Source: an uncultured Polaribacter sp.
GTDB taxonomy: Bacteria; Bacteroidota; Bacteroidia; Flavobacteriales; Flavobacteriaceae
NCBI GenBank assembly: GCA_913047375.1
Contig: CAJWTV010000002.1
Span: forward strand, 62,001-126,000
DNA: 64,000 bases
Direction: 5' to 3'
Shown here: piece after piece, positions 1 through 64,000 of the stretch
Layout: each line of letters opens with the position of its first letter
Position numbering within the stretch: the stretch's first letter is position 1
Position numbers and translations under genes: made by a program
The notes under the pieces: generated by a model
Told to the model about the DNA's origin: nothing
What the model saw: the letters and a program-made list of their open reading frames with translations, nothing else
Database searches by the model: none

Positions 1-861
1 CTGATTTTTCAATAGAGTATGTCCTAATCCATCATCGAAATAATCCTCTCCACCATAATAAATTGCTGCTTTTCCAGTAAAAACACAGGGACCATCTTCT
101 GGCATAGGATCTTTAATTGCAGCTACCTCAATTGATTCAATATAAATTAATTCATCTGTAGGATAATTCTTTGGGTCTAAAATTCTATAAGGTTTTCTTG
201 CTCTAATTTCTACAGTACCAAAACCAGCATCTGTTAAAGCTTTAACATAGTCAGCAATTGATAAACTTCCACTCAGACACAGAGCGCGAAGGCGAGCATC
301 ACCCCGAAGCTCATCATTCATAGGTTGTTCACAAGTAGGATCGCTCATAACTAGTCTTCCATGAGGTTTTAAAACTCTATACATTTCTGCTATGGCTTTT
401 TTTAAGTCCTCTGATTTAAAGATATTAAATAAACAATTTTGTGCAGCAACATCAATAGAGTTATCCTCTACCGGAAGATCCATTGCATCTCCTTTTCTCA
501 AGTCAACAAAGTCGCTTTTAAACCAATTATTTTGTTCTTCTGCTATTTTGAAATTATTCTTAGATGCTTCTAACATTTCATCAACTACATCTAGACCAAT
601 TACCCCACCTTTTGTTCTGTTAAAATATGAAAACTGAAGTAATTCCATTCCTCCACCTACGCCTACATATAGCATTTTCGGATTATTAGTTAGGTCTCTA
701 GCATGCACCGTAGAACCGCATCCATAGTTCATTTCTTGCATTATTCTTGGAATTTTAAGTCCTGGTAATTCCCATATAGGATTTGTAGTGCAGCATAATC
801 CTACATCTGGAGTTAATGCGGCTTGCTTATATATATCGTTTGTAGTTTCTAAATAACTCAT
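1..861 (-). CDS. arsM: Arsenosugar-pathway arsenite methyltransferase ArsM (3' end cut by window edge)
   Basis: The reading frame starts at the ATG at 861 on the minus strand and stays open for 287 codons to the window edge, so the C-terminus is missing. It is a class I SAM-dependent methyltransferase: the SAM-binding glycine motif YVGVGGG is at residues 65-71 and the following acidic strand end is in GVIGLDVV. A Cys pair (C23-C24) lies in the N-terminal segment LTPDVGLCC, with further Cys residues at C48, in AQNCLF, in DPTCEQ and in RALCLSG. ArsM enzymes methylate trivalent arsenic bound to cysteines. The direct neighbour set (PNP, glycosyltransferase, ArsS, AhpD-like protein) is the arsenosugar set, which supports an arsenic substrate over a generic one. 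It is the last visible gene of a minus-strand operon, 65 bases after the PNP gene. Family assignment is firm for methyltransferase; the arsenic role rests on the N-terminal motif and context. Confidence 0.85.
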   Translation of the reverse strand, partial: MSYLETTNDIYKQAALTPDVGLCCTTNPIWELPGLKIPRIMQEMNYGCGSTVHARDLTNNPKMLYVGVGGGMELLQFSYFNRTKGGVIGLDVVDEMLEASKNNFKIAEEQNNWFKSDFVDLRKGDAMDLPVEDNSIDVAAQNCLFNIFKSEDLKKAIAEMYRVLKPHGRLVMSDPTCEQPMNDELRGDARLRALCLSGSLSIADYVKALTDAGFGTVEIRARKPYRILDPKNYPTDELIYIESIEVAAIKDPMPEDGPCVFTGKAAIYYGGEDYFDDGLGHTLLKNQ

Positions 862-926
862 TTTGTTTTTTCTTGTTTTTTAATATAATTTTGTAATTAA
901 TAGAGTGCTCGAAAAATAGATTTCTA

Positions 927-1745
927 TTAAATTATTTTCATTAATTCTTTAAAAAGTAGAATCATTTTTGGTTCCGCTTTCCCAGCAATGGCAATAATAT
1001 TAGCAATATCTACGGGCTGAAGGTTTTTAGGATCACATTCATCTGTTAAAACAGAAATGGCAGCACATGGTAGATTCAATTGCTTAGCAACAATAACCTC
1101 TGGCACAGTACTCATTCCTACAGCATCCGTTTCTAAAAGTTGTAACATTCTATATTCTGCTCTAGTTTCTAATTGTGGTCCAACAACACTGGCATAGACT
1201 CCCTCGTGGAGATTAATATTCTGTTCCTTTGCTATGACTTTAATTTTTTCATTAATTTCTTTAGAGTAGGGCTCTAACATATCTGCGAAAATATTTCCAA
1301 AAATATTAGCCCCTTTAAAAGCTAAAGGAGAGCTTCCTTGAAGATTAATATGATCTTCAATCAACATTAAATCTCCTTTTTTGTAAGTTAAATTGATAGC
1401 ACCAGCAGCATTTGAAATCAATAAATTACTAATACCTAAGGCATGCATTGCTCTAATCCCATAGGTAACTTCCCAAAGGCTGTAACCCTCATATACGTGA
1501 AATCTCCCCGCCATTACAATCACTTTTTTTCCAAAGAACTCTCCGTAAATTAATTTTCCTGAATGAAATTCGACCGTTGCCTCTGGGAAATTTGGAATTT
1601 CTGAATATTCAATTTCTTTTTCTATGGAGATTTCATCTACTAGTTTTCCCAAACCTGTGCCCAGTACTATTCCAATTTCAGGATTTACAACCCCCTTAGA
1701 CCTTAAAAAATCTATGGTTTCCTTAAGCTGATCTTGTTTTTTCAT
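927..1745 (-). CDS. Purine-nucleoside phosphorylase, trimeric type
   Basis: A 272-residue protein of the PunA/PNP trimeric family, which cleaves purine nucleosides with phosphate to base and ribose 1-phosphate. Visible family motifs are the phosphate loop GTGLG near the N-terminus, RFHVYEGY, SNAAGAIN and VGMSTVPEVIVA. By eye against human PNP, the purine-binding Glu201 is conserved as E193, but Asn243 is replaced by D235 (motif LTDECDP) and His257, which contacts the ribose 5'-hydroxyl, aligns with A248. Asp at the 243 position is known to permit 6-aminopurines such as adenosine. The gene sits inside the arsenosugar operon, where a step removing adenine from 5'-deoxy-5'-dimethylarsinoyl-adenosine is expected, so this may be its job; it could equally be the cell's general purine salvage enzyme. 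The ATG at 1745 is the obvious start. Confidence 0.92.
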   Translation of the reverse strand: MKKQDQLKETIDFLRSKGVVNPEIGIVLGTGLGKLVDEISIEKEIEYSEIPNFPEATVEFHSGKLIYGEFFGKKVIVMAGRFHVYEGYSLWEVTYGIRAMHALGISNLLISNAAGAINLTYKKGDLMLIEDHINLQGSSPLAFKGANIFGNIFADMLEPYSKEINEKIKVIAKEQNINLHEGVYASVVGPQLETRAEYRMLQLLETDAVGMSTVPEVIVAKQLNLPCAAISVLTDECDPKNLQPVDIANIIAIAGKAEPKMILLFKELMKII

Positions 1746-1841
1746 TTTTTATATCTATTGTAAAGCAGTTGGCACTTAAAATAAGAAGACTAATCTTAGC
1801 GTTCATTTTGTCCTCAATTTAAGATAAATTTTAAATTAAAA

Positions 1842-2441
1842 TTACAAAAATTTTTGAAAGATATTATGATTTTTTAGGTCTTCATAAACATCTATATCAT
1901 TTAGCTCTTCCAACAAATGTACTTTTTTATCTTTTAAATCTAACATTGTATCCTTTCTTACAGTAGAAGCTCCCCAATCTTTATTTTTAAAAATATTAAG
2001 AGGTAGATTCTTCATTGCTAATAAATAATAGCCACCATCTTGTGCAGGACCAATTACAATATCATTAGTTTCCAATTGTAAGAATCCTTCTTCAATTATT
2101 TTTTCACTTAAATCTATCAAATCACTACCAATAATTAGTACTTTTTTATAGCCTAGTTCTAATGAATCTTTAAAAGCATTTTCCATTCTCTCTCCTAAAT
2201 CACTCCCTAATTGCTTGTGTTTTTGAAATATTTTAGTATCCCAAATATCATTTTCTCTAATTTTCACAGAATAATAGACTGACTTATCACAACTTAAATT
2301 TTGTGTGGTTTTTTGTGTATGTTTCAATAAAAATTTATAAATATTAAGTGCAGATTCAGCTCCAATTGTTTTTGCTAAACGTGTTTTTACTTTTCCTAAT
2401 TCTGGATTTCTTGTAAATATTAATAGCAGATTTTCATTCAT
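1842..2441 (-). CDS. Arsenosugar-biosynthesis glycosyltransferase (TIGR04282-like)
   Basis: A 199-residue GT-A-fold protein related to CofC/MobA nucleotidyltransferases and to the glycosyltransferase family TIGR04282 that occurs beside ArsM and ArsS. The N-terminal nucleotide-sugar binding segment reads FTRNPELGKVKTRLAKTIG, the acidic motif is GSDLIDLS, and GPAQDGGYYLLAM is the conserved C-terminal half motif. I chose the ATG at 2441 because the protein then begins MNENLLLIFTR, as relatives do; the frame stays open a further 25 codons upstream, but that stretch looks like untranslated leader. It probably attaches a glycosyl group to the arsenic-containing sugar after adenine is removed; that step is inferred from context. 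It lies 93 bases downstream of arsS in the same direction. Confidence 0.85.
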   Translation of the reverse strand: MNENLLLIFTRNPELGKVKTRLAKTIGAESALNIYKFLLKHTQKTTQNLSCDKSVYYSVKIRENDIWDTKIFQKHKQLGSDLGERMENAFKDSLELGYKKVLIIGSDLIDLSEKIIEEGFLQLETNDIVIGPAQDGGYYLLAMKNLPLNIFKNKDWGASTVRKDTMLDLKDKKVHLLEELNDIDVYEDLKNHNIFQKFL

Positions 2442-2534
2442 TTTTTTGCTACTTTTAAGACTATTTGTACACTTTTCAAGAAAACAATTTAACAGAAATT
2501 CTAAAGAAAATGACAAATAGCTATTATTTCTTTG

Positions 2535-3590
2535 TTAAGCTACTTCACCCTGGCAACTACTTCCCGCACCTGCTGTACAGCCGTAACAATGTTGATTAAT
2601 TATGATATCTCTATTTTGTAAAACTTCTTCATTATAGTCTACAATATGTTTTATTTTACTGTCTACTTTTAAGTTTAGCATCTGATTAAAATCACAATCA
2701 TATAACCAACCATCCCACCCAATAGAGATTGTATTTGTACACATAACATTTTCTATTGCTTTATGATTGTATGCATCTACTAAAGAAACCATATAATCTT
2801 CATAATTTTCTGAAGCAATTAAATAGTCTAAAAATCTACTAATAGGTAGATTGGTGATTGAAAATAAATTATTAAAAGTGATTTTAAACTCATCGTTTAA
2901 TGATTTTTTAAAATCCTGCTCTAACGCTTTTTGATCTCCAGGTAAAAAGGCACCCGATGGGTTGTAGACTAAATCTAATTTTAAGGATGAACCTTTCGTT
3001 CCATAACCTACTTCATTTAGCATTTGTAGGGCTTTGATCGATTTATCAAAAACACCATTCCCTCTTTGTTTATCTGTTTTGCCACGTGTCCAGTGTGGCA
3101 TTGAAGATACTACGTGTATGTTATGTTTTTTAAAAAACTCGGGTAAATCATGATACTTTTTATTTGCTCTAATAATTGTTAAATTAGAACGAACAATAAA
3201 ATCTTTAATTCCTGCATTTGATGCTTCCTCTACAAACCATCTAAAATTTGGGTTCATCTCTGGAGCACCACCTGTTAAATCTAGTGTATGAGCGCCAGTA
3301 TTCTTTACAACTTTAATACATTGTTGCATTGTAGTAAGTGTCATAATTTCCTTACGATCGGGTCCTGCGTCAACGTGGCAGTGAGCACAAACCTGATTAC
3401 ACATATATCCTAAATTGATTTGTAGAATTTCTAATTTCTTAGGCCTTAGTGGAAATTGGTTTGTTTCTTTTATTTTATTTGCAAAGGTCGGTAGTTCACC
3501 GTTCATGAAAATTCCGTTTGAAAGAATTTCTAATTGCTTTTCTGTATTTGCTAAATCATTATTTCTCGCTATGAGTGATTTTGTAGTCAT
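2535..3590 (-). CDS. arsS: Arsenosugar-biosynthesis radical SAM protein ArsS
   Basis: A 351-residue radical SAM enzyme. The iron-sulfur cluster motif CxxxCxxC is at C64, C68 and C71 (CNQVCAHC), followed by HVDAGPDR, and the GGE-like motif appears as DLTGGAPEMN. The C-terminal domain ends in a Cys-rich tail with C335, C338 and C346 (CYGCTAGAGSSC), the mark of the family first called rSAM/Cys-rich (TIGR04167) and later ArsS. In cyanobacteria ArsS joins the 5'-deoxyadenosyl radical to dimethylarsenite, giving 5'-deoxy-5'-dimethylarsinoyl-adenosine. Finding it next to ArsM, the glycosyltransferase and the AhpD-like protein makes the assignment strong. Older annotation tied this family to selenium; no selenium gene is visible here. 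Confidence 0.9.
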   Translation of the reverse strand: MTTKSLIARNNDLANTEKQLEILSNGIFMNGELPTFANKIKETNQFPLRPKKLEILQINLGYMCNQVCAHCHVDAGPDRKEIMTLTTMQQCIKVVKNTGAHTLDLTGGAPEMNPNFRWFVEEASNAGIKDFIVRSNLTIIRANKKYHDLPEFFKKHNIHVVSSMPHWTRGKTDKQRGNGVFDKSIKALQMLNEVGYGTKGSSLKLDLVYNPSGAFLPGDQKALEQDFKKSLNDEFKITFNNLFSITNLPISRFLDYLIASENYEDYMVSLVDAYNHKAIENVMCTNTISIGWDGWLYDCDFNQMLNLKVDSKIKHIVDYNEEVLQNRDIIINQHCYGCTAGAGSSCQGEVA

Positions 3591-3653
3591 ATTTACTTAA
3601 TATTAAAGAGATAAACAACCTTTGTTTTTTTAAATGCGTAAGGTTATTAAAAA

Positions 3654-3989
3654 TTACATCTCTAATTTATTTACTTTATTCATCATCTGAACACCGTGAA
3701 CCAATGTTGCCCCGCTTTTTATAGCTGCCCCAACATGAATCGCTTCCATCATTTCTTCTTTTGTGATACCTCTTTGTAAACCATCTTTAGTGTATGCATC
3801 GATACAATATGGACACTGCTCTGTATGAGAAACGGCAAGTGCTATTAAAGATTTCTCTCTTGCGGTTAAGGCACCTTCTTCAAAGACTTTACCATAATAA
3901 TCAAAAAATTTGTTTCCTAAATCTTCACTCCATTCAGTGATCTTTCCAAAGTTTCTTAAATCAGAAGCATCATAATAAGGCTTTGCCAT
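3654..3989 (-). CDS. AhpD/carboxymuconolactone-decarboxylase-like protein of the arsenosugar cluster
   Basis: A small 111-residue AhpD-like protein. The core motif EQCPYCIDAY carries the two redox Cys of the alkylhydroperoxidase fold, and the helix LVHGVQMM follows. Short AhpD-like proteins of this kind travel with ArsS and have been named arsenosugar-biosynthesis-associated peroxidase-like proteins; the actual reaction is unknown. I place the start at the ATG at 3989 (MAKPYYDASDL); a TTG seven codons upstream would be the only longer choice and adds an unconserved-looking leader. It is the first gene of the minus-strand operon, with arsS 63 bases downstream. The divergent fabD lies 174 bases away, and I find no convincing promoter for this operon in the gap. 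Confidence 0.85.
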   Translation of the reverse strand: MAKPYYDASDLRNFGKITEWSEDLGNKFFDYYGKVFEEGALTAREKSLIALAVSHTEQCPYCIDAYTKDGLQRGITKEEMMEAIHVGAAIKSGATLVHGVQMMNKVNKLEM

Positions 3990-4163
3990 AATTTTTTCGT
4001 TTAAAGTCAAGTAAAATATTTTAATAATTTTAATCTAACGAAATTACTAAATATTTACCCTCGATCTTAGGATTATTTTTATATAATTAGTTGACTCAAG
4101 GGGATGCTTTTAATAAAATTTATTATTTTCGTCAATAATTAAATATTGATATAAATAAATCAA

Positions 4164-5048
4164 ATGAGAGCATATATATTTCCAGGTCAAGGAGCTCAGT
4201 TTACAGGAATGGGATTAGACTTATATAACAATTCGATATTAGCAAAAGAATATTTTGAAAAGGCGAATAAGATACTAGGCTTTTCGATTACAGATATCAT
4301 GTTTCAAGGAACCCCTGAGCAATTAAAAGAAACAAAAGTTACACAGCCTGCAATTTTCTTGCATTCTGTAATTTTAGCAAAAGTATTAGGAGATTCCTTT
4401 CAGCCAGAAATGCTAGCAGGTCATTCTCTTGGAGAATTATCCGCACTTGTTGTTAGTGGCGTCTTGTCTTTTGATGATGGACTAAAACTGGTCTCTAAAC
4501 GTGCTTTAGCAATGCAGAAAGCCTGTGAAATTGCTCCTTCTACAATGGCTGCAGTTTTAGGACTAGACGATCAAATAGTTGAGGATACTTGTAAAGAAAT
4601 TGATGGAATTGTAGTTGCTGCTAATTATAATTGTCCTGGTCAATTAGTTATCTCAGGAGAGACCTCGGCGGTAGAAAAAGCTTGTGAAATATTAACAGAA
4701 AAAGGAGCAAGAAGAGCTTTGTTGTTGCCAGTTGGTGGTGGATTTCATTCACCTATGATGAAGCCAGCTAGAGAAGAGTTGGCAACTGCGATAGAGTCAA
4801 CGACCTTTAGCAACCCATCGTGCCCTATCTATCAAAATGTACCAGCAAAAGCAATTACAAATCCAGAAGAGATTAAAGAGAATTTAATCGCTCAATTAAC
4901 AGCGCCGGTTAAGTGGACACAATGTATTCAAGCCATGATTGCTGACGGAGGAACTGAATTCATAGAAGTTGGTCCTGGAAAAGTTTTACAAGGACTAATG
5001 CGAAAAATAGATAGAAGTGTTTTAGCAAGTGCTGCTGTTTTTGAATAA
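4164..5048 (+). CDS. fabD: ACP S-malonyltransferase FabD
   Basis: A 294-residue malonyl-CoA:ACP transacylase, which loads malonate onto acyl carrier protein for fatty acid synthesis in the cytoplasm. The nucleophile elbow is GHSLG with S88, the N-terminal motif FPGQGAQ is intact, and the catalytic His is H195 in GGFHSPMM. Length and motifs match the family. It is a single gene: no other fab gene is nearby, and it converges with the M16 peptidase gene only eight bases downstream, with no separate terminator visible in that gap. Confidence 0.96.
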   Translation: MRAYIFPGQGAQFTGMGLDLYNNSILAKEYFEKANKILGFSITDIMFQGTPEQLKETKVTQPAIFLHSVILAKVLGDSFQPEMLAGHSLGELSALVVSGVLSFDDGLKLVSKRALAMQKACEIAPSTMAAVLGLDDQIVEDTCKEIDGIVVAANYNCPGQLVISGETSAVEKACEILTEKGARRALLLPVGGGFHSPMMKPAREELATAIESTTFSNPSCPIYQNVPAKAITNPEEIKENLIAQLTAPVKWTQCIQAMIADGGTEFIEVGPGKVLQGLMRKIDRSVLASAAVFE

Positions 5049-5056
5049 GTGTTTTT

Positions 5057-7882
5057 TTAATTTTTGATAGACTCTTGTCTTTTATTTAATAAAATTGGCT
5101 CTCCGTATCCTAATTCCTTTATTCTATCTAATTGCGTTTCTGCATCACCAACAATTAGCCAGATTAATTTATCTGGATTTGTATATTTGTTTGCTAATTC
5201 TTTAATACGATTTTTAGTCATTTTATTTACTATAGTCTCTCTATCTTTTATGTAATCTGGTTTCCACTTGTAATTACTAATATTAGAAAGTATTCTTAAT
5301 TTTGCTCTAGATGTTTCAAAGGCTCTTGCATTACTCTTTATTAAAAAGCTTTTAGTAGTTGCTAGATCCTTATCAGAGAAAGTTGTTGGATATTCTTTTA
5401 AAATTTGTTTTATTAATTGAATAGATTCTAATGTGACATTTGATCTTACATTACTAGAGATAGTAAAATCTCCTTTAGCTTTTGTGCCAGAGAAACTAGA
5501 TCTTATTCCATATGTGTACCCTTTTCCTTCTCGTAATTCTTGAGTTAATCTTGAGGCAAATCCACCACCTCCAAGAATATAATTCATCACAGAAGACGCA
5601 TAATAATCTTCATCTGTGACGGCTAGGGCAGGCGCGCCAATCTTTAAAACAGATTGTTTGGCATTTGGAATATCATAGAAATATACTGCAGGCTTTGTTA
5701 GTGAACTTAGTGTTTTATATTCGGGAATAGTAACTTTTTTAGAAATCCAAGTAGAATTTAAATCTTTCAAAGAATTTATGACTTCATTTTCTTTTATATT
5801 ACCCACAACTAATATTTTTGCTACTGATGGTGAAATATAATTTTGATAATATTCTTTCACATCTTCAATAGTTAATCTTTTGACAGATTCTATGGTTCCT
5901 AGGGTATTTTTAGATAAGATGTTCTGTTTACCGTAAATTAATTCATTAAATATATTACCTGCCACAGAATTAGGTCTAGCCTCTTGTTGGCGTAAATTAG
6001 AAACAACTGCTTTTTTAAGTAAATTAAATTCCTTTTTTTCAAACCTAGGATTTAAGAGCATTTCTTTAACGATTGCTAATGTTTTTTTATAATTTCTAGA
6101 AAGAGTTGTAGCGCTAATCGAAATACTTTCCTTGTCAGAGGAAATATAAATTGATGCTCCTAAATCTTGAATAGCTGCTTCTAATTCCTCTACCGTTTTA
6201 TTTTTTGTACCCTTATTTAATAAATTAGCTGTTAGATTAGCAATACCTAATTTATCCATAGATTCAACTAGCTGACCCCCATCAATTTTGATATTAAATC
6301 GAATTAAAGGGACTTCATTATTTTCAATCCCATATATCTTTAATCCATTTTTGATGCTTCTTTGATATACTCTAGGGACTATTAAAGAAGGAGTTTTACC
6401 ATAATTAGGCTCCTTACTCCTATTAATAGAAGAGGCTGTTTTTTTTGATGGTATTGCAGTTTTTAAATCAAATTTTTCTTCTAATCCATTCACAATTCTC
6501 TCTTCAATAATTTCTGCTAAAACAGAACCTTTTAGTGCTAAATCACTACTATTTTTAGGAACAAAGCTTGTTGCTATATAATTTTTATCTTTTATATACT
6601 TATTGTAGACTCGAGTAACATCTCCTGTGGTAACATCTAATGTCCGTTTAATATCTTCAGCTCCAAAACCAGGATCTCCAGTATATGTATTATAAGAAGC
6701 TAAATTTGTTCCTTTTCCAAGAACACTTGACTGACCAAGGTAAAAAGCTGTTTCTTGACCCGCTTTGATTCTTTTTAAATCTTTTTCTGAGATACCTTCT
6801 ATTTCAAATTTGATAAAAGCTTTTTCAATTCCTTTTTTAATTTCAGTTAAATTTTGGTTATTAAAAGCTCTTACTGAAAGTTGAGTTTGTCCCGCAATCT
6901 CTGAAATATAATTATACATACTTGTTGATGAAGTAAGTTTTAATTCGTCTATCAATACTTGATTTAAGGGCGCAGATTTACCATCAGTTAAATATGTTGC
7001 GAGGACTTCTAATGCATAAGAATCGGGATGATAAGACTCCACTGTTGGCCAAGCCATTGTTAACTGAGGCACTCTTGCAAAATTATCTTCGTAATACAAA
7101 AATTTAGTTTTTGATATATTTCCAGATCTTTTTTCTAATATAGGCGTTTCTTGTCCTTTTGGTATTTCATCAAAATATTTATGCACCCATTTTGTTGCTT
7201 GATCAATATCAATATCGCCAGATAAAACTAAAGTTGAATTATTAGGTACGTACCATTTTTTATAAAATGTTTTTACATCTTCTAAAGTAGCATTTTGTAA
7301 ATCTTCTAGAGATCCAATTACTTGCCAGTTGTACGGGTGATCTTTTGGGTATATATTTCTACTTATTACGAATTGATTATGACCATAAGGTCTATTATCG
7401 ATGCTTTGCCTTTTTTCGTTTTTTACTACCTGTTTTTCTTTAGCTAAAACAGGATCTGTTACAGTATTTATAAACCATCCTAACTTATCTGCTTCTGCCC
7501 AAATCATTTTCTCTAAGGCATCTTTTGGAATAGTTTGTAAATAATTTGTTCTATCTCTGGAGGTAGATCCGTTTGCTCCAGAACCCCCAATTCTTGCACT
7601 CATTTTATCTAGTCCTCCTTTACCCAAGTTTTCAGACTCTAAGAATAGTAAGTGTTCAAATAAGTGAGCAAAACCAGTTCGGCCTTTAGTTTCTCTTGCA
7701 GAACCCACATGTACCATTAATTCAACAGCTACAACTGGATCTGATTTATCGACATGAAAAATAACATCTAAACCATTTTTAAGTTCAATTTTTTGATAGC
7801 TAATACTAAGTTCAGGAGATTTTTCTGTTTTATTACAAGAAATTAATATGACTGTTAATAAGCTTAAGACTATTTTTTTCAT
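5057..7882 (-). CDS. M16 family (pitrilysin-like) zinc peptidase, lipoprotein
   Basis: A 941-residue protein with a lipoprotein signal ending in LISC at C16, so probably anchored in the outer membrane facing the periplasm or surface. The inverted zinc motif HxxEH is at H73-E76-H77 (HLFEH), followed by the third-ligand region with LAKEKQVVKNEKRQ. There are two M16 halves: the N-terminal half has the active motif, and the C-terminal half (about 500-900) has the domain fold with the TQELREGKGYTYGI segment typical of the non-catalytic half. It probably degrades peptides; substrates cannot be told. Its start lies five bases after the stop of the upstream aminotransferase gene, so the two are likely cotranscribed. 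Confidence 0.93.
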   Translation of the reverse strand: MKKIVLSLLTVILISCNKTEKSPELSISYQKIELKNGLDVIFHVDKSDPVVAVELMVHVGSARETKGRTGFAHLFEHLLFLESENLGKGGLDKMSARIGGSGANGSTSRDRTNYLQTIPKDALEKMIWAEADKLGWFINTVTDPVLAKEKQVVKNEKRQSIDNRPYGHNQFVISRNIYPKDHPYNWQVIGSLEDLQNATLEDVKTFYKKWYVPNNSTLVLSGDIDIDQATKWVHKYFDEIPKGQETPILEKRSGNISKTKFLYYEDNFARVPQLTMAWPTVESYHPDSYALEVLATYLTDGKSAPLNQVLIDELKLTSSTSMYNYISEIAGQTQLSVRAFNNQNLTEIKKGIEKAFIKFEIEGISEKDLKRIKAGQETAFYLGQSSVLGKGTNLASYNTYTGDPGFGAEDIKRTLDVTTGDVTRVYNKYIKDKNYIATSFVPKNSSDLALKGSVLAEIIEERIVNGLEEKFDLKTAIPSKKTASSINRSKEPNYGKTPSLIVPRVYQRSIKNGLKIYGIENNEVPLIRFNIKIDGGQLVESMDKLGIANLTANLLNKGTKNKTVEELEAAIQDLGASIYISSDKESISISATTLSRNYKKTLAIVKEMLLNPRFEKKEFNLLKKAVVSNLRQQEARPNSVAGNIFNELIYGKQNILSKNTLGTIESVKRLTIEDVKEYYQNYISPSVAKILVVGNIKENEVINSLKDLNSTWISKKVTIPEYKTLSSLTKPAVYFYDIPNAKQSVLKIGAPALAVTDEDYYASSVMNYILGGGGFASRLTQELREGKGYTYGIRSSFSGTKAKGDFTISSNVRSNVTLESIQLIKQILKEYPTTFSDKDLATTKSFLIKSNARAFETSRAKLRILSNISNYKWKPDYIKDRETIVNKMTKNRIKELANKYTNPDKLIWLIVGDAETQLDRIKELGYGEPILLNKRQESIKN

Positions 7883-7887
7883 TTACT

Positions 7888-9021
7888 TTAGTTATTATTA
7901 AAAAAATCTTTTACTTTTTGAATAATAAAATCTTGTGAAGAGTTTTCAATTTCACTGTGAATAGGTAATGAAAAAACAGTGTTACATAATTCTTCTACAT
8001 TTTTTATATTAAAACCATCCACCACATAATTACCAAAGGCTTCTTGTTTATATAAAGGCACTGGATAATAAATCATTACAGGAATATTATTAGCCTCTAA
8101 ATGATCAATTAATTTACTTCTTAATTCTGATTTAATTTTCAAAGTATATTGATGAAAAACATGTGTTGAATTATATTGTCTTTTTGGAATACTTAGTTCA
8201 GGGATTTTTGAGAAATTCTGATCGTACTCCTCTGCCATTTTATTTCGTGATGCAGAATAACCGTCTAAATGGTTTAATTTAATTTTTAAAATTGCCGCTT
8301 GAATTGAATCTAATCTTGAATTACATCCAATTACTTTATGATAGTACCTCATATTTTGACCGTGATTTGCTATCATTCTAAGATTTTTAGCAATTTCATC
8401 GTCATTAGTGAACATCGCACCACCATCACCATAACAACCTAAGTTTTTTGCCGGAAAAAATGAGGTAGTTCCTATATGCCCAATTGTCCCGGTATTTTTC
8501 ACACTACCATCACTAAAAGTATATTTTGCACCAATAGCCTGAGCATTATCCTCAATAACATAAAGATCAAACTCTTTTGCTAAATCCATGATTTCTTCCA
8601 TATCACAAGATTGTCCATAAAGATGAACAGGCACTATTGCTTTTGTATTACTAGTTATCAAGGGTTTAATTAATTCTGCTGTGATATTAAAAGTATCAGG
8701 ATCTACATCAGTCATTACTGGTGTTAAACCCAGAAGCGAAATTACTTCTGCAGTAGCGACATAGGTAAATGAAGGACAAATTACTTCATCACCTGGCTTT
8801 AATGACAATGCCATAAGAGCAATTTGTAACGCATCAGTTCCGTTTGCACAAGGAATCACATGTTTTACATCTAAGTATTCTGCTAAGGAGTCCGAGAATT
8901 CTTTAACTACAGGACCATTAATAAAACTAGTAGATTCGATTGTTTGAATTACGGCAGTATCAATTTGATCTTTTATCTTGATATATTGACTTTTTAGGTC
9001 AACCATTTGGATTTTTTTCAT
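7888..9021 (-). CDS. DegT/DnrJ/EryC1/StrS family aminotransferase
   Basis: A 377-residue PLP-dependent sugar aminotransferase of the DegT family. The PLP Lys is K192 in FFPAKNLGCYGDGG, the pyridine-nitrogen Asp is D158 in VIEDNAQ, and the N-terminal substrate motif NGTDALQIAL is present. These enzymes aminate keto-sugars for cell-surface glycans. No nucleotide-sugar dehydratase, acetyltransferase or glycosyltransferase of a glycan cluster is adjacent, so the specific sugar is unknown. It is followed by the M16 gene and is divergent from the penicillin-acylase-like gene, sharing a 76-base intergenic region. Confidence 0.93.
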   Translation of the reverse strand: MKKIQMVDLKSQYIKIKDQIDTAVIQTIESTSFINGPVVKEFSDSLAEYLDVKHVIPCANGTDALQIALMALSLKPGDEVICPSFTYVATAEVISLLGLTPVMTDVDPDTFNITAELIKPLITSNTKAIVPVHLYGQSCDMEEIMDLAKEFDLYVIEDNAQAIGAKYTFSDGSVKNTGTIGHIGTTSFFPAKNLGCYGDGGAMFTNDDEIAKNLRMIANHGQNMRYYHKVIGCNSRLDSIQAAILKIKLNHLDGYSASRNKMAEEYDQNFSKIPELSIPKRQYNSTHVFHQYTLKIKSELRSKLIDHLEANNIPVMIYYPVPLYKQEAFGNYVVDGFNIKNVEELCNTVFSLPIHSEIENSSQDFIIQKVKDFFNNN

Positions 9022-9069
9022 GAAGTATTCATTTTCAATTTAACAATCAAAAATACGATATAATTCTAT

Positions 9070-9077
9070 TACCTTTG
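9070..9077 (+). promoter_or_regulatory. Candidate -7 promoter element for the penicillin-acylase-like gene
   Basis: The octamer TACCTTTG fits the Bacteroidetes -7 consensus TAnnTTTG exactly and ends 20 bases before the ATG at 9098. No good TTG is seen 19-20 bases upstream, so only half of the promoter is supported. Confidence 0.45.
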
Positions 9078-9097
9078 AAAATATTAATAAAATTTCC

Positions 9098-11479
9098 ATG
9101 AAAATTATAAAAAAAGTAGTCCAATATTTCTTTCTTTTTTCTATCATTTTATTTGCTTCTTTATGGATATATTCAAAAACATTAAGCCCCAATTATAATG
9201 GAGAGATTCTGCTTAAAAATATTTCTGCTGAAGTAGAAATTTATTTTGATAATATTGGAGTACCACACATTAATGCTCAAAATCAAAAAGATGCTTATAC
9301 AGCCCTGGGATATGTTCATGCTCAAGACAGGTTATGGCAAATGGAATTGATTCGTAGAATTTCTGCTGGTAGGCTGTCGGAAATTTTTGGAGAAGAATTA
9401 GTTGAGACAGATAAATTTATGTCCGGTTTAGGAATAGAGGAAGCTGCAAAAAAAACAATATTAGGTTTAAATAAAAGTACTGAAGCCTATAAATTATCTA
9501 TGGCATATTTGAATGGGATTAATCAATATATAGAAAATGGTAAAACTCCAGTAGAATTTACATTAGTAGGAGTTGAGAAAGAAAAATACACCATTAATGA
9601 CATTTATAATGTCTTTGGTTACATGGCCTTTAGTTTTGCAATTGCTCATAAAACAGATCCGCTTTTAAATGAAGTAAAAGAAAAACTAGGCGAGAATTAT
9701 TTAAATGAATTGATTGATGCAGAATTTCAGAACCAAACAATTATAAGAAGCGAAAATAATGTTGAGCTAAAAGCTGAATTTGGGAAAGCAATACAAAAAA
9801 TATTTACAAAGTTACCTATTTCTCCTTTTATTGGGAGTAACTCTTGGGTAATTGGTGCAGATAAAACTAAAAACGGAAAGGTGATTTTCGCGAATGATCC
9901 TCATATAGGTTTTTCTCAACCATCTGTTTGGTATCAGTCTCATATTAAAACACCTAATTATGAAATGTATGGTTTTAATTTAGCGTTAATTCCATTTTCA
10001 CTATTAGGTCATAATACTAATTATGCCTACGGTGTAACCATGTTAGAAAACGACGATGTTGATTTTTATATTGAAGAAAATAATCCAAAAAATGAAATGG
10101 AGTATAAAACTTCAAATGGTTATCAGAAATATGATTTGATTGAGAAACGAATTAAAATCAAAGGGAAAAAGGACAGTATTTATCAAATAAAAGTAAGTAG
10201 TCACGGGCCAATAATGAATGATATTATTCCTCATTTAGACGACAAAAGACCCATTGCTATGCAATGGATTTACACAAAATTAGAAAATCAAATTTTAGAT
10301 GTAGGATATGAGCTTTCTCATGCTAAAAATTTATCAGATTTTAAAACTGGATCGAGTAAGTTACACGCACCAGGATTAAATCTTATGTATGGCGATTCAA
10401 AAAATAATATAGCTTGGTTTTCATCGGGTAAGTTATATAAATATCGAGATTCTTTATATACCAAGACATATTTAAACGGAGCTTCTGGAGAAGATGATAT
10501 TTTAAAGTATTTAAATTTTGATCAAAATCCACAAGCAATAAATCCAAGTTGGAACTATGTGTATTCTGCTAATAATCAGGTCGATTCAGTTGCAGGAAAA
10601 TTATATCCTGGATACTATTTAAATGAAAATAGAGCTAAAAGAATAGTAAGTTTAGTTGAGTCAAAAAATGACTGGACAAAACAAGATGTGGCTAAAATGT
10701 TAAATGATGTTACTTCGACTTCTGCTACAGATATTATAATTGATTTTATAAAATCTATTAATAAAAAAGAGTTGTCTCTAAGTGAAAAAACAGCAATTTC
10801 TATTTTAGAAAACTGGAAAGGAAATTTTGATAAAAAGGAAATTGGGCCTGTAATTTATAATCGAATTGTATACGAATTTCAAAAAAATACATTTGCTGAT
10901 GAGATGGGAGAAGCGTTTAATCAATTTATTAATACACCATTAATAGAGAAGGTTTTACCCGTTCAAATGGAAAGAGGTAATTCTGTCTGGTGGGACGATA
11001 TTTCAACAATCAATAAAGTAGAAACAAAACAACAAATTATAACAAAATCATTTAAAGCTGCATTTGATTTTCTACAAAATCAATTAGGAGAAAATATTGA
11101 AGGTTGGACTTGGGATAGAGTAATTTCAGTAGAACACAAACACGCAGTTGGAGAAATACCAATACTAAGAAATCTTTTTAATGTTGGACCATTTGTCCCA
11201 TCTGGGGGGGATCAGGTAATTAATAATCAAATTTACAACATCGACTCTACGGGTTATTATAAAGTATTAGCAGGTCCTTCTACTAGAAGAGTTGTGGATT
11301 TTTCTGATATTGAAAATAGTCTTGCAATTTTGCCAACAGGTCAATCTGGTCGTGTATTTAGTAAGTATTATAAAGATCAGGCAAAGAAATATTTAAACGG
11401 GGAGTTTGTCAAAATGAAAATCAATCAGATAGAAATTGAAAAGAGTAATAATTTACTAGTTCTTAAACCCAGTAATTAG
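9098..11479 (+). CDS. Penicillin acylase family protein (Ntn hydrolase, S45)
   Basis: A 793-residue protein of the penicillin G acylase / acyl-homoserine-lactone acylase family. These are made as precursors and self-cleave in front of a Ser that becomes the N-terminal nucleophile; here that Ser is S247 in the motif IGSNSWVIG, followed by NDPHIGF. One N-terminal hydrophobic segment (about residues 8-27) would export or anchor it, so the mature enzyme is periplasmic. The alpha-subunit segment AYTALGYVHAQDRLWQM is canonical. The physiological substrate is unknown; amide hydrolysis of acylated compounds, including quorum signals, is possible. It converges with the nitroreductase gene four bases downstream. 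Confidence 0.92.
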   Translation: MKIIKKVVQYFFLFSIILFASLWIYSKTLSPNYNGEILLKNISAEVEIYFDNIGVPHINAQNQKDAYTALGYVHAQDRLWQMELIRRISAGRLSEIFGEELVETDKFMSGLGIEEAAKKTILGLNKSTEAYKLSMAYLNGINQYIENGKTPVEFTLVGVEKEKYTINDIYNVFGYMAFSFAIAHKTDPLLNEVKEKLGENYLNELIDAEFQNQTIIRSENNVELKAEFGKAIQKIFTKLPISPFIGSNSWVIGADKTKNGKVIFANDPHIGFSQPSVWYQSHIKTPNYEMYGFNLALIPFSLLGHNTNYAYGVTMLENDDVDFYIEENNPKNEMEYKTSNGYQKYDLIEKRIKIKGKKDSIYQIKVSSHGPIMNDIIPHLDDKRPIAMQWIYTKLENQILDVGYELSHAKNLSDFKTGSSKLHAPGLNLMYGDSKNNIAWFSSGKLYKYRDSLYTKTYLNGASGEDDILKYLNFDQNPQAINPSWNYVYSANNQVDSVAGKLYPGYYLNENRAKRIVSLVESKNDWTKQDVAKMLNDVTSTSATDIIIDFIKSINKKELSLSEKTAISILENWKGNFDKKEIGPVIYNRIVYEFQKNTFADEMGEAFNQFINTPLIEKVLPVQMERGNSVWWDDISTINKVETKQQIITKSFKAAFDFLQNQLGENIEGWTWDRVISVEHKHAVGEIPILRNLFNVGPFVPSGGDQVINNQIYNIDSTGYYKVLAGPSTRRVVDFSDIENSLAILPTGQSGRVFSKYYKDQAKKYLNGEFVKMKINQIEIEKSNNLLVLKPSN

Positions 11480-11483
11480 TGTA

Positions 11484-12218
11484 TTAAATTTCTTTATAAA
11501 TTTCATTGAAAGGAACTCGAAAACGTTCTCCATAAACCCCTTTTTCATCTCTAATTCCACAGGAGACAATCATATTTATTTCTGCTCCAAATGGAAGATT
11601 TAGTAATTTTTTAACTCGTAAGGTATCACTTCCCTCCATTGGACAAGTGTCATAACCTTTTGCAGCCATTGAAATCATAAAGTTTTCTGCTGCTAATCCA
11701 CAAGTTTTGTGAGCTACAATTCTCATATCACTATTTTTCACCTGTCTATATATAGGTTTAAAAATTCCTATTGCAGAGACTAACACAAACTTTATATATC
11801 CTAAAATCCCAAGAAAATCACTGTAAGCAAAAGGAATTATCTTTCCATAATAGTTTCTTATAGTTTTTTCTCTACCACTTTTTTGATTATTGGGTGTAGG
11901 TGGGAAAAGTTTATCAATCATCTCTAAATTAGCTTTTGCACGTTTTCTCCATAGATCTTTCCTTGTTACAAAAACAACCAATTCTTGAGCTGTTTTAGCT
12001 GCGTTTTGATTAAAACAAAAAGGAGCAATTTTAGCTATTATTTCTTTTGAGCTAATATGATGGAATTCCCATAACTGCATATTACTACTATTAGGTGCCA
12101 AAGCAGCTAGCTCTAAACATTCCTTTACTATTTTTGATTCAATAGGTTTTTTTGCATCATATATTCTTACAGAACGTCTATGCTTTATAGCTTCTGAGAC
12201 CGTTTTTTCTAAAATCAT
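11484..12218 (-). CDS. Nitroreductase family protein
   Basis: A 244-residue FMN-dependent oxidoreductase of the nitroreductase fold. The N-terminal FMN-phosphate motif is HRRSVRIY, followed by LAALAPNSSNMQLW, and the C-terminal half has CGLAAENFMISMAAKGYDTCPMEG. It is somewhat longer than minimal nitroreductases because of an insert around residues 95-150 containing a hydrophobic stretch (FLGILGYIKFVLVSAIGIF), which could contact membrane or substrate. The ATG at 12218 lies seven bases after the stop of the AlkB-type gene, so the two are probably cotranscribed. The substrate is unknown. Confidence 0.88.
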   Translation of the reverse strand: MILEKTVSEAIKHRRSVRIYDAKKPIESKIVKECLELAALAPNSSNMQLWEFHHISSKEIIAKIAPFCFNQNAAKTAQELVVFVTRKDLWRKRAKANLEMIDKLFPPTPNNQKSGREKTIRNYYGKIIPFAYSDFLGILGYIKFVLVSAIGIFKPIYRQVKNSDMRIVAHKTCGLAAENFMISMAAKGYDTCPMEGSDTLRVKKLLNLPFGAEINMIVSCGIRDEKGVYGERFRVPFNEIYKEI

Positions 12219-12225
12219 AAAGTTT

Positions 12226-13260
12226 CTATGAAAGTGTTTTTATTTTTTTATTCATTACCATAAACCAAAAAGGAGGCAGAAGTGCTAGGATCATCATTCC
12301 AGGGTATCCTGTTGGCATTTGTGGACTCTCTGGCACTGATTTCAATAATTGATACTGCTTTGATCCATTATAGTGATGATCTGAATGTCGAGATAAATTA
12401 AATAATAAAGCCTGTCCAATCTGATGATCTGAATTCCAGGAATGATGTCTTTTTACTTTTTCATATCTTCCATTATCATCTTGCTTTCTTAGTAACCCAT
12501 AATGTTCTATATAATTTACAGTCTCTAATAATATGATTCCGGTAATAGCTGCTGATAAAAAAGATATCATTACAAATTGTCCGTAAAAAAAGTAAATCCC
12601 CCCTATTAAAAATAAATTACAGATGGTATAAGTAATCATTCTATTTTGATAGTGAAAAGAGCTTCTACCACTATTTTTTAAACGATTGTTTTCAATCTTC
12701 CATGCCTGAATGTAACTTGTGAAATGTGAGCGAATCCAAAAAAGAAATATTATTTCATTTTTCCTAGCTGTTGCAGCATCTTTAGGGGTAGCAACATTTA
12801 AATGATGCCCACCGTTATGATAAGGTAAGAAATGAGTATTTAAAGAGGTTAGCAATAAAATCTCACCAATAAATTCATTTATTCTATTATTTCGGTGACC
12901 TAGTTCATGTCCAACATTTATACCTATAATACTACACATTATTCCCATTCCAAAAACCCTTCCTACTAATTCAGTGTTTGTTAAGCCCACTTCTTGAATT
13001 ACATAAAAAAAGAATCCTAAAAAACCTAACTGAACTGGTAATGTTCCATATAAAATATAGGTATATATTTTATTTTCTTTTTCTGTTTTTTCCTCTTCTT
13101 TGGTAAGATTTTCTTTATTTGGTTTAATAAGTAATTCAAGTAAAGGAAGTAAAAAAAAGAAAACAATCGCAGGTAGATGAGTTAATAGGCCTTTTGATGT
13201 AAAAGAAATATAAACTACAATTGGTAAAATTAGAATAGAAAGATATTTTAATGGTCTCAT
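12226..13260 (-). CDS. Alkane 1-monooxygenase / AlkB-type membrane hydroxylase
   Basis: A 344-residue integral membrane di-iron hydroxylase. The His boxes of AlkB-type enzymes are present in order: HELGHR, HNGGHH, EHYGLLR and HSDHHYNGSKQY. At least four to five hydrophobic segments surround them. Such enzymes hydroxylate the terminal carbon of alkanes with a rubredoxin partner, but no rubredoxin gene is visible here and alkB-like genes are common in marine flavobacteria, so the substrate could be another lipid-like molecule. I use the ATG at 13260 (MRPLKYLSIL); a TTG ten codons upstream is possible. The RluA gene ends 33 bases upstream and the nitroreductase gene follows. Confidence 0.9.
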   Translation of the reverse strand: MRPLKYLSILILPIVVYISFTSKGLLTHLPAIVFFFLLPLLELLIKPNKENLTKEEEKTEKENKIYTYILYGTLPVQLGFLGFFFYVIQEVGLTNTELVGRVFGMGIMCSIIGINVGHELGHRNNRINEFIGEILLLTSLNTHFLPYHNGGHHLNVATPKDAATARKNEIIFLFWIRSHFTSYIQAWKIENNRLKNSGRSSFHYQNRMITYTICNLFLIGGIYFFYGQFVMISFLSAAITGIILLETVNYIEHYGLLRKQDDNGRYEKVKRHHSWNSDHQIGQALLFNLSRHSDHHYNGSKQYQLLKSVPESPQMPTGYPGMMILALLPPFWFMVMNKKIKTLS

Positions 13261-13293
13261 TTTGAGCTTAGTTTTTTTATAAATATACAAAAA

Positions 13294-13980
13294 CTATAAA
13301 CAAGCATTCCAAATTATATCATTTGGTGGAGGAGAAGTGATATTAATCTCTTCTTTTGTTACAGGGTGAATAAAGTTAATTTTTCTGGCATGTAAAGAGA
13401 TGCTTCCATCTTTGTTGCTTCTGTCAGAACCATATTTTAAATCGCCTTTTATAGGGCAACCTATATGCGATAGTTGTGTTCTGATTTGATGATGTCTACC
13501 AGTTTCTAGGTCAACTTCAATTAATGAGTAATTATCTAGTTTCTTAATAGTATTATAATGTAATATTGCTTTCTTACTACCATCAATTTCTTTCTTATAA
13601 ACGAAAGATTTATTTTTTTTAGTATCTTTTTTTAGAAAGTTTATTAAAGTATCTACTTTGTTTTTGGGTTGGTTTTTTACAATTGCCCAATATGTTTTTT
13701 TTATTGTTTTCTCACGTAACATTTTATTTAAACGCTCAAGAGCTTTAGATGTTCTTGCAAAAATTATAATTCCAGAAGTAGGCCTATCCAATCTATGTAC
13801 AGTTCCAATAAAGACTTTACCAGGTTTATTATACTTATCCTTTATATATTCTTTTACAACTTCACTTAAAGGTTTATCACCAGTTTTATCTCCTTGGGTA
13901 ATATCTCCTGCTCTTTTGTTAGTGACGATAATATGATTATCTTCAAATAAAACTTGTAAATTTCCTTTATTAGATTGCAT
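13294..13980 (-). CDS. RluA family RNA pseudouridine synthase
   Basis: A 228-residue pseudouridine synthase. The catalytic Asp is D65 in the motif VHRLDRPTSG, and the RluA-type C-terminal motif GRHHQIRTQLSHIG is intact. No S4 domain precedes it, so it resembles the shorter RluA/TruC-like members, and the exact RNA target (rRNA or tRNA uridine) cannot be told. It lies 12 bases downstream of engB in the same direction, consistent with a small ribosome/RNA-related operon. Confidence 0.93.
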   Translation of the reverse strand: MQSNKGNLQVLFEDNHIIVTNKRAGDITQGDKTGDKPLSEVVKEYIKDKYNKPGKVFIGTVHRLDRPTSGIIIFARTSKALERLNKMLREKTIKKTYWAIVKNQPKNKVDTLINFLKKDTKKNKSFVYKKEIDGSKKAILHYNTIKKLDNYSLIEVDLETGRHHQIRTQLSHIGCPIKGDLKYGSDRSNKDGSISLHARKINFIHPVTKEEINITSPPPNDIIWNACL

Positions 13981-13992
13981 GAAAGTTAGAGG

Positions 13993-14604
13993 TTATTTAA
14001 AATCCTTAGCGACATCTTGGTTTACCCCATTAATAAATTTTAAAAATTCTTCTCTCCCTAATCCGCTAGATGATGAAGTCAAGAAACAAGTAGGAAGAGT
14101 CTCCCAATGTTGTAATAATTTTTTCTTATAGTTAGTTATTTGTTTATTTAGTTTAGAACTACCTAATTTGTCCGCTTTTGTAAAAACTAGACAAAATGGA
14201 ATTTGATTTGCTCCTAAAAATTGCATGAATTCTAAATCTATTTTTTGAGGATCGTGTCTAGAATCAATTAAAACAAAAGTACAAACTAATTGCTCTCTTT
14301 CTTTGAAATAATTCTCTATGAAATATTGAAAAATTGTTCTTTTTTTCTTCGAAATCTGAGCATAACCATAGCCTGGAAGATCAACTAAAAACCATGATTC
14401 ATTTATAATAAAATGATTTATTAGTTGAGTTTTTCCTGGTTTTCCAGAAATTTTAGCCAAATCTTTTCGCCCCATTAACATATTAATTAAGGAGGATTTC
14501 CCAACATTAGAACGTCCAATAAATGCATATTCTGGAATTCTGTCTTTTGGTGCTTTGGTAACATTACTGTTACTCATTAAAAATTCAGCAGATTTTATTT
14601 TCAC
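13993..14604 (-). CDS. engB: Ribosome biogenesis GTP-binding protein EngB (YsxC/YihA)
   Basis: A 203-residue TRAFAC GTPase needed for late 50S assembly. The P-loop is GRSNVGKSS at residues 30-38, the G3 motif is DLPGYGYAQ, and G4 is FTKADK. The start is the GTG at 14604, giving MKIKSAEFLMSN, the usual N-terminus in flavobacteria; the ATG at 14577 would remove that conserved strand. It follows the alpha/beta hydrolase gene by 57 bases on the same strand and precedes the RluA gene. Confidence 0.95.
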   Translation of the reverse strand: MKIKSAEFLMSNSNVTKAPKDRIPEYAFIGRSNVGKSSLINMLMGRKDLAKISGKPGKTQLINHFIINESWFLVDLPGYGYAQISKKKRTIFQYFIENYFKEREQLVCTFVLIDSRHDPQKIDLEFMQFLGANQIPFCLVFTKADKLGSSKLNKQITNYKKKLLQHWETLPTCFLTSSSSGLGREEFLKFINGVNQDVAKDFK

Positions 14605-14661
14605 AATAGCAATTTGAGTTGTGTTTGATATAATTAGGGGAAGTAATAGATTTAAAAAGAA

Positions 14662-15426
14662 TTATAGATTCCTGTCTTTTAGCCAGTTATCTAATATTGT
14701 ATTAAATTCTTTTGGTCTCTCCATCATTGCTGCATGTCCGCATTTGTCAATCCAAAATAAATTTGAATTTGGCATTAATTTATGAAAATCATGTCCTACT
14801 TCTGGAGGTGTAACAGCATCCTGTTTTCCCCAAATAATACATGTTGGTATTTTCATTTTTGGAAGATCATCTGACATATTATGTCTAATCGCGCTTTTCG
14901 CAATTTTTAAAGTTCTTATTACAGAGCTTCTATCATTTACAATTCTAAATATATCGTCAACCATCTCCTTTGTTCCAATTTCTGGATCATAGAAAACAGC
15001 TTTAGTTTTTTCCTCGATATATTCATAGCTCCCTCTTTTTGGAAAGCTGTCACCCATTGCTTTTTCATATAAACCAGAGCTTCCAGTAAGAACTAAAGCT
15101 TTCACCTTTTCTTGGTAATGCTTCGTGAAATAAAGAGAAATATGACCTCCAAGGGAGTTACCTAATAAAATTGCAGAATCTAATTTCTTGAACTCCATAA
15201 ACTCTTTTAAGAATTCTGCTAAGTTCTTAACATTAGTTTTCAATAATGGAAGTGTATAAAGTGGTAATTCAGGAATTAAAACAGTGTAACCATTTTGAGA
15301 AAAGTGGTTAAACGTTTCTTCAAAATTACTCAATGCTCCCATTAATCCATGTAAGACAATGATAGTAGGACCTTTTCCTGCCTCAGCATAAGTAAATCCT
15401 TCATCCTTTTTTAAATAATCAATCAT
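14662..15426 (-). CDS. Alpha/beta hydrolase
   Basis: A 254-residue alpha/beta-hydrolase-fold protein without a signal peptide. The nucleophile elbow is GNSLGG with S91, the oxyanion motif is LHGLMG at about 25-30, and the acid/His parts are in IWGKQDAVTP and DKCGHAAMMERP. The fold is shared by esterases, dehalogenases and C-C hydrolases, so the substrate is not predictable. It is divergent from mraZ, with 184 bases between the two starts. Confidence 0.9.
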   Translation of the reverse strand: MIDYLKKDEGFTYAEAGKGPTIIVLHGLMGALSNFEETFNHFSQNGYTVLIPELPLYTLPLLKTNVKNLAEFLKEFMEFKKLDSAILLGNSLGGHISLYFTKHYQEKVKALVLTGSSGLYEKAMGDSFPKRGSYEYIEEKTKAVFYDPEIGTKEMVDDIFRIVNDRSSVIRTLKIAKSAIRHNMSDDLPKMKIPTCIIWGKQDAVTPPEVGHDFHKLMPNSNLFWIDKCGHAAMMERPKEFNTILDNWLKDRNL

Positions 15427-15544
15427 TGGTTTTTTTACAATTTACTGAATCGTAAATGTACTCCTTTTTTGTTAAATAGTAAAAGTTTTGAAATTCAGTT
15501 GATTAGTTTTTTTAAACCTATAAGACGATAAAGTTATAAACAAT

Positions 15545-15574
15545 GTGGTAGAAAGTGGGTAAAAGTGGTAAATT
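15545..15574 (+). promoter_or_regulatory. MraZ operator: three tandem boxes
   Basis: Three direct copies of a 10-base unit follow one another exactly: GTGGTAGAAA at 15545, GTGGGTAAAA at 15555 and GTGGTAAATT at 15565. Known MraZ operators in other bacteria are tandem TGGG-type boxes with a 10-base period upstream of mraZ, so the match of core, spacing and place is strong. The boxes overlap where the -33 element of the mraZ promoter should be. Confidence 0.8.
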
Positions 15575-15579
15575 TTATT

Positions 15580-15587
15580 TATTTTTG
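15580..15587 (+). promoter_or_regulatory. -7 promoter element of the dcw cluster (mraZ)
   Basis: The octamer TATTTTTG matches TAnnTTTG and ends 23 bases before the mraZ ATG. No TTG stands 19-20 bases upstream; that place is taken by the second and third MraZ boxes, which suggests the promoter is weak alone or controlled directly by MraZ. Confidence 0.55.
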
Positions 15588-15610
15588 AGTTCTATAGAAT
15601 TACTTTTTTT

Positions 15611-16078
15611 ATGATTAACATTATTGGTACATACGAGTGCAAGGCTGATACTAAGGGTAGATTGATGTTCTCATCAGCCTTTAAAAAACAGCTTCATTCT
15701 GTCTTACAGGAGGGCTTTATCATTAAAAGAGCTGTTTTTCAGCCCTGTCTAGAGATATACCCTATGAGTGAGTGGAATTTGATGATGCAAAAAATTAATA
15801 AATTAAACAGATTTGTAAAAAAGAATAATGATTTCATTAGAAGGTTTACTGCTGGCGTGAAGATGGTTGAATTAGATTCATCTGGAAGGATATTAATTCC
15901 AAAAGATTTATGTGATTTTGCAGGAATTAAAAAACAAGTTGTTTTGTCTTCTGCTATAAATATCATTGAAATATGGGATAAGGTTAAATATGAAAAAGCA
16001 ATTGATGATGCTTCTGTAGATTTCGCAGATTTAGTCGAAGATGTGATGGGAAATAATGCTACTGATGAATTATCATAA
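15611..16078 (+). CDS. mraZ: Transcriptional regulator / division cluster protein MraZ
   Basis: A 155-residue MraZ with two SpoVT-AbrB-like half domains: the first with GTYECKADTKGRLMFS near the N-terminus and the second with KMVELDSSGRILIPKDL around residues 82-98. MraZ forms ring-shaped oligomers that bind tandem boxes in front of its own operon and control the dcw cluster. Such boxes lie 37-66 bases upstream of this start. It is the first gene of the cluster; its end overlaps the start of rsmH by 14 bases. Confidence 0.95.
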   Translation: MINIIGTYECKADTKGRLMFSSAFKKQLHSVLQEGFIIKRAVFQPCLEIYPMSEWNLMMQKINKLNRFVKKNNDFIRRFTAGVKMVELDSSGRILIPKDLCDFAGIKKQVVLSSAINIIEIWDKVKYEKAIDDASVDFADLVEDVMGNNATDELS

Positions 16079-16976
16079 TCCAGTTTTACTTAAAGAAAGC
16101 ATAGATGCTTTATCAATAAAAGCGAACGGTGTATACGTTGATGTGACTTTTGGAGGAGGTGGTCATTCAAGAGAAATATTAAATAGACTTGATGCTAATG
16201 GAAAGCTTTTTGCCTTTGATCAAGATCCCGATGCACAAGGGAATTTAATTGATGATGAACGCTTTGTATTAATTCCAGAAAATTTTAGATATATATCAAG
16301 GTTTTTAAGATTTCATAGGATAAAAAAAGTTGATGGAGTTTTAGCAGATTTAGGAGTTTCTTCTCATCAGTTTGATGAAGCGGAAAGGGGATTTTCTATT
16401 CGATTTGACGGAGATTTAGATATGAGGATGAACCAAAAATCAAAAATTTCTGCCAAAGAAATTATTAACAATTACTCTGAAGAAAAATTAGCAGAAATAT
16501 TGTTTTTATATGGTGAATTAAGAAATTCAAGAAATATAGCCAAAACGATTATTGATAAAAGAGAAGAAAAAAAAATAGAAACTAGTTTTCAGTTAAAAGA
16601 AATACTTCAGAAATATTTACCAAAAGCAAAAGAGCATAAAATATTAGCTCAAATTTTTCAAGCAATTAGAATTGAAGTTAACCAGGAGTTAAACGTTTTA
16701 AAAGAATTTTTAGAGCAAATGCCAAATTTATTATTGCCAGACGGAAGACTAAGTGTAATCTCTTATCACTCTCTAGAGGATAGATTGGTAAAAAGATTTA
16801 TTAGTACAGGGATGTTCAGTGGTGAGTTAGAGAAGGATGTCTTTGGAAATACGGATGAACCAATGCAAAAGGTAGGAAAATTAATAGTACCTGATTTAAA
16901 GGAAATTAAATTAAATAACAGAGCAAGGAGTGCAAAGCTTAGAATTGCAACATTGAAAAAACAAAGAATCAAATAA
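16065..16976 (+). CDS. rsmH: 16S rRNA (cytosine(1402)-N(4))-methyltransferase RsmH
   Basis: A SAM-dependent methyltransferase of about 303 residues that methylates N4 of C1402 in 16S rRNA. It starts MNYHNPVLLKES, contains the SAM motif DVTFGGGGHS, the LADLGVSSHQ segment and the C-terminal SVISYHSLEDR motif. I use the ATG at 16065 because the YHNPVLL segment is the normal N-terminus; an ATG at 16056 adds three residues. Its start overlaps the end of mraZ and ftsL follows after 12 bases, the conserved dcw order. Confidence 0.95.
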   Translation: MNYHNPVLLKESIDALSIKANGVYVDVTFGGGGHSREILNRLDANGKLFAFDQDPDAQGNLIDDERFVLIPENFRYISRFLRFHRIKKVDGVLADLGVSSHQFDEAERGFSIRFDGDLDMRMNQKSKISAKEIINNYSEEKLAEILFLYGELRNSRNIAKTIIDKREEKKIETSFQLKEILQKYLPKAKEHKILAQIFQAIRIEVNQELNVLKEFLEQMPNLLLPDGRLSVISYHSLEDRLVKRFISTGMFSGELEKDVFGNTDEPMQKVGKLIVPDLKEIKLNNRARSAKLRIATLKKQRIK

Positions 16977-16988
16977 TAATTCAGGACT

Positions 16989-17315
16989 ATGTCTAAAGTT
17001 AGAAAAGGATTATATGGTTTTCTTAGAGGAAGTTTTCTTACAGATGAATCTGCTTTTAAAAATTGGCGAACAATTATTTTTATAGTTGTGCTAATATTAA
17101 TAATGATTTCGATTGGTCACAAAGCAGATAAGAAAGTAATTCTGATTGGGAATTTAAACAAAGAGAAAAGAGAGTTAAGGGAAGAATTCGTCGATATAAG
17201 TTCCAAAGTAGAAAGAATGAAGATGGAATCAAGTATAAAGAAAAAGGTTAAATCAATTGGATTGGAAACTTCTAAGACTCCGCCAAAAAAAATAAAAGTA
17301 ACTTATAAATATTAA
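16989..17315 (+). CDS. ftsL: FtsL-like cell division protein
   Basis: A 108-residue bitopic protein: a short basic cytoplasmic tail, one membrane segment at about 27-44 and a periplasmic part rich in charged residues that can form a coiled coil (about 50-85). Sequence identity to other FtsL proteins is always low; the call rests on topology, size and its invariant place between rsmH and ftsI. FtsL normally bridges FtsB and FtsQ in the divisome. Confidence 0.82.
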   Translation: MSKVRKGLYGFLRGSFLTDESAFKNWRTIIFIVVLILIMISIGHKADKKVILIGNLNKEKRELREEFVDISSKVERMKMESSIKKKVKSIGLETSKTPPKKIKVTYKY

Positions 17316-17319
17316 TAAA

Positions 17320-19335
17320 TTGGCAATTCAAAAAAAAGGTATTCTCGCAAAATTTTTCTTAGTAGCGGCCTTTATGACTCTTTTTTTAGTGATTATAATT
17401 TTCAGAATATTTAATCTTCAATATGTTCATGGAGATAAATATAAAAAGCTTTCTACAGATCTGACTTTTAAAGAATTTACGATTTCTGCAAATAAAGGAA
17501 ATGTCTATGCGGCTGACGGAAATTTACTAGCAACATCACTTTCTAAGTTCACAATTAGAATGGACTTAGTCGTAGTAGAGGATAATGTCTTCGAAGAAAA
17601 CATTACAGCCCTTTCAATAGATCTCTCAAATATGCTTGGAAATACTTCAAATTACTATGAAGTAAAACTTAGAAATGCAAAAATAGCTAAAAAAAGATAT
17701 TACTTAATTGCAAAAAATATTGGCTACGGTAATTATTTAAAGATGAAAAAATTCCCAATTTTTAATTTGGGTGTTTACAAGGGTGGTTTTATAGCAGAGC
17801 ACAAGACAGTTCGCGAACATCCAATTGGTAAAATTGCAGAGAGGACTATTGGTTACGATGATAAAAGAGGTGAAGCTGGTATAGAAGGAGCATTTTCTGA
17901 TTACATGAAAGGTGAGGACGGCCTGCGATGGAAACAAAAAATTGCAAAAAATCAATGGAAACCGATTAATGATATTAATGAAAAAGAACCTGTCGATGGG
18001 CATGATATTATTACCACTTTAGATGTAAACATTCAAGATATTACTCATCACGCCTTACTAAGGCAGTTAGAGTATTTTGAGGCAGACCATGGTTGTGCAG
18101 TGGTTATGGAAACTTCAACAGGTGAAATTAAGGCTATTTCAAACCTAGGGAGAACTTCAGAAGGAAAATATTACGAGAAAAGAAATTATGCAGTTTGGGA
18201 GAGTGATGAACCTGGATCAACCTTCAAGCTGGCAAGTTTAATGGCAGCATTAGATGATAAAGTAATAGATACATCTACAGTTGTAGATACAGAAAAAGGG
18301 AAAATTTTCATTCATGGTTTTAAAGTAGAAGATTCTAAAAGAGGTGGATATGGTGAAATTTCTGCAGCAAGAGTTTTTGAAGTTTCCTCGAATGTAGGAA
18401 TCGTAAAGTTAATCAGAAAACACTATGATAATAAACCAGAAAAGTTTATTAATAAATTAGAGAAATATGGCTTTACAAAACCAGTTGGTTTTCCAATTAA
18501 AGGAGAGGGAATACCATTTATACCCAATCCAAAAAACAAACAATGGAGTAAAATTTCATTAGAATGGATGTCCTGGGGTTATGGGGTTTCTGTTACACCA
18601 ATGCAAACTTTAATGTTTTATAATGCTGTTGCTAACAATGGAGTGATGGTAAAACCAAGATTTGTTAAGGAGTTAAGAAGGCAAGAAAAATTGGAGAAAA
18701 CTTTTAAAACAGAGATTGTAAATCCTAAAATAGCATCAGAAGAAACACTGAAGAAAGTCATAAAAATATTACATAATGTAGTTGTTAAAGGCACTGCAAA
18801 AAATATTTATTCGTCTAATTTCTCGATGGCCGGTAAAACAGGAACTGCAAAAAAATATATTCCTCAGCATAAAAATGAAAAAGGTGAAACAATAAGAGGA
18901 GGCTATTCTTCAAAACAATATATCGCATCTTTTGCAGGTTTCTTTCCCGTAGAGGATCCTAAATATTCTTGTATTGTAGTTATTCATGATCCAAAGAAAG
19001 AAAAAGGATATTATGGAGCGACCGTTGCAGCACCAGTCTTTAAAGAAATTGCTCAAAAAATCCACACAACTACCCCTATAGACATCCAATCTGTAGATGA
19101 CAAAATTCATTTTACATCAATAGATAATAGATTTTTAAATTACAACAGTCAGTTAAATAAAACATATACAGAAATACCTAATGTAAAAGGAATGTCGGGT
19201 ATGGATGCTTTGTCTTTATTAGAGAATATTGGATTAAAAGTAAAAGTTTCTGGGATTGGAAAAGTGAAGCATCAATCCATAAATAAGGGGGAAAAATTAG
19301 TAAAAGGAGCAACAATTATTTTAAACCTTTCGTAA
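17320..19335 (+). CDS. ftsI: Penicillin-binding protein / septal transpeptidase FtsI with one PASTA domain
   Basis: A 671-residue class B penicillin-binding protein that cross-links septal peptidoglycan. It has one N-terminal membrane anchor (about 11-30), a dimerisation domain, and the transpeptidase domain with the catalytic SxxK at S300-T-F-K303, the SxN motif as SSNVG and the KTG motif in AGKTGTAKKY. A single PASTA domain (about 610-671) closes the protein, as in many Bacteroidetes FtsI proteins. The start is a TTG four bases after the ftsL stop; no ATG fits the expected N-terminus. Confidence 0.94.
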   Translation: MAIQKKGILAKFFLVAAFMTLFLVIIIFRIFNLQYVHGDKYKKLSTDLTFKEFTISANKGNVYAADGNLLATSLSKFTIRMDLVVVEDNVFEENITALSIDLSNMLGNTSNYYEVKLRNAKIAKKRYYLIAKNIGYGNYLKMKKFPIFNLGVYKGGFIAEHKTVREHPIGKIAERTIGYDDKRGEAGIEGAFSDYMKGEDGLRWKQKIAKNQWKPINDINEKEPVDGHDIITTLDVNIQDITHHALLRQLEYFEADHGCAVVMETSTGEIKAISNLGRTSEGKYYEKRNYAVWESDEPGSTFKLASLMAALDDKVIDTSTVVDTEKGKIFIHGFKVEDSKRGGYGEISAARVFEVSSNVGIVKLIRKHYDNKPEKFINKLEKYGFTKPVGFPIKGEGIPFIPNPKNKQWSKISLEWMSWGYGVSVTPMQTLMFYNAVANNGVMVKPRFVKELRRQEKLEKTFKTEIVNPKIASEETLKKVIKILHNVVVKGTAKNIYSSNFSMAGKTGTAKKYIPQHKNEKGETIRGGYSSKQYIASFAGFFPVEDPKYSCIVVIHDPKKEKGYYGATVAAPVFKEIAQKIHTTTPIDIQSVDDKIHFTSIDNRFLNYNSQLNKTYTEIPNVKGMSGMDALSLLENIGLKVKVSGIGKVKHQSINKGEKLVKGATIILNLS

Positions 19336-19336
19336 G

Positions 19337-20803
19337 CTGAGAAATTTAAAAGAAATATTATACAAGGTTTCAATACTCCAAGTTTTTGGGGACACAAATA
19401 TTGATATAAAAAATCTTGTTTTTGACTCAAGAAAAGTTCAAAAAGAGGATATTTTTATAGCTCAAAAAGGAGCTTCCATTGATGGTCACTTATATATTGA
19501 TAAAGCAGTGTCCTTAGGAGCATGTGTAATTGTTTGTCAAGATTTACCAGCAAGTAAAAATAAGACTGTTTCCTATATTCAGGTTAACGATACTAATATT
19601 GCTCTGGCAATAATGGCCTCTAATTTTTACAATAACCCTTCAACAAAATTTCCATTAGTAGGTGTTACAGGAACAAATGGGAAGACAACCATTGCTTCAC
19701 TCTTATACCAATTATTCAAAAAAGCAGGTTATAAGGTAGGTTTACTTTCTACTGTTAAAATAATAGTAGATGATACTGAGTTTAAAGCTACTCATACCAC
19801 ACCTGACTCTATATCTATAAATAGCTATTTAAATAAAATGATTGATAATGGTGTTGATTACTGTTTTATGGAAGTAAGTTCCCACGGTATTCATCAAAAA
19901 AGAACAGCAGGGTTGACCTTTGCTGGAGGAGTTTTTTCAAACCTCTCTCATGATCATTTAGATTACCATCAAACTTTTTCAGATTATAGAAATGTAAAAA
20001 AACTTTTTTTTGATGAACTACCAAAATCAGCATTTGCATTAACAAATATTGATGACAAAAATGGCAACTTCATGTTGCAAAATACCAAAGCAATTAAGAA
20101 AACGTACGCTTTAAAAACTATAGCAGATTTTAAAGGGAAAATTTTAGAAAAACAACTTTCTGGAACTTTAATTTCTTTTGATAAAACTCAGGTTTGGACT
20201 AAGTTGATTGGTGTATTTAATATGTATAACCTAATGGCCATAATTGGTACTGCAGAATTATTAGGTTTAGATAGACTAGAAATTTTAACAATTATTAGTC
20301 AATTAGAAAGTGTTAGTGGACGCTTTGAGTATATATTTTCTAGTGATGGAATTACTGCAATTGTAGACTATGCCCATACCCCAGATGCATTAAAAAATGT
20401 ATTAGAGACGGTTAATGATATCAGAACTGATTCTGAAAGTGTTATTACAGTAGTAGGTTGTGGAGGTGATAGAGATAAGTCTAAAAGGCCAAAAATGGCA
20501 AATATTGCAGTTCAGTTGAGTAGCCAAGTTATATTCACTTCAGATAATCCAAGAACTGAAAACCCAGAAACTATTTTAGATGAAATGGAATCAGGAGTTT
20601 CTTTAGAAAAGGAAAATAAGACATTAACCATTCTAAGTAGAAAACAGGCAATTAAGACAGCTTACAAGCTATCTAAACCTGGTGATATTATTTTAATTGC
20701 TGGGAAAGGTCATGAAAGTTATCAAGAAATAAACGGTGTTCGTTCTCATTTTAATGATTTAGAAGAAGTGAAACAGTGCTTTAATCAACAAAAAAACCTC
20801 TAA
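19337..20803 (+). CDS. murE: UDP-N-acetylmuramoyl-L-alanyl-D-glutamate ligase MurE (probable CTG start)
   Basis: MurE adds the third amino acid of the stem peptide. The ATP-binding motif is [10 protein letters not shown], and the DNPR motif in [10 protein letters not shown] is the signature of meso-diaminopimelate-adding enzymes rather than lysine-adding ones. The first in-frame ATG is at 19508, but 57 sense codons before it encode the standard N-terminal domain ([11 protein letters not shown], then [15 protein letters not shown]). The frame is closed by a TAA at 19322, and the only plausible initiator between is the CTG at 19337, two bases after the ftsI stop. With it the protein has 488 residues, the normal family length. 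The start codon is an inference from that length and conservation. Confidence 0.92.
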
Positions 20804-20804
20804 A

Positions 20805-22031
20805 ATGCTATATTATTTATTCGAATATTTAGAAAGTCAATTTGGTTTACCTGGAGCAGGTTTATTTCAATTTATAACATTTAGAGCAGCTTCAGCATTT
20901 ATTTTATCAATATTAATATCCGCTATTTACGGTAAGAGAATCATTAATTTTTTAAGAAAAAAGCAAGTTGGAGAAACCGTTAGAGAATTAGGTTTAGAGG
21001 GTCAAAAGCAGAAATCAGGTACTCCAACAATGGGAGGAATTATCATTATTTTGGGAACTTTAATACCCGTAATCTTATTAGCTAAACTAAATAATATTTA
21101 TATTATTATTTTAATTATTACTACAATTTGGATGGGTTTGATAGGTTTTTTAGACGACTACATTAAAGTGTTTAAAAAAAATAAAGATGGTCTAAAAGGT
21201 AAATTTAAAGTACTAGGCCAAGTAGGACTTGGAATTATTGTAGGCTCTATGTTGTATTTTAATGAAGGTGTCACTATTAAAGAGCAATTACCAGTAGCTA
21301 AAAGAGAGATGCAAGAGAATGGAAGATTGAAAGTCTTTGGTGATGCTCACAAATCTACAAAAACAACAGTTCCTTTTTTTAAAAATAACGAATTAGATTA
21401 TTCAAAAGCATTGAGTTTTTTAGGAAATGACTATGAAAAGTATGGTTGGATTATTTTCATTTTTATAGTCGTTTTTATTGTTACAGGAGTCTCTAACGGC
21501 GCAAATTTAACAGATGGTATAGATGGTTTAGCAGCTGGTTCCTCCGCTATTATGGTAATTACGCTAGCTGTATTTTCTTGGGTATCTGGGAATATAATTT
21601 TTGCAGAGTATTTAGACGTCATGTATATTCCAAATTCAGGTGAAATGACAGTTTTTATTTTAGCCTTTGCAGGTGCATTAATTGGATTCCTTTGGTACAA
21701 TACATTCCCTGCTCAGGTATTTATGGGAGATACTGGTAGTCTAACAATTGGTGGAATAATAGCTGTTATAGCAATAGCGATAAGAAAAGAATTATTACTC
21801 CCAATCTTAGCAGGAATTTTTGTTATAGAAAACTTATCAGTAATTCTTCAAGTTTCTTGGTTTAAGTATACTAGAAAAAAATACGGCGAAGGAAGAAGAA
21901 TTTTTAAAATGTCACCCTTACACCATCATTATCAAAAGTTAAGTTATCACGAAAGCAAAATAGTTGTGCGCTTTTGGATTGTAGGAATTTTATTAGCGGT
22001 ATTAACAATTGTTACATTAAAATTAAGATAA
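20805..22031 (+). CDS. mraY: Phospho-N-acetylmuramoyl-pentapeptide-transferase MraY
   Basis: A 408-residue polytopic enzyme that makes lipid I by transferring phospho-MurNAc-pentapeptide to undecaprenyl phosphate in the inner membrane. About ten hydrophobic segments are visible. Conserved motifs are [26 protein letters not shown] with the catalytic Asp region, MGDTGSL and the cytoplasmic SPLHHHYQ. The protein is longer than E. coli MraY (about 360) because of an insert around residues 150-215, usual in Bacteroidetes. The ATG lies one base after the murE stop. Confidence 0.96.
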
Positions 22032-22034
22032 AAA

Positions 22035-23369
22035 TTGAAAAGACTAGTTGTTCTTGGAGCAGGAGAGAGTGGAGTGGGTGCAGCTATTCTTGGTAAACAA
22101 AAAAACTTTGAAGTTTTTGTTTCTGATAGAGGTTTAATTGTAGAAAAGTACAAAGAAGTTCTCATTAGTAATGATATAGCTTTCGAAGAAAAGCAACATA
22201 CTGAAACTAAAATTTCAAATGCAGATGTAATAGTGAAAAGTCCTGGAATATCAGAAACTGTTCCTTTAATTTTAAAGTTAAAGGCTCAAGGAATAAAAGT
22301 TATATCTGAAATAGAGTTTGCGGCAAAATATACAGAATCAACCATCATTGGTATTACAGGTTCTAACGGTAAAACGACAACAACATTATTATTACATCAT
22401 CTCTTAAAAAAAGGAGGTATAGATTCAGGAGTCGCTGGAAATATAGGCAAAAGTTTTGCACAACAAGTCGTTGAGAATTCTTATAAGAATTATGTATTAG
22501 AGTTAAGTAGTTTTCAGTTAGACGGTATTGAAATATTTAATAGTCATATCGCTATTATAACAAACATTACGCCAGATCATTTAGATAGGTATGAAAATGA
22601 TTTTAATAAATATATAGCATCTAAATTCAGAATCACTAAGAATCAAAAAAGTGAAGATTATTTGATTTACGATTCAGACGACAAGAATATAAATGATTGG
22701 TTTAAAAATAACAATACAAAAGCACAATTGGTTCCTTTTTCAATTAAAAGGGAGTTAGAATATGGTGCATACATAAAAAACAATAATATTATAATTAACA
22801 TTAATAAAGAAAAACTAAATATGCCATTATCAACTTTATCATTGAAAGGGAGACACAACACAAAAAATGTAATGGCGGCAACAATGGCTGCTCAATTATT
22901 AAAAGTTAGAAAAGAATCTATTAAAGAAAGTTTAGCAAATTTTGAGGGAGCAGAACATCGCTTAGAAAATTTTGCTAAAATAAGAGGTGTAGAATATATT
23001 AATGATTCTAAAGCAACTAATATTAATGCAACTTTTTATGCATTAGAATGTATGGATAAAAGTACGGTTTGGGTAGTTGGAGGTGTAGATAAAGGAAATG
23101 ATTATGAAGATCTTTTACCATTAGTAAGAGAGAAAGTAAAAGCGATAGTTTGTTTGGGTACAGATAACGAAAAAATAAAAAAAACATTTGGCAATGTTAT
23201 TGAATTTATTATCGAAACAGCTGGCGCAGAAGAAGCCGTTAAAGTAGCAGAAAAATTATCAGAAACAGGTGATGTAGTATTGCTATCTCCTGCATGTGCA
23301 AGTTTTGACTTATTTGATAATTATGAAGACAGAGGACGTCAGTTTAAAAATGCAGTAAGAAATCTTTAA
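22035..23369 (+). CDS. murD: UDP-N-acetylmuramoyl-L-alanine--D-glutamate ligase MurD
   Basis: A 444-residue Mur ligase that adds D-glutamate to UDP-MurNAc-L-Ala. The N-terminal nucleotide fold has VLGAGESGVGAA, the ATP loop is GITGSNGKTTTT, and AEHRLENFA, NDSKATN and LSPACASFDLFDNYEDRG are the expected later motifs. The start is a TTG at 22035, three bases after the mraY stop. It is followed after 33 bases by ftsW. Confidence 0.96.
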   Translation: MKRLVVLGAGESGVGAAILGKQKNFEVFVSDRGLIVEKYKEVLISNDIAFEEKQHTETKISNADVIVKSPGISETVPLILKLKAQGIKVISEIEFAAKYTESTIIGITGSNGKTTTTLLLHHLLKKGGIDSGVAGNIGKSFAQQVVENSYKNYVLELSSFQLDGIEIFNSHIAIITNITPDHLDRYENDFNKYIASKFRITKNQKSEDYLIYDSDDKNINDWFKNNNTKAQLVPFSIKRELEYGAYIKNNNIIININKEKLNMPLSTLSLKGRHNTKNVMAATMAAQLLKVRKESIKESLANFEGAEHRLENFAKIRGVEYINDSKATNINATFYALECMDKSTVWVVGGVDKGNDYEDLLPLVREKVKAIVCLGTDNEKIKKTFGNVIEFIIETAGAEEAVKVAEKLSETGDVVLLSPACASFDLFDNYEDRGRQFKNAVRNL

Positions 23370-23402
23370 ATATTGATCATATAAAATAATTTTCAAACTA
23401 CT

Positions 23403-24596
23403 ATGAAAACCATTTTCAAGCATATTAAAGGAGATAAAACCATATGGGCTCTCGTAGCTATTTTGGCAATATTCTCTTTTATGCCTGTGTATAGCGCAAG
23501 TACAAATCTTGTTTACGTAGTCGGTTCCGGTTCTACAATTGGTCACTTAGCAAAACACGTAGCGCTTCTAATTATTGGTTTTGGTATTATTTATGGAGTT
23601 CACAAAGTTCCTTACAGATATTTTTCTGGAGGATCTGTTATAATGATCCCTATAGTAATTGTTCTATTGATATTTACTATGGCACAGGGCACTCTTATTG
23701 GTGGAGCTAACGCGAGTAGATGGATTAGAATAGGAGGTATTGGTTTCCAAACCTCTACGCTTGCTGGTCTAGTTTTAATGATTTATGTTGCTAGATATTT
23801 AGCAAAAAATAAAGAGGTTGAAATTAATTTTAAAGAAAGTCTATGGCAATTATGGTTGCCTGTTTCACTGATTTTAATTCTTATTTTACCAGCAAATTTT
23901 TCTACAACTGCTATTATTTTTACAATGGTATTAATAGTTGTTTTTATAGGGGGGTACCCTTCTAAGTTTATAGGTGTTATTCTCGGAGTTGGAATCATAG
24001 TGTTATTTTTCTTTATTTCAATAGTAAAAATATTTCCAGATTCGATGCCAAATAGAGTCCAGACTTGGCAGAGTAGAATAGAAAACTCTCCGTTGTTTCA
24101 AGCAGATGGAGCAAAAGAACCATATCAAGTTGAAAAAGCAAATATTGCAATAGCAACAGGTGGAGTTCTAGGATTAGGTCCTGGAAAAAGTATACAGAAA
24201 AATTTTTTACCACAGTCTTCATCTGACTTTATTTATGCAATTATAGTAGAAGAATATGGTTTAGTAGGAGGGTTAGGAATTATTTTTATTTATTTCCTTT
24301 TACTCTTTAGATTTTTTGTGGTGGTAAAAAAAACAAATACAGTTTTTGGAAAACTTTTAGTTGTAGCCGTTGGGTTACCAATTATTTTTCAAGCATCTAT
24401 GAATATGGCTGTAGCGACAAATATCTTACCTGTAACGGGACAAACATTACCCTTAATTAGTAGTGGAGGTACCTCTATTTGGATGACTTGTTTTGCTATT
24501 GGAATAATTTTAAGTGTAAGTGCTTCAAAAGAAAAAACAGAAGAAGAAATTTTAGATGATAACCCTTTAGATATTCTACATGAAGCAATCGATTAA
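23403..24596 (+). CDS. ftsW: Septal peptidoglycan polymerase FtsW
   Basis: A 397-residue SEDS-family glycosyltransferase with about ten membrane segments. It polymerises lipid II at the septum together with FtsI. Visible family features include GANASRWI, the conserved PNRVQTW in the large loop and [17 protein letters not shown], and the C-terminal [11 protein letters not shown]. Its 3' end overlaps the murG start by 17 bases, which suggests coupled translation. Confidence 0.95.
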
Positions 24597-25674
24597 TATT
24601 TTAATTTCTGGAGGTGGAACAGGTGGGCATATTTATCCTGCAATAGCGATTTCAAACGAATTAAAACTTCGGTATCCTGAAGCAAATTTTCTTTTTGTTG
24701 GTGCAAAAGACAAAATGGAAATGGAAAAAGTTCCAGATGCCGGATATCAAATTGAAGGATTGTGGATTACGGGTATTCAAAGAAGAATAACTATTAAAAA
24801 TTTCTTATTTCCACTTAAATTAATATTTAGTTTACTAAAAGCAAAAAGAATCATTAATAAGTTTAAACCTGATATAGCTATTGGAACTGGTGGTTTTGCA
24901 AGTGGACCAACTTTGATGATGGCAAGTATTAAAAAGATACCATGTTTTATACAAGAGCAAAATTCATATCCAGGAATTACAAATAGATTACTTTCTAAAA
25001 AAGTAAATAAAATTTTTGTCGCTTATAATAATTTAGATCGATTCTTTCCAGCAGATAAAATTTTAAAAACAGGAAATCCTGTTCGTCAAGACTTATTGTT
25101 AATTCATTCCAAGCGAGAAGAATCATTTGATTTTCTTAACATAGATAAAACAAAGAATACCTTACTAATTTTAGGTGGAAGTTTAGGGTCGAGAAGAATT
25201 AACCAGTTGATAGAATTTCAGTTAGAATTTTTTAAAAAACATGATGTACAAATTATCTGGCAATGCGGGAAATTATATTTTAATCAATATAAAAAGTATA
25301 ATGATTTAGATCATGTTCAAGTCCATGAATTTATTAATCATATGGATTTTGCATATGCTGCTTCAGATATAATTATATCTAGAGCTGGTGCTAGTTCAGT
25401 TTCGGAATTATGTATTGTAGGGAAGCCTGTGATTTTTATTCCTTCTCCAAACGTTGCAGAAGATCATCAAACGAAAAATGCTAAATCAATTGTAGATAAC
25501 AACGCAGCAATCTTGTTAAAAGAAACGGATTTAGATACATTTTCTATAGTTTTTGAGATTTTACTAAAAGACAAGGGTAAGCAACAGAGTTTATCTGAAA
25601 ATATAAAATATTTAGCTCTACCTAGCGCTACAACTGATATAGTTAACGAAATTGAAAAAGCATTAATTAAGTGA
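24580..25674 (+). CDS. murG: Undecaprenyldiphospho-muramoylpentapeptide beta-N-acetylglucosaminyltransferase MurG
   Basis: A 364-residue GT-B glycosyltransferase that converts lipid I to lipid II at the inner face of the membrane. The N-terminal glycine loop is [12 protein letters not shown], the second loop is [13 protein letters not shown], and the UDP-GlcNAc binding region has [13 protein letters not shown]. It overlaps ftsW upstream and its stop overlaps the murC GTG by four bases. Confidence 0.96.
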
Positions 25675-27023
25675 ATTTTAAAAATATAAACAACGTTTAT
25701 TTCATAGGTATTGGAGGTATGGGAATGAGTGCTTTGGCTCGCTATTTTATATCTAATAATATGCAAGTTGCAGGTTATGATAAAGCGCCATCTAACATTA
25801 CTTATTCGTTACAAGAATTATTAGTAGATATTCATTTTGATGATAATCTAAAAAATATTCCAGGATCTTTTTTAAATAAAGAGAAAACATTAATTGTGTT
25901 CACTCCAGCAGTATCAAAAAATCATTCCGAATTAAATTACTTTATTCAAAATAATTTTTTAGTCTTAAAAAGAGCGGAGGTTTTAGGTAAAATAACTGAA
26001 AATACTTTTTGTTTAGCTGTTGCTGGAACTCATGGGAAAACCACAACATCAGCTATTCTAGGTCATGTTATGCAACCAAAATTAGCAACCTCCTTTTTAG
26101 GAGGTATATCAGAGAATTATAATTCTAATTTAATTTTAGGAGAGGATAAAATTACAGTTGTAGAAGCAGATGAATTTGATCGATCGTTTCTTCAGCTTTC
26201 TCCAAATATTGGTTGTATTACATCCATGGATCCAGACCATTTAGATATTTATGGAAAGCCAGAAGCACTTCAAGAATCTTTTAAAGCATTTTCTAATAAA
26301 GTTTCTCAAACATTAATTGTAGCTAAAGGCCTACCTATAAAAGGGCTAACATACTCTATTGATAAAAAATCAGATTATAACGCTTTTAATATAAAAATTG
26401 AAGAAGGTAGATATGTTTTTGATGTACAAACTCCAACAGAGAAAGTAGAAAACATAGTATTTCATCTTCCAGGAAAACATAATGTAATGAACGCACTAGC
26501 AGCATTAGCAATGGCAGATGTTTATGGTATTCCTTTAGCTGAGATAAAGCAGAGGTTAGCTTCTTTTAAAGGAGTTAAAAGAAGATTTTCATATAAAATT
26601 AAAACAGATGATCTTGTTTTGATTGATGATTATGCACATCATCCAACAGAAATAAAAGCAGTAGAAAGTTCAGTCAGAGAAATGTATCCAGGTGAAAAAT
26701 TTTTAGTTATTTTCCAACCTCATTTATTTTCTAGAACACGAGACTTTATTAATGATTTCGCGAAAGCTTTGTCAAAATTTGACGAAGTAGTATTACTAGA
26801 TATATATCCAGCTAGGGAATTACCAATTGAAGGTGTTGATTCATCATGGTTATTAAGTAAAATTAACAACAAGCATAAAAAGTTAGTTCAAAAAAATAAT
26901 TTGGTAAAAGTTATTAAAAATTCTGATGCTAAAGTAGTTGTTATGTTGGGTGCTGGTGACATTGGAACTATTATAAATGATATTAAAACTGAACTATTAA
27001 ACTATATAAATAATGAGGTTTAA
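25671..27023 (+). CDS. murC: UDP-N-acetylmuramate--L-alanine ligase MurC
   Basis: A 450-residue Mur ligase that adds L-alanine to UDP-MurNAc. It starts at a GTG overlapping the murG stop and has [13 protein letters not shown] at the N-terminus, the ATP loop [21 protein letters not shown], and [12 protein letters not shown] in the C-terminal domain, all typical of MurC. Its last 11 bases overlap ftsQ. Confidence 0.96.
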
Positions 27024-27738
27024 ATTAGTATTAAAATATTTGTTTTTCTTAACAATAACTACTAGTCTAGTGTTATTATATGGTTTTTCATCAACGAGAA
27101 ATTTAGAAAAAAAAGTCTCTATTATTAATATAAAATTTGAAGAAAAAAATAGTAAATTTTTAACAAATACAATGGTTAATAAATTGTTAATACAAAATGA
27201 TCAAACAGTAGAAAAATTACAAAAATCTGTGATAGATTTATATGGTTTGGAAAATCAAGTAAATGACAATCCTTATGTTAAGAAATCTTCAGTTTTTTTA
27301 ACTATAAATGGTACGCTTAATTCTATTGTGAAACAGCGGAATCCAATTGCAAGAATTGTTACTAAGGATAATTCATATTATATTGATGAAGAAGGCGTAA
27401 AAATGCCGTTATCTGCTATTTACTCGGCAAGAGTATTACTTATTTCTGGATTTAATGAAGAAGAAAGTTTAAGGGAAATAGTGAATTTAGTTACTGTAAT
27501 ATTAAAAGATGAATTTCTAAAAAAAGAGCTAATAGGTATTCATAAGTTTGAAAATGAAGAGTATCAGTTTGCTGTCAGAAGTGGAGATTATAAAATAGAT
27601 TTTGGTAAATCAATCAATATTGATGTAAAGTTTAAAAAATTAAAAGCGTTCTATAGTAAAGTATTTTTAGATAAAACAATACATCAGTACAAAACCATTA
27701 ATATAAAATATCACAACCAAGTTGTGTGTGCAAAATAA
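27013..27738 (+). CDS. ftsQ: Cell division protein FtsQ
   Basis: A 241-residue bitopic protein with one N-terminal membrane segment (about 5-24) and a periplasmic region holding a POTRA-like part (NPYVKKSSVFLTINGTL) and the FtsQ-type segment NSYYIDEEGVKMPLS. It recruits FtsL/FtsB to the septum. Sequence conservation is low, but the place between murC and ftsA is diagnostic. It overlaps murC by 11 bases and ends six bases before ftsA. Confidence 0.92.
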   Translation: MRFKLVLKYLFFLTITTSLVLLYGFSSTRNLEKKVSIINIKFEEKNSKFLTNTMVNKLLIQNDQTVEKLQKSVIDLYGLENQVNDNPYVKKSSVFLTINGTLNSIVKQRNPIARIVTKDNSYYIDEEGVKMPLSAIYSARVLLISGFNEEESLREIVNLVTVILKDEFLKKELIGIHKFENEEYQFAVRSGDYKIDFGKSINIDVKFKKLKAFYSKVFLDKTIHQYKTINIKYHNQVVCAK

Positions 27739-27744
27739 ATCAAA

Positions 27745-29061
27745 ATGGAAAACAATAAAATAGCAGTTGGTTTAGATATTGGTACCACCAAGATCGTTGC
27801 TATGATTGGTCGTAAAAATGAATATGGAAAAATAGAGGTCCTAGGTGTTGGAAAAGCTAAAAGTTTAGGTGTGAAAAGAGGAGTAGTTAGCAATATCACT
27901 CAAACTATTCAATCTATTCAACAAGCAGTCGAAGAAGCAGAAAGTGTCTCTGGCCAGAAAATTGAAGATGTTGTAGTAGGAATTGCCGGACAACATATTA
28001 GAAGCTTACATCATTCAGATTATATTACTAGAGCAAATGCTGATGAGGTAATTAATGAAGACGATTTAGAGAACTTAGAAAATCAAGTTCACAAATTAGT
28101 AATGTTACCTGGAGAGGAAATTATTCATGTTTTACCCCAAGATTTTAAAGTAGACTCTCAAGCAGATATTAAAGAACCAATAGGAATGTATGGAGGTCGT
28201 TTAGAAGCCAATTTTCATGTTGTTGTTGGGCAAGTTTCGTCAATTAGAAATATTGGGCGTTGTGTTAAAAGCGCAGCATTAGATCTTGCAGATATTACAC
28301 TCGAACCTTTAGCGTCTGCATCTGCAGTATTAAGTCAAGAAGAAAAAGAAGCTGGAGTTGCTTTGATCGATATAGGAGGAGGTACAACAGATCTAGCAAT
28401 TTTTAAAGATGGTACTATTAGACATACGGCTGTAATTCCTTTTGGAGGGAATGTGATTACAGACGATATTAAAGAAGGATGTTCTATTATTGAAAAACAA
28501 GCCGAATTATTGAAAATAAAATTTGGTTCTGCTTGGCCTGGTGAGAATAAAGAAACAGAAATTGTTTCTATTCCAGGATTAAGAGGGAGAGAGCCTAAAG
28601 AGATTACGTTAAAGAATTTATCTAAAATTATTCATGCAAGAGTTCAAGAAATAATTGAACATGTATATTTAGAGATTAAAAACTATGGACATGAAACGCA
28701 AAAAGGAAAATTAATAGCAGGAATTGTTTTGACGGGTGGTGGTTCTCAATTAAAACATCTCCGCCAATTAGTTGAGTATATCACAGGAATGGATGCAAGA
28801 ATAGGTTATCCAAATGAACATTTAGCGGGAGATTCAGAAGATGCTTTATCAAGCCCCTCTTATGCAACTGCTGTTGGACTCCTAATGGAGGCTCTAACTA
28901 AGCAAACTGAAGAAGAAATTGAGAGATCTGGAGAGTTTGAGGAAGCTATAGAAGAAGTTGAAGAAACTCAAGAAAATGAAGAGAAATCAAAACGTGTTGG
29001 GAATAATTTCTTCAAGAAATTTACTGAAGGATTGAAAGATTTTTTAGACAACGCAGAATAA
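27745..29061 (+). CDS. ftsA: Cell division protein FtsA
   Basis: A 438-residue actin-like ATPase that tethers FtsZ to the membrane. Actin-fold motifs are VGLDIGTTKIVA, ALIDIGGGTTDLAIF and GIVLTGGGSQLK. The C-terminus, after an acidic stretch (about 390-415), ends in a short amphipathic helix around FFKKFTEGLKDFL that should bind the membrane. It lies six bases after ftsQ and 57 bases before ftsZ. Confidence 0.96.
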   Translation: MENNKIAVGLDIGTTKIVAMIGRKNEYGKIEVLGVGKAKSLGVKRGVVSNITQTIQSIQQAVEEAESVSGQKIEDVVVGIAGQHIRSLHHSDYITRANADEVINEDDLENLENQVHKLVMLPGEEIIHVLPQDFKVDSQADIKEPIGMYGGRLEANFHVVVGQVSSIRNIGRCVKSAALDLADITLEPLASASAVLSQEEKEAGVALIDIGGGTTDLAIFKDGTIRHTAVIPFGGNVITDDIKEGCSIIEKQAELLKIKFGSAWPGENKETEIVSIPGLRGREPKEITLKNLSKIIHARVQEIIEHVYLEIKNYGHETQKGKLIAGIVLTGGGSQLKHLRQLVEYITGMDARIGYPNEHLAGDSEDALSSPSYATAVGLLMEALTKQTEEEIERSGEFEEAIEEVEETQENEEKSKRVGNNFFKKFTEGLKDFLDNAE

Positions 29062-29118
29062 AAGTTGCTAAGCAGCAAAATAATATAATATAAAATAGTA
29101 AAAATAGATACGTTATTT

Positions 29119-31029
29119 ATGAGTACAGAATTCGATAACATATTATTTGACATGCCAAAGACACAATCCAATACTATAAAAGTAATTGGTGTAGGTGGCG
29201 GAGGGAGTAATGCAGTGAACCACATGTTTACACAACATATTAAGGGTGTAGATTTTGTTATTTGTAATACAGATTCACAAGCTTTAGAAAATAGTCCAGT
29301 TCCCAATAAAATTCAATTAGGCGCTAATTTAACCTCTGGTTTGGGAGCAGGAGCTAATCCAGATGTAGGAGAGAAAGCAGCAGAAGAGAGTATAGAGGAA
29401 ATTCAGGAAATGTTAAATACTCAAACAAAAATGGTATTTATCACTGCTGGTATGGGAGGTGGAACAGGAACTGGAGCAGCACCAATTATTGCAAAAATTG
29501 CGAAAGACATGGATATCTTAACGGTAGGAATCGTTACAATTCCATTTCAATTTGAAGGAAGAATGCGATCAAAACAAGCTCAAATAGGTATAGATACTTT
29601 ACGTAATAATGTTGATTCATTAATTGTGATTAACAATAATAAATTAAGAGAAGTATATGGAAACCTTGGGTTTAAAGCAGGTTTTTCAAAAGCAGATGAG
29701 GTTTTGTCAACTGCTGCAAGAGGCATTGCTGAGGTCATTACACATCATTATAAACAAAACATAGATTTACACGATGCAAAGACCGTACTTTCCAATAGTG
29801 GTACCGCTATTATGGGCTCAGCAAAAGAAGAAGGAACTAGTAGGGCTAAGAATGCCATTGTAAAAGCGTTAGACTCCCCCTTGTTAAATGATAATAAGAT
29901 TACTGGAGCTAAAAATGTATTGTTATTAATTGTTTCCGGAACGAATGAAGTTACTTTAGATGAAATCGGAGAAGTAAATGACTATATTCAAACAGAAGCG
30001 GGATATGATGCAAATATTATCATGGGAATTGGGGAAGATGAATCATTAGCTGGAGCAATATCTGTAACAATAGTAGCAACTGGTTTTGCTGCCGATCAGC
30101 AAAATACAATTACCAATACAGAAGTAAAGAAAATTGTGCATACATTAGAAAATGAACAAAAAGCAACTTATAGTTTCTCTGATAACAAAATTAAAAAGAC
30201 AAATGCTCTCGAAGCACCTTTATTAGAAAGTTCTGGTCAAAAAATTGTACATATTTTAGAAGATGATGTTCAAGAGAAAGTCTCTAAAACAAATTTAATA
30301 TTTACCTCAGATAGTATTAAAAAAACACAAGTTGTTTTTGATGAAATTAATATAGAGGAGGTCTCAGATGATGATTTTATAATTACAGATATAACAGAAA
30401 GTATATTAGAACAAGATTCTAAAGAAGCACCAATAGTTGAATCAGATCTGTTGTTTGATATGCCTCTTAATTCTTATACAGAGATTACCCCAACTAAAGA
30501 TATTCGATTTGATTTAGAAGAAGTTGTTGAAATTAAAGAAATAATTAATGTGAATGAGATTGAAGTTTTTGGTGCTGAGGAGATCGTCTTTGAGAAAAAA
30601 GAGCCAGAAACGAGATATGTTTTAGAGGATTTTGACGTTAGACCAACTATAGGAAAAAGTTCATTAATAACATCTAATCTGTTAGAAGATGGTGATGTAC
30701 AATTTGAATTAAAAGTTGCAACACCTCAATTAGAAATTAATAAAATCACTACCGACAGTGAAGAGGTTTCCCCTTTAAGTTTAACAATCACAGAGCTGCA
30801 AAAAAGAGCTGCAGAACGAAGAAAAACTATGAAAGGTTTTAATTATAAGTTTGCAGACCAAATGAATAAAAACATTGATGATATAGAGCGTCAACCAGCT
30901 TACAAAAGATTAGGTGTAGATTTAGATGTTAACACGTCTATTAGTAAAACTAAAACAATATTAAGTAAAGAAAATGATGATATTCAACTAAAATCAAATA
31001 ATTCTTTTCTGCATGATAATGTAGATTAA
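29119..31029 (+). CDS. ftsZ: Cell division protein FtsZ with long C-terminal linker
   Basis: A 636-residue tubulin-like GTPase forming the Z ring. The GTPase domain (about 15-330) has [13 protein letters not shown], the tubulin signature [10 protein letters not shown] and [11 protein letters not shown] poorly conserved, acidic linker of roughly 230 residues follows, much longer than in E. coli (383 residues in all). The tail ends with YKRLGVDL and [10 protein letters not shown], a conserved end in flavobacteria that probably binds FtsA or other partners. It is the last gene of the cluster and is followed by a strong inverted-repeat terminator. Confidence 0.96.
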
Positions 31030-31046
31030 AATCCGTTTAATGATTT

Positions 31047-31093
31047 AATTAAGTAAAAAACCACATCTTTTAGATGTGGTTTTTTACTTAATT
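31047..31093. terminator. Bidirectional terminator between ftsZ and the aspartate aminotransferase gene
   Basis: Perfect inverted repeat with 22-base arms and a 3-base loop: the GC-containing core CCACATCT / AGATGTGG is flanked by six A on the left and six T on the right, then by TTAAGT-like arms. The A/T tracts make it usable from both sides, fitting the convergent genes ftsZ and the aminotransferase. Confidence 0.88.
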
Positions 31094-31132
31094 CTAAATA
31101 ATAATTATAGAAATAACATGAGTTTATAGAAA

Positions 31133-32320
31133 CTAACTCAGTGCTCTTTTAATTCTTTTTATTGCTTCTCTTAAGATTAACTCTGATGCAGCATAAGATA
31201 ATCTTATACAATTAGGAGCTCCAAAAGCGTCACCCGTAACACTAGCTACGTTCGCCTTCTCTAATAGAAATAAAGAAAAGTCATTTGCATTTTCAATCCT
31301 CACACCATTAATTGTTTTTCCGAAAAAAGCAGAAATATCTGGAAAAACATAAAATGCTCCTTCAGGAATATTTAACTTGAATCCGTCAATATTACCTAAT
31401 AAATCTAAAACAATATCTCTACGAGCTTTAAATTCATCAACCATATATTGTACTTTTTCTACAGGTGCAAGAACGGCAGTAATAGCTGCTCTTTGAGCGA
31501 TACAATTTGTTCCTGAAGTAATTTGTCCTTGCATTTTTGTACATGCCTTTGCTATCCAATGTGGTGCCCCTAAATAACCAATTCTCCAACCAGTCATTGC
31601 AAATGCTTTTGCTAATCCGTTAACAGTAATTGTTCTTTCATACATGCTTTTAATGGCAGCAAAACTAAACGGTTTTACTCCATAATTTATGTGTTCGTAA
31701 ATCTCATCGGATAAGATATAGATCTGTGGATAATTTTCTAAAACGTTAGCCAAAGCTCTGTATTCTTTTTCACTATAAATACTTCCGCTAGGGTTGTTTG
31801 GGGAGTTAAAAAAAACCATTTTAGTTTTTGTTGTTATAGCTGCCTCTAATTGAGAAGGAGTAATTTTAAAATCATCATCTATTGAAGAAGGGATTTCTAC
31901 AAAATTAGCTTCACATAAAGTTGCAATTGCTGAATAACTAACCCAGTAAGGAGCCGGTAATAAAACTTCATCGCCAGGATTTAATAGCACTTGTGCTATA
32001 TTTGCAATTGATTGTTTTGCACCAGTTGAAACAACAATTTGATTGGGCTTGTAAATTAAATCATTATCGCGTTTAAATTTTGTACAGATAGCTTGTTTTA
32101 ATTCGACATAACCGTCTACTGGTGTATACGAATTATAGTCTTGATTGATAGCTTCTATAGCAGCGTCTTTTATGAATCCTGGAGTATTAAAATCAGGTTC
32201 ACCTAGACTTAAGCTAATAATATCTATTCCTTGTTCTTTTAGTTCTCTTGCTTTAGCAGCCATTGCTAAGGTTTGAGAAATAGGTAAACTGTTAATTCTG
32301 TCCGATAATGGGTGTGTCAT
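31133..32320 (-). CDS. Pyridoxal phosphate-dependent aminotransferase, aspartate aminotransferase type
   Basis: A 395-residue class I aminotransferase. The PLP Lys lies in the motif NGLAKAFAMTGWRIGYLG, with the cofactor-binding NNPSGSIYS and the C-terminal Arg motif PNCIRLSYA. It resembles the type Ib aspartate/prephenate aminotransferases of Bacteroidetes, so the main reaction is probably aspartate plus 2-oxoglutarate to oxaloacetate plus glutamate; other amino acids are possible. The desaturase gene ends 16 bases upstream, so the pair may share a transcript. Confidence 0.92.
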   Translation of the reverse strand: MTHPLSDRINSLPISQTLAMAAKARELKEQGIDIISLSLGEPDFNTPGFIKDAAIEAINQDYNSYTPVDGYVELKQAICTKFKRDNDLIYKPNQIVVSTGAKQSIANIAQVLLNPGDEVLLPAPYWVSYSAIATLCEANFVEIPSSIDDDFKITPSQLEAAITTKTKMVFFNSPNNPSGSIYSEKEYRALANVLENYPQIYILSDEIYEHINYGVKPFSFAAIKSMYERTITVNGLAKAFAMTGWRIGYLGAPHWIAKACTKMQGQITSGTNCIAQRAAITAVLAPVEKVQYMVDEFKARRDIVLDLLGNIDGFKLNIPEGAFYVFPDISAFFGKTINGVRIENANDFSLFLLEKANVASVTGDAFGAPNCIRLSYAASELILREAIKRIKRALS

Positions 32321-32336
32321 TCTAAAGTGATTGTTG

Positions 32337-33428
32337 TTACGCTAATTCTGGTTTTTGACCTAATACTCCTAAATGTTTGAAATGCTCTATTATAGCTTTT
32401 GACATTGTTTTGTATTCGTTGTATGGCAAATTGAATTCTTTAGCTGTTTCTTTTACAATTTTAGATAATTTATTATAATGAACATGAGAAATATGAGGAA
32501 AAATATGATGTTCAACTTGATGATTTAACCCACCTGTATAGAAATTTACTAGTAAATTATTCGGGGCGAAGTTAGATGTTGTATGTAATTGGTGGACCGC
32601 CCAAGTATGTTCTAAATTACCTTCTTTATCTGGTACTGGCATTTTTGTATTTGGAACAATATGTGCTAATTGGAAAACGAGACTTAAAATCATTCCAGCG
32701 GTGTAATGCATTACAAAAAAACCGATTAAAATCTTCCACCAAGATATGTCTAAAACTAATAAAGGTAAAACTATCCATAGCGCATAATAGACAACTTTAG
32801 AAATAATTAACTTAGTCCATTCTACTTTAGGATTTGGAAATTTCCCATAAGATAATTTACGTTTTAAATAACGATGCATTTGTTTGACATCTGTCGTAAT
32901 AGCCCAATTAATGGTTAGTAACCCATATAGGAAAATTGAATAATATTTTTGAATTTTATGAATTTTTAGCCATTTGGAGTGAAGTGAAAAACGAATAATT
33001 CTACCAGCATCAATATCTTCATCATGGTCTTTGATATTTGTAAAGGTATGATGTAAAACGTTGTGCTGAACTTTCCAGTTATATACATTACCAGCTAGAA
33101 TATAAATACTACTTCCCATTAATTTATTAACCCACTTTTTACTTGAAAAAGATTCGTGATTACTATCATGCATTACATTCATTCCTACGCCAGCCATTCC
33201 AATTCCAGTAATAAACATAAGTATTGCCATTAACCATTGTGGCATTGAGATTGTTAAAACTAGAATAAATGGAATTAAAAATAATGAAAACATTATGATT
33301 GCCTTAATATATAATTTCCAATTACCTGTTCTTTTGATTTGATTATCTTTAAAATAGATATTGACTCTCTTGTTTAATGTTCTAAAAAATTTTGCATTAT
33401 CGATCCTAGAGAAGTTTATAGTTTTCAT
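32337..33428 (-). CDS. Fatty acid desaturase (acyl-CoA / acyl-lipid type)
   Basis: A 363-residue integral membrane di-iron desaturase. The three His boxes are HDSNHES, HNVLHHT and HQVEHHIFP, the last being the QxxHH form also seen in front-end (delta-5/6-like) desaturases. No cytochrome b5 domain is fused, so an external electron donor is needed. Four hydrophobic segments frame the boxes. It probably introduces double bases into membrane fatty acids, i.e. cold adaptation; the position of the double bond cannot be read from sequence. It is divergent from rsmG. Confidence 0.92.
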   Translation of the reverse strand: MKTINFSRIDNAKFFRTLNKRVNIYFKDNQIKRTGNWKLYIKAIIMFSLFLIPFILVLTISMPQWLMAILMFITGIGMAGVGMNVMHDSNHESFSSKKWVNKLMGSSIYILAGNVYNWKVQHNVLHHTFTNIKDHDEDIDAGRIIRFSLHSKWLKIHKIQKYYSIFLYGLLTINWAITTDVKQMHRYLKRKLSYGKFPNPKVEWTKLIISKVVYYALWIVLPLLVLDISWWKILIGFFVMHYTAGMILSLVFQLAHIVPNTKMPVPDKEGNLEHTWAVHQLHTTSNFAPNNLLVNFYTGGLNHQVEHHIFPHISHVHYNKLSKIVKETAKEFNLPYNEYKTMSKAIIEHFKHLGVLGQKPELA

Positions 33429-33450
33429 TTTGAATTTTAATATTGTTAAA

Positions 33451-33458
33451 CAAAAATA
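33451..33458 (-). promoter_or_regulatory. Candidate -7 element of the desaturase gene
   Basis: On the minus strand TATTTTTG matches TAnnTTTG, 22 bases before the desaturase ATG. No clear TTG at the expected -33 place, so support is partial. Confidence 0.4.
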
Positions 33459-33522
33459 AACTTTTTGAAGTTGCTTTTATAATAAACGTTACTTTTTGTT
33501 AAGAATTGTTTTATACAATAGC

Positions 33523-33530
33523 TACTTTTG
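33523..33530 (+). promoter_or_regulatory. Candidate -7 element of rsmG
   Basis: TACTTTTG matches TAnnTTTG and ends 19 bases before the rsmG ATG. Possible -33 TTG triplets are off by several bases (spacers of 14 or 24), so only the -7 half is convincing. Confidence 0.45.
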
Positions 33531-33549
33531 TATTTGAAATATTTTATTA

Positions 33550-34176
33550 ATGGAAATTATACAAAAATACTTTACAAATTTAACAAGACATCAAATCAAA
33601 CAATTCTCTGAGTTAAAGAAATTATATCAAGATTGGAACTTGAAAATTAATGTGGTTTCGAGAAAAGATATAGATGAATTATATTTACGCCATGTTTTAC
33701 ATTCTTTAGGGATTGCAAAGGTTATAGAGTTTAAGCCTGGTTCAAAAGTTTTGGACGTAGGAACTGGTGGAGGTTTTCCGGGTATTCCGCTTGCTATTCT
33801 TTTTCCAGAAACAGAATTTCATTTGGTAGATTCAATAGGGAAAAAGATAAAAGTGGTAAATGAAGTTGCCGAAGGGTTAGGATTAGAAAATATAAAGACT
33901 ACTCATGGAAGGGTAGAAGATATAAAAGATACATATGATTTTATAGTAAGTAGGGCAGTAGCTCAAATGGAAACTTTTGTTCATTGGACAAAAGGTAGGA
34001 TAGCGAAAAAACAAAATCATGACTTAAAAAATGGTATTTTGTATTTAAAAGGAGGTGACCTGTCTGAGGAGTTAAAGAGATATACAACTGCCTCAATTTA
34101 TGATTTACCAAACTATTTCGAGGAACCTTTTTTTGAAACTAAAAAAGTAGTACATTTAGGTATGAAATTTAAGTAA
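33550..34176 (+). CDS. rsmG: 16S rRNA (guanine(527)-N(7))-methyltransferase RsmG
   Basis: A 208-residue SAM methyltransferase that makes m7G527 in 16S rRNA. The N-terminal segment LYQDWNLKINVVSRKDIDELYLRH, the SAM motif VLDVGTGGGFPGIPLA and FIVSRAVAQM are the family signature. It is a single gene, 262 bases before secDF, divergent from the desaturase. Confidence 0.95.
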   Translation: MEIIQKYFTNLTRHQIKQFSELKKLYQDWNLKINVVSRKDIDELYLRHVLHSLGIAKVIEFKPGSKVLDVGTGGGFPGIPLAILFPETEFHLVDSIGKKIKVVNEVAEGLGLENIKTTHGRVEDIKDTYDFIVSRAVAQMETFVHWTKGRIAKKQNHDLKNGILYLKGGDLSEELKRYTTASIYDLPNYFEEPFFETKKVVHLGMKFK

Positions 34177-34363
34177 AAGTAGCTTTCATTTTTTTTATCA
34201 TAAACTGTTTAATAAATCTTTTTTCAATGTTAATCAGATTCTTTATTTAATCTAGATTTCACACAAAAAACCATTTAATATTCAAATTTAATTTTAAAAA
34301 AGAGTTTTGTTAAGTGGTATGCTTTTAAAACCAAAGTAACTACATATAAATGTAACAAAATAA

Positions 34364-34394
34364 TTGGTTAGGCTACTTTGAAATACTATATTTG
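34364..34394 (+). promoter_or_regulatory. secDF promoter
   Basis: TTG at 34364-34366, a 20-base spacer and TATATTTG at 34387-34394, a full match to the Bacteroidetes -33/-7 promoter. Transcription should begin around 34399, leaving a leader of about 40 bases. Confidence 0.7.
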
Positions 34395-34438
34395 CACGTT
34401 TTTAAAATTAAAAAAGTCGACATAAATATATATAAAAG

Positions 34439-37420
34439 ATGCAAAATAAAGGACTTATTAAGTTGTTTGCTATCCTATTTGGATTAGTAAGTTTATACCA
34501 ATTATCATTCACTTTCTTTGGAAGTAAAGTAGAAAAAGATGCAGCTAACTATGCTTCAAAAATGGTTCCAACCAATGATGCTAGAGAAAAAGCTATATTC
34601 GAAAGAAAGTATTTAGACAGCGTTTCTAATAAGCAAGTTGTAGACTTAGCAGTAACTAATTTTACCTACAATGATATAAAAGACAAAGAAATGAATCTTG
34701 GTCTTGATTTAAAAGGAGGTGTAAATGCAATTTTACAGGTTTCTGTAAAAGAAGTTTTGAAAGGATTATCTAATGATTCTAAAAATGAAACGTTTAATAA
34801 TGCTCTGAAAGCTGCTGACTTAAGATTGAAAAGTAGTAATGATACATATTTGAATCTATTCTTTGTTGAGTTTGAAAAATTAGCCTTAGAAACTAAATTA
34901 AGTGACCCCACTATCTTTGGTACTAAATCCTTAAGAGATAAGATAAAGTTTGATGAAACAAATGATGTTGTAAAAGAAATTTTACAACAAGAAATCAATA
35001 GTTCTATTAGTACAGCATTTGATGTATTGAGAAGTAGGATAGATAAATTTGGAGTAACACAGCCAAATATTCAAAGAATAGGTAACTCTGGAAGAATTCA
35101 AATTGAATTACCTGGAGCGAAAGATATTGAACGAGTTACTAAATTAATTACTAGTAAAGCAGAATTACAATTTTGGGAAGTTTACTCAAATGCAGAAGTA
35201 CAAAATTATTTTTTTAGTGCTAACGAGAAGGTTGCAGAATTATTAAAAGATAATTCAACTTCAGACGAGTCAGAAGATACAGACAAAAAGAATACTCTTG
35301 ATGATATACTAGGTGAGACCTCCGATTCAACAAAAGTAGTTCAGAAAAACCTATTTACTTACTTATTCCCTAATGTTGCTCAAAACCAACAAGAATTAAG
35401 TTCTCTAGTTGGACAAGCCAAAGTTTTAGATACAGCTCAAGTAAATAAGTTGTTAAGAAATAAGGAGGTTAAAGATTTATTACCATCAGAATTAAAATAT
35501 GTCAAATTTTTATGGGACTATAAGCCTTCAAAATCTTCAGATGGTACAGAGCTTTTAGCTTTATATGCTATTAAATCTAATAAGAAAGATAAAGCACCAA
35601 TAGAGGGTGATGTTATTTTAGATGCTTCTCAAGAATTCAGCCAATTAAATAAGCCAGAAGTTAGTATGACTATGAATGGTTATGGATCAAAACTTTGGGA
35701 AAAAATGACCACGGAAAATGCAGGAAGATTCGTTGCTGTAGTTTTGGATGATTATGTTTACACAGCTCCATCAGTAAATCAGCCAATAACTGGAGGTAGA
35801 ACATCTATCTCGGGTGGATTAATGACTGTTGCAGAAGCAGAAGACATTGCCACTGTGTTAAAGGCGGGTAAGTTACCTGCAACTGCAAAAATTATTGAAA
35901 TAGAAGTTGTTGGACCATCTTTGGGTAAGGAAGCAATTGATGCAAGTTTTCTCTCTTTTGGTTTAGCAATCTTAATGGTATTACTTTGGATGACACTTTA
36001 TTATGGTAAAGCCGGTTTATATGCTGATATTGCATTAGCAGTAAATATTTTATTCATCTTTGGTATTTTAGCATCTTTTAATGCAGTACTAACCTTGCCA
36101 GGTATAGCAGGTATCATTTTAACGATTGGTATGTCTGTGGATGCTAACGTTATTATTTTTGAAAGAATTAAAGAAGGGTTATTCAAGAAGAAAGGATTAA
36201 AACAATCGGTTGAAGAGGGGTTTTCGGTAAAAGGAGCTTTATCTGCAATTATTGATGCTAATATAACAACATTACTAACAGGTATTATTTTATATATTTT
36301 TGGAACAGGACCAATTAAAGGATTTGCTTTAACATTGATGATTGGTATTGGAACATCACTTTTTACTGCTGTATTTATTACACGTTTGCTAATTGATAGT
36401 GCGGTTACTAAAGGATCAAAACTAACCTTTAACACTTCAATATCTAAAGGATGGTTTCAGAATTTAAATATAGAGTTTTTAAGAAAACGTAAAATAGCAT
36501 ATATTGTTTCTGGAGCAATAATTTTAGGAGGTATTATTTCTATTGCATCTATCGGATTAAAACAAGGTGTTGATTTTAAGGGAGGTAGATCTTTTACTGT
36601 ACGTTTCGACAAAGCTATGAATGCTACCCAAGTTGCAGAAACACTAAAAGGTGCTTTTGGTTCTTCACCAGAAGTAAAGACATATGGGACTGACAATCAA
36701 TTAAAAATCACTACAGTTTATAGAATAGAAGATGAAGGTGTATCAGTAGATGAAGAAGTTCAGAGTACATTATATAAAGGTTTAAAACCATATATAGGTA
36801 AAACTTCTTATAATGACTTTAAGCCAGGTTTTGAAAAAGCGAAAAATGCAAATGGCATTATGAGTTACAGAAAAGTAGATCCAACTATTGCAGACGATAT
36901 TAAAACATCAGCGCTTTGGGCTGTATTTGGTTCGCTTCTTGTAGTTTTCTTATATATTCTATTACGTTTTAGAAAAGTTTCTTTTTCAATTGGAGCAGTA
37001 ATTGCAGTTTTTCATGATGTATTAATTGTATTAGGGGTATTCTCAATTACATATAGCTTCATGCCTTTTGATATGGAAATTGGACAATCATTTATTGCAG
37101 CTATATTAACTGTAGTTGGTTATTCACTGAATGACACAGTGGTTATTTTTGATAGAATTAGAGAATTTGCAGGAATTCATACAAAATGGAAATATAGTGA
37201 AGTTGTTGATAAAGCATTAAGTTCTACTTTAGGAAGGACTATTAATACTTCTTTTACAACATTATTAGTAATGTCAGCAATTTTCCTGTTTGGAGGTGCC
37301 TCTATTAAAGGATTTATGTTTGCATTAATTATAGGTGTAGCAGTTGGTACGTATTCATCATTATTTGTAGCAACTCCAATTATGTATGATACAACTAAAA
37401 AAGAAGAAAAGAATAATTAG
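34439..37420 (+). CDS. secDF: Protein translocase SecDF, single-chain fusion
   Basis: A 993-residue fusion of SecD and SecF, the proton-driven partner of SecYEG that pulls proteins across the inner membrane. The SecD half has the first membrane segment at about 8-25, the LGLDLKGGVNAIL motif, a large periplasmic domain with ELPGAKDIERV, and the membrane block with GIILTIGMSVDANVIIFERIKEG. The SecF half begins near 680 with VDFKGGRSFTVRF and ends in VVGYSLNDTVVIFDRIRE. Fused SecDF of about 1000 residues is usual in Bacteroidetes. It has its own promoter and terminator, so it is probably a single-gene unit. Confidence 0.96.
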   Translation: MQNKGLIKLFAILFGLVSLYQLSFTFFGSKVEKDAANYASKMVPTNDAREKAIFERKYLDSVSNKQVVDLAVTNFTYNDIKDKEMNLGLDLKGGVNAILQVSVKEVLKGLSNDSKNETFNNALKAADLRLKSSNDTYLNLFFVEFEKLALETKLSDPTIFGTKSLRDKIKFDETNDVVKEILQQEINSSISTAFDVLRSRIDKFGVTQPNIQRIGNSGRIQIELPGAKDIERVTKLITSKAELQFWEVYSNAEVQNYFFSANEKVAELLKDNSTSDESEDTDKKNTLDDILGETSDSTKVVQKNLFTYLFPNVAQNQQELSSLVGQAKVLDTAQVNKLLRNKEVKDLLPSELKYVKFLWDYKPSKSSDGTELLALYAIKSNKKDKAPIEGDVILDASQEFSQLNKPEVSMTMNGYGSKLWEKMTTENAGRFVAVVLDDYVYTAPSVNQPITGGRTSISGGLMTVAEAEDIATVLKAGKLPATAKIIEIEVVGPSLGKEAIDASFLSFGLAILMVLLWMTLYYGKAGLYADIALAVNILFIFGILASFNAVLTLPGIAGIILTIGMSVDANVIIFERIKEGLFKKKGLKQSVEEGFSVKGALSAIIDANITTLLTGIILYIFGTGPIKGFALTLMIGIGTSLFTAVFITRLLIDSAVTKGSKLTFNTSISKGWFQNLNIEFLRKRKIAYIVSGAIILGGIISIASIGLKQGVDFKGGRSFTVRFDKAMNATQVAETLKGAFGSSPEVKTYGTDNQLKITTVYRIEDEGVSVDEEVQSTLYKGLKPYIGKTSYNDFKPGFEKAKNANGIMSYRKVDPTIADDIKTSALWAVFGSLLVVFLYILLRFRKVSFSIGAVIAVFHDVLIVLGVFSITYSFMPFDMEIGQSFIAAILTVVGYSLNDTVVIFDRIREFAGIHTKWKYSEVVDKALSSTLGRTINTSFTTLLVMSAIFLFGGASIKGFMFALIIGVAVGTYSSLFVATPIMYDTTKKEEKNN

Positions 37421-37442
37421 TACTATTTTTAAATAATATAAG

Positions 37443-37495
37443 ACCGTTTTGCATATGCTGAATTAATTTCAGTAATTACAAAACGGTTTTTTTTA
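37443..37495 (+). terminator. Terminator after secDF
   Basis: Nine-base arms ACCGTTTTG (37443-37451) and CAAAACGGT (37479-37487) enclose a 27-base loop holding a smaller hairpin CTGAA/TTCAG; a run of T follows directly. The last T run ends about 30 bases before the next gene. Confidence 0.75.
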
Positions 37496-37526
37496 TTCAA
37501 CATCAAGATATTATCTTTACAAGCTA

Positions 37527-38645
37527 ATGAGAATTATAAAACTTCACGATTTATATTTTAAGCCTTTTATCTTAAAGGAAGAACTCGCGCAGATTGTAAA
37601 AATGTTAGTAAAACAAGTAAAAGCAGACTTACCTGAAGGTGAAGTACCTCTTTTTGTGGGTATTTTAAATGGATGTTTTCTATTTGCAGCAGATTTTATA
37701 AGAGAATTTGATGATAATTGCGAGATTTCTTTTGTAAAATTAGCTTCATATGAAGGCATTAAATCAAAAGCTAATGTAAAACAGTTAGTAGGGATTAATG
37801 AAGATTTATCAGGAAGGACAGTGATTATTTTAGAGGATATTATAGATACTGGAGCAACTTTACAGGAAATTTATAATATATTTAGAGATAAAGATGTAAA
37901 AGAATTAAAAGTAGCAACTTTATTCTTTAAGCCTGATGTTTTTAAAAAAGAACTACCAATAGATTATATTGGAAAAAGTATCGAGGATAAATTTATTGTA
38001 GGCTATGGATTAGATTACAATGGCTTGGGTAGGAATAAATCGGAAATATATCAATTAACAATAAAACCAAAAATGAAAAACATTGTATTATTTGGCCCCC
38101 CAGGAGTAGGTAAAGGTACACAGGCAGATCTGTTAAAAGAGAAATACAACTTAATTCACATCTCTACTGGAGATGTTTTTAGGTATAATATTAAAAATAA
38201 GACAGAATTAGGACTACTGGCTAAAACATATATGAACGATGGTAACTTAGTTCCAGATGAAGTAACCATAAATATGTTAAAAAAAGAAGTTGAAAAAAAT
38301 ATCGACTCAAACGGTTTTATTTTTGATGGTTTTCCAAGAACAGAATCACAAGCAATAGCCTTAGATACCTTTTTAGCAGAAAAGGGTGAGAAAATAAATG
38401 GAATGGTAGCCTTAGAGGTTCCAGAGAGCTTATTAATAGAGCGTTTGCTAGAAAGAGGTTTAACTAGTGGAAGAGCAGATGATACTGATGTAAAAAAAAT
38501 AAGAAATCGTTTTAACGAATACAATACAAAAACAGCTATTTTGAAAGGCTTTTATCAAGAAAAAGGTAATTATTATGGCATAGATGGTGTGGGTTCTATT
38601 AAGGATGTTAATAATAGTTTATCTGAAGTTTTTGACACACTTTAG
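37527..38645 (+). CDS. Fused hypoxanthine phosphoribosyltransferase - adenylate kinase
   Basis: A 372-residue bifunctional protein. Residues 1 to about 178 are a complete hypoxanthine-guanine phosphoribosyltransferase with the PRPP loop IILEDIIDTGATL and the usual end FIVGYGLDYNGLGRN. Residues 183-372 are a complete short-form adenylate kinase with the P-loop GPPGVGKGTQ, the DGFPRTESQA motif and RLLERGLTSGRADD; the LID is short and has no zinc Cys. The linker is only about five residues, and the Adk half begins with a Met (ATG at 38073), so internal initiation could also give free kinase. It joins purine salvage to AMP/ADP exchange. obgE follows after 41 bases, as in other flavobacteria. Confidence 0.94.
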   Translation: MRIIKLHDLYFKPFILKEELAQIVKMLVKQVKADLPEGEVPLFVGILNGCFLFAADFIREFDDNCEISFVKLASYEGIKSKANVKQLVGINEDLSGRTVIILEDIIDTGATLQEIYNIFRDKDVKELKVATLFFKPDVFKKELPIDYIGKSIEDKFIVGYGLDYNGLGRNKSEIYQLTIKPKMKNIVLFGPPGVGKGTQADLLKEKYNLIHISTGDVFRYNIKNKTELGLLAKTYMNDGNLVPDEVTINMLKKEVEKNIDSNGFIFDGFPRTESQAIALDTFLAEKGEKINGMVALEVPESLLIERLLERGLTSGRADDTDVKKIRNRFNEYNTKTAILKGFYQEKGNYYGIDGVGSIKDVNNSLSEVFDTL

Positions 38646-38686
38646 ATTATTAAGCACAGCTAATGTTAAATAAATAATTACAAATA

Positions 38687-39676
38687 ATGACTGAAGGAAA
38701 TTTTGTTGATTACATTAAAGTATATGCTACCTCTGGTAAAGGAGGTCAAGGTTCTATGCATTTACACAGAGAAAAGTATATTACAAAAGGTGGTCCAGAT
38801 GGAGGAGATGGAGGACGAGGAGGTCACATAATTTTACGAGGAGATAAAAATATGTGGACTTTATTTCATTTGAAGTTCAAAAAACATTTTAGAGCAGACC
38901 ATGGTGGATCTGGAAGTAAAAGTAGAAGTACTGGTGCAGACGGTAAAGATATATATGTTGATGTCCCTTTAGGAACAATAATTAGAGATGCTGATACTGA
39001 TGAAATTATTTTAGAAATTACGGAAAATAAAAAAGAAGTTATTTTATTACGTGGAGGAAAAGGTGGTTTAGGCAACTGGCATTTTAAATCTTCTACAAAT
39101 CAAACTCCAAGATATTCACAGCCAGGAATGGATGGAATTGAAGCTTGGTTTCGTTTAGAATTAAAACTATTAGCAGATGTTGGTTTAGTTGGTTTTCCTA
39201 ATGCTGGAAAATCCACACTACTATCTGTTTTGACAGCTGCAAAACCAAAGATAGCAGATTATGCTTTTACAACTCTAAAGCCTAATTTAGGAATTGTAGA
39301 GCACAGAGATAATCAAACTTTTGTAATTGCAGATATACCTGGTATAATAGAAGGAGCTGCAGATGGCAAGGGGCTTGGCCACAGATTTTTAAGACACATA
39401 GAACGTAATTCTACCTTATTGTTTTTAATCCCAGCGGATAGTGATGATATTAATAAAGAATATGAAATTTTACTTAACGAACTTAAACAACATAATCCGG
39501 AATTATTGGATAAAGATCGTTTACTAGCAATTTCTAAATCAGATATGCTAGACAATGAATTAAAAGAAGAAATTAAAGCAGAACTCCCAAAAGGAGTAGA
39601 AGCATTGTTTATTTCATCTATAGCACAAACTGGTCTTCAGGAGTTAAAAGACAAGCTTTGGAAAATGTTGAATTAA
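38687..39676 (+). CDS. obgE: GTPase ObgE/CgtA
   Basis: A 329-residue Obg GTPase involved in 50S maturation and stress control. The glycine-rich Obg domain (about 1-160) has [12 protein letters not shown] and [12 protein letters not shown]; the G domain has the P-loop GFPNAGKST, the G3 DIPGIIEGA and the G4-like SKSD. There is no C-terminal OCT extension. It follows the HPRT-Adk gene by 41 bases and is probably cotranscribed. Confidence 0.96.
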
Positions 39677-39727
39677 ACATTTTTTTTATGAAAGGAGAAA
39701 TTTATAATTTTGGCTTTATCAATAAGA

Positions 39728-40204
39728 CTATTCTCTTATTTGAATTTTAATTGGTAATCTATACTTCGTATTCACAGGAATTCCTCGCTTTGTTGCAGGT
39801 TTTATAATCGGTAACTTTTCTATACTATTTTGGATTACACTATCTAATTCAGGAAGTTGTTTTTTTAAATTATCAGTCAACTCAATTTTTTTAAAAGAAA
39901 TCATCCCTTTTGAATTAATCAATAGATCAATAAATATTATTTCTGATATAGAATCTCTGGCTTCGAGAGGGTTTTGCAATAACTCTTTATTGATTTTTTG
40001 ATGAATAGTATTTCTAAAACAAAGATATTTTTGATTTTTATCAATAATCGTATCACATACTTTAAAAGAGGGTGAAAAATCTACAATAGAAAAATCTACA
40101 ATAGTATCTAAATTTTCAATTTTGAATTTTTCAAACTCCATCAATTTGTTGCAAGAAATGGAGAAAAATATTAAAATGGAAAAAATAATAAAACGAAAAA
40201 TCAT
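39728..40204 (-). CDS. Lipoprotein with TonB-C-like domain, function unknown
   Basis: A 158-residue protein with a lipoprotein signal (hydrophobic stretch to FFSISC, Cys at 18). The C-terminal half reads like a TonB C-terminal fold: LINSKGMISFKKIELTD, then a helix with LPELDSVIQNSIEKLP and the end motif PATKRGIPVNTKYRLPIKI. In TonB-like proteins of this phylum this pattern is common. There is no transmembrane helix and no Pro-rich region as in a true TonB, so it is more likely an envelope accessory protein. It converges with obgE and is divergent from the DUF456 gene. Confidence 0.75.
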   Translation of the reverse strand: MIFRFIIFSILIFFSISCNKLMEFEKFKIENLDTIVDFSIVDFSPSFKVCDTIIDKNQKYLCFRNTIHQKINKELLQNPLEARDSISEIIFIDLLINSKGMISFKKIELTDNLKKQLPELDSVIQNSIEKLPIIKPATKRGIPVNTKYRLPIKIQIRE

Positions 40205-40329
40205 AAATTAGATTATTAAGTAAAACTACTAAATTTTATTGAGTTTTTCTCTAGATTTTAACCTCTCATAGAGTAATATAATATCAATAAGATTTTTTTC
40301 TTTAAAAAACAAAAAACTAATTTAGCTAA

Positions 40330-40358
40330 TTGAAAATTCACTTTGTAATTTAGTTTTC
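40330..40358 (+). promoter_or_regulatory. Candidate promoter of the DUF456 gene
   Basis: TTG at 40330-40332, an 18-base spacer and TAGTTTTC at 40351-40358, close to TAnnTTTG with one mismatch. The element ends 14 bases before the ATG, giving a very short leader. Confidence 0.4.
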
Positions 40359-40372
40359 TATTTATTTATATT

Positions 40373-40873
40373 ATGGATATTTTTTTATTAATTCTTGGTT
40401 TCGTTTTAACTATTCTTGGAATCATTGGATCTTTCCTACCTGTATTACCAGGTCCGTTATCTGGCTGGGCTGGGTTGTTAATTTTACATTTAACTGATGC
40501 TATTCCAATGAATTTTTTATTATTAGGAATTACCCTAATAGTGGCAATAATAATTTGGACTTTAGATTATATTATTCCTATTGTAGGAACTAAAAAGTTT
40601 GGAGGGAGTAAAAAAGGTATTTATGGAACTTTAATAGGTATAGTTATTGGATTATTTTCTCCTATCCCTTTTGGTATTTTATTTGGCGCTTTTTTTGGTG
40701 CATTAATTGGAGAATTAATTCATGATAATAATAATTTATATAGAGCTTTTAAGGCATCTTTTGGAGCTATTATTGGTTTATTAGCTTCTGTAACTATCAA
40801 ATTTATAGTATCTTTTACATATGTTATTTTGTTTTTAATTAAATTATGGGAACACAAAACAGTACTCTTTTAA
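40373..40873 (+). CDS. DUF456 domain membrane protein
   Basis: A 166-residue hydrophobic protein with four or five membrane segments, starting MDIFLLILGFVLTILGIIGSF and containing LPVLPGPLSGWAG and the glycine-rich helices IGIVIGLFSPIPFGILFGAFFGALIGE. This is the DUF456 family: small inner-membrane proteins with no known function. It is a lone gene; the candidate small RNA converges with it downstream. Confidence 0.85.
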   Translation: MDIFLLILGFVLTILGIIGSFLPVLPGPLSGWAGLLILHLTDAIPMNFLLLGITLIVAIIIWTLDYIIPIVGTKKFGGSKKGIYGTLIGIVIGLFSPIPFGILFGAFFGALIGELIHDNNNLYRAFKASFGAIIGLLASVTIKFIVSFTYVILFLIKLWEHKTVLF

Positions 40874-40943
40874 ATAAATTTATTGGATAAGGATCAATAA
40901 TTTCATATTCTTTTGTGGATAAAATTTAGCTAGTTTGTAAAAT

Positions 40944-40973
40944 AAAAAAAAGCGCCCCATTTAAGGGAAGCTT
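40944..40973 (-). terminator. Terminator of the candidate small RNA
   Basis: On the minus strand AAGC and GCTT form the base of the stem and CCC/GGG its top, with a small internal loop; the stem is followed at once by eight T. Converging transcripts from the DUF456 gene meet the mirror form with an A-tract in front. Confidence 0.6.
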
Positions 40974-41053
40974 TCCATTGGTTAACAAAACCATGACACT
41001 TTTATGAAAGTGCCAAAACAACACAACTATTTGCTACTTAAGTAAAAGTAACA
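40944..41053 (-). ncRNA. Candidate small RNA with own promoter and terminator
   Basis: The minus strand of the gap between the DUF456 gene and lysS has a full promoter (41058-41087) and, about 80 bases on, a hairpin followed by eight T. The predicted RNA is about 110 nt, from around 41053 to 40944, and folds into three hairpins in a row: CACTTT/AAAGTG at 40997-41012, TGGTT/AACCA at 40979-40993 and the terminator stem at 40950-40973. No reading frame of any length is inside. It could be a regulatory RNA, perhaps a member of a flavobacterial RNA family such as Flavo-1, which I cannot verify. The limits are estimates. Besides this element, the 306-base gap holds only the lysS promoter. Confidence 0.6.
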
Positions 41054-41057
41054 TTTT

Positions 41058-41087
41058 CAAATATAAACTATTTTATAAATGTCTCAA
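41058..41087 (-). promoter_or_regulatory. Promoter of the candidate small RNA
   Basis: On the minus strand TTG (41087-41085), a 19-base spacer and TATATTTG (41065-41058) match the Bacteroidetes promoter completely. It is back to back with the lysS promoter, with 25 bases between the two -33 triplets. Confidence 0.6.
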
Positions 41088-41112
41088 TTTTTTTTTCTTT
41101 TTTATTTCTTAA

Positions 41113-41143
41113 TTGCCTAACTCTTCAATAGATTGTATCTTTG
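41113..41143 (+). promoter_or_regulatory. lysS promoter
   Basis: TTG at 41113-41115, a 20-base spacer and TATCTTTG at 41136-41143. The start point should be near 41147, about 33 bases before the ATG. Confidence 0.7.
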
Positions 41144-41179
41144 TGATCTATAATATTTACTTGTAAACAAAGACATAAA

Positions 41180-42874
41180 ATGCAATTATCAGAACAAGAA
41201 GTTGTACGAAGAGAAAAGCTAATAAAGTTACGTGAATTAGGGATTAATCCATACCCTGCAGATTTATTTCCAATCAATTCAAATTCTACTGAGATAAAGG
41301 AAAACTATACTCACGATAAATCTGTTATTATTGCTGGACGTTTGATGTCTATTAATATTCAAGGTAAGGCTTCTTTTGCACAATTACAAGACGGTGATGG
41401 TAGAATTCAATTGTATTTTAATAGAGATGAAATTTGCTTAGGTGAAGATAAATCATTGTATAATAATGTTTTTAAAAAACTATTAGATTTAGGAGATTTT
41501 GTTGGTATCGAAGGTATTCTTTTCACAACCCAAGTTGGTGAAAAAACAGTGATGGTGAAAAAGTTTAAGTTACTTTCTAAAGCTTTAAAGCCTTTGCCAA
41601 TGCCTAAAGTAAAAGATGGTGTTACATATGACGCTTTTACTGACCCTGAAATGCGTTACAGACAGCGTTATGCTGATTTAGTTGTTAACCCTCATGTAAA
41701 AGAAGTTTTTGTAAAACGCACTAAGTTATTTAATGCTATGCGAGCCTTTTTAAGTGAAGACGGGTATTGTGAAGTTGAAACTCCTATACTACAACCCATT
41801 CCAGGAGGAGCAGCAGCTAAACCATTTATAACGCATCATAATTCGTTAGACATCCCTTTATATATGAGAATTGCTAACGAGCTGTATTTAAAAAGACTGA
41901 TTGTTGGAGGGTTTGATGGTGTGTATGAATTTGCCAAAGACTTTAGAAATGAAGGAATGGACCGCACCCATAACCCAGAGTTTAGTATGATGGAATTATA
42001 TGTAGCTTATAAAGACTACAACTGGATGATGGATTATACTGAGAGATTACTTGAGTATTGTGCTATTAAAGTAAATGGAACCACTGAGGCTACTTTTGGA
42101 GAACATGACATTAATTTTAAAGCACCTTATCTTCAAATTTCTATGACAGATGCTATTATAAAGTACACTGGCTTTGATATTTCAGGAAAATCGGAAACTG
42201 AAATTAGAGTTGCTGCTAAAGAGATGGGTATTGAAGTAGATGAAACGATGGGGAAAGGAAAGATCATTGATGAAATTTTTGGAGAAAAATGTGAAGGAAA
42301 TTTTATTCAACCTACTTTTATTATCGATTATCCAAAAGAAATGAGTCCGCTTTGTAAAGAACATCGTGACAATCCAGAGCTTACTGAACGTTTTGAATTA
42401 ATGGTCTGTGGAAAAGAATTAGCAAACGCATATAGTGAACTAAACGATCCTATTGATCAAAGAGAACGATTTGAAGACCAGGTTAAATTAGCAAGCCGCG
42501 GTGATGATGAAGCTACACAGTTTATTGATTACGATTTTTTACGGGCTTTAGAATACGGTATGCCTCCTACTTCTGGAATTGGAATTGGAATGGATCGATT
42601 AATTATGTTCTTAACAAACAACCAATCCATACAAGAGGTTTTATTTTTTCCTCAAATGAGGCCTGAAAAGCAATTGCCTTCTTTAGAATTGACGCCCGAG
42701 GAAAAGGATGTTTTGTCAATAATTACTAAGATTGATAAAATAGATTTAAACATTTTAAAAGCACAATCTGGATTATCTAATAAAAAATGGGATAAAACTA
42801 TTAAAGGATTAACTAAAAAAGCAGTAGCTAAGGTTTCTAAAACAAATGAAGGTCTTTTTGTTGAAGTTATTTAG
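41180..42874 (+). CDS. lysS: Lysine--tRNA ligase (class II)
   Basis: A 564-residue class II lysyl-tRNA synthetase. The OB-fold anticodon domain (about 45-150) has IAGRLMSINIQGKASFAQLQD; the catalytic core has motif 2 FAKDFRNEGMDRTHNPEFSM and motif 3 GIGIGMDRLIM. The core ends near LFFPQMRPE (about 496). A C-terminal extension of roughly 65 residues follows, with a compact helix-turn-helix look (NILKAQSGLSNKKWDKTIKG); it is absent from the 505-residue E. coli enzyme but, as far as I recall, common in flavobacteria. Single gene between its own promoter and a strong bidirectional terminator. Confidence 0.96.
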   Translation: MQLSEQEVVRREKLIKLRELGINPYPADLFPINSNSTEIKENYTHDKSVIIAGRLMSINIQGKASFAQLQDGDGRIQLYFNRDEICLGEDKSLYNNVFKKLLDLGDFVGIEGILFTTQVGEKTVMVKKFKLLSKALKPLPMPKVKDGVTYDAFTDPEMRYRQRYADLVVNPHVKEVFVKRTKLFNAMRAFLSEDGYCEVETPILQPIPGGAAAKPFITHHNSLDIPLYMRIANELYLKRLIVGGFDGVYEFAKDFRNEGMDRTHNPEFSMMELYVAYKDYNWMMDYTERLLEYCAIKVNGTTEATFGEHDINFKAPYLQISMTDAIIKYTGFDISGKSETEIRVAAKEMGIEVDETMGKGKIIDEIFGEKCEGNFIQPTFIIDYPKEMSPLCKEHRDNPELTERFELMVCGKELANAYSELNDPIDQRERFEDQVKLASRGDDEATQFIDYDFLRALEYGMPPTSGIGIGMDRLIMFLTNNQSIQEVLFFPQMRPEKQLPSLELTPEEKDVLSIITKIDKIDLNILKAQSGLSNKKWDKTIKGLTKKAVAKVSKTNEGLFVEVI

Positions 42875-42989
42875 ATGCTTTCAAACAAGAGAAAAACATA
42901 GTAATTTTTTGCTAACTGAGATCTAAAAATAGAAAAATAGTATCGCCAAAAGTATTATTGGAGAGACTTAAAAGTCAACAAACATTCTA

Positions 42990-43043
42990 AACTTTTAACT
43001 AAAAAAATCCAGCTTTAAAGCTGGATTTTTTTAGTTAAAAGTT
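42990..43043. terminator. Bidirectional terminator between lysS and mdh
   Basis: A perfect 54-base palindrome with 27-base arms and its centre between 43016 and 43017. The core is ATCCAGC / GCTGGAT, flanked by seven A on one side and seven T on the other, then by further complementary AACTTTTAACT-type arms. It serves the convergent genes lysS and mdh. Confidence 0.9.
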
Positions 43044-43055
43044 ACATATTTATTA

Positions 43056-43982
43056 CTATAATTCTAATAAACCGTTTGTTTTAGTGACCCCTTCAGCAGA
43101 TTCTTGCATATGAGTTTTTTCAGCATCAGTTAAATTAAGTTCAACAATTTTTTCTATTCCGTTTTTCCCCAGTACAACAGGAACTCCAATACATAAGTCA
43201 TTTAAACCGTATTCACCCTCTAATAAAACGGAGCAAGGAAATATTTTCTTTTGATCACAAGCTATTGCTTGAACTAAGCCCGAAACTGCAGCACCAGGGG
43301 CATACCACGCAGAAGTCCCTAATAATCCTGTTAAGGTAGCTCCACCAACTTTAGTGTCTTGTAATACTTGCTCTAATCTTTCTTTAGAAATAAACTCAGA
43401 AGCAGGTACAGAATTTCTAGTAGCGAGTCTTGTTAAAGGAACCATACCTTTATCTGAATGACCGCCAATAACCATTCCGTCTACATCAGAAATAGGAGCT
43501 GCTAGAGCTTCTGCTAATCTATATTTAAAACGTGCAGAGTCTAGCGCTCCACCCATTCCAATAATTCTGTTTTTAGGAAGTCCTGTTGTCTTATGTACTA
43601 AATAAGTCATTGTATCCATTGGATTAGAAACAACAATAATAATAGTATTTGGAGAGTGTTTAATTAAGTTAGCTGAAACCATTTTTACAATACCAGCATT
43701 AATTCCAATTAACTCTTCACGAGTCATTCCCGGTTTTCTTGGGATACCAGAGGTTATTACACAAATATTAGAATTTACCGTTTTAGTATAATCATTAGTA
43801 GTTCCTGTAATTTTTGTATCAAATCCGTTTAATGATGCAGTTTGCATCAAATCCATTGCTTTACCCTCTGCAAAACCTTCTTTAATATCTAATATTACTA
43901 CTTCAGAAGCGAAATCTTTAATTGCGATGTATTCAGCACAACTAGCACCAACAGCACCAGCGCCAACAACTGTAATTTTCAT
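43056..43982 (-). CDS. mdh: Malate dehydrogenase (NAD-dependent, LDH-like type)
   Basis: A 308-residue enzyme of the citric acid cycle interconverting malate and oxaloacetate. The NAD-binding loop is VVGAGAVGAS, the substrate-loop motif SGIPRKPGMTREEL carries the Arg that selects malate over lactate, and the catalytic His is in VIGGHSDKGMVPL. The end at 43056 is close to the palindromic terminator. It lies 19 bases downstream of gyrB on the same strand, so readthrough from gyrB is likely. Confidence 0.95.
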   Translation of the reverse strand: MKITVVGAGAVGASCAEYIAIKDFASEVVILDIKEGFAEGKAMDLMQTASLNGFDTKITGTTNDYTKTVNSNICVITSGIPRKPGMTREELIGINAGIVKMVSANLIKHSPNTIIIVVSNPMDTMTYLVHKTTGLPKNRIIGMGGALDSARFKYRLAEALAAPISDVDGMVIGGHSDKGMVPLTRLATRNSVPASEFISKERLEQVLQDTKVGGATLTGLLGTSAWYAPGAAVSGLVQAIACDQKKIFPCSVLLEGEYGLNDLCIGVPVVLGKNGIEKIVELNLTDAEKTHMQESAEGVTKTNGLLEL

Positions 43983-44001
43983 GTTTTATATTTTAAATAA
44001 T

Positions 44002-45960
<1,959 letters not shown>

Positions 45961-45972
45961 TTATTTTCCAAT

Positions 45973-45995
45973 AAAAGCCGTTCCAGAAGGCTTTT
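45973..45995. promoter_or_regulatory. Hairpin in the gyrB leader
   Basis: AAAAGCC (45973-45979) and GGCTTTT (45989-45995) make a seven-base stem with a nine-base loop, placed between the gyrB -7 element and the ATG. On the minus strand the stem runs into TTTTATT, so it resembles a weak terminator; it could be an attenuator or a leftover terminator. Confidence 0.45.
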
Positions 45996-46005
45996 TCAGT
46001 TAACT

Positions 46006-46013
46006 CAAATTTA
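46006..46013 (-). promoter_or_regulatory. Candidate -7 element of gyrB
   Basis: On the minus strand TAAATTTG matches TAnnTTTG, 66 bases before the gyrB ATG. A TTG at the -33 place is not present. Confidence 0.45.
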
Positions 46014-46084
46014 CAAATTTTCATTCCCCCATTTTTTTTTTTGAATAAAAAACTTCTAAAATTATGAACATTTGTTGAAAACAG

Positions 46085-46115
46085 AATAACCTCTTAGACG
46101 GCTTAATAACCTCTT
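46085..46115. repeat. Short direct repeat upstream of gyrB
   Basis: AATAACCTCTT occurs at 46085-46095 and again at 46105-46115, a 20-base period, about two helical turns. It lies some 70-110 bases upstream of the gyrB -7 element, between gyrB and the end of asnB. It could be a protein binding site; no factor can be named. Confidence 0.45.
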
Positions 46116-46146
46116 TAAAAATGATTAAACTTTATTTAAATTACTT

Positions 46147-46175
46147 TTAAAAAGGCTAGTAATTAAAAACGCCTT
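46147..46175 (-). terminator. Weak candidate terminator of asnB
   Basis: On the minus strand AAGGC and GCCTT form a five-base stem with a 14-base loop, followed by a short T run. It lies about 30 bases after the asnB stop. The short stem makes this uncertain. Confidence 0.4.
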
Positions 46176-46206
46176 AAAACTTTAATTTTTTAAATTAAAT
46201 TTAACA

Positions 46207-47871
46207 CTAATACGCGTCATCATGAACATTAAGTATTGCTCTTCCAGATGGTTCATTCATATTTTTAAAAGCTTCATCCCAATCAAGTGCTATCTTTGTA
46301 CTACAAGCAACACTTGCCTCCTGAGGGACACTTAAAGCAGCTGCATCACTAGGGAAGTGTTCTTCAAAAATAGAACGATAATAAAATTCTTCTTTATTTT
46401 GAGGTGTTTGAATTGGGAACCTAAACTTAGCGTTTGTTAATTGCTCATCAGAAACTTCTTTATCGACGACCTCTTTTAGGGTGTCAATCCAATTATAACC
46501 AACTCCATCAGAAAATTGTTCTTTTTGCCTCCATGCGACACTCTCGGGTAACATATCTTCAAAAGCTTTTCTTATGATCCATTTCTCCATTCGTTCTCCA
46601 TTGATCATTTTATCTTTTGGATTTAAACGCATAGCTACATCAATAAATTCTTTATCTAAAAAAGGCACACGTCCTTCTATACCCCAGGCCATTAAACTTT
46701 TATTAGCTCTTAAACAATCATACATGTGTAATTTATCTAATTTACGGACAGTTTCTTCATGAAACTCTTTTGCATTTGGAGCCTTATGAAAGTATAAATA
46801 TCCTCCGAAAATTTCATCAGCACCTTCACCAGATAGCACCATTTTAATCCCCATTGATTTAATGACTCGCGCCATTAAGTACATTGGAGTAGAAGACCGA
46901 ATAGTTGTGATATCATAGGTTTCTATGTTGTAAACAACATCTTTAATGGCATCTAATCCTTCTTGTATCGTAAATTTAATTTCATGATGAATAGTACCTA
47001 TATAATCTGCAACCTTTTGAGCTGCAATTAAATCTGGAGATCCATCTAAACCAACAGAAAAACTATGTAATTGTGGATACCATGCATCCGATTTATCATC
47101 CGATTCAATTCTTTTTTGAGCATATTTCTTTGCAATAGCAGAAGTTACTGAAGAATCTAATCCACCAGAAAGTAAAACTCCGTAAGGTACATCACTCATC
47201 AACTGCCTGTGAACAGCATCTTCTAAAGCTTTTTTTACTTCTGTTATACTTGTTTCATTTTTTTTGACGGCTTCGTATTCAGTCCATTCTCTATTATACC
47301 ACTTTACAAATGCACCATCTTTACTTGTCATATAATGACCTGGGGGGAAAAGTTTTATCTCAGTACAGACACCTTCTAAAGCTTTTAATTCAGATGCTAC
47401 ATAAAATGTTCCGTTTTGATCCCAGCCCATGTATAAAGGGATAATTCCCATATGATCCCTTGCAATAAAATATTCATCCTTTTCGGTATCATAAATAGCA
47501 AATGCAAATATCCCATTCATTTCATCAATAAAGTTGACTCCTTTTTCTTTGTAAAGTGCTATAATAACTTCACAATCTGAGGCCGTTTGGAATTTGTATT
47601 TACCATCAAATTGTTTTTTTAATTCTCTATGGTTATAAATCTCTCCGTTTGCGGCTAAAATTAGTTTCTTATCTTGACTAAAAAGAGGCTGATGACCAGA
47701 TGCTGGGTCTACAATAGCTAGTCTTTCATGTGTCATAATAACTTTATCGTCACTGTATACTCCACTCCAATCTGGTCCACGATGTCTAATTTTTTTTGAC
47801 ATCTCCAGTAACTGAGGTCTTAAAACATTACTATTTTCTTTTAAATCAAACGCACATACAATACCGCACAT
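46207..47871 (-). CDS. asnB: Asparagine synthase B (glutamine-hydrolysing)
   Basis: A 554-residue amidotransferase that makes asparagine from aspartate, glutamine and ATP. The glutaminase nucleophile is C2 in MCGIVCAF; RHRGPDWSG and AANGEIYNH follow. The synthetase domain has the ATP-pyrophosphate loop LLSGGLDSSV and SGEGADEIFGGY. Length and motifs equal E. coli AsnB. It is a lone gene, divergent from the trp operon. I could not find a TAnnTTTG element in its upstream region. Confidence 0.96.
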   Translation of the reverse strand: MCGIVCAFDLKENSNVLRPQLLEMSKKIRHRGPDWSGVYSDDKVIMTHERLAIVDPASGHQPLFSQDKKLILAANGEIYNHRELKKQFDGKYKFQTASDCEVIIALYKEKGVNFIDEMNGIFAFAIYDTEKDEYFIARDHMGIIPLYMGWDQNGTFYVASELKALEGVCTEIKLFPPGHYMTSKDGAFVKWYNREWTEYEAVKKNETSITEVKKALEDAVHRQLMSDVPYGVLLSGGLDSSVTSAIAKKYAQKRIESDDKSDAWYPQLHSFSVGLDGSPDLIAAQKVADYIGTIHHEIKFTIQEGLDAIKDVVYNIETYDITTIRSSTPMYLMARVIKSMGIKMVLSGEGADEIFGGYLYFHKAPNAKEFHEETVRKLDKLHMYDCLRANKSLMAWGIEGRVPFLDKEFIDVAMRLNPKDKMINGERMEKWIIRKAFEDMLPESVAWRQKEQFSDGVGYNWIDTLKEVVDKEVSDEQLTNAKFRFPIQTPQNKEEFYYRSIFEEHFPSDAAALSVPQEASVACSTKIALDWDEAFKNMNEPSGRAILNVHDDAY

Positions 47872-48069
47872 AATTTTATATATTTTAATATAACTATTTA
47901 TTTTAAATACAAAAAACCAATTATTTGTTTTAATATTAAACTTATTTTTTAATTTTAGTTACATATTTAAGATTTTAATTATAATTTAATAAATTATTGA
48001 AACTAAATAATTAATTTTTGATTAACGAGATTACTGTTTATTATTTACTCAAAAAAAATGAAATAAAAC
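47872..48069. other. AT-rich intergenic region upstream of asnB, no gene seen
   Basis: The 391-base gap between asnB and trpE contains the trp promoter and attenuator in its right half. The left half (to 48069) is very AT-rich; I find no reading frame, hairpin with a T-run or full promoter match in it. It must hold the asnB promoter, but I cannot place it. Confidence 0.5.
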
Positions 48070-48100
48070 TTGGTCAAGTAGAATTTGGTTTCTAAATTTG
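48070..48100 (+). promoter_or_regulatory. trp operon promoter
   Basis: TTG at 48070-48072, a 20-base spacer and TAAATTTG at 48093-48100, a full match to the -33/-7 consensus. The start point should be around 48103-48107, so the leader-peptide ATG at 48108 would be at or almost at the RNA 5' end. Confidence 0.75.
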
Positions 48101-48107
48101 TAACCCA

Positions 48108-48155
48108 ATGATTAAACAACAAAATATATGGTGGTGGAGCTCTCTTAAACAATAA
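48108..48155 (+). CDS. trpL: trp leader peptide with three Trp codons
   Basis: A 15-codon frame encodes MIKQQNIWWWSSLKQ and stops with TAA. Three consecutive TGG codons at 48129-48137 are a Trp sensor as in classical attenuation leaders. It lies directly after the trp promoter and 30 bases before a strong terminator hairpin, with trpE next. A chance run of three TGG codons here in such AT-rich DNA is unlikely. Translation would be practically leaderless, since no ribosome binding site fits. The symbol trpL is used by function; the peptide itself is not expected to be conserved in sequence. Confidence 0.82.
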   Translation: MIKQQNIWWWSSLKQ

Positions 48156-48217
48156 GTGAGAATATCCCCCTATATGTAAAAATATAAAAAAGGCTTATCT
48201 CACGATAAGCCTTTTTT
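48141..48217 (+). promoter_or_regulatory. trp attenuator: competing RNA stems
   Basis: Three segments can pair in two ways. Segment 1, TCTCTTA (48141-48147), lies just after the Trp codons; segment 2, TAAGTGAGA (48153-48161), follows; segment 3, TCTCAC (48198-48203), is in the top of the terminator. Segments 1 and 2 can form a stem with a two-base bulge. If a ribosome stalls on the Trp codons it covers segment 1, and GTGAGA in segment 2 is free to pair with TCTCAC, which would open the terminator. With enough Trp, 1:2 forms and the terminator stands. The pairings are seen in sequence; the mechanism is inferred by analogy with classical attenuation. Confidence 0.65.
48186..48217 (+). terminator. 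Attenuator terminator in front of trpE
   Basis: Perfect 14-base arms: six A plus GGCTTATC on the left, GATAAGCC plus six T on the right, with the four-base loop TCAC. It ends 45 bases before trpE, inside the operon's leader, so it must be conditional. Confidence 0.9.
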
Positions 48218-48262
48218 GCTATTATAAATAAATATTGAATTTATTAAGCAAAAATCAAAAAA

Positions 48263-49645
48263 ATGAAATTTAAAACAATAAGTACTACCAGTATTTCTGA
48301 CACAGTTACTCCTGTAGGTTTGTACTTACGTTTTCGAGATTCTTATGCTAAAACTTTATTACTAGAAAGTTCAGATTATCATAGTAAAGAAGAAAGTTTT
48401 TCTTTTATATGTATTGATCCAATCATTACAATGAAAGTAGAAAACGCACAATTTTCTATTGATCAAAATGGACACAATAAAGTGAAGAAATTCATAGATA
48501 AAAACTTCTATGAATTGTTTGATAATTTTTCCAATTCTATTTCACTAGATTGTTCTGATGAACTTAAATCATTTAATGGCCTATACGGCTATACAACTTT
48601 TGATAGCGTTCAGTATTTTGAAAACATAAAATTTAAAAACAAGAAAGCACCTTCTTCAATTCCAGAAATGCAATATAGTTTTTATCGATTTATAATTGCC
48701 ATTAATCATTTTAATGATGAAATGATATTGATTGAAAACATTGAAGAAAATCAAACCTCAAGAATTTCTGAAATTGAGAATATTATTAAAGCACAATCTT
48801 TTAATACTCAAAAATTTGAAATTGTTGGGAATGAAACTTCAAATTGTACAAATGATGATTTTAGAGAGTATGTTGTAAAAGCAAAGGCACATTGCAAGCG
48901 AGGTGATGTTTTTCAATTAGTTTTATCACGTCAATTTCAACAAGAATTTAAAGGAGATGAATTTAATGTTTACAGAGCTTTACGTTCTATAAACCCTTCT
49001 CCATATTTATTTTATTTTGATTATGGGAATTTCAAACTAATGGGTTCATCTCCAGAGGCACAAATAAAAATATCTGCAGGAAAAGCGACTATTAATCCTA
49101 TAGCTGGAACTTTTCGTAGAACAGGAGAAATGGCGGAAGATTTTAAGTTAGGTAAAAAATTATCTGAAGATAAAAAAGAAACTGCTGAACATGTTATGTT
49201 AGTGGATTTAGCCAGAAATGATTTGAGTAAACATGCAGATAATGTAACCGTAGAGGTATTTAAAGAAGTACAATATTTTAGTCATGTAATTCATCTAGTT
49301 TCTACAGTTCAAGGTCGAATTAAAGGGAATCCGATAGAAATTGTTGGAGATACTTTTCCTGCAGGAACTTTAAGTGGGGCGCCAAAATATAAAGCAATGG
49401 AATTAATCGATAAATATGAAAATCAATCTCGTGGGTTTTATGGTGGGGCTGTTGGCGTTATTGGGTTGGATGGTTCAGTAAATTTAGCTATTGCAATTCG
49501 ATCCTTTGTAAGTAAAAACAATGTTTTGTATTCGCAAGCTGGTGCCGGAATTGTAATCAATTCCGACAAAGAAAAGGAATTACAGGAAGTAAATAATAAA
49601 TTAGCTGCGCTTAAGAAAGCATTGATATTAGCTGAGAAGATATAA
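48263..49645 (+). CDS. trpE: Anthranilate synthase component I (TrpE)
   Basis: A 460-residue chorismate-binding enzyme forming anthranilate with TrpG-supplied ammonia. The C-terminal chorismate domain has GDVFQLVLSRQF, MGSSPEAQIKI, PIAGTFRRTG, MLVDLARNDLS and AGTLSGAPKYKAMELID; the last part, GAGIVINSDKEKE, is also canonical. It is the first structural gene of the trp operon; trpG follows after 62 bases. Pabs-type relatives (PabB) are excluded by operon context rather than by one residue. Confidence 0.96.
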   Translation: MKFKTISTTSISDTVTPVGLYLRFRDSYAKTLLLESSDYHSKEESFSFICIDPIITMKVENAQFSIDQNGHNKVKKFIDKNFYELFDNFSNSISLDCSDELKSFNGLYGYTTFDSVQYFENIKFKNKKAPSSIPEMQYSFYRFIIAINHFNDEMILIENIEENQTSRISEIENIIKAQSFNTQKFEIVGNETSNCTNDDFREYVVKAKAHCKRGDVFQLVLSRQFQQEFKGDEFNVYRALRSINPSPYLFYFDYGNFKLMGSSPEAQIKISAGKATINPIAGTFRRTGEMAEDFKLGKKLSEDKKETAEHVMLVDLARNDLSKHADNVTVEVFKEVQYFSHVIHLVSTVQGRIKGNPIEIVGDTFPAGTLSGAPKYKAMELIDKYENQSRGFYGGAVGVIGLDGSVNLAIAIRSFVSKNNVLYSQAGAGIVINSDKEKELQEVNNKLAALKKALILAEKI

Positions 49646-49707
49646 TTATTAATAACTAAATATTTAAAAAATAATTAATATTTTAATCATTCAATTTTTT
49701 AATAAAA

Positions 49708-50283
49708 ATGAAAATACTAATAATAGATAACTACGATTCATTTACTTATAATCTAGTTCATATGGTTGAAAAAATTACTGGAAATTCTCCTTCAGTTTTT
49801 AGAAATGATGAAATCACTATTGAGCAAATTAGAAATTTCGACTTAATAATATTATCTCCAGGACCTGGAATCCCTGATGAAGCAGGTATTTTAAAAGAAG
49901 TAATTAGAACTTATGCAACTAATAAACCAATTTTTGGAGTCTGTTTAGGTCTTCAGGCAATTACAGAGGTTTTTGGAGGAAAAATTACAAATTTAGATTC
50001 TGTTTTTCATGGAGTTGCAACTGAAATGAGAGTGATTGATAAAAGTGCTATCATTTTTAAAGACATTCCTGAAGTATTTTTAGCCGCACGTTATCACTCT
50101 TGGTCAGCCTCAGATGAAGGTTTTCCAGAAGGAATAAAAATTACTGCAAGAGATGAAGAAGGTGGGATTCAGGCGATAGAACATTGTTTATATCCAATCT
50201 CAGCGGTTCAGTTTCATCCAGAATCTATTTTAACAGATGTTGGAGAACAATTGGTTAGGAATTTTATCAATGCAAATTCATAA
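49708..50283 (+). CDS. trpG: Anthranilate synthase component II, glutamine amidotransferase (TrpG)
   Basis: A 191-residue class I glutamine amidotransferase supplying ammonia to TrpE. The oxyanion motif is LSPGPGIPDEAG, the catalytic Cys is in FGVCLGLQAI and the His-Glu pair is in VQFHPESILT. Its stop overlaps the trpD start as TAATG. It is a separate protein, not fused to TrpE or TrpD. Confidence 0.96.
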   Translation: MKILIIDNYDSFTYNLVHMVEKITGNSPSVFRNDEITIEQIRNFDLIILSPGPGIPDEAGILKEVIRTYATNKPIFGVCLGLQAITEVFGGKITNLDSVFHGVATEMRVIDKSAIIFKDIPEVFLAARYHSWSASDEGFPEGIKITARDEEGGIQAIEHCLYPISAVQFHPESILTDVGEQLVRNFINANS

Positions 50284-51272
50284 TGAAAGCAATTTTAAAC
50301 GACTTATATCAACATAAAAGATTATCAAAATCAGAAGCAAAACAGGTCTTAATCGATATTGCTTCAGAGAAATATAATGATGCACATTTAGCATCATTTA
50401 TGACAGTTTTTATGATGCGTCCAATTTCGGTTCAAGAGCTATCAGGCTTTAGAGAAGCTTTACTAGATTTGGCAATAAAAGTTGATTTTTCAGAGTATAA
50501 TACAATCGATATAGTAGGTACCGGAGGTGATGGTAAAGATACCTTTAACATATCAACATTAACATCTTTTATTGTCGCAGGAACAGGTCAGAAAGTAGCA
50601 AAACACGGTAACTATTCAGTGTCATCAAAGTCGGGGTCATCAGATATGTTAGCTAGCTTCGGTTACCAATTTACTAACGATCAAAATACTTTAAAGAATC
50701 ATTTAGAGAAAGCAAATATTTGTTTTTTACATGCTCCTAAATTTCACCCTGCAATGAAAGCAGTTGGACCAACAAGAAAAGCCCTAGCATTAAAAACATT
50801 TTTTAATATGTTAGGGCCATTAGTTAATCCAAGCTCTCCAAAAAATCATTTATTAGGAACTTTTAATTCAGAAATCGCACGTTTGTATAATTATATTCTT
50901 CAGGAAGAAGACATTAATTATGGAATTATTCACACTTTAGATGGTTATGATGAAATTTCTTTAACAGGTCCTTTTAAGATGTTTACTAAAAAAGGAGAGT
51001 TATTAATTAACCCAGAAGACTTAGGTCAGAAAAGGATAAAGCAATCAGAAATTTTTGGAGGAAATAATATTGAAGCAGCGGCTAACATTTTTAAATTAAT
51101 TATTAATGCTAAAGGGACAGAAGCACAAAATAATGTTGTTTTAACAAATGCAGCTTTTGCTTTAAAAATAATAGATCAAACAAAGAGTTATGAGGATGCT
51201 TTTGAAGAAGCAAAAATATCGCTTTTAGATTTGAAAGCAAAACAAACATTAGATAAATTAATACAGTTATAA
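50283..51272 (+). CDS. trpD: Anthranilate phosphoribosyltransferase (TrpD)
   Basis: A 329-residue transferase that attaches phosphoribosyl to anthranilate. The PRPP loop is DIVGTGGDGKDTFNIST, and KHGNYSVSSKSGSSD and the KAVGPTRKALALKTFFNMLGPLVNP region are diagnostic. It starts inside the trpG stop (TAATG) and ends one base before the next, small reading frame. Confidence 0.96.
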   Translation: MKAILNDLYQHKRLSKSEAKQVLIDIASEKYNDAHLASFMTVFMMRPISVQELSGFREALLDLAIKVDFSEYNTIDIVGTGGDGKDTFNISTLTSFIVAGTGQKVAKHGNYSVSSKSGSSDMLASFGYQFTNDQNTLKNHLEKANICFLHAPKFHPAMKAVGPTRKALALKTFFNMLGPLVNPSSPKNHLLGTFNSEIARLYNYILQEEDINYGIIHTLDGYDEISLTGPFKMFTKKGELLINPEDLGQKRIKQSEIFGGNNIEAAANIFKLIINAKGTEAQNNVVLTNAAFALKIIDQTKSYEDAFEEAKISLLDLKAKQTLDKLIQL

Positions 51273-51273
51273 T

Positions 51274-51453
51274 ATGAAGGAAAAGAAAAATAATTTATTT
51301 TTGTTAGTGCCTTCGTTTTTATTAATTGGAACAGCTATTGGTCTTCAAACAGGGTCCTTTTTGAGGGACTCTATTACTGGAATAATAGTAGGTTTTGCTA
51401 TTTTTATGGTTTTGAGTTACAGAAATAATAATATTGATAAAACAGATTCTTAG
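51274..51453 (+). CDS. Small two-helix membrane protein inside the trp operon
   Basis: A 59-residue reading frame begins with an ATG one base after the trpD stop and ends one base before the trpC ATG, so it is packed exactly into the operon. It starts MKEKKNNLFLLV, has two hydrophobic segments (about 8-25 and 33-49) with a short loop FLRDS, and a polar tail ending in DKTDS. Charges suggest both ends lie in the cytoplasm. I do not recognise a family. Tight packing and the clean membrane pattern support a real gene. A tryptophan-linked transport or membrane role is possible, but nothing shows it. Confidence 0.75.
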   Translation: MKEKKNNLFLLVPSFLLIGTAIGLQTGSFLRDSITGIIVGFAIFMVLSYRNNNIDKTDS

Positions 51454-51454
51454 T

Positions 51455-52243
51455 ATGACTATTTTAGACAAAATAATTGCATTTAAAAAGAAAGAAATTG
51501 CTAAAATAAAAGCAGAAGTTCCATTAAAGAAGTTAGTAGAAAGTCCAAGTTTTGCAAGACAAACTATTTCATTAAAACAATCTTTATTAGAAGTAGGTTC
51601 AACAGGTATTATTGCAGAATATAAAAGACAATCTCCATCAAAAGGAATTATAAATGATAAAGCAACTATTGCTGAAGTCACCAATGGATATTTAGATGCA
51701 AATGTTTCAGCCCAGTCTATTTTAACAGATACTTCATTTTTTGGAGGAACTATGGCAGATTTAATGGAAGCGAGGGTTATAAATCAAAAAAAACCAATTT
51801 TGCGTAAAGATTTTATAATTGATGGATTTCAGATTGTAGAAGCAAAAGCGATTGGTGCAGACGTAATTTTATTAATTGCTTCTTGTCTTACTTCGGAAGA
51901 GCTAAAAAACTATGGAAATTTAGCTAAAGACTTGGGTATGGAAGTTTTATATGAAGTTCATAGCCAACTAGATTTGGATAAAATTAACGATTTAGACAAC
52001 AAGATTATTGGAATTAATAACAGAGACTTAAATACATTTGAAGTTAATCTAGAACATTCTATTAAGTTGGCTAATCAAATTCCAAATTCCTCTATAAAAG
52101 TGTCAGAAAGTGGCATCTCTGATCCAAGAATTATAACTGGATTAAAAGAGTATGGTTTTCAAGGGTTCTTGATTGGTGAGAATTTCATGAAAAATGAAAA
52201 TCCAGGTGAATCATGTCAAGATTTTATCAGTCAAATAAGATAA
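51455..52243 (+). CDS. trpC: Indole-3-glycerol phosphate synthase (TrpC)
   Basis: A 262-residue TIM-barrel enzyme closing the indole ring. Motifs are IAEYKRQSPSKG with the catalytic Lys, LRKDFIIDGFQI, IGINNRDLNTFEV and KVSESGI. I use the ATG at 51455 (MTILDKIIAFKK); an upstream in-frame start at 51434 would overlap the small membrane gene and adds an unconserved leader. trpC is not fused to trpF, unlike in E. coli. Confidence 0.96.
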   Translation: MTILDKIIAFKKKEIAKIKAEVPLKKLVESPSFARQTISLKQSLLEVGSTGIIAEYKRQSPSKGIINDKATIAEVTNGYLDANVSAQSILTDTSFFGGTMADLMEARVINQKKPILRKDFIIDGFQIVEAKAIGADVILLIASCLTSEELKNYGNLAKDLGMEVLYEVHSQLDLDKINDLDNKIIGINNRDLNTFEVNLEHSIKLANQIPNSSIKVSESGISDPRIITGLKEYGFQGFLIGENFMKNENPGESCQDFISQIR

Positions 52244-52245
52244 GT

Positions 52246-52935
52246 ATGAAGCTGAAAGTTTGTGGAATGAAATACGGAGAGAATATTAAGCAAATAGCGA
52301 ATTTGCAGCCCGATTATATGGGCTTTATTTTCTACGAAAGATCTAAAAGGAATTTTGAAGGGATTCTTCCTGAAATTCCAAAATCAATAAAGAAGACAGG
52401 TGTTTTTGTAAATGAATATGTAGAGATCGTAATTTCTTTAGTGGAAGAATATAATCTAGAAGCTATCCAGTTACATGGTGATGAATCGGAGGAGTATATT
52501 ATAAACCTAAAGGCTCAATTAGATTTGAGAAAAGCTCTATTTATTAAAGAGAATAAACTTCAAAAGAAGAAAATAAACAAACATATTATTTCTAATGTAA
52601 AAGTTGAAATAATCAAAGTATTTGCTATTAATAATGAATTTGATTTTCAATTATTACACCCTTATTTAAATTATGTAGATTATTTTTTATTTGATGCAAA
52701 AGGCAAAGAAAGAGGAGGAAATGGCACTAAATTCGATTGGTCTATTTTACATAAATATAATTTTGATAAACCTTTCTTTTTAAGTGGAGGTATAGGTCTA
52801 GAAGATTCAAATGAGATAGTGAAAATAATTGATTCAAATTTACCAATTTATGCATTGGATATAAATAGTAAATTTGAAATAGAACCTGGTTTAAAAAACA
52901 TTAATCAAGTTAAAATATTTAAGAAAACATTATAA
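52246..52935 (+). CDS. trpF: Phosphoribosylanthranilate isomerase (TrpF)
   Basis: A TIM-barrel isomerase of about 229 residues. It starts [13 protein letters not shown] with the catalytic Cys in KVCGMK, has [22 protein letters not shown], the catalytic Asp region [13 protein letters not shown] and [11 protein letters not shown]. The ATG at 52246 comes two bases after the trpC stop; starts further upstream would lie within trpC. Confidence 0.95.
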
Positions 52936-52936
52936 A

Positions 52937-54121
52937 ATGAAATCAAAATTTCAACCAGATAAAAATGGTTATTTTGGACAATATGGAGGGGCATTTATTC
53001 CTGAATTGTTGTATCCAAACGTGAAAGAATTAGAAGATAATTATATTCAAATTATTGAGTCTGAAGAATTTCAAAAAGAATATAAATCATTACTAAAAGA
53101 TTATGTAGGTCGTCCAACACCACTTTATCTAGCAAAACGGTTATCAGAAAAATATGGCGCAACTATTTATCTAAAAAGAGAAGATTTAAATCACACTGGA
53201 GCTCATAAAGTAAACAATACTATTGGTCAGATACTAATTGCTCAAAAATTAGGAAAAACTAAAATTATAGCAGAAACTGGAGCAGGTCAACATGGAGTTG
53301 CAACTGCAACGGTTTGTGCATTAATGGATTTAGAATGTACTGTTTTTATGGGTGAAAAAGACATTGTTCGTCAAGCACCAAATGTTGCTAGAATGAAAAT
53401 GTTAGGAGCAAAAGTTATACCAGCAACTAGTGGAAGTAAGACATTAAAAGATGCTACAAACGAAGCAATCCGATACTGGATCCAAAATCCTGATACGTTT
53501 TATTTAATTGGATCTGTAGTTGGTCCCCATCCACACCCAGACATGGTAGCTCGTCTTCAGGCAGTAATCTCAGAAGAGATGAAATGGCAATTAAAAGAAA
53601 AAACAGGAAAAGAAAATCCAGATACAATTATTGCTTGTGTCGGTGGGGGAAGTAATGCTGCTGGTGCTTTTTATCACTATATGGATCACGAAGAGGTAGA
53701 ATTAATAGCAGTTGAAGCTGCAGGTCTAGGAATTAATTCTGGTGAAAGTGCTGCTACTTCACAACTAGGTGAAGTTGGTATTATTCATGGTAGTAAAACT
53801 ATTTTAATGCAAGATAAGTATGGACAAATAGCTGAGCCCTATTCCATTTCTGCTGGATTAGATTACCCCGGTGTTGGACCATTACATGCATTCTTGTACG
53901 AGACCAAAAGAGCAAAATTTATGAGTGCTACTGATAAAGAAGCTTTATCTGCCGCTTATGAATTATCAAAGCTTGAAGGAATTATTCCTGCTTTAGAGAC
54001 CGCACATGCTCTAGCAGTTTTATCAAAAATTAAATTTAAAGAGGATCAAGTTGTAGTTATTAATTTATCTGGCCGAGGAGACAAAGATTTAGAAATATTT
54101 ATTAAATATTTAAAAGAATAA
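52937..54121 (+). CDS. trpB: Tryptophan synthase beta chain (TrpB)
   Basis: A 394-residue PLP enzyme that joins indole and serine to tryptophan. The PLP Lys is in [13 protein letters not shown], the substrate motif is [12 protein letters not shown], and [12 protein letters not shown] is the phosphate-binding loop; the motif GLDYPGVGP is typical of TrpB1, the form partnered with TrpA. Unusually, trpA does not follow directly: the DUF3050 gene starts inside the trpB stop (TAATG) and separates the two subunits. Confidence 0.97.
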
Positions 54122-54897
54122 TGAAAAATAAAATTGATTTTATTGAAAACGAATTAAAAGTTTTAAGAGATAAATTAAAAGAACATTCACTCTATGAAAA
54201 CCTTCAATCTATTAAAGATATTAAGCTTTTTATGGAAAATCATGTTTTTGCAGTATGGGATTTTATGTCACTGTTAAAAGCATTACAAATAGATTTAACG
54301 ACAGTTTCTATTCCTTGGATGCCTAATAAAAACTCAAAACTTGCTAGATTTATTAATGAAATTACTGTAGCAGAAGAAAGTGATTTTGATAAAGACGGAA
54401 TTATTAAAAGTCACTTTGAAATATATTTGGATGCAATGTGCGAGATAGGTGCAGATACTTCTAAAATAGATTATTTTATAGAGCAAATTTCACACTCAAA
54501 ATCTGTTAAAGAATCTTTAGAAAACACATTAGTATTAAATGCAGTAAAAGATTTTGTATCATTTACTTTTGATATAGTTAATTCTAAGGAAGCTCATAAA
54601 ATTGCCTCAGCATTTACTTTTGGTCGAGAAGATGTTATACCTGATATGTTTTTAAAAATTGTGAAAGAAGCTTCCATAGAAAACAATAAAAGTTTTGATA
54701 GCTTTATTTATTATTTAAATAGACATATTGAATTAGATGGAGATGAGCACGGTCCTTTATCTCTTCAAATGATAATTGAATTATGTGAGAATGATAATAA
54801 AAAATGGGAAGAAGTTTTAGAAGTAGCAAAGCAATCTCTTCAAGTAAGAATTAATTTGTGGGATGGAATTGAGAAACTTTTAAAAACCCACAAATAA
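54121..54897 (+). CDS. DUF3050 (heme-oxygenase-like) protein in the trp operon
   Basis: A 258-residue, mostly helical protein of the DUF3050 family, which I place in the heme-oxygenase-like fold by pattern. Candidate metal ligands are H41 in [12 protein letters not shown]98 and E100 in [10 protein letters not shown], and H202, D206 and H210 in [10 protein letters not shown], a HxxxDxxxH spacing like that of heme-oxygenase-like di-iron oxidases. No signal or membrane segment is seen, so it is cytoplasmic. The start overlaps the trpB stop (TAATG) and trpA begins 13 bases after its stop, so it is cotranscribed and probably translationally coupled. Its reaction is unknown; an oxygenase acting on an indole or Trp-related compound is only a guess. 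Confidence 0.85.
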
Positions 54898-54910
54898 GAA
54901 CTAGTTTAGG

Positions 54911-55675
54911 ATGAAGAAGTTAAATTTATTGTTAGAGAAGAAAGATAACTTATTATCTATTTATTTCACATGTGGATTTCCGAAATTAAATGATACAACG
55001 AAAGTAATTTGTGAATTAGAAAAAAGTGGTGTCGACTTTATTGAAGTTGGATTACCTTATTCAGATCCTATAGCAGACGGCCCTACAATTCAATATAGTA
55101 GTCAAAAAGCTTTGGAGAATGGAATTAATTTAGATATTATTTTTGATCAATTAGTGTCGATTAAAAAAACAAACAAAACTCCTTTGGTTTTAATGGGCTA
55201 TTTGAATCAAATGCTAAAATATGGCGAAGATAAATTCTGTCAAAAATTAGTTGATTGCGGAATAGATACTTTAATAATTCCAGATTTACCTATGATAGAA
55301 TTTGAAAATCACTATCAAGCATTGTTTGATAAATATGGGCTTACAAATATCTTTCTTATTACACCAAACACGAAAGAGAATAGAATTAAAAAAATTGATT
55401 CGTATACAAAAGCATTTATTTATGTAGTAGCTTCTTCCTCTATAACAGGAGCAAAAGGTAAAATATCTAATGAACAAATTACATATTTTAAAAGAATAAA
55501 ATCAATGGAATTGAAGAGTAAGTTAATTATTGGTTTTGGTATTTCTGATAAGTCTACTTTTAAAACTGCCTGTGAGTTTGCAAATGGTGCTATCATTGGT
55601 TCTGCTTTTATAAATTATATTTCAAATAATAGCATAGATAAAATAGAGGACTTTATAAAACCAATTATAGTATAA
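54911..55675 (+). CDS. trpA: Tryptophan synthase alpha chain (TrpA)
   Basis: A 254-residue TIM-barrel subunit that cleaves indole-3-glycerol phosphate to indole. The catalytic Glu is in DFIEVGLPYSDPIADGP, and LVLMGYLNQMLKYG, LIIPDLP and the phosphate loop IGFGISDKS are canonical. It is the last gene of the operon; the plug-domain gene converges 18 bases downstream with no visible terminator in that gap. Confidence 0.95.
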   Translation: MKKLNLLLEKKDNLLSIYFTCGFPKLNDTTKVICELEKSGVDFIEVGLPYSDPIADGPTIQYSSQKALENGINLDIIFDQLVSIKKTNKTPLVLMGYLNQMLKYGEDKFCQKLVDCGIDTLIIPDLPMIEFENHYQALFDKYGLTNIFLITPNTKENRIKKIDSYTKAFIYVVASSSITGAKGKISNEQITYFKRIKSMELKSKLIIGFGISDKSTFKTACEFANGAIIGSAFINYISNNSIDKIEDFIKPIIV

Positions 55676-55693
55676 ATAAAATAGAAGATTTCT

Positions 55694-56314
55694 TTAAAGA
55701 CTAGTTTTTACAACAATAACTCCATTCATACCCCGTACACCATAAATTGAAGTTTCAGGTCCTTTTAAAACATTAACTGTTCTAATTGTGCTAGGAACAA
55801 TATCTCCAAAAGTACTTTTTGCAACCTGTGATCCGTTTAAAATGAATAGAGGTTCTCTATTGTTATCACCTCTAATAGAAATCACATTATCTGATCTTAT
55901 TCTTAGCCCTGCAACTTTTCCTCTTAAATAATCATATATATTTAAGTATTGAATAGCACCGACAGATGTCTGCTTTGGATTGCCGGCGATAATATCAAAC
56001 TCTTTTGTATCTGAAACTATAGTAATTAATATATTTTTTTGACCCAAATACTTAATTTTTTTTATACCGTATAGAGCAGAGAATACAGTAATTTCTTTCG
56101 GAGTTTTTTTAAGTTTTATTTTAAAAACACCTTTTCTATTTGTTTTTCTTGGATACTTCTCATTATCAAATAAAATTGTAGCTCCAGTAATTGGATTATT
56201 ATTCTCGTCTTTAACAATTATGGTTAGTTTAGTATATTCTTTTTTCTTTTGAGCGATACAATTATAAGAACTAATAACGATTACTAAAAGTGTGATTAAT
56301 TTAATAAGTTTCAT
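55694..56314 (-). CDS. Small protein with carboxypeptidase-like and TonB-receptor plug domains, no barrel
   Basis: A 206-residue exported protein. After a signal peptide (about 1-21, ending in NCIAQ) comes a carboxypeptidase-regulatory-like beta domain (DENNNPITGATILF) and then a TonB-dependent receptor plug: YDYLRGKVAGLRI, SIRGDNNREPLFILNG and the closing GVRGMNGVIVVKT. A normal receptor would now continue with some 600 residues of beta-barrel; this one stops cleanly. Stand-alone plug proteins exist in Bacteroidetes and are of unknown role. I see no frameshifted barrel downstream, because trpA follows on the other strand. It is preceded after 17 bases by the FKBP gene on the same strand. Confidence 0.85.
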   Translation of the reverse strand: MKLIKLITLLVIVISSYNCIAQKKKEYTKLTIIVKDENNNPITGATILFDNEKYPRKTNRKGVFKIKLKKTPKEITVFSALYGIKKIKYLGQKNILITIVSDTKEFDIIAGNPKQTSVGAIQYLNIYDYLRGKVAGLRIRSDNVISIRGDNNREPLFILNGSQVAKSTFGDIVPSTIRTVNVLKGPETSIYGVRGMNGVIVVKTSL

Positions 56315-56331
56315 AATTTTATTTTTTAAAA

Positions 56332-56778
56332 TTAGTTTACACTAATTAAATTGATATCAAAAACTAATACTGCACCACCAGGTATAGAACCAGCACCACT
56401 GTCCCCATAGCCAAGATTAGATGGAATTAATAAAATACCTTCACCACCTTCTTTAAAGTAGGGAATTCCTTCTCTCCATCCCAATATTACTCTAGTTAAG
56501 GAAGAAGTAAATCCATTAGAATTTTGATCAAAAACGGTCCCGTCTAGAAGTGTGCCTCTATAGGTTACAGTTACATTAGATGAACTTGTTGGTCTTACAC
56601 CATTTCCTAGTTCATTAATTACGTAATATAGGCCTGAAGAGCTTCTTTGTGCATCTAAATTGTTAACATCAATATATTTAATAATATCCGCTTCGGTTTG
56701 GGGCTCAAAGTTTGAGTCACTCATAGAGCATGAAAATAAAATAAAAGTAACACAAATTATGAATAAATAATTTTTCAT
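56332..56778 (-). CDS. FKBP-type peptidyl-prolyl cis-trans isomerase, lipoprotein
   Basis: A 148-residue lipoprotein with the signal MKNYLFIICVTFILFSC (Cys 17) and an FKBP domain: TVTYRGTLLDGTVFDQN, GWREGIPYFKEGGEG, LLIPSNLGYGDSG and the end VLVFDINLI. It probably assists folding of envelope proteins at the periplasmic face. I use the ATG at 56778 because it begins a perfect lipoprotein signal; a longer frame upstream would overlap the amidohydrolase gene. It follows that gene with a 40-base gap. Confidence 0.92.
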   Translation of the reverse strand: MKNYLFIICVTFILFSCSMSDSNFEPQTEADIIKYIDVNNLDAQRSSSGLYYVINELGNGVRPTSSSNVTVTYRGTLLDGTVFDQNSNGFTSSLTRVILGWREGIPYFKEGGEGILLIPSNLGYGDSGAGSIPGGAVLVFDINLISVN

Positions 56779-56818
56779 TTCGATTTTTAAAGTATTTTGT
56801 AAATATAAATTGAAATTT

Positions 56819-58432
56819 TTAATAAACTCTCTCTCCATTTAGAAATGTACTAATCACTTTTGTTTTTGGAATTTCTGCACCTTCAATTTCCATTATATTT
56901 TGATCTAAAATAACAAAGTCTGCAAATTTTCCATTTTCAATGCTCCCTTTTTCATCTTCTTCAAAATTAGAGTACGCAGCCCAAATGGTCATTCCTTTTA
57001 GTGTTTCATCTCGTGATAACGAATTTTCTATTTGAAAGCCGTTCTTAGGTAAATCATTTAGATCTTTTCTAATTGTTGCTGCATAAAAAGTTAAAAAAGG
57101 ATTTACTTGTTCTACGGGAAAATCTGTTCCTAAGGCAATTTTGCCATAGATGTTTAATAATTTTTTATATGCATACGCGCCTTTCATACGTTTTTCCCCA
57201 ACTCTAGCTTTAGCCCAATACATATCTGATGTCGCATGTGTAGGTTGAACTGATGGTATGATATTTTCAAATTTTATAAAATCTTCATTTGAAATGATTT
57301 GCGCATGCTCAATCCTCCATCTTCTATTTTTACTATTTTCTAAAACTTCTTTATATGTTTTTAACATCCAGGTATTAGCAGAATCTCCAATAGCATGAGT
57401 GTTCATCTGATAGTCTGATGCTGCAATTTGTTTTGCTATTTCTTGATACCTTTTTGAGGGGTATATTAATGCTCCAAAATGATTTTCTCTGTCAGTATAT
57501 GGCTTTCGCATCGCAGCACCTCTAGACCCCAAAGCACCGTCACCATAAACTTTGAAAGAACGCACATTTAATCTATTTGTTTTTATGATTCCTTTATTAG
57601 TGTAATAGTCTAAATCTTCTTGAGAATCTCCAGAAACCATAGCATAAATTCTGATTTTTAAATCTTTAGCTTGTTGAAGGCTATCAATTAATTCTATTGT
57701 TTGCCTCTTTAATCCAGCATCATCAATTGTCGTTAAACCATAAGAAAAAGATATTTTTTGGGCTTCTAATAATCCCTGTATAGCTTCATTTCTTGTAGTT
57801 GAAGGAAATTTGATAAAATCCATTGCCGCATCAATTAAGACTCCAGTCATTTCCCCATCTTTAATTATAATTTCACCACCAGTAACTTTGGTGTTTTTTG
57901 TGATTCCAGACAAGTTAATTGCAGCCTGATTAACAAGTAGTGCGTGGCCATCAACTCTACTAACAGCAACAGGAATATTTGGAAATAACATATCCAATTT
58001 TTTTTTTGTCGGAAATACTTTTATTTTCCAATCGTTTTGGTCCCAACCACGACCTGTTATAAAAGATGTTTTCTTTTCTTTTTGAAATAACACAATTTTG
58101 TTTAACACTTCGTCATAACTTTTAGTGCCTTCTAAACTTACTTTTTGCTGTTGAAGACCCATTCTATAGAAATGGCAATGTGCATCAATTAAACCCGGAA
58201 CAATAGTCTTATTTTTAGCATCTATGGTCTTTAATGCGTCATATTTTTTTAAAATCTCTTCATTTGTACCTGTGCTAATAAACTTACCATCCTTTATTGC
58301 AAAAGCCTCTACTGTATCAAAAGAATTATTAACAGTATATGTTTTTGAATTGATTATAATTAAATCTGCTTTTTCTTTTTTACAAGAAAGCATAAATAAT
58401 AAAAGTATAAATAGAAAAATTATTTGTTTCAT
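56819..58432 (-). CDS. Amidohydrolase (YtcJ-like), lipoprotein
   Basis: A 537-residue metal-dependent amidohydrolase with a lipoprotein signal (MKQIIFLFILLLFMLSC, Cys 17). The metal motif HxH is in VPGLIDAHCHF, with the YtcJ-type insert and later His/Asp in MNTHAIGDSAN, RIEHAQI and ALGTDFPVEQVNP. Such enzymes hydrolyse amides of unknown nature; position in the envelope suggests an external substrate. The start overlaps the stop of the DoxX-like gene (TAATG), so translation is likely coupled. Confidence 0.93.
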   Translation of the reverse strand: MKQIIFLFILLLFMLSCKKEKADLIIINSKTYTVNNSFDTVEAFAIKDGKFISTGTNEEILKKYDALKTIDAKNKTIVPGLIDAHCHFYRMGLQQQKVSLEGTKSYDEVLNKIVLFQKEKKTSFITGRGWDQNDWKIKVFPTKKKLDMLFPNIPVAVSRVDGHALLVNQAAINLSGITKNTKVTGGEIIIKDGEMTGVLIDAAMDFIKFPSTTRNEAIQGLLEAQKISFSYGLTTIDDAGLKRQTIELIDSLQQAKDLKIRIYAMVSGDSQEDLDYYTNKGIIKTNRLNVRSFKVYGDGALGSRGAAMRKPYTDRENHFGALIYPSKRYQEIAKQIAASDYQMNTHAIGDSANTWMLKTYKEVLENSKNRRWRIEHAQIISNEDFIKFENIIPSVQPTHATSDMYWAKARVGEKRMKGAYAYKKLLNIYGKIALGTDFPVEQVNPFLTFYAATIRKDLNDLPKNGFQIENSLSRDETLKGMTIWAAYSNFEEDEKGSIENGKFADFVILDQNIMEIEGAEIPKTKVISTFLNGERVY

Positions 58433-58791
58433 TAATGGATATAAATTAAATATGATAAATACATTAGTAAAAATTGTACGGGAATTCTAATAATTGCTAA
58501 TCTTTTTGAACCTATAGCTGGCCTACTTTTAGTAACGTCCCAAATGTGAATTGGTAAAAATAAAATCATTAAAATAAAAACACCAATAGCAGCTTCACTA
58601 CTTGTTTTACTCGACATTAAGCACGTTCCTAACATAATTTCAATAAATCCAAAAATATAATTTATAGATAGTTTTGGTAAGAAATCAGGAATAAAGTGTT
58701 TAAAATTTTTAGGCTTTACAATATGCACCATACCAGCATATATCAAGAAAAAACTAAAAACAAGCCTTAAAACTAGCATAGAAGTTTCCAT
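58432..58791 (-). CDS. DoxX-like membrane protein
   Basis: A 119-residue protein with four hydrophobic segments starting METSMLVLRLVFSFFLIYAG, and containing GMVHIVKPKNF, FIEIMLGTCLM and LPIHIWDVTKSRPAIG. This is the pattern of the small DoxX/DoxD-like family of inner-membrane proteins, whose function is unclear. It lies four bases after the M28 peptidase gene and overlaps the amidohydrolase start, so it belongs to the same operon. Confidence 0.8.
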   Translation of the reverse strand: METSMLVLRLVFSFFLIYAGMVHIVKPKNFKHFIPDFLPKLSINYIFGFIEIMLGTCLMSSKTSSEAAIGVFILMILFLPIHIWDVTKSRPAIGSKRLAIIRIPVQFLLMYLSYLIYIH

Positions 58792-58795
58792 TAAT

Positions 58796-60229
58796 TTATA
58801 GTTTTATAGGAGTGTTATTATACAAGTATTTATCCATTAAATAAATAATACTTGCCATGGATGCACTTCCAAGTTCTAACTCTCGTTTGTTTACTTTGTC
58901 AAATGTATCGATAGTTGTGTGGTGATAATCAAAATAACGCTGACTGTCTGGTCGATACCCAACTAGAGTGACGTTTTCTCCTTTTAAAGGAGAAATATCC
59001 GCTCCACTTCCTCCTTCATCAATGTCATGAAGTCCATATGGAGACAGTAGTTTTTTCCAGCTTTGTAAAAGTTTTGTATTAGCAATATTTGCATCAATAG
59101 AAAATCCTCTAGGTGTATGACCTCCTGCATCAGACTCTAAACCTCCAATATGATTTTCTTTGTTAAGTTTTGCCAACTCTGCATATTTTTTTGCTCCACG
59201 GGTTCCATTTTCTTCATTCATGAAAAAGACCACTCTCAACGTATTTTTGGGTTTAATATTATTCTTCTTAAATAACGCAGCAACTTCTAATGATTGCACA
59301 ATTCCTGTACCATCGTCATGAGCACCCTCAGCTAAATCCCAAGAATCTAAATGCCCTCCAACAACCATTATGTTTTCTGGAGTTTCACTTCCTGTAATTT
59401 GACCAATAACATTAAAAGACGGAGCATCCGGTAAGGTTTCACAATTTTGTTTGAAATAGAATGTTAATTTAGGATTTGTTTTTAAATCGGCACTTAATAT
59501 ATTAGCTGCTCTTGAGCTAATAGCAGCGGTTGGAATGTATTTTTCTTTTGGTAAATCTCCATAACTCATTGTTCCTGTATGTGGGTAATCATCTACGCCA
59601 TTAGTCATAGAGCGGACAATGACACCTTTTGCGCCAAACTCACCACAAACTGCAGCTCCTCTAACTCGTTGACCAACACAGCCTCCATAAGCTGCAAAAG
59701 TATTAATTAATGTATTATCGAACGGTCTATTGAAAAATACAATTTTTCCTTTCATCTTTTCGCCTAAAGCTTTTGCTTCTTCTAAACTTTTCACTTCAAT
59801 AATTTCAGCCGAAACTCCTTTTTTTGAAGTGGCTACAGAGAATCCTAAAGCACAAATTGGTACATTTTTTTTCTTTCCATCTAATGAATAGTTTGCAACT
59901 TCTTTCTCACCACGAACCCAATGAGGAACCATGACCGGTTGAAGCCAAACAGAATCCAATCCAACACTCTTCATTAATTTCTCTCCCCAGATTACTGCTT
60001 TTGCAGCTTCTTTTGAACCAGAGAGTCTTCCTCCTATATTCTGAGTCAAATCTCTTAACCATTCATAAGACTCTCCTTCTACTAAGACAGAATTGAATAG
60101 TGTCTTGATATTAGTAGAATCTATTTTTTCCTCTTTGGATAATTTTTTTGAAGTTATAATTCTCTCTTGTTTTTGGATACAAGAAAATGCAAATATTGAT
60201 AAAGAAAGCAATAAAATTATTTTTTTCAT
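58796..60229 (-). CDS. M28 family metallo-aminopeptidase, lipoprotein
   Basis: A 477-residue secreted peptidase with a lipoprotein signal (Cys 17, FAFSC). The two-zinc site of family M28 is clear: GGHLDSWDLAEGAHDDGTG, NEENGTRG with the catalytic Glu, ESDAGGHTP and the last His in DYHHTTIDTF. A PA-type insert (about 135-260, containing GGCVGQRVRGAA) is present as in plasma glutamate carboxypeptidase relatives. It heads a minus-strand operon with the DoxX-like, amidohydrolase and FKBP genes. Confidence 0.94.
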   Translation of the reverse strand: MKKIILLLSLSIFAFSCIQKQERIITSKKLSKEEKIDSTNIKTLFNSVLVEGESYEWLRDLTQNIGGRLSGSKEAAKAVIWGEKLMKSVGLDSVWLQPVMVPHWVRGEKEVANYSLDGKKKNVPICALGFSVATSKKGVSAEIIEVKSLEEAKALGEKMKGKIVFFNRPFDNTLINTFAAYGGCVGQRVRGAAVCGEFGAKGVIVRSMTNGVDDYPHTGTMSYGDLPKEKYIPTAAISSRAANILSADLKTNPKLTFYFKQNCETLPDAPSFNVIGQITGSETPENIMVVGGHLDSWDLAEGAHDDGTGIVQSLEVAALFKKNNIKPKNTLRVVFFMNEENGTRGAKKYAELAKLNKENHIGGLESDAGGHTPRGFSIDANIANTKLLQSWKKLLSPYGLHDIDEGGSGADISPLKGENVTLVGYRPDSQRYFDYHHTTIDTFDKVNKRELELGSASMASIIYLMDKYLYNNTPIKL

Positions 60230-60297
60230 TTTTGAAAGATTAGTTAAAGTTTAAATTTACAATAAATGAATTAGATAAAGCAGGCAATTATTTGTAA

Positions 60298-62049
60298 TTA
60301 AAAATCAAATTTATAAGTTAATCCAGTTAAAGCTTGGAAACCCTGAACATCAAAATTTGCAAATATTTGGTAATTTATGTTTAGCACATTATTTAATTTT
60401 AAGAACACAGAAAATTTATCATTAAAGTGATAACCTCCATTTAAATTTAAATCTACAAAAGAATTTAATCTAATAAATTTTGTCCTGATTACGTCAGATA
60501 CAATTTTTCTATCTCCTACAAAGAAAATATTTGTAGTAGCATACCATTTGTCATTTTTATAACCTGCTGAAAGGGTGGCCTGTAATTGAGGTAAATTCCA
60601 TGCTTGATATTCATTCTTAACTTGATAAGTATCATATTTTAAGGTTATGCCAGTGGTAATATTTTTTGTTATATCATGTTCGAACTCACCGAGTAAAGAA
60701 GAAGTTATTACGTCACTATATATCACTCCAAAAGAGTTCCCATATTCGTATCCTTCTAAAAAGGTGCTATTTGTTAATATTAAAGTTCCATCTGATTTTG
60801 AATTATTCCTCACAAATAAAGGTTTGTCTTCTTCTTTTTTATAACTGGCTTTAATATTAAAGCTCATATCTTTATTAAATTGACCATTAGTACCAATAAA
60901 AGCATTGACTGTTTCACTAGTCTGTGTTATAAATAGGGTAGGAGAAACATACGGGTTTTGATCACTAAAGCCTTTGTATGTATTTGTTTTCAATCCTCCT
61001 GTAGCTCCGGTATATAAGGTTATTGAGTTTTTAATTGATTTTGATATTTTTACTTCAGGATAAATTAAAATATTATTTTTATTATTTTCCCTATCGAATG
61101 AAGCAAATAATTTCACGCCAGTCCTAAATAAAAAATCATTGAATGAAAAATGATAATTAGGTTCTATCTTTGCTGTAATTATCGAATAACTTATTTCAGA
61201 ATTCCCATTATAGTCTTTCTTGAAATTCCCATTTAGAATCTCGATATTGGTATCAAACGAAAGATCATTTAAATTGTTATTAATAAAGTCTAGAGGGAAA
61301 TTAAATTCCGTCCCTAAAAATATATTTACCTCACTACTATTATATTCATCAGAAAAGTACGAGGCGGATAAAGAACTTTTCTTTAGGAAGGAATCTTTAA
61401 ATTCTAAATCTCCAACTATTTGAGAGTAATTAAAGGTTTGTTGTGAATCTATATAATCAACAATTATACTTTGTTTTAAATATTCAGATAACCCATACCA
61501 GTTATATTTACTTTGACTCGAATTCAGAGTCACCGTCCAATCAAAATATCGTTTTTGTTGATTGAAGTATACTTTAGTATTGAAGTTAGAAAACTTACTA
61601 TTCAATACGGAGTTCCTAACATTATCATTAGAAGATATATACTTTGTATATAAACCCATATTATTTTTAAAACGAGTAGCATAGTGCATAGATGCCTCTA
61701 AAAAAGGAGTTGTATAGTTTCCAATACCAGCAGCTATATAGTTTTCGTAGATTCGCTCTTTTACTCCAAAATCAAGACCTTTGACAACTCCTGTTTTTGG
61801 AATAAAAGTTGAGGCAACTGGAACGGAGGATATAGAATAGATTAATCTCTTTTTTTTACTCTTCTCAAGTAGTTTTATTTTAGGGATACTTTTAATCTTA
61901 TTTGCGTCTGCAATTTTTGGATTGTACGAAGTTATTATATTTACAACCTCAGTTTTTATAGTATCTTTTTTACTTTCTTTCTTTTTTTCTTGCGCATTAA
62001 ATTCAATAAAAGAAATTAACATTAGAAATAATAGGAGAATTTTCTTCAT
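60298..62049 (-). CDS. Outer-membrane beta-barrel protein (TonB-receptor-like)
   Basis: A 583-residue protein with signal peptide (about 1-19, FIEFNAQ) and a long series of alternating hydrophobic/polar strands typical of a beta-barrel; the last strand FQALTGLTYKFDF ends in Phe, the outer-membrane insertion signal. The N-terminal 90 residues (VNIITSYNPKIADANKIKSIPKI) do not form a full plug domain, so it is not a normal TonB-dependent receptor but resembles its barrel half. The ATG overlaps the stop of the TPR gene upstream (TAATG), pointing to a joint function of the two proteins. Substrate unknown. Confidence 0.85.
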   Translation of the reverse strand: MKKILLLFLMLISFIEFNAQEKKKESKKDTIKTEVVNIITSYNPKIADANKIKSIPKIKLLEKSKKKRLIYSISSVPVASTFIPKTGVVKGLDFGVKERIYENYIAAGIGNYTTPFLEASMHYATRFKNNMGLYTKYISSNDNVRNSVLNSKFSNFNTKVYFNQQKRYFDWTVTLNSSQSKYNWYGLSEYLKQSIIVDYIDSQQTFNYSQIVGDLEFKDSFLKKSSLSASYFSDEYNSSEVNIFLGTEFNFPLDFINNNLNDLSFDTNIEILNGNFKKDYNGNSEISYSIITAKIEPNYHFSFNDFLFRTGVKLFASFDRENNKNNILIYPEVKISKSIKNSITLYTGATGGLKTNTYKGFSDQNPYVSPTLFITQTSETVNAFIGTNGQFNKDMSFNIKASYKKEEDKPLFVRNNSKSDGTLILTNSTFLEGYEYGNSFGVIYSDVITSSLLGEFEHDITKNITTGITLKYDTYQVKNEYQAWNLPQLQATLSAGYKNDKWYATTNIFFVGDRKIVSDVIRTKFIRLNSFVDLNLNGGYHFNDKFSVFLKLNNVLNINYQIFANFDVQGFQALTGLTYKFDF

Positions 62050-64000
62050 TAATTTTTCTTTTTTTCTTCTTTAATAGTTTCTTCAATTTTATTGACAACA
62101 GAATTATTTCTTTTAGCTTCGTTAGCTTTAATATTATTTAATTCTAATTTTGCTTCTACAATTACATCGTCAAACTCTTTGAAATTTTCAATAATGTTTT
62201 CTAAGACATAAGTTGCCTGGTAAACATCATTTAAACCATTGTAATTTTTAGCCATTAGCACATAGCTTTTTACCCCCCAATATTTATATGTAGAATAGTT
62301 AGAAATAAGTTTTTGTATTATTTTATTAGAACTTTCATATTCTATATTTTTACTTTTAAAGTAAGCATTATAATATATAGACTCTGCTTTTAATTCACCG
62401 GTAGCACTATTTTCGACCTCATTATAAAATTCTTTAGAGGTTTTTATGTCATCGGTCATCAAAGCTGATCTTGCAATGATTATTTTCGCGTCATTTACTA
62501 TAATAGCGTCTAATTTTTCTTTTGAAAGTATTTTTTTAGCGTATTCGATTGATTGCGAGTATGCTTGTGTTTTATAAAATCCTCGCATTAAATTACTTTG
62601 AGCATATAAAATATTTGCTGGTGAATTAGCTTCCTCTTCCAATCTTAATAATAACGGGTAAGCCTCTTTGAAGTCCTCTTTTAAAAGATATATTTGTGAT
62701 AGTTTATTTAGCGATTCTTCACTAAATTCAGTTTGTTCTTCTGATAAAATAATAGTGAAAGCAGTGATGGCTTTTTCATAAAATCCCTCGTCATATAAAG
62801 TTTCTGCCAAATAGAAGTTAGCTTTTAGCTTGTGTATACCATCAGGGAAACTAGTTGTATAATTATATAAACTAGATATAGTTTTCTCTTTGTCTATAGC
62901 TTCTAAAAAAAACTTTTCTGCGGCTGCAAAGGTTGCATTGTCTATATCAGAATTGGATATGTTAACGAATTTTAATCCTTTTATCCAACTAACGTAATCA
63001 TCAATTTTATCATTGTCTATGTATATGTTTTTTGCATTTTCAACAGCTTCAAATGCCTCTGGAGAATTGGGATATAATTTAACAGTTCTTTTATATTTAC
63101 TCAATGCTTCTTCATTTTTGCCATCATTATAATACAGTAACCCTTGTCTCACTAATGCTTTTGGTATAAAAATACTTTTAGGATGTTTATCTAAGAGAGT
63201 TTCATATGCTACATGTGAACTAATGTTTTCTTTAATTTTCGCAAAAGTATTTCCTAGTTGAAATAACGCGTCGTCTTTTAACGATGATTTGCTATAGGTA
63301 TTTATAACTTTTTTTAATGCATTAATTTTAGCTTGATTGTTATCAGTGAATCCAAGACTCATTCCAATTTGATATTGAGCATAATCGGATTCTATTCCAG
63401 ATAAATCGATGACATTTTGATAAGAAATAGCTCCTTTTTTATATTCTCTTATTGCAAAATAACTATCACCTAGACGAATAAAAGCATCATTTAATATAGT
63501 GTTCTCAAGAGTTTTATTTTTTGTAGTACTTTTAAAATAAGAGATTGCTTTTTCGTATTCTTTTAGTTTAAAATAATTGTATCCAATGTTATAATCTAAT
63601 TGAGGGAACTCTGAGTTATTTTTTGGTTTTAAAGAATTTTTTAAAATAATAAAATTAGCGAGGGACTCTTTATACTGCTTTAATTGATATTGTGCTTCTG
63701 CTTCCCAGTATGTTGCTTTTGATACAACTTTTTTATTTGTTGTTTTTTTAGCGTTTTTTATAAAAGGGAGTGCTTCTTTAATTTTTTTTAATCGATATAA
63801 TTGAATTCCTCTATAAAGAGATACTTCCAAAATAATTTTATTATTTTCTTTTGATCTATTTTTTGATAAGTAATTGATCGCTCCTAGATAATCTTGTTGG
63901 TGTAAAAAAGAGTTAATAACTAAGTTATTGATTTCTTTATAAGACTTAGATTTTGGATATGCTTTTAAATAATCCTGTAAAACATCAGCTACTCTTTGAA
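62049..64000 (-). CDS. Large TPR protein (N-terminus beyond window edge)
   Basis: The frame is open from the right window edge to the TAA at 62049, giving 650 codons; the true start lies outside. A TTG at 63830 is a possible internal start, but the TPR pattern continues upstream of it (YPKSKSYKEINNLVINSFLHQQDYL), so the protein is surely longer. It consists of repeated helix pairs of TPR type, for example YNIGYNYFKLKEYEKAISYFK, FIRLGDSYFAIREYKKG and FQLGNTFAKI, and a Lys/Glu-rich end. Together with the overlapping barrel gene it probably forms an envelope complex, the TPR part acting in the periplasm. Such TPR-barrel pairs are common in Bacteroidetes, but I cannot name the system. Confidence 0.82.
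   Translation of the reverse strand, partial: QRVADVLQDYLKAYPKSKSYKEINNLVINSFLHQQDYLGAINYLSKNRSKENNKIILEVSLYRGIQLYRLKKIKEALPFIKNAKKTTNKKVVSKATYWEAEAQYQLKQYKESLANFIILKNSLKPKNNSEFPQLDYNIGYNYFKLKEYEKAISYFKSTTKNKTLENTILNDAFIRLGDSYFAIREYKKGAISYQNVIDLSGIESDYAQYQIGMSLGFTDNNQAKINALKKVINTYSKSSLKDDALFQLGNTFAKIKENISSHVAYETLLDKHPKSIFIPKALVRQGLLYYNDGKNEEALSKYKRTVKLYPNSPEAFEAVENAKNIYIDNDKIDDYVSWIKGLKFVNISNSDIDNATFAAAEKFFLEAIDKEKTISSLYNYTTSFPDGIHKLKANFYLAETLYDEGFYEKAITAFTIILSEEQTEFSEESLNKLSQIYLLKEDFKEAYPLLLRLEEEANSPANILYAQSNLMRGFYKTQAYSQSIEYAKKILSKEKLDAIIVNDAKIIIARSALMTDDIKTSKEFYNEVENSATGELKAESIYYNAYFKSKNIEYESSNKIIQKLISNYSTYKYWGVKSYVLMAKNYNGLNDVYQATYVLENIIENFKEFDDVIVEAKLELNNIKANEAKRNNSVVNKIEETIKEEKKKN

Follow-up and report, generated by a model that had tools for sequence, protein, structure and literature searches.

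The leader region of the trp operon in the window, the whole 64,000-nt stretch of DNA that was analysed, very probably contains a ribosome-mediated transcription attenuator that belongs to the RNA family RF01692 and occurs in a leaderless form. The region (48070–48262) occupies the gap between the divergent genes asnB (46207–47871, minus strand) and trpE. RF01692, also called Bacteroid-trp and titled "Bacteroidete tryptophan peptide leader RNA" in Rfam, goes back to Weinberg et al. in 2010 (PMC2864571). In a search of 501 bases it matches positions 48088–48199 with 61.1 bits, and in a search of the whole window positions 48098–48199 with 50.9 bits (cut-off 49), in both cases upstream of the tryptophan biosynthesis genes trpE to trpA. 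A Bacteroid-trp element precedes the trp operon of Flavobacterium psychrophilum according to a 2019 paper (PMC6414381), and a transcriptome of the same species, published in 2021, offered strong clues to leader-peptide attenuation before amino-acid operons (PMC9723704). Since the family has already been described, novelty does not lie in the attenuator itself. What appears to be new here is the predicted leaderless form of the RF01692 attenuator, conserved in the genus members examined. Further Rfam matches in the region (STnc430, BTnc231 and Thr_leader) were rejected because they did not reach their gathering scores.

In the family to which the window belongs, RF01692 was found in 141 of 199 genomes at E ≤ 0.001, 123 of them over the cut-off, and within its genus in 57 of 58 genomes at E ≤ 1, 26 of them over the cut-off. 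Across a sample of the phylum, 30 of 296 genomes match, and 28 of these belong to the same family. The operon itself begins with trpE (48263–49645, plus strand; Pfam PF00425 and PF04715), which is followed on the plus strand by trpG, trpD, trpC, trpF, trpB, a DUF3050 gene and trpA (49708–55675, assigned by Pfam); the run from trpE to trpA presumably forms one transcript. Among named contigs, the closest TrpE proteins come from Polaribacter and Tenacibaculum, with up to 87% identity, which makes the Polaribacter/Tenacibaculum group the probable place of the genus. The DUF3050 gene (PF11251, with a sub-threshold haem-oxygenase-like match) is located at 54121–54897, between trpB and trpA. DUF3050 is present in 18 of 30 genus genomes, and by coordinates it lies 6–7 kb from the trp leader in seven of these and elsewhere in the other eleven.

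The leader peptide gene trpL (48108–48155, plus strand) is a 15-codon open reading frame (ORF) encoding MIKQQNIWWWSSLKQ, followed by TAA. Its ATG lies at 48108–48110, its stop codon at 48153–48155, and the three consecutive TGG codons that a preliminary description of this DNA had reported are present in the frame, at 48129–48137. For comparison, one locus each was taken from 56 genomes of the genus, including the window's own, and from 138 genomes of other genera. The rows dropped were, in the genus, L087 (weak match, no Trp ORF), G228 (E 0.7; equivalent to L199) and G202 (no match), and, in the family, G082 (contig end). Of the 194 loci, 193 carry a short ORF that has two or more Trp codons and sits where Rfam predicts it (55/56 in the genus and 138/138 in other genera), and 7–9 codons precede the first Trp in 192 of these 193 leaders. 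The motif WWW is present in 185 of the 193 leaders, so the comparison of relatives for conserved TGG codons that had been proposed earlier came out in favour of a Trp leader. All of these counts are partly given by construction, because the search required Trp codons and a start near the Rfam-predicted place. Leader residues outside WWW vary among the relatives.

Conservation of this kind bears on the question of whether the peptide is made at all. Short ORFs occur by chance, and the ORF search itself required Trp codons; the hairpin could then be an ordinary promoter-proximal structure next to an untranslated Trp-rich ORF, with trp controlled by other means. However, besides the high frequency of WWW and the narrow range of codons ahead of the first Trp (for a start chosen near the Rfam-predicted place), gaps in the genus alignment span three columns between ATG and TGG, and the genus also has His-rich leaders before hisG and Ile/Val-rich ones before ilvD, which makes such a reading extremely improbable. 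The alignment excludes L068, for which the script had picked a wrong start.

The leader is preceded by a Bacteroidota-type promoter, TTGG-N19-TAAATTTG (48070–48100, plus strand), with a -33-like TTGG at 48070–48073 and the -7 box TAAATTTG at 48093–48100. This agrees with the full promoter reported in the preliminary description, and TAAATTTG is the sole perfect TAnnTTTG on the plus strand within 47872–48262. Across 54 aligned genus sequences, the TA and TTTG columns of the -7 box are invariant. At the -33-like site, the genus conserves TT, with one of its two columns invariant and the second at 90% or more, while the full TTTG is not conserved. In F. psychrophilum, the sigma-A box is located at −12 to −5 relative to mapped transcription starts (PMC9723704), and in F. 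johnsoniae candidates were accepted as probable promoters if the box was 4 or 5 nt away from the start (PMC6847099). Given the 7 nt that separate the end of TAAATTTG from the leader ATG, these Flavobacterium box positions predict a start at 48105 or 48106 and a 5′ UTR of approximately 2–3 nt (48105–48107, plus strand).

The distance between promoter and start codon is similar throughout the genus. Of the 55 genus leaders, a script found 54 to have a perfect TAnnTTTG ahead of the ATG, at 6 nt in two, 7 nt in 44, 8 nt in four and 9 nt in four of them; in the 55th, L068, inspection by eye shows TACATTTG 7 nt before the ATG if the methionine of MMKQQ is taken as the start. These spacings imply a predicted 5′ UTR of about 2–5 nt for the trp leaders of the genus. 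The 138 leaders from other genera are more diverse, with a perfect box at 4–12 nt in 60, at 14–22 nt in 70 and at 28–40 nt in four, and with no perfect box in the remaining four. A box at 4–12 nt is thus found in 114 of the 193 leaders, including one leader with boxes at both 4 and 18 nt that was scored as 4 (L022), whereas 200 shuffles gave 1.7 such leaders on average and never more than 6. In 80 named trpE loci, the box is positioned at 4–11 nt in 70, at 16–19 nt in six and at 29–32 nt in two, and it is missing from two, for one of which (L290) the script chose an unlikely ORF. A genus-like group among the relatives, g128, has its box mostly at 16–20 nt. Among the 53 ORFs of at least 100 amino acids in the window, whose starts were assigned mechanically, none has a perfect box at 4–12 nt and seven have one within 60 nt.

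A functional transcript from an unrecognised promoter further upstream would give the same attenuator a normal 5′ UTR. Short leaders are uncommon in the Bacteroidota studied: 5.5% are leaderless in F. psychrophilum (PMC9723704), 87% of leaders exceed 10 nt in F. johnsoniae (PMC6847099), and about 3.7% of 5′ UTRs are under 10 nt in B. thetaiotaomicron. The 70 leaders from other genera with a box at 14–22 nt point in the same direction. On the other hand, the gap holds a single perfect box and the gene on its other side, asnB, is divergent. In the genus that box is invariant and stands at a near-fixed distance from the ATG (7 nt in 44 of 55 leaders), and conservation extends to the TT of the -33-like site, but not to the full TTTG; an upstream start is therefore unlikely. 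The preferred reading, a start next to the leader ATG, had already been put forward in the preliminary description. It is supported by the conserved spacing between promoter and ATG, the box positions mapped in Flavobacterium and the fact that his leaders of the genus are spaced differently. This combination indicates that the sensor peptide would be read from an RNA that starts almost at the start codon. The box positions further indicate that a near-leaderless trp arrangement is probably common to the genus relatives examined, and not to the whole family.

Several RNA structures can form downstream of the start codon. The protector hairpin (48124–48177, plus strand), which corresponds to the RF01692 stem, pairs the Trp-codon segment with UCCCCCUAUAU and has a minimum free energy of −16.8 kcal/mol; in its inner stem, UCUC (48141–48144) pairs with GAGA (48158–48161). 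The antiterminator strand GUGAGA (48156–48161, plus strand) follows directly after the stop codon, and its partner UCUCAC (48198–48203) is part of the intrinsic terminator (48186–48217, plus strand). The terminator consists of 14-bp arms (48186–48199 and 48204–48217) and the loop UCAC. Its six outermost pairs are all A-T, which places the run of six T at the end of the 3′ arm and leaves GGCTTATC/GATAAGCC as the core. The two alternative stems proposed earlier exist, with TCTC pairing to GAGA in the first and GTGAGA to TCTCAC in the second, and the terminator before trpE, described as having perfect 14-base arms, is indeed complementary over 14 pairs.

The region 48070–48290 folds at −48.7 kcal/mol, compared with −28.8 kcal/mol for shuffled sequences (z −5.35; 0 of 200 as good). 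A consensus scan for promoters and terminators provides no support on its own, with one terminator-like site against a shuffle mean of 0.6 (sd 0.7), and as a simple scan of the sigma-70 type it does not cover Bacteroidota promoters. It reports the hairpin for the minus strand but not for the plus strand, where the T run is counted within the stem. With its symmetric A run and T run, the hairpin at 48186–48217 also scores as a terminator for the minus strand.

The effect of ribosome position was modelled by folding RNAs from 48105 to successive ends, keeping the ribosome-covered part unpaired and assuming that the ribosome reaches 12 nt past the first base of its A-site codon. For RNA ends at 48203–48209, a stall at each of the three Trp codons gives GUGAGA:UCUCAC a mean pair probability of 0.93–0.94. 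A ribosome at the stop codon, or no ribosome, gives a probability of 0, and the terminator then folds while its 3′ arm is being synthesised. For RNA ends at 48213 and 48217, the terminator prevails in all modelled ribosome states. As the thermodynamic model favours the terminator for full-length RNA whatever the ribosome state, antitermination must be kinetic.

In the proposed mechanism, RNA polymerase would start approximately 3 nt before the leader AUG, so that the ribosome would have to begin translation at the RNA 5′ end or very close to it. When charged tRNA-Trp is ample, the ribosome would proceed to the UAA and its footprint would extend over GUGAGA, so that the 14-bp terminator could form. 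When charged tRNA-Trp is scarce, a stall at the UGG triplet would open the protector hairpin and mask UCUC. GUGAGA, freed by the stall, would then pair with the emerging UCUCAC and block nucleation of the terminator at its loop until the polymerase has passed. If no ribosome loads, GUGAGA would be hidden by the protector hairpin, leading to termination. We infer where the ribosome sits, where the RNA begins and how this attenuator responds to tryptophan from its sequence, its conservation and modelled folds. The extension of enterobacterial-type attenuation at Trp codons to this locus, as suggested in the preliminary description, is supported by the leaders, the stems and the folding with a modelled ribosome.

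The same architecture recurs in the relatives. A terminator was found in 192 of the 193 leaders, and a strand near the stop codon is usually complementary to its loop and edge, mostly as GUGAGA:UCUCAC in the genus and as UCGUGA:UCACGA elsewhere. The complementarity score is at least 6 for 86% of the 192 own pairs, compared with 10% for shuffled strands; relative to partner swaps between sequences, the excess is small (own-pair mean 6.59 versus 6.09–6.23 in 10 swaps). The best run differs in five of the 192 leaders, where CUUAUC or CUUAUU is combined with GAUAAG. Both strands are changed and still complementary over at least 8 pairs in L159 (GUCGCAAU:AUUGCGAC) and in L196 (UCGUAAAC:GUUUACGA), and terminator arms have changed together, as in the core GGCUUAUC/GAUAAGCC versus GGCUUGUC/GACAAGCC. 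The common strand still scores 6.5–7.5 on the terminator of L196, and for L097 and L150 the common terminator gives a higher score than the one in their own sequence. The antiterminator pairing is not kept in L192 and L194, with scores of 3.5 and 4.5, respectively. In L077 the terminator loop is inverted, with GTGA for TCAC, and the usual antiterminator pairing should therefore be abolished in that genome.

Within the genus alignment, 95% of the cells are paired in the terminator and 96.6% in the antiterminator, while the protector helix reaches 63% in its outer and 91% in its inner part. The terminator, the antiterminator and the protector stem show no covariation excess over shuffles in the 54 genus sequences, as these stems hardly vary. 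The preliminary description had asked for covarying stems in related Flavobacteriaceae. Within the genus this expectation was not borne out, the shuffle control not being exceeded; changes on both sides of a stem do occur, only across the family.

Leader peptides for other amino acids provide a comparison inside the genus. A His leader (e.g., MNFIQNHHHHFYNCSQAI) with three to six consecutive His residues precedes hisG in 26 of 29 genus loci (L306–L334), and its box, perfect or matching 5 of 6 positions, is located at 16–19 nt in all 26 cases, which classifies this leader as leadered. An Ile/Val-rich leader (e.g., MKKQLLNIISTINVIVIITNW) precedes ilvD in 17 of 30 genus loci (L335–L364). The ilv box is degenerate, e.g., AATATTTG or GATATTTG, with only 5 of 6 consensus positions matching; taking the nearest box where two are present, it lies at 4–10 nt in 14 of the 17 leaders and at 19 nt in one, and is absent from two. 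With his leadered and ilv mostly leaderless, the leaderless geometry belongs to particular leaders and not to every leader of the genus. A threonine leader was not detected by pattern in the 1500 bases upstream of the domain match at 30 loci with homoserine dehydrogenase domains, a span that need not reach the start of long fused homoserine dehydrogenase genes and is thus no evidence of absence.

The history of the two forms was followed on a tree of 153 distinct TrpE proteins, of which 111 are labelled leaderless and 42 leadered on the basis of box spacing. The label requires 8 changes, at least 4 of them forced by starred branches, compared with 37 for shuffled labels, on a quick LG+G4 tree that carries long-branch warnings and over-represents the genus. 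The tree omits L204, which has no trpE match, six loci with unclassable boxes (L013, L020, L216, L293, L297 and L305) and six identical proteins. As predicted from box spacing, the leaderless or leadered state is inherited and has switched several times (at least 4–8).

The trp attenuator of E. coli combines Trp codons, mutually exclusive hairpins and a terminator before trpE, and the window element is alike in these respects. It differs from the E. coli system in that it is predicted to have almost no 5′ UTR and in its short antiterminator stem, which takes the loop and edge of the terminator. To our knowledge, Shine-Dalgarno use is not expected in Bacteroidota, unlike in the E. coli trp system. 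RF01692 is the same RNA family as the window element and likewise represents a Trp leader in Bacteroidota. Its match begins 20 or 10 nt before the AUG and ends with the 5′ arm of the terminator, and the model thus contains neither the whole promoter nor the whole terminator. Neither the table row for the family (PMC2864571) nor its Rfam title line distinguishes leaderless and leadered classes.

Leaderless attenuators have been described in other phyla. In the Alphaproteobacterium S. meliloti, the trpL RNA has its 5′ end at the leader ATG, encodes a 14-residue Trp leader and mediates attenuation before trpE (PMC7298713); this leaderless Trp attenuator is likened to the window element by description, not by sequence. 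The S. meliloti RNA, rnTrpL, also raises the question of a role in trans. The layout of the window element is as in S. meliloti trpL, whose RNA begins with the ATG (PMC7298713), and the terminated leader RNA of approximately 110 nt could act in addition as a small leaderless mRNA or sRNA, but this appears very unlikely given the variable leader residues outside WWW. The peptides leuL, ilvL and metL of S. lividans are leaderless attenuator peptides as well (PMC8079986), and ilvL of C. glutamicum is treated as leaderless by its authors (PMC11857589). Leaderless transcripts make up 17% of the total in S. lividans (PMC8079986), in contrast to a small minority in the flavobacteria studied. No statement on a leaderless attenuator peptide in Bacteroidota was found in the open-access full texts searched, and the main text of Naville and Gautheret 2010 (PMC2965389) mentions none of the terms Bacteroidetes, Bacteroid, Flavobacter, leaderless and trpE.

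These observations lead to a tentative proposal, which we consider possible but somewhat doubtful: leaderless translation may have a preferred niche in some attenuator peptides of Bacteroidota, such as those of trp and ilv. The trp sensor would have switched forms several times in one family with the rest of the device unchanged, suggesting that initiation at the RNA 5′ end may be selected for the earliest coupling of ribosome and polymerase. Related bacteria carry closely similar attenuators whose predicted 5′ UTR measures about 0–8 nt in some and about 10–18 nt in others, a natural comparison in which the his leader of the genus serves as an internal leadered control. Such pairs would allow ribosome loading on nascent RNA to be tested without Shine-Dalgarno guidance, and comparing them could show whether a leaderless start alters the coupling on which attenuation depends.
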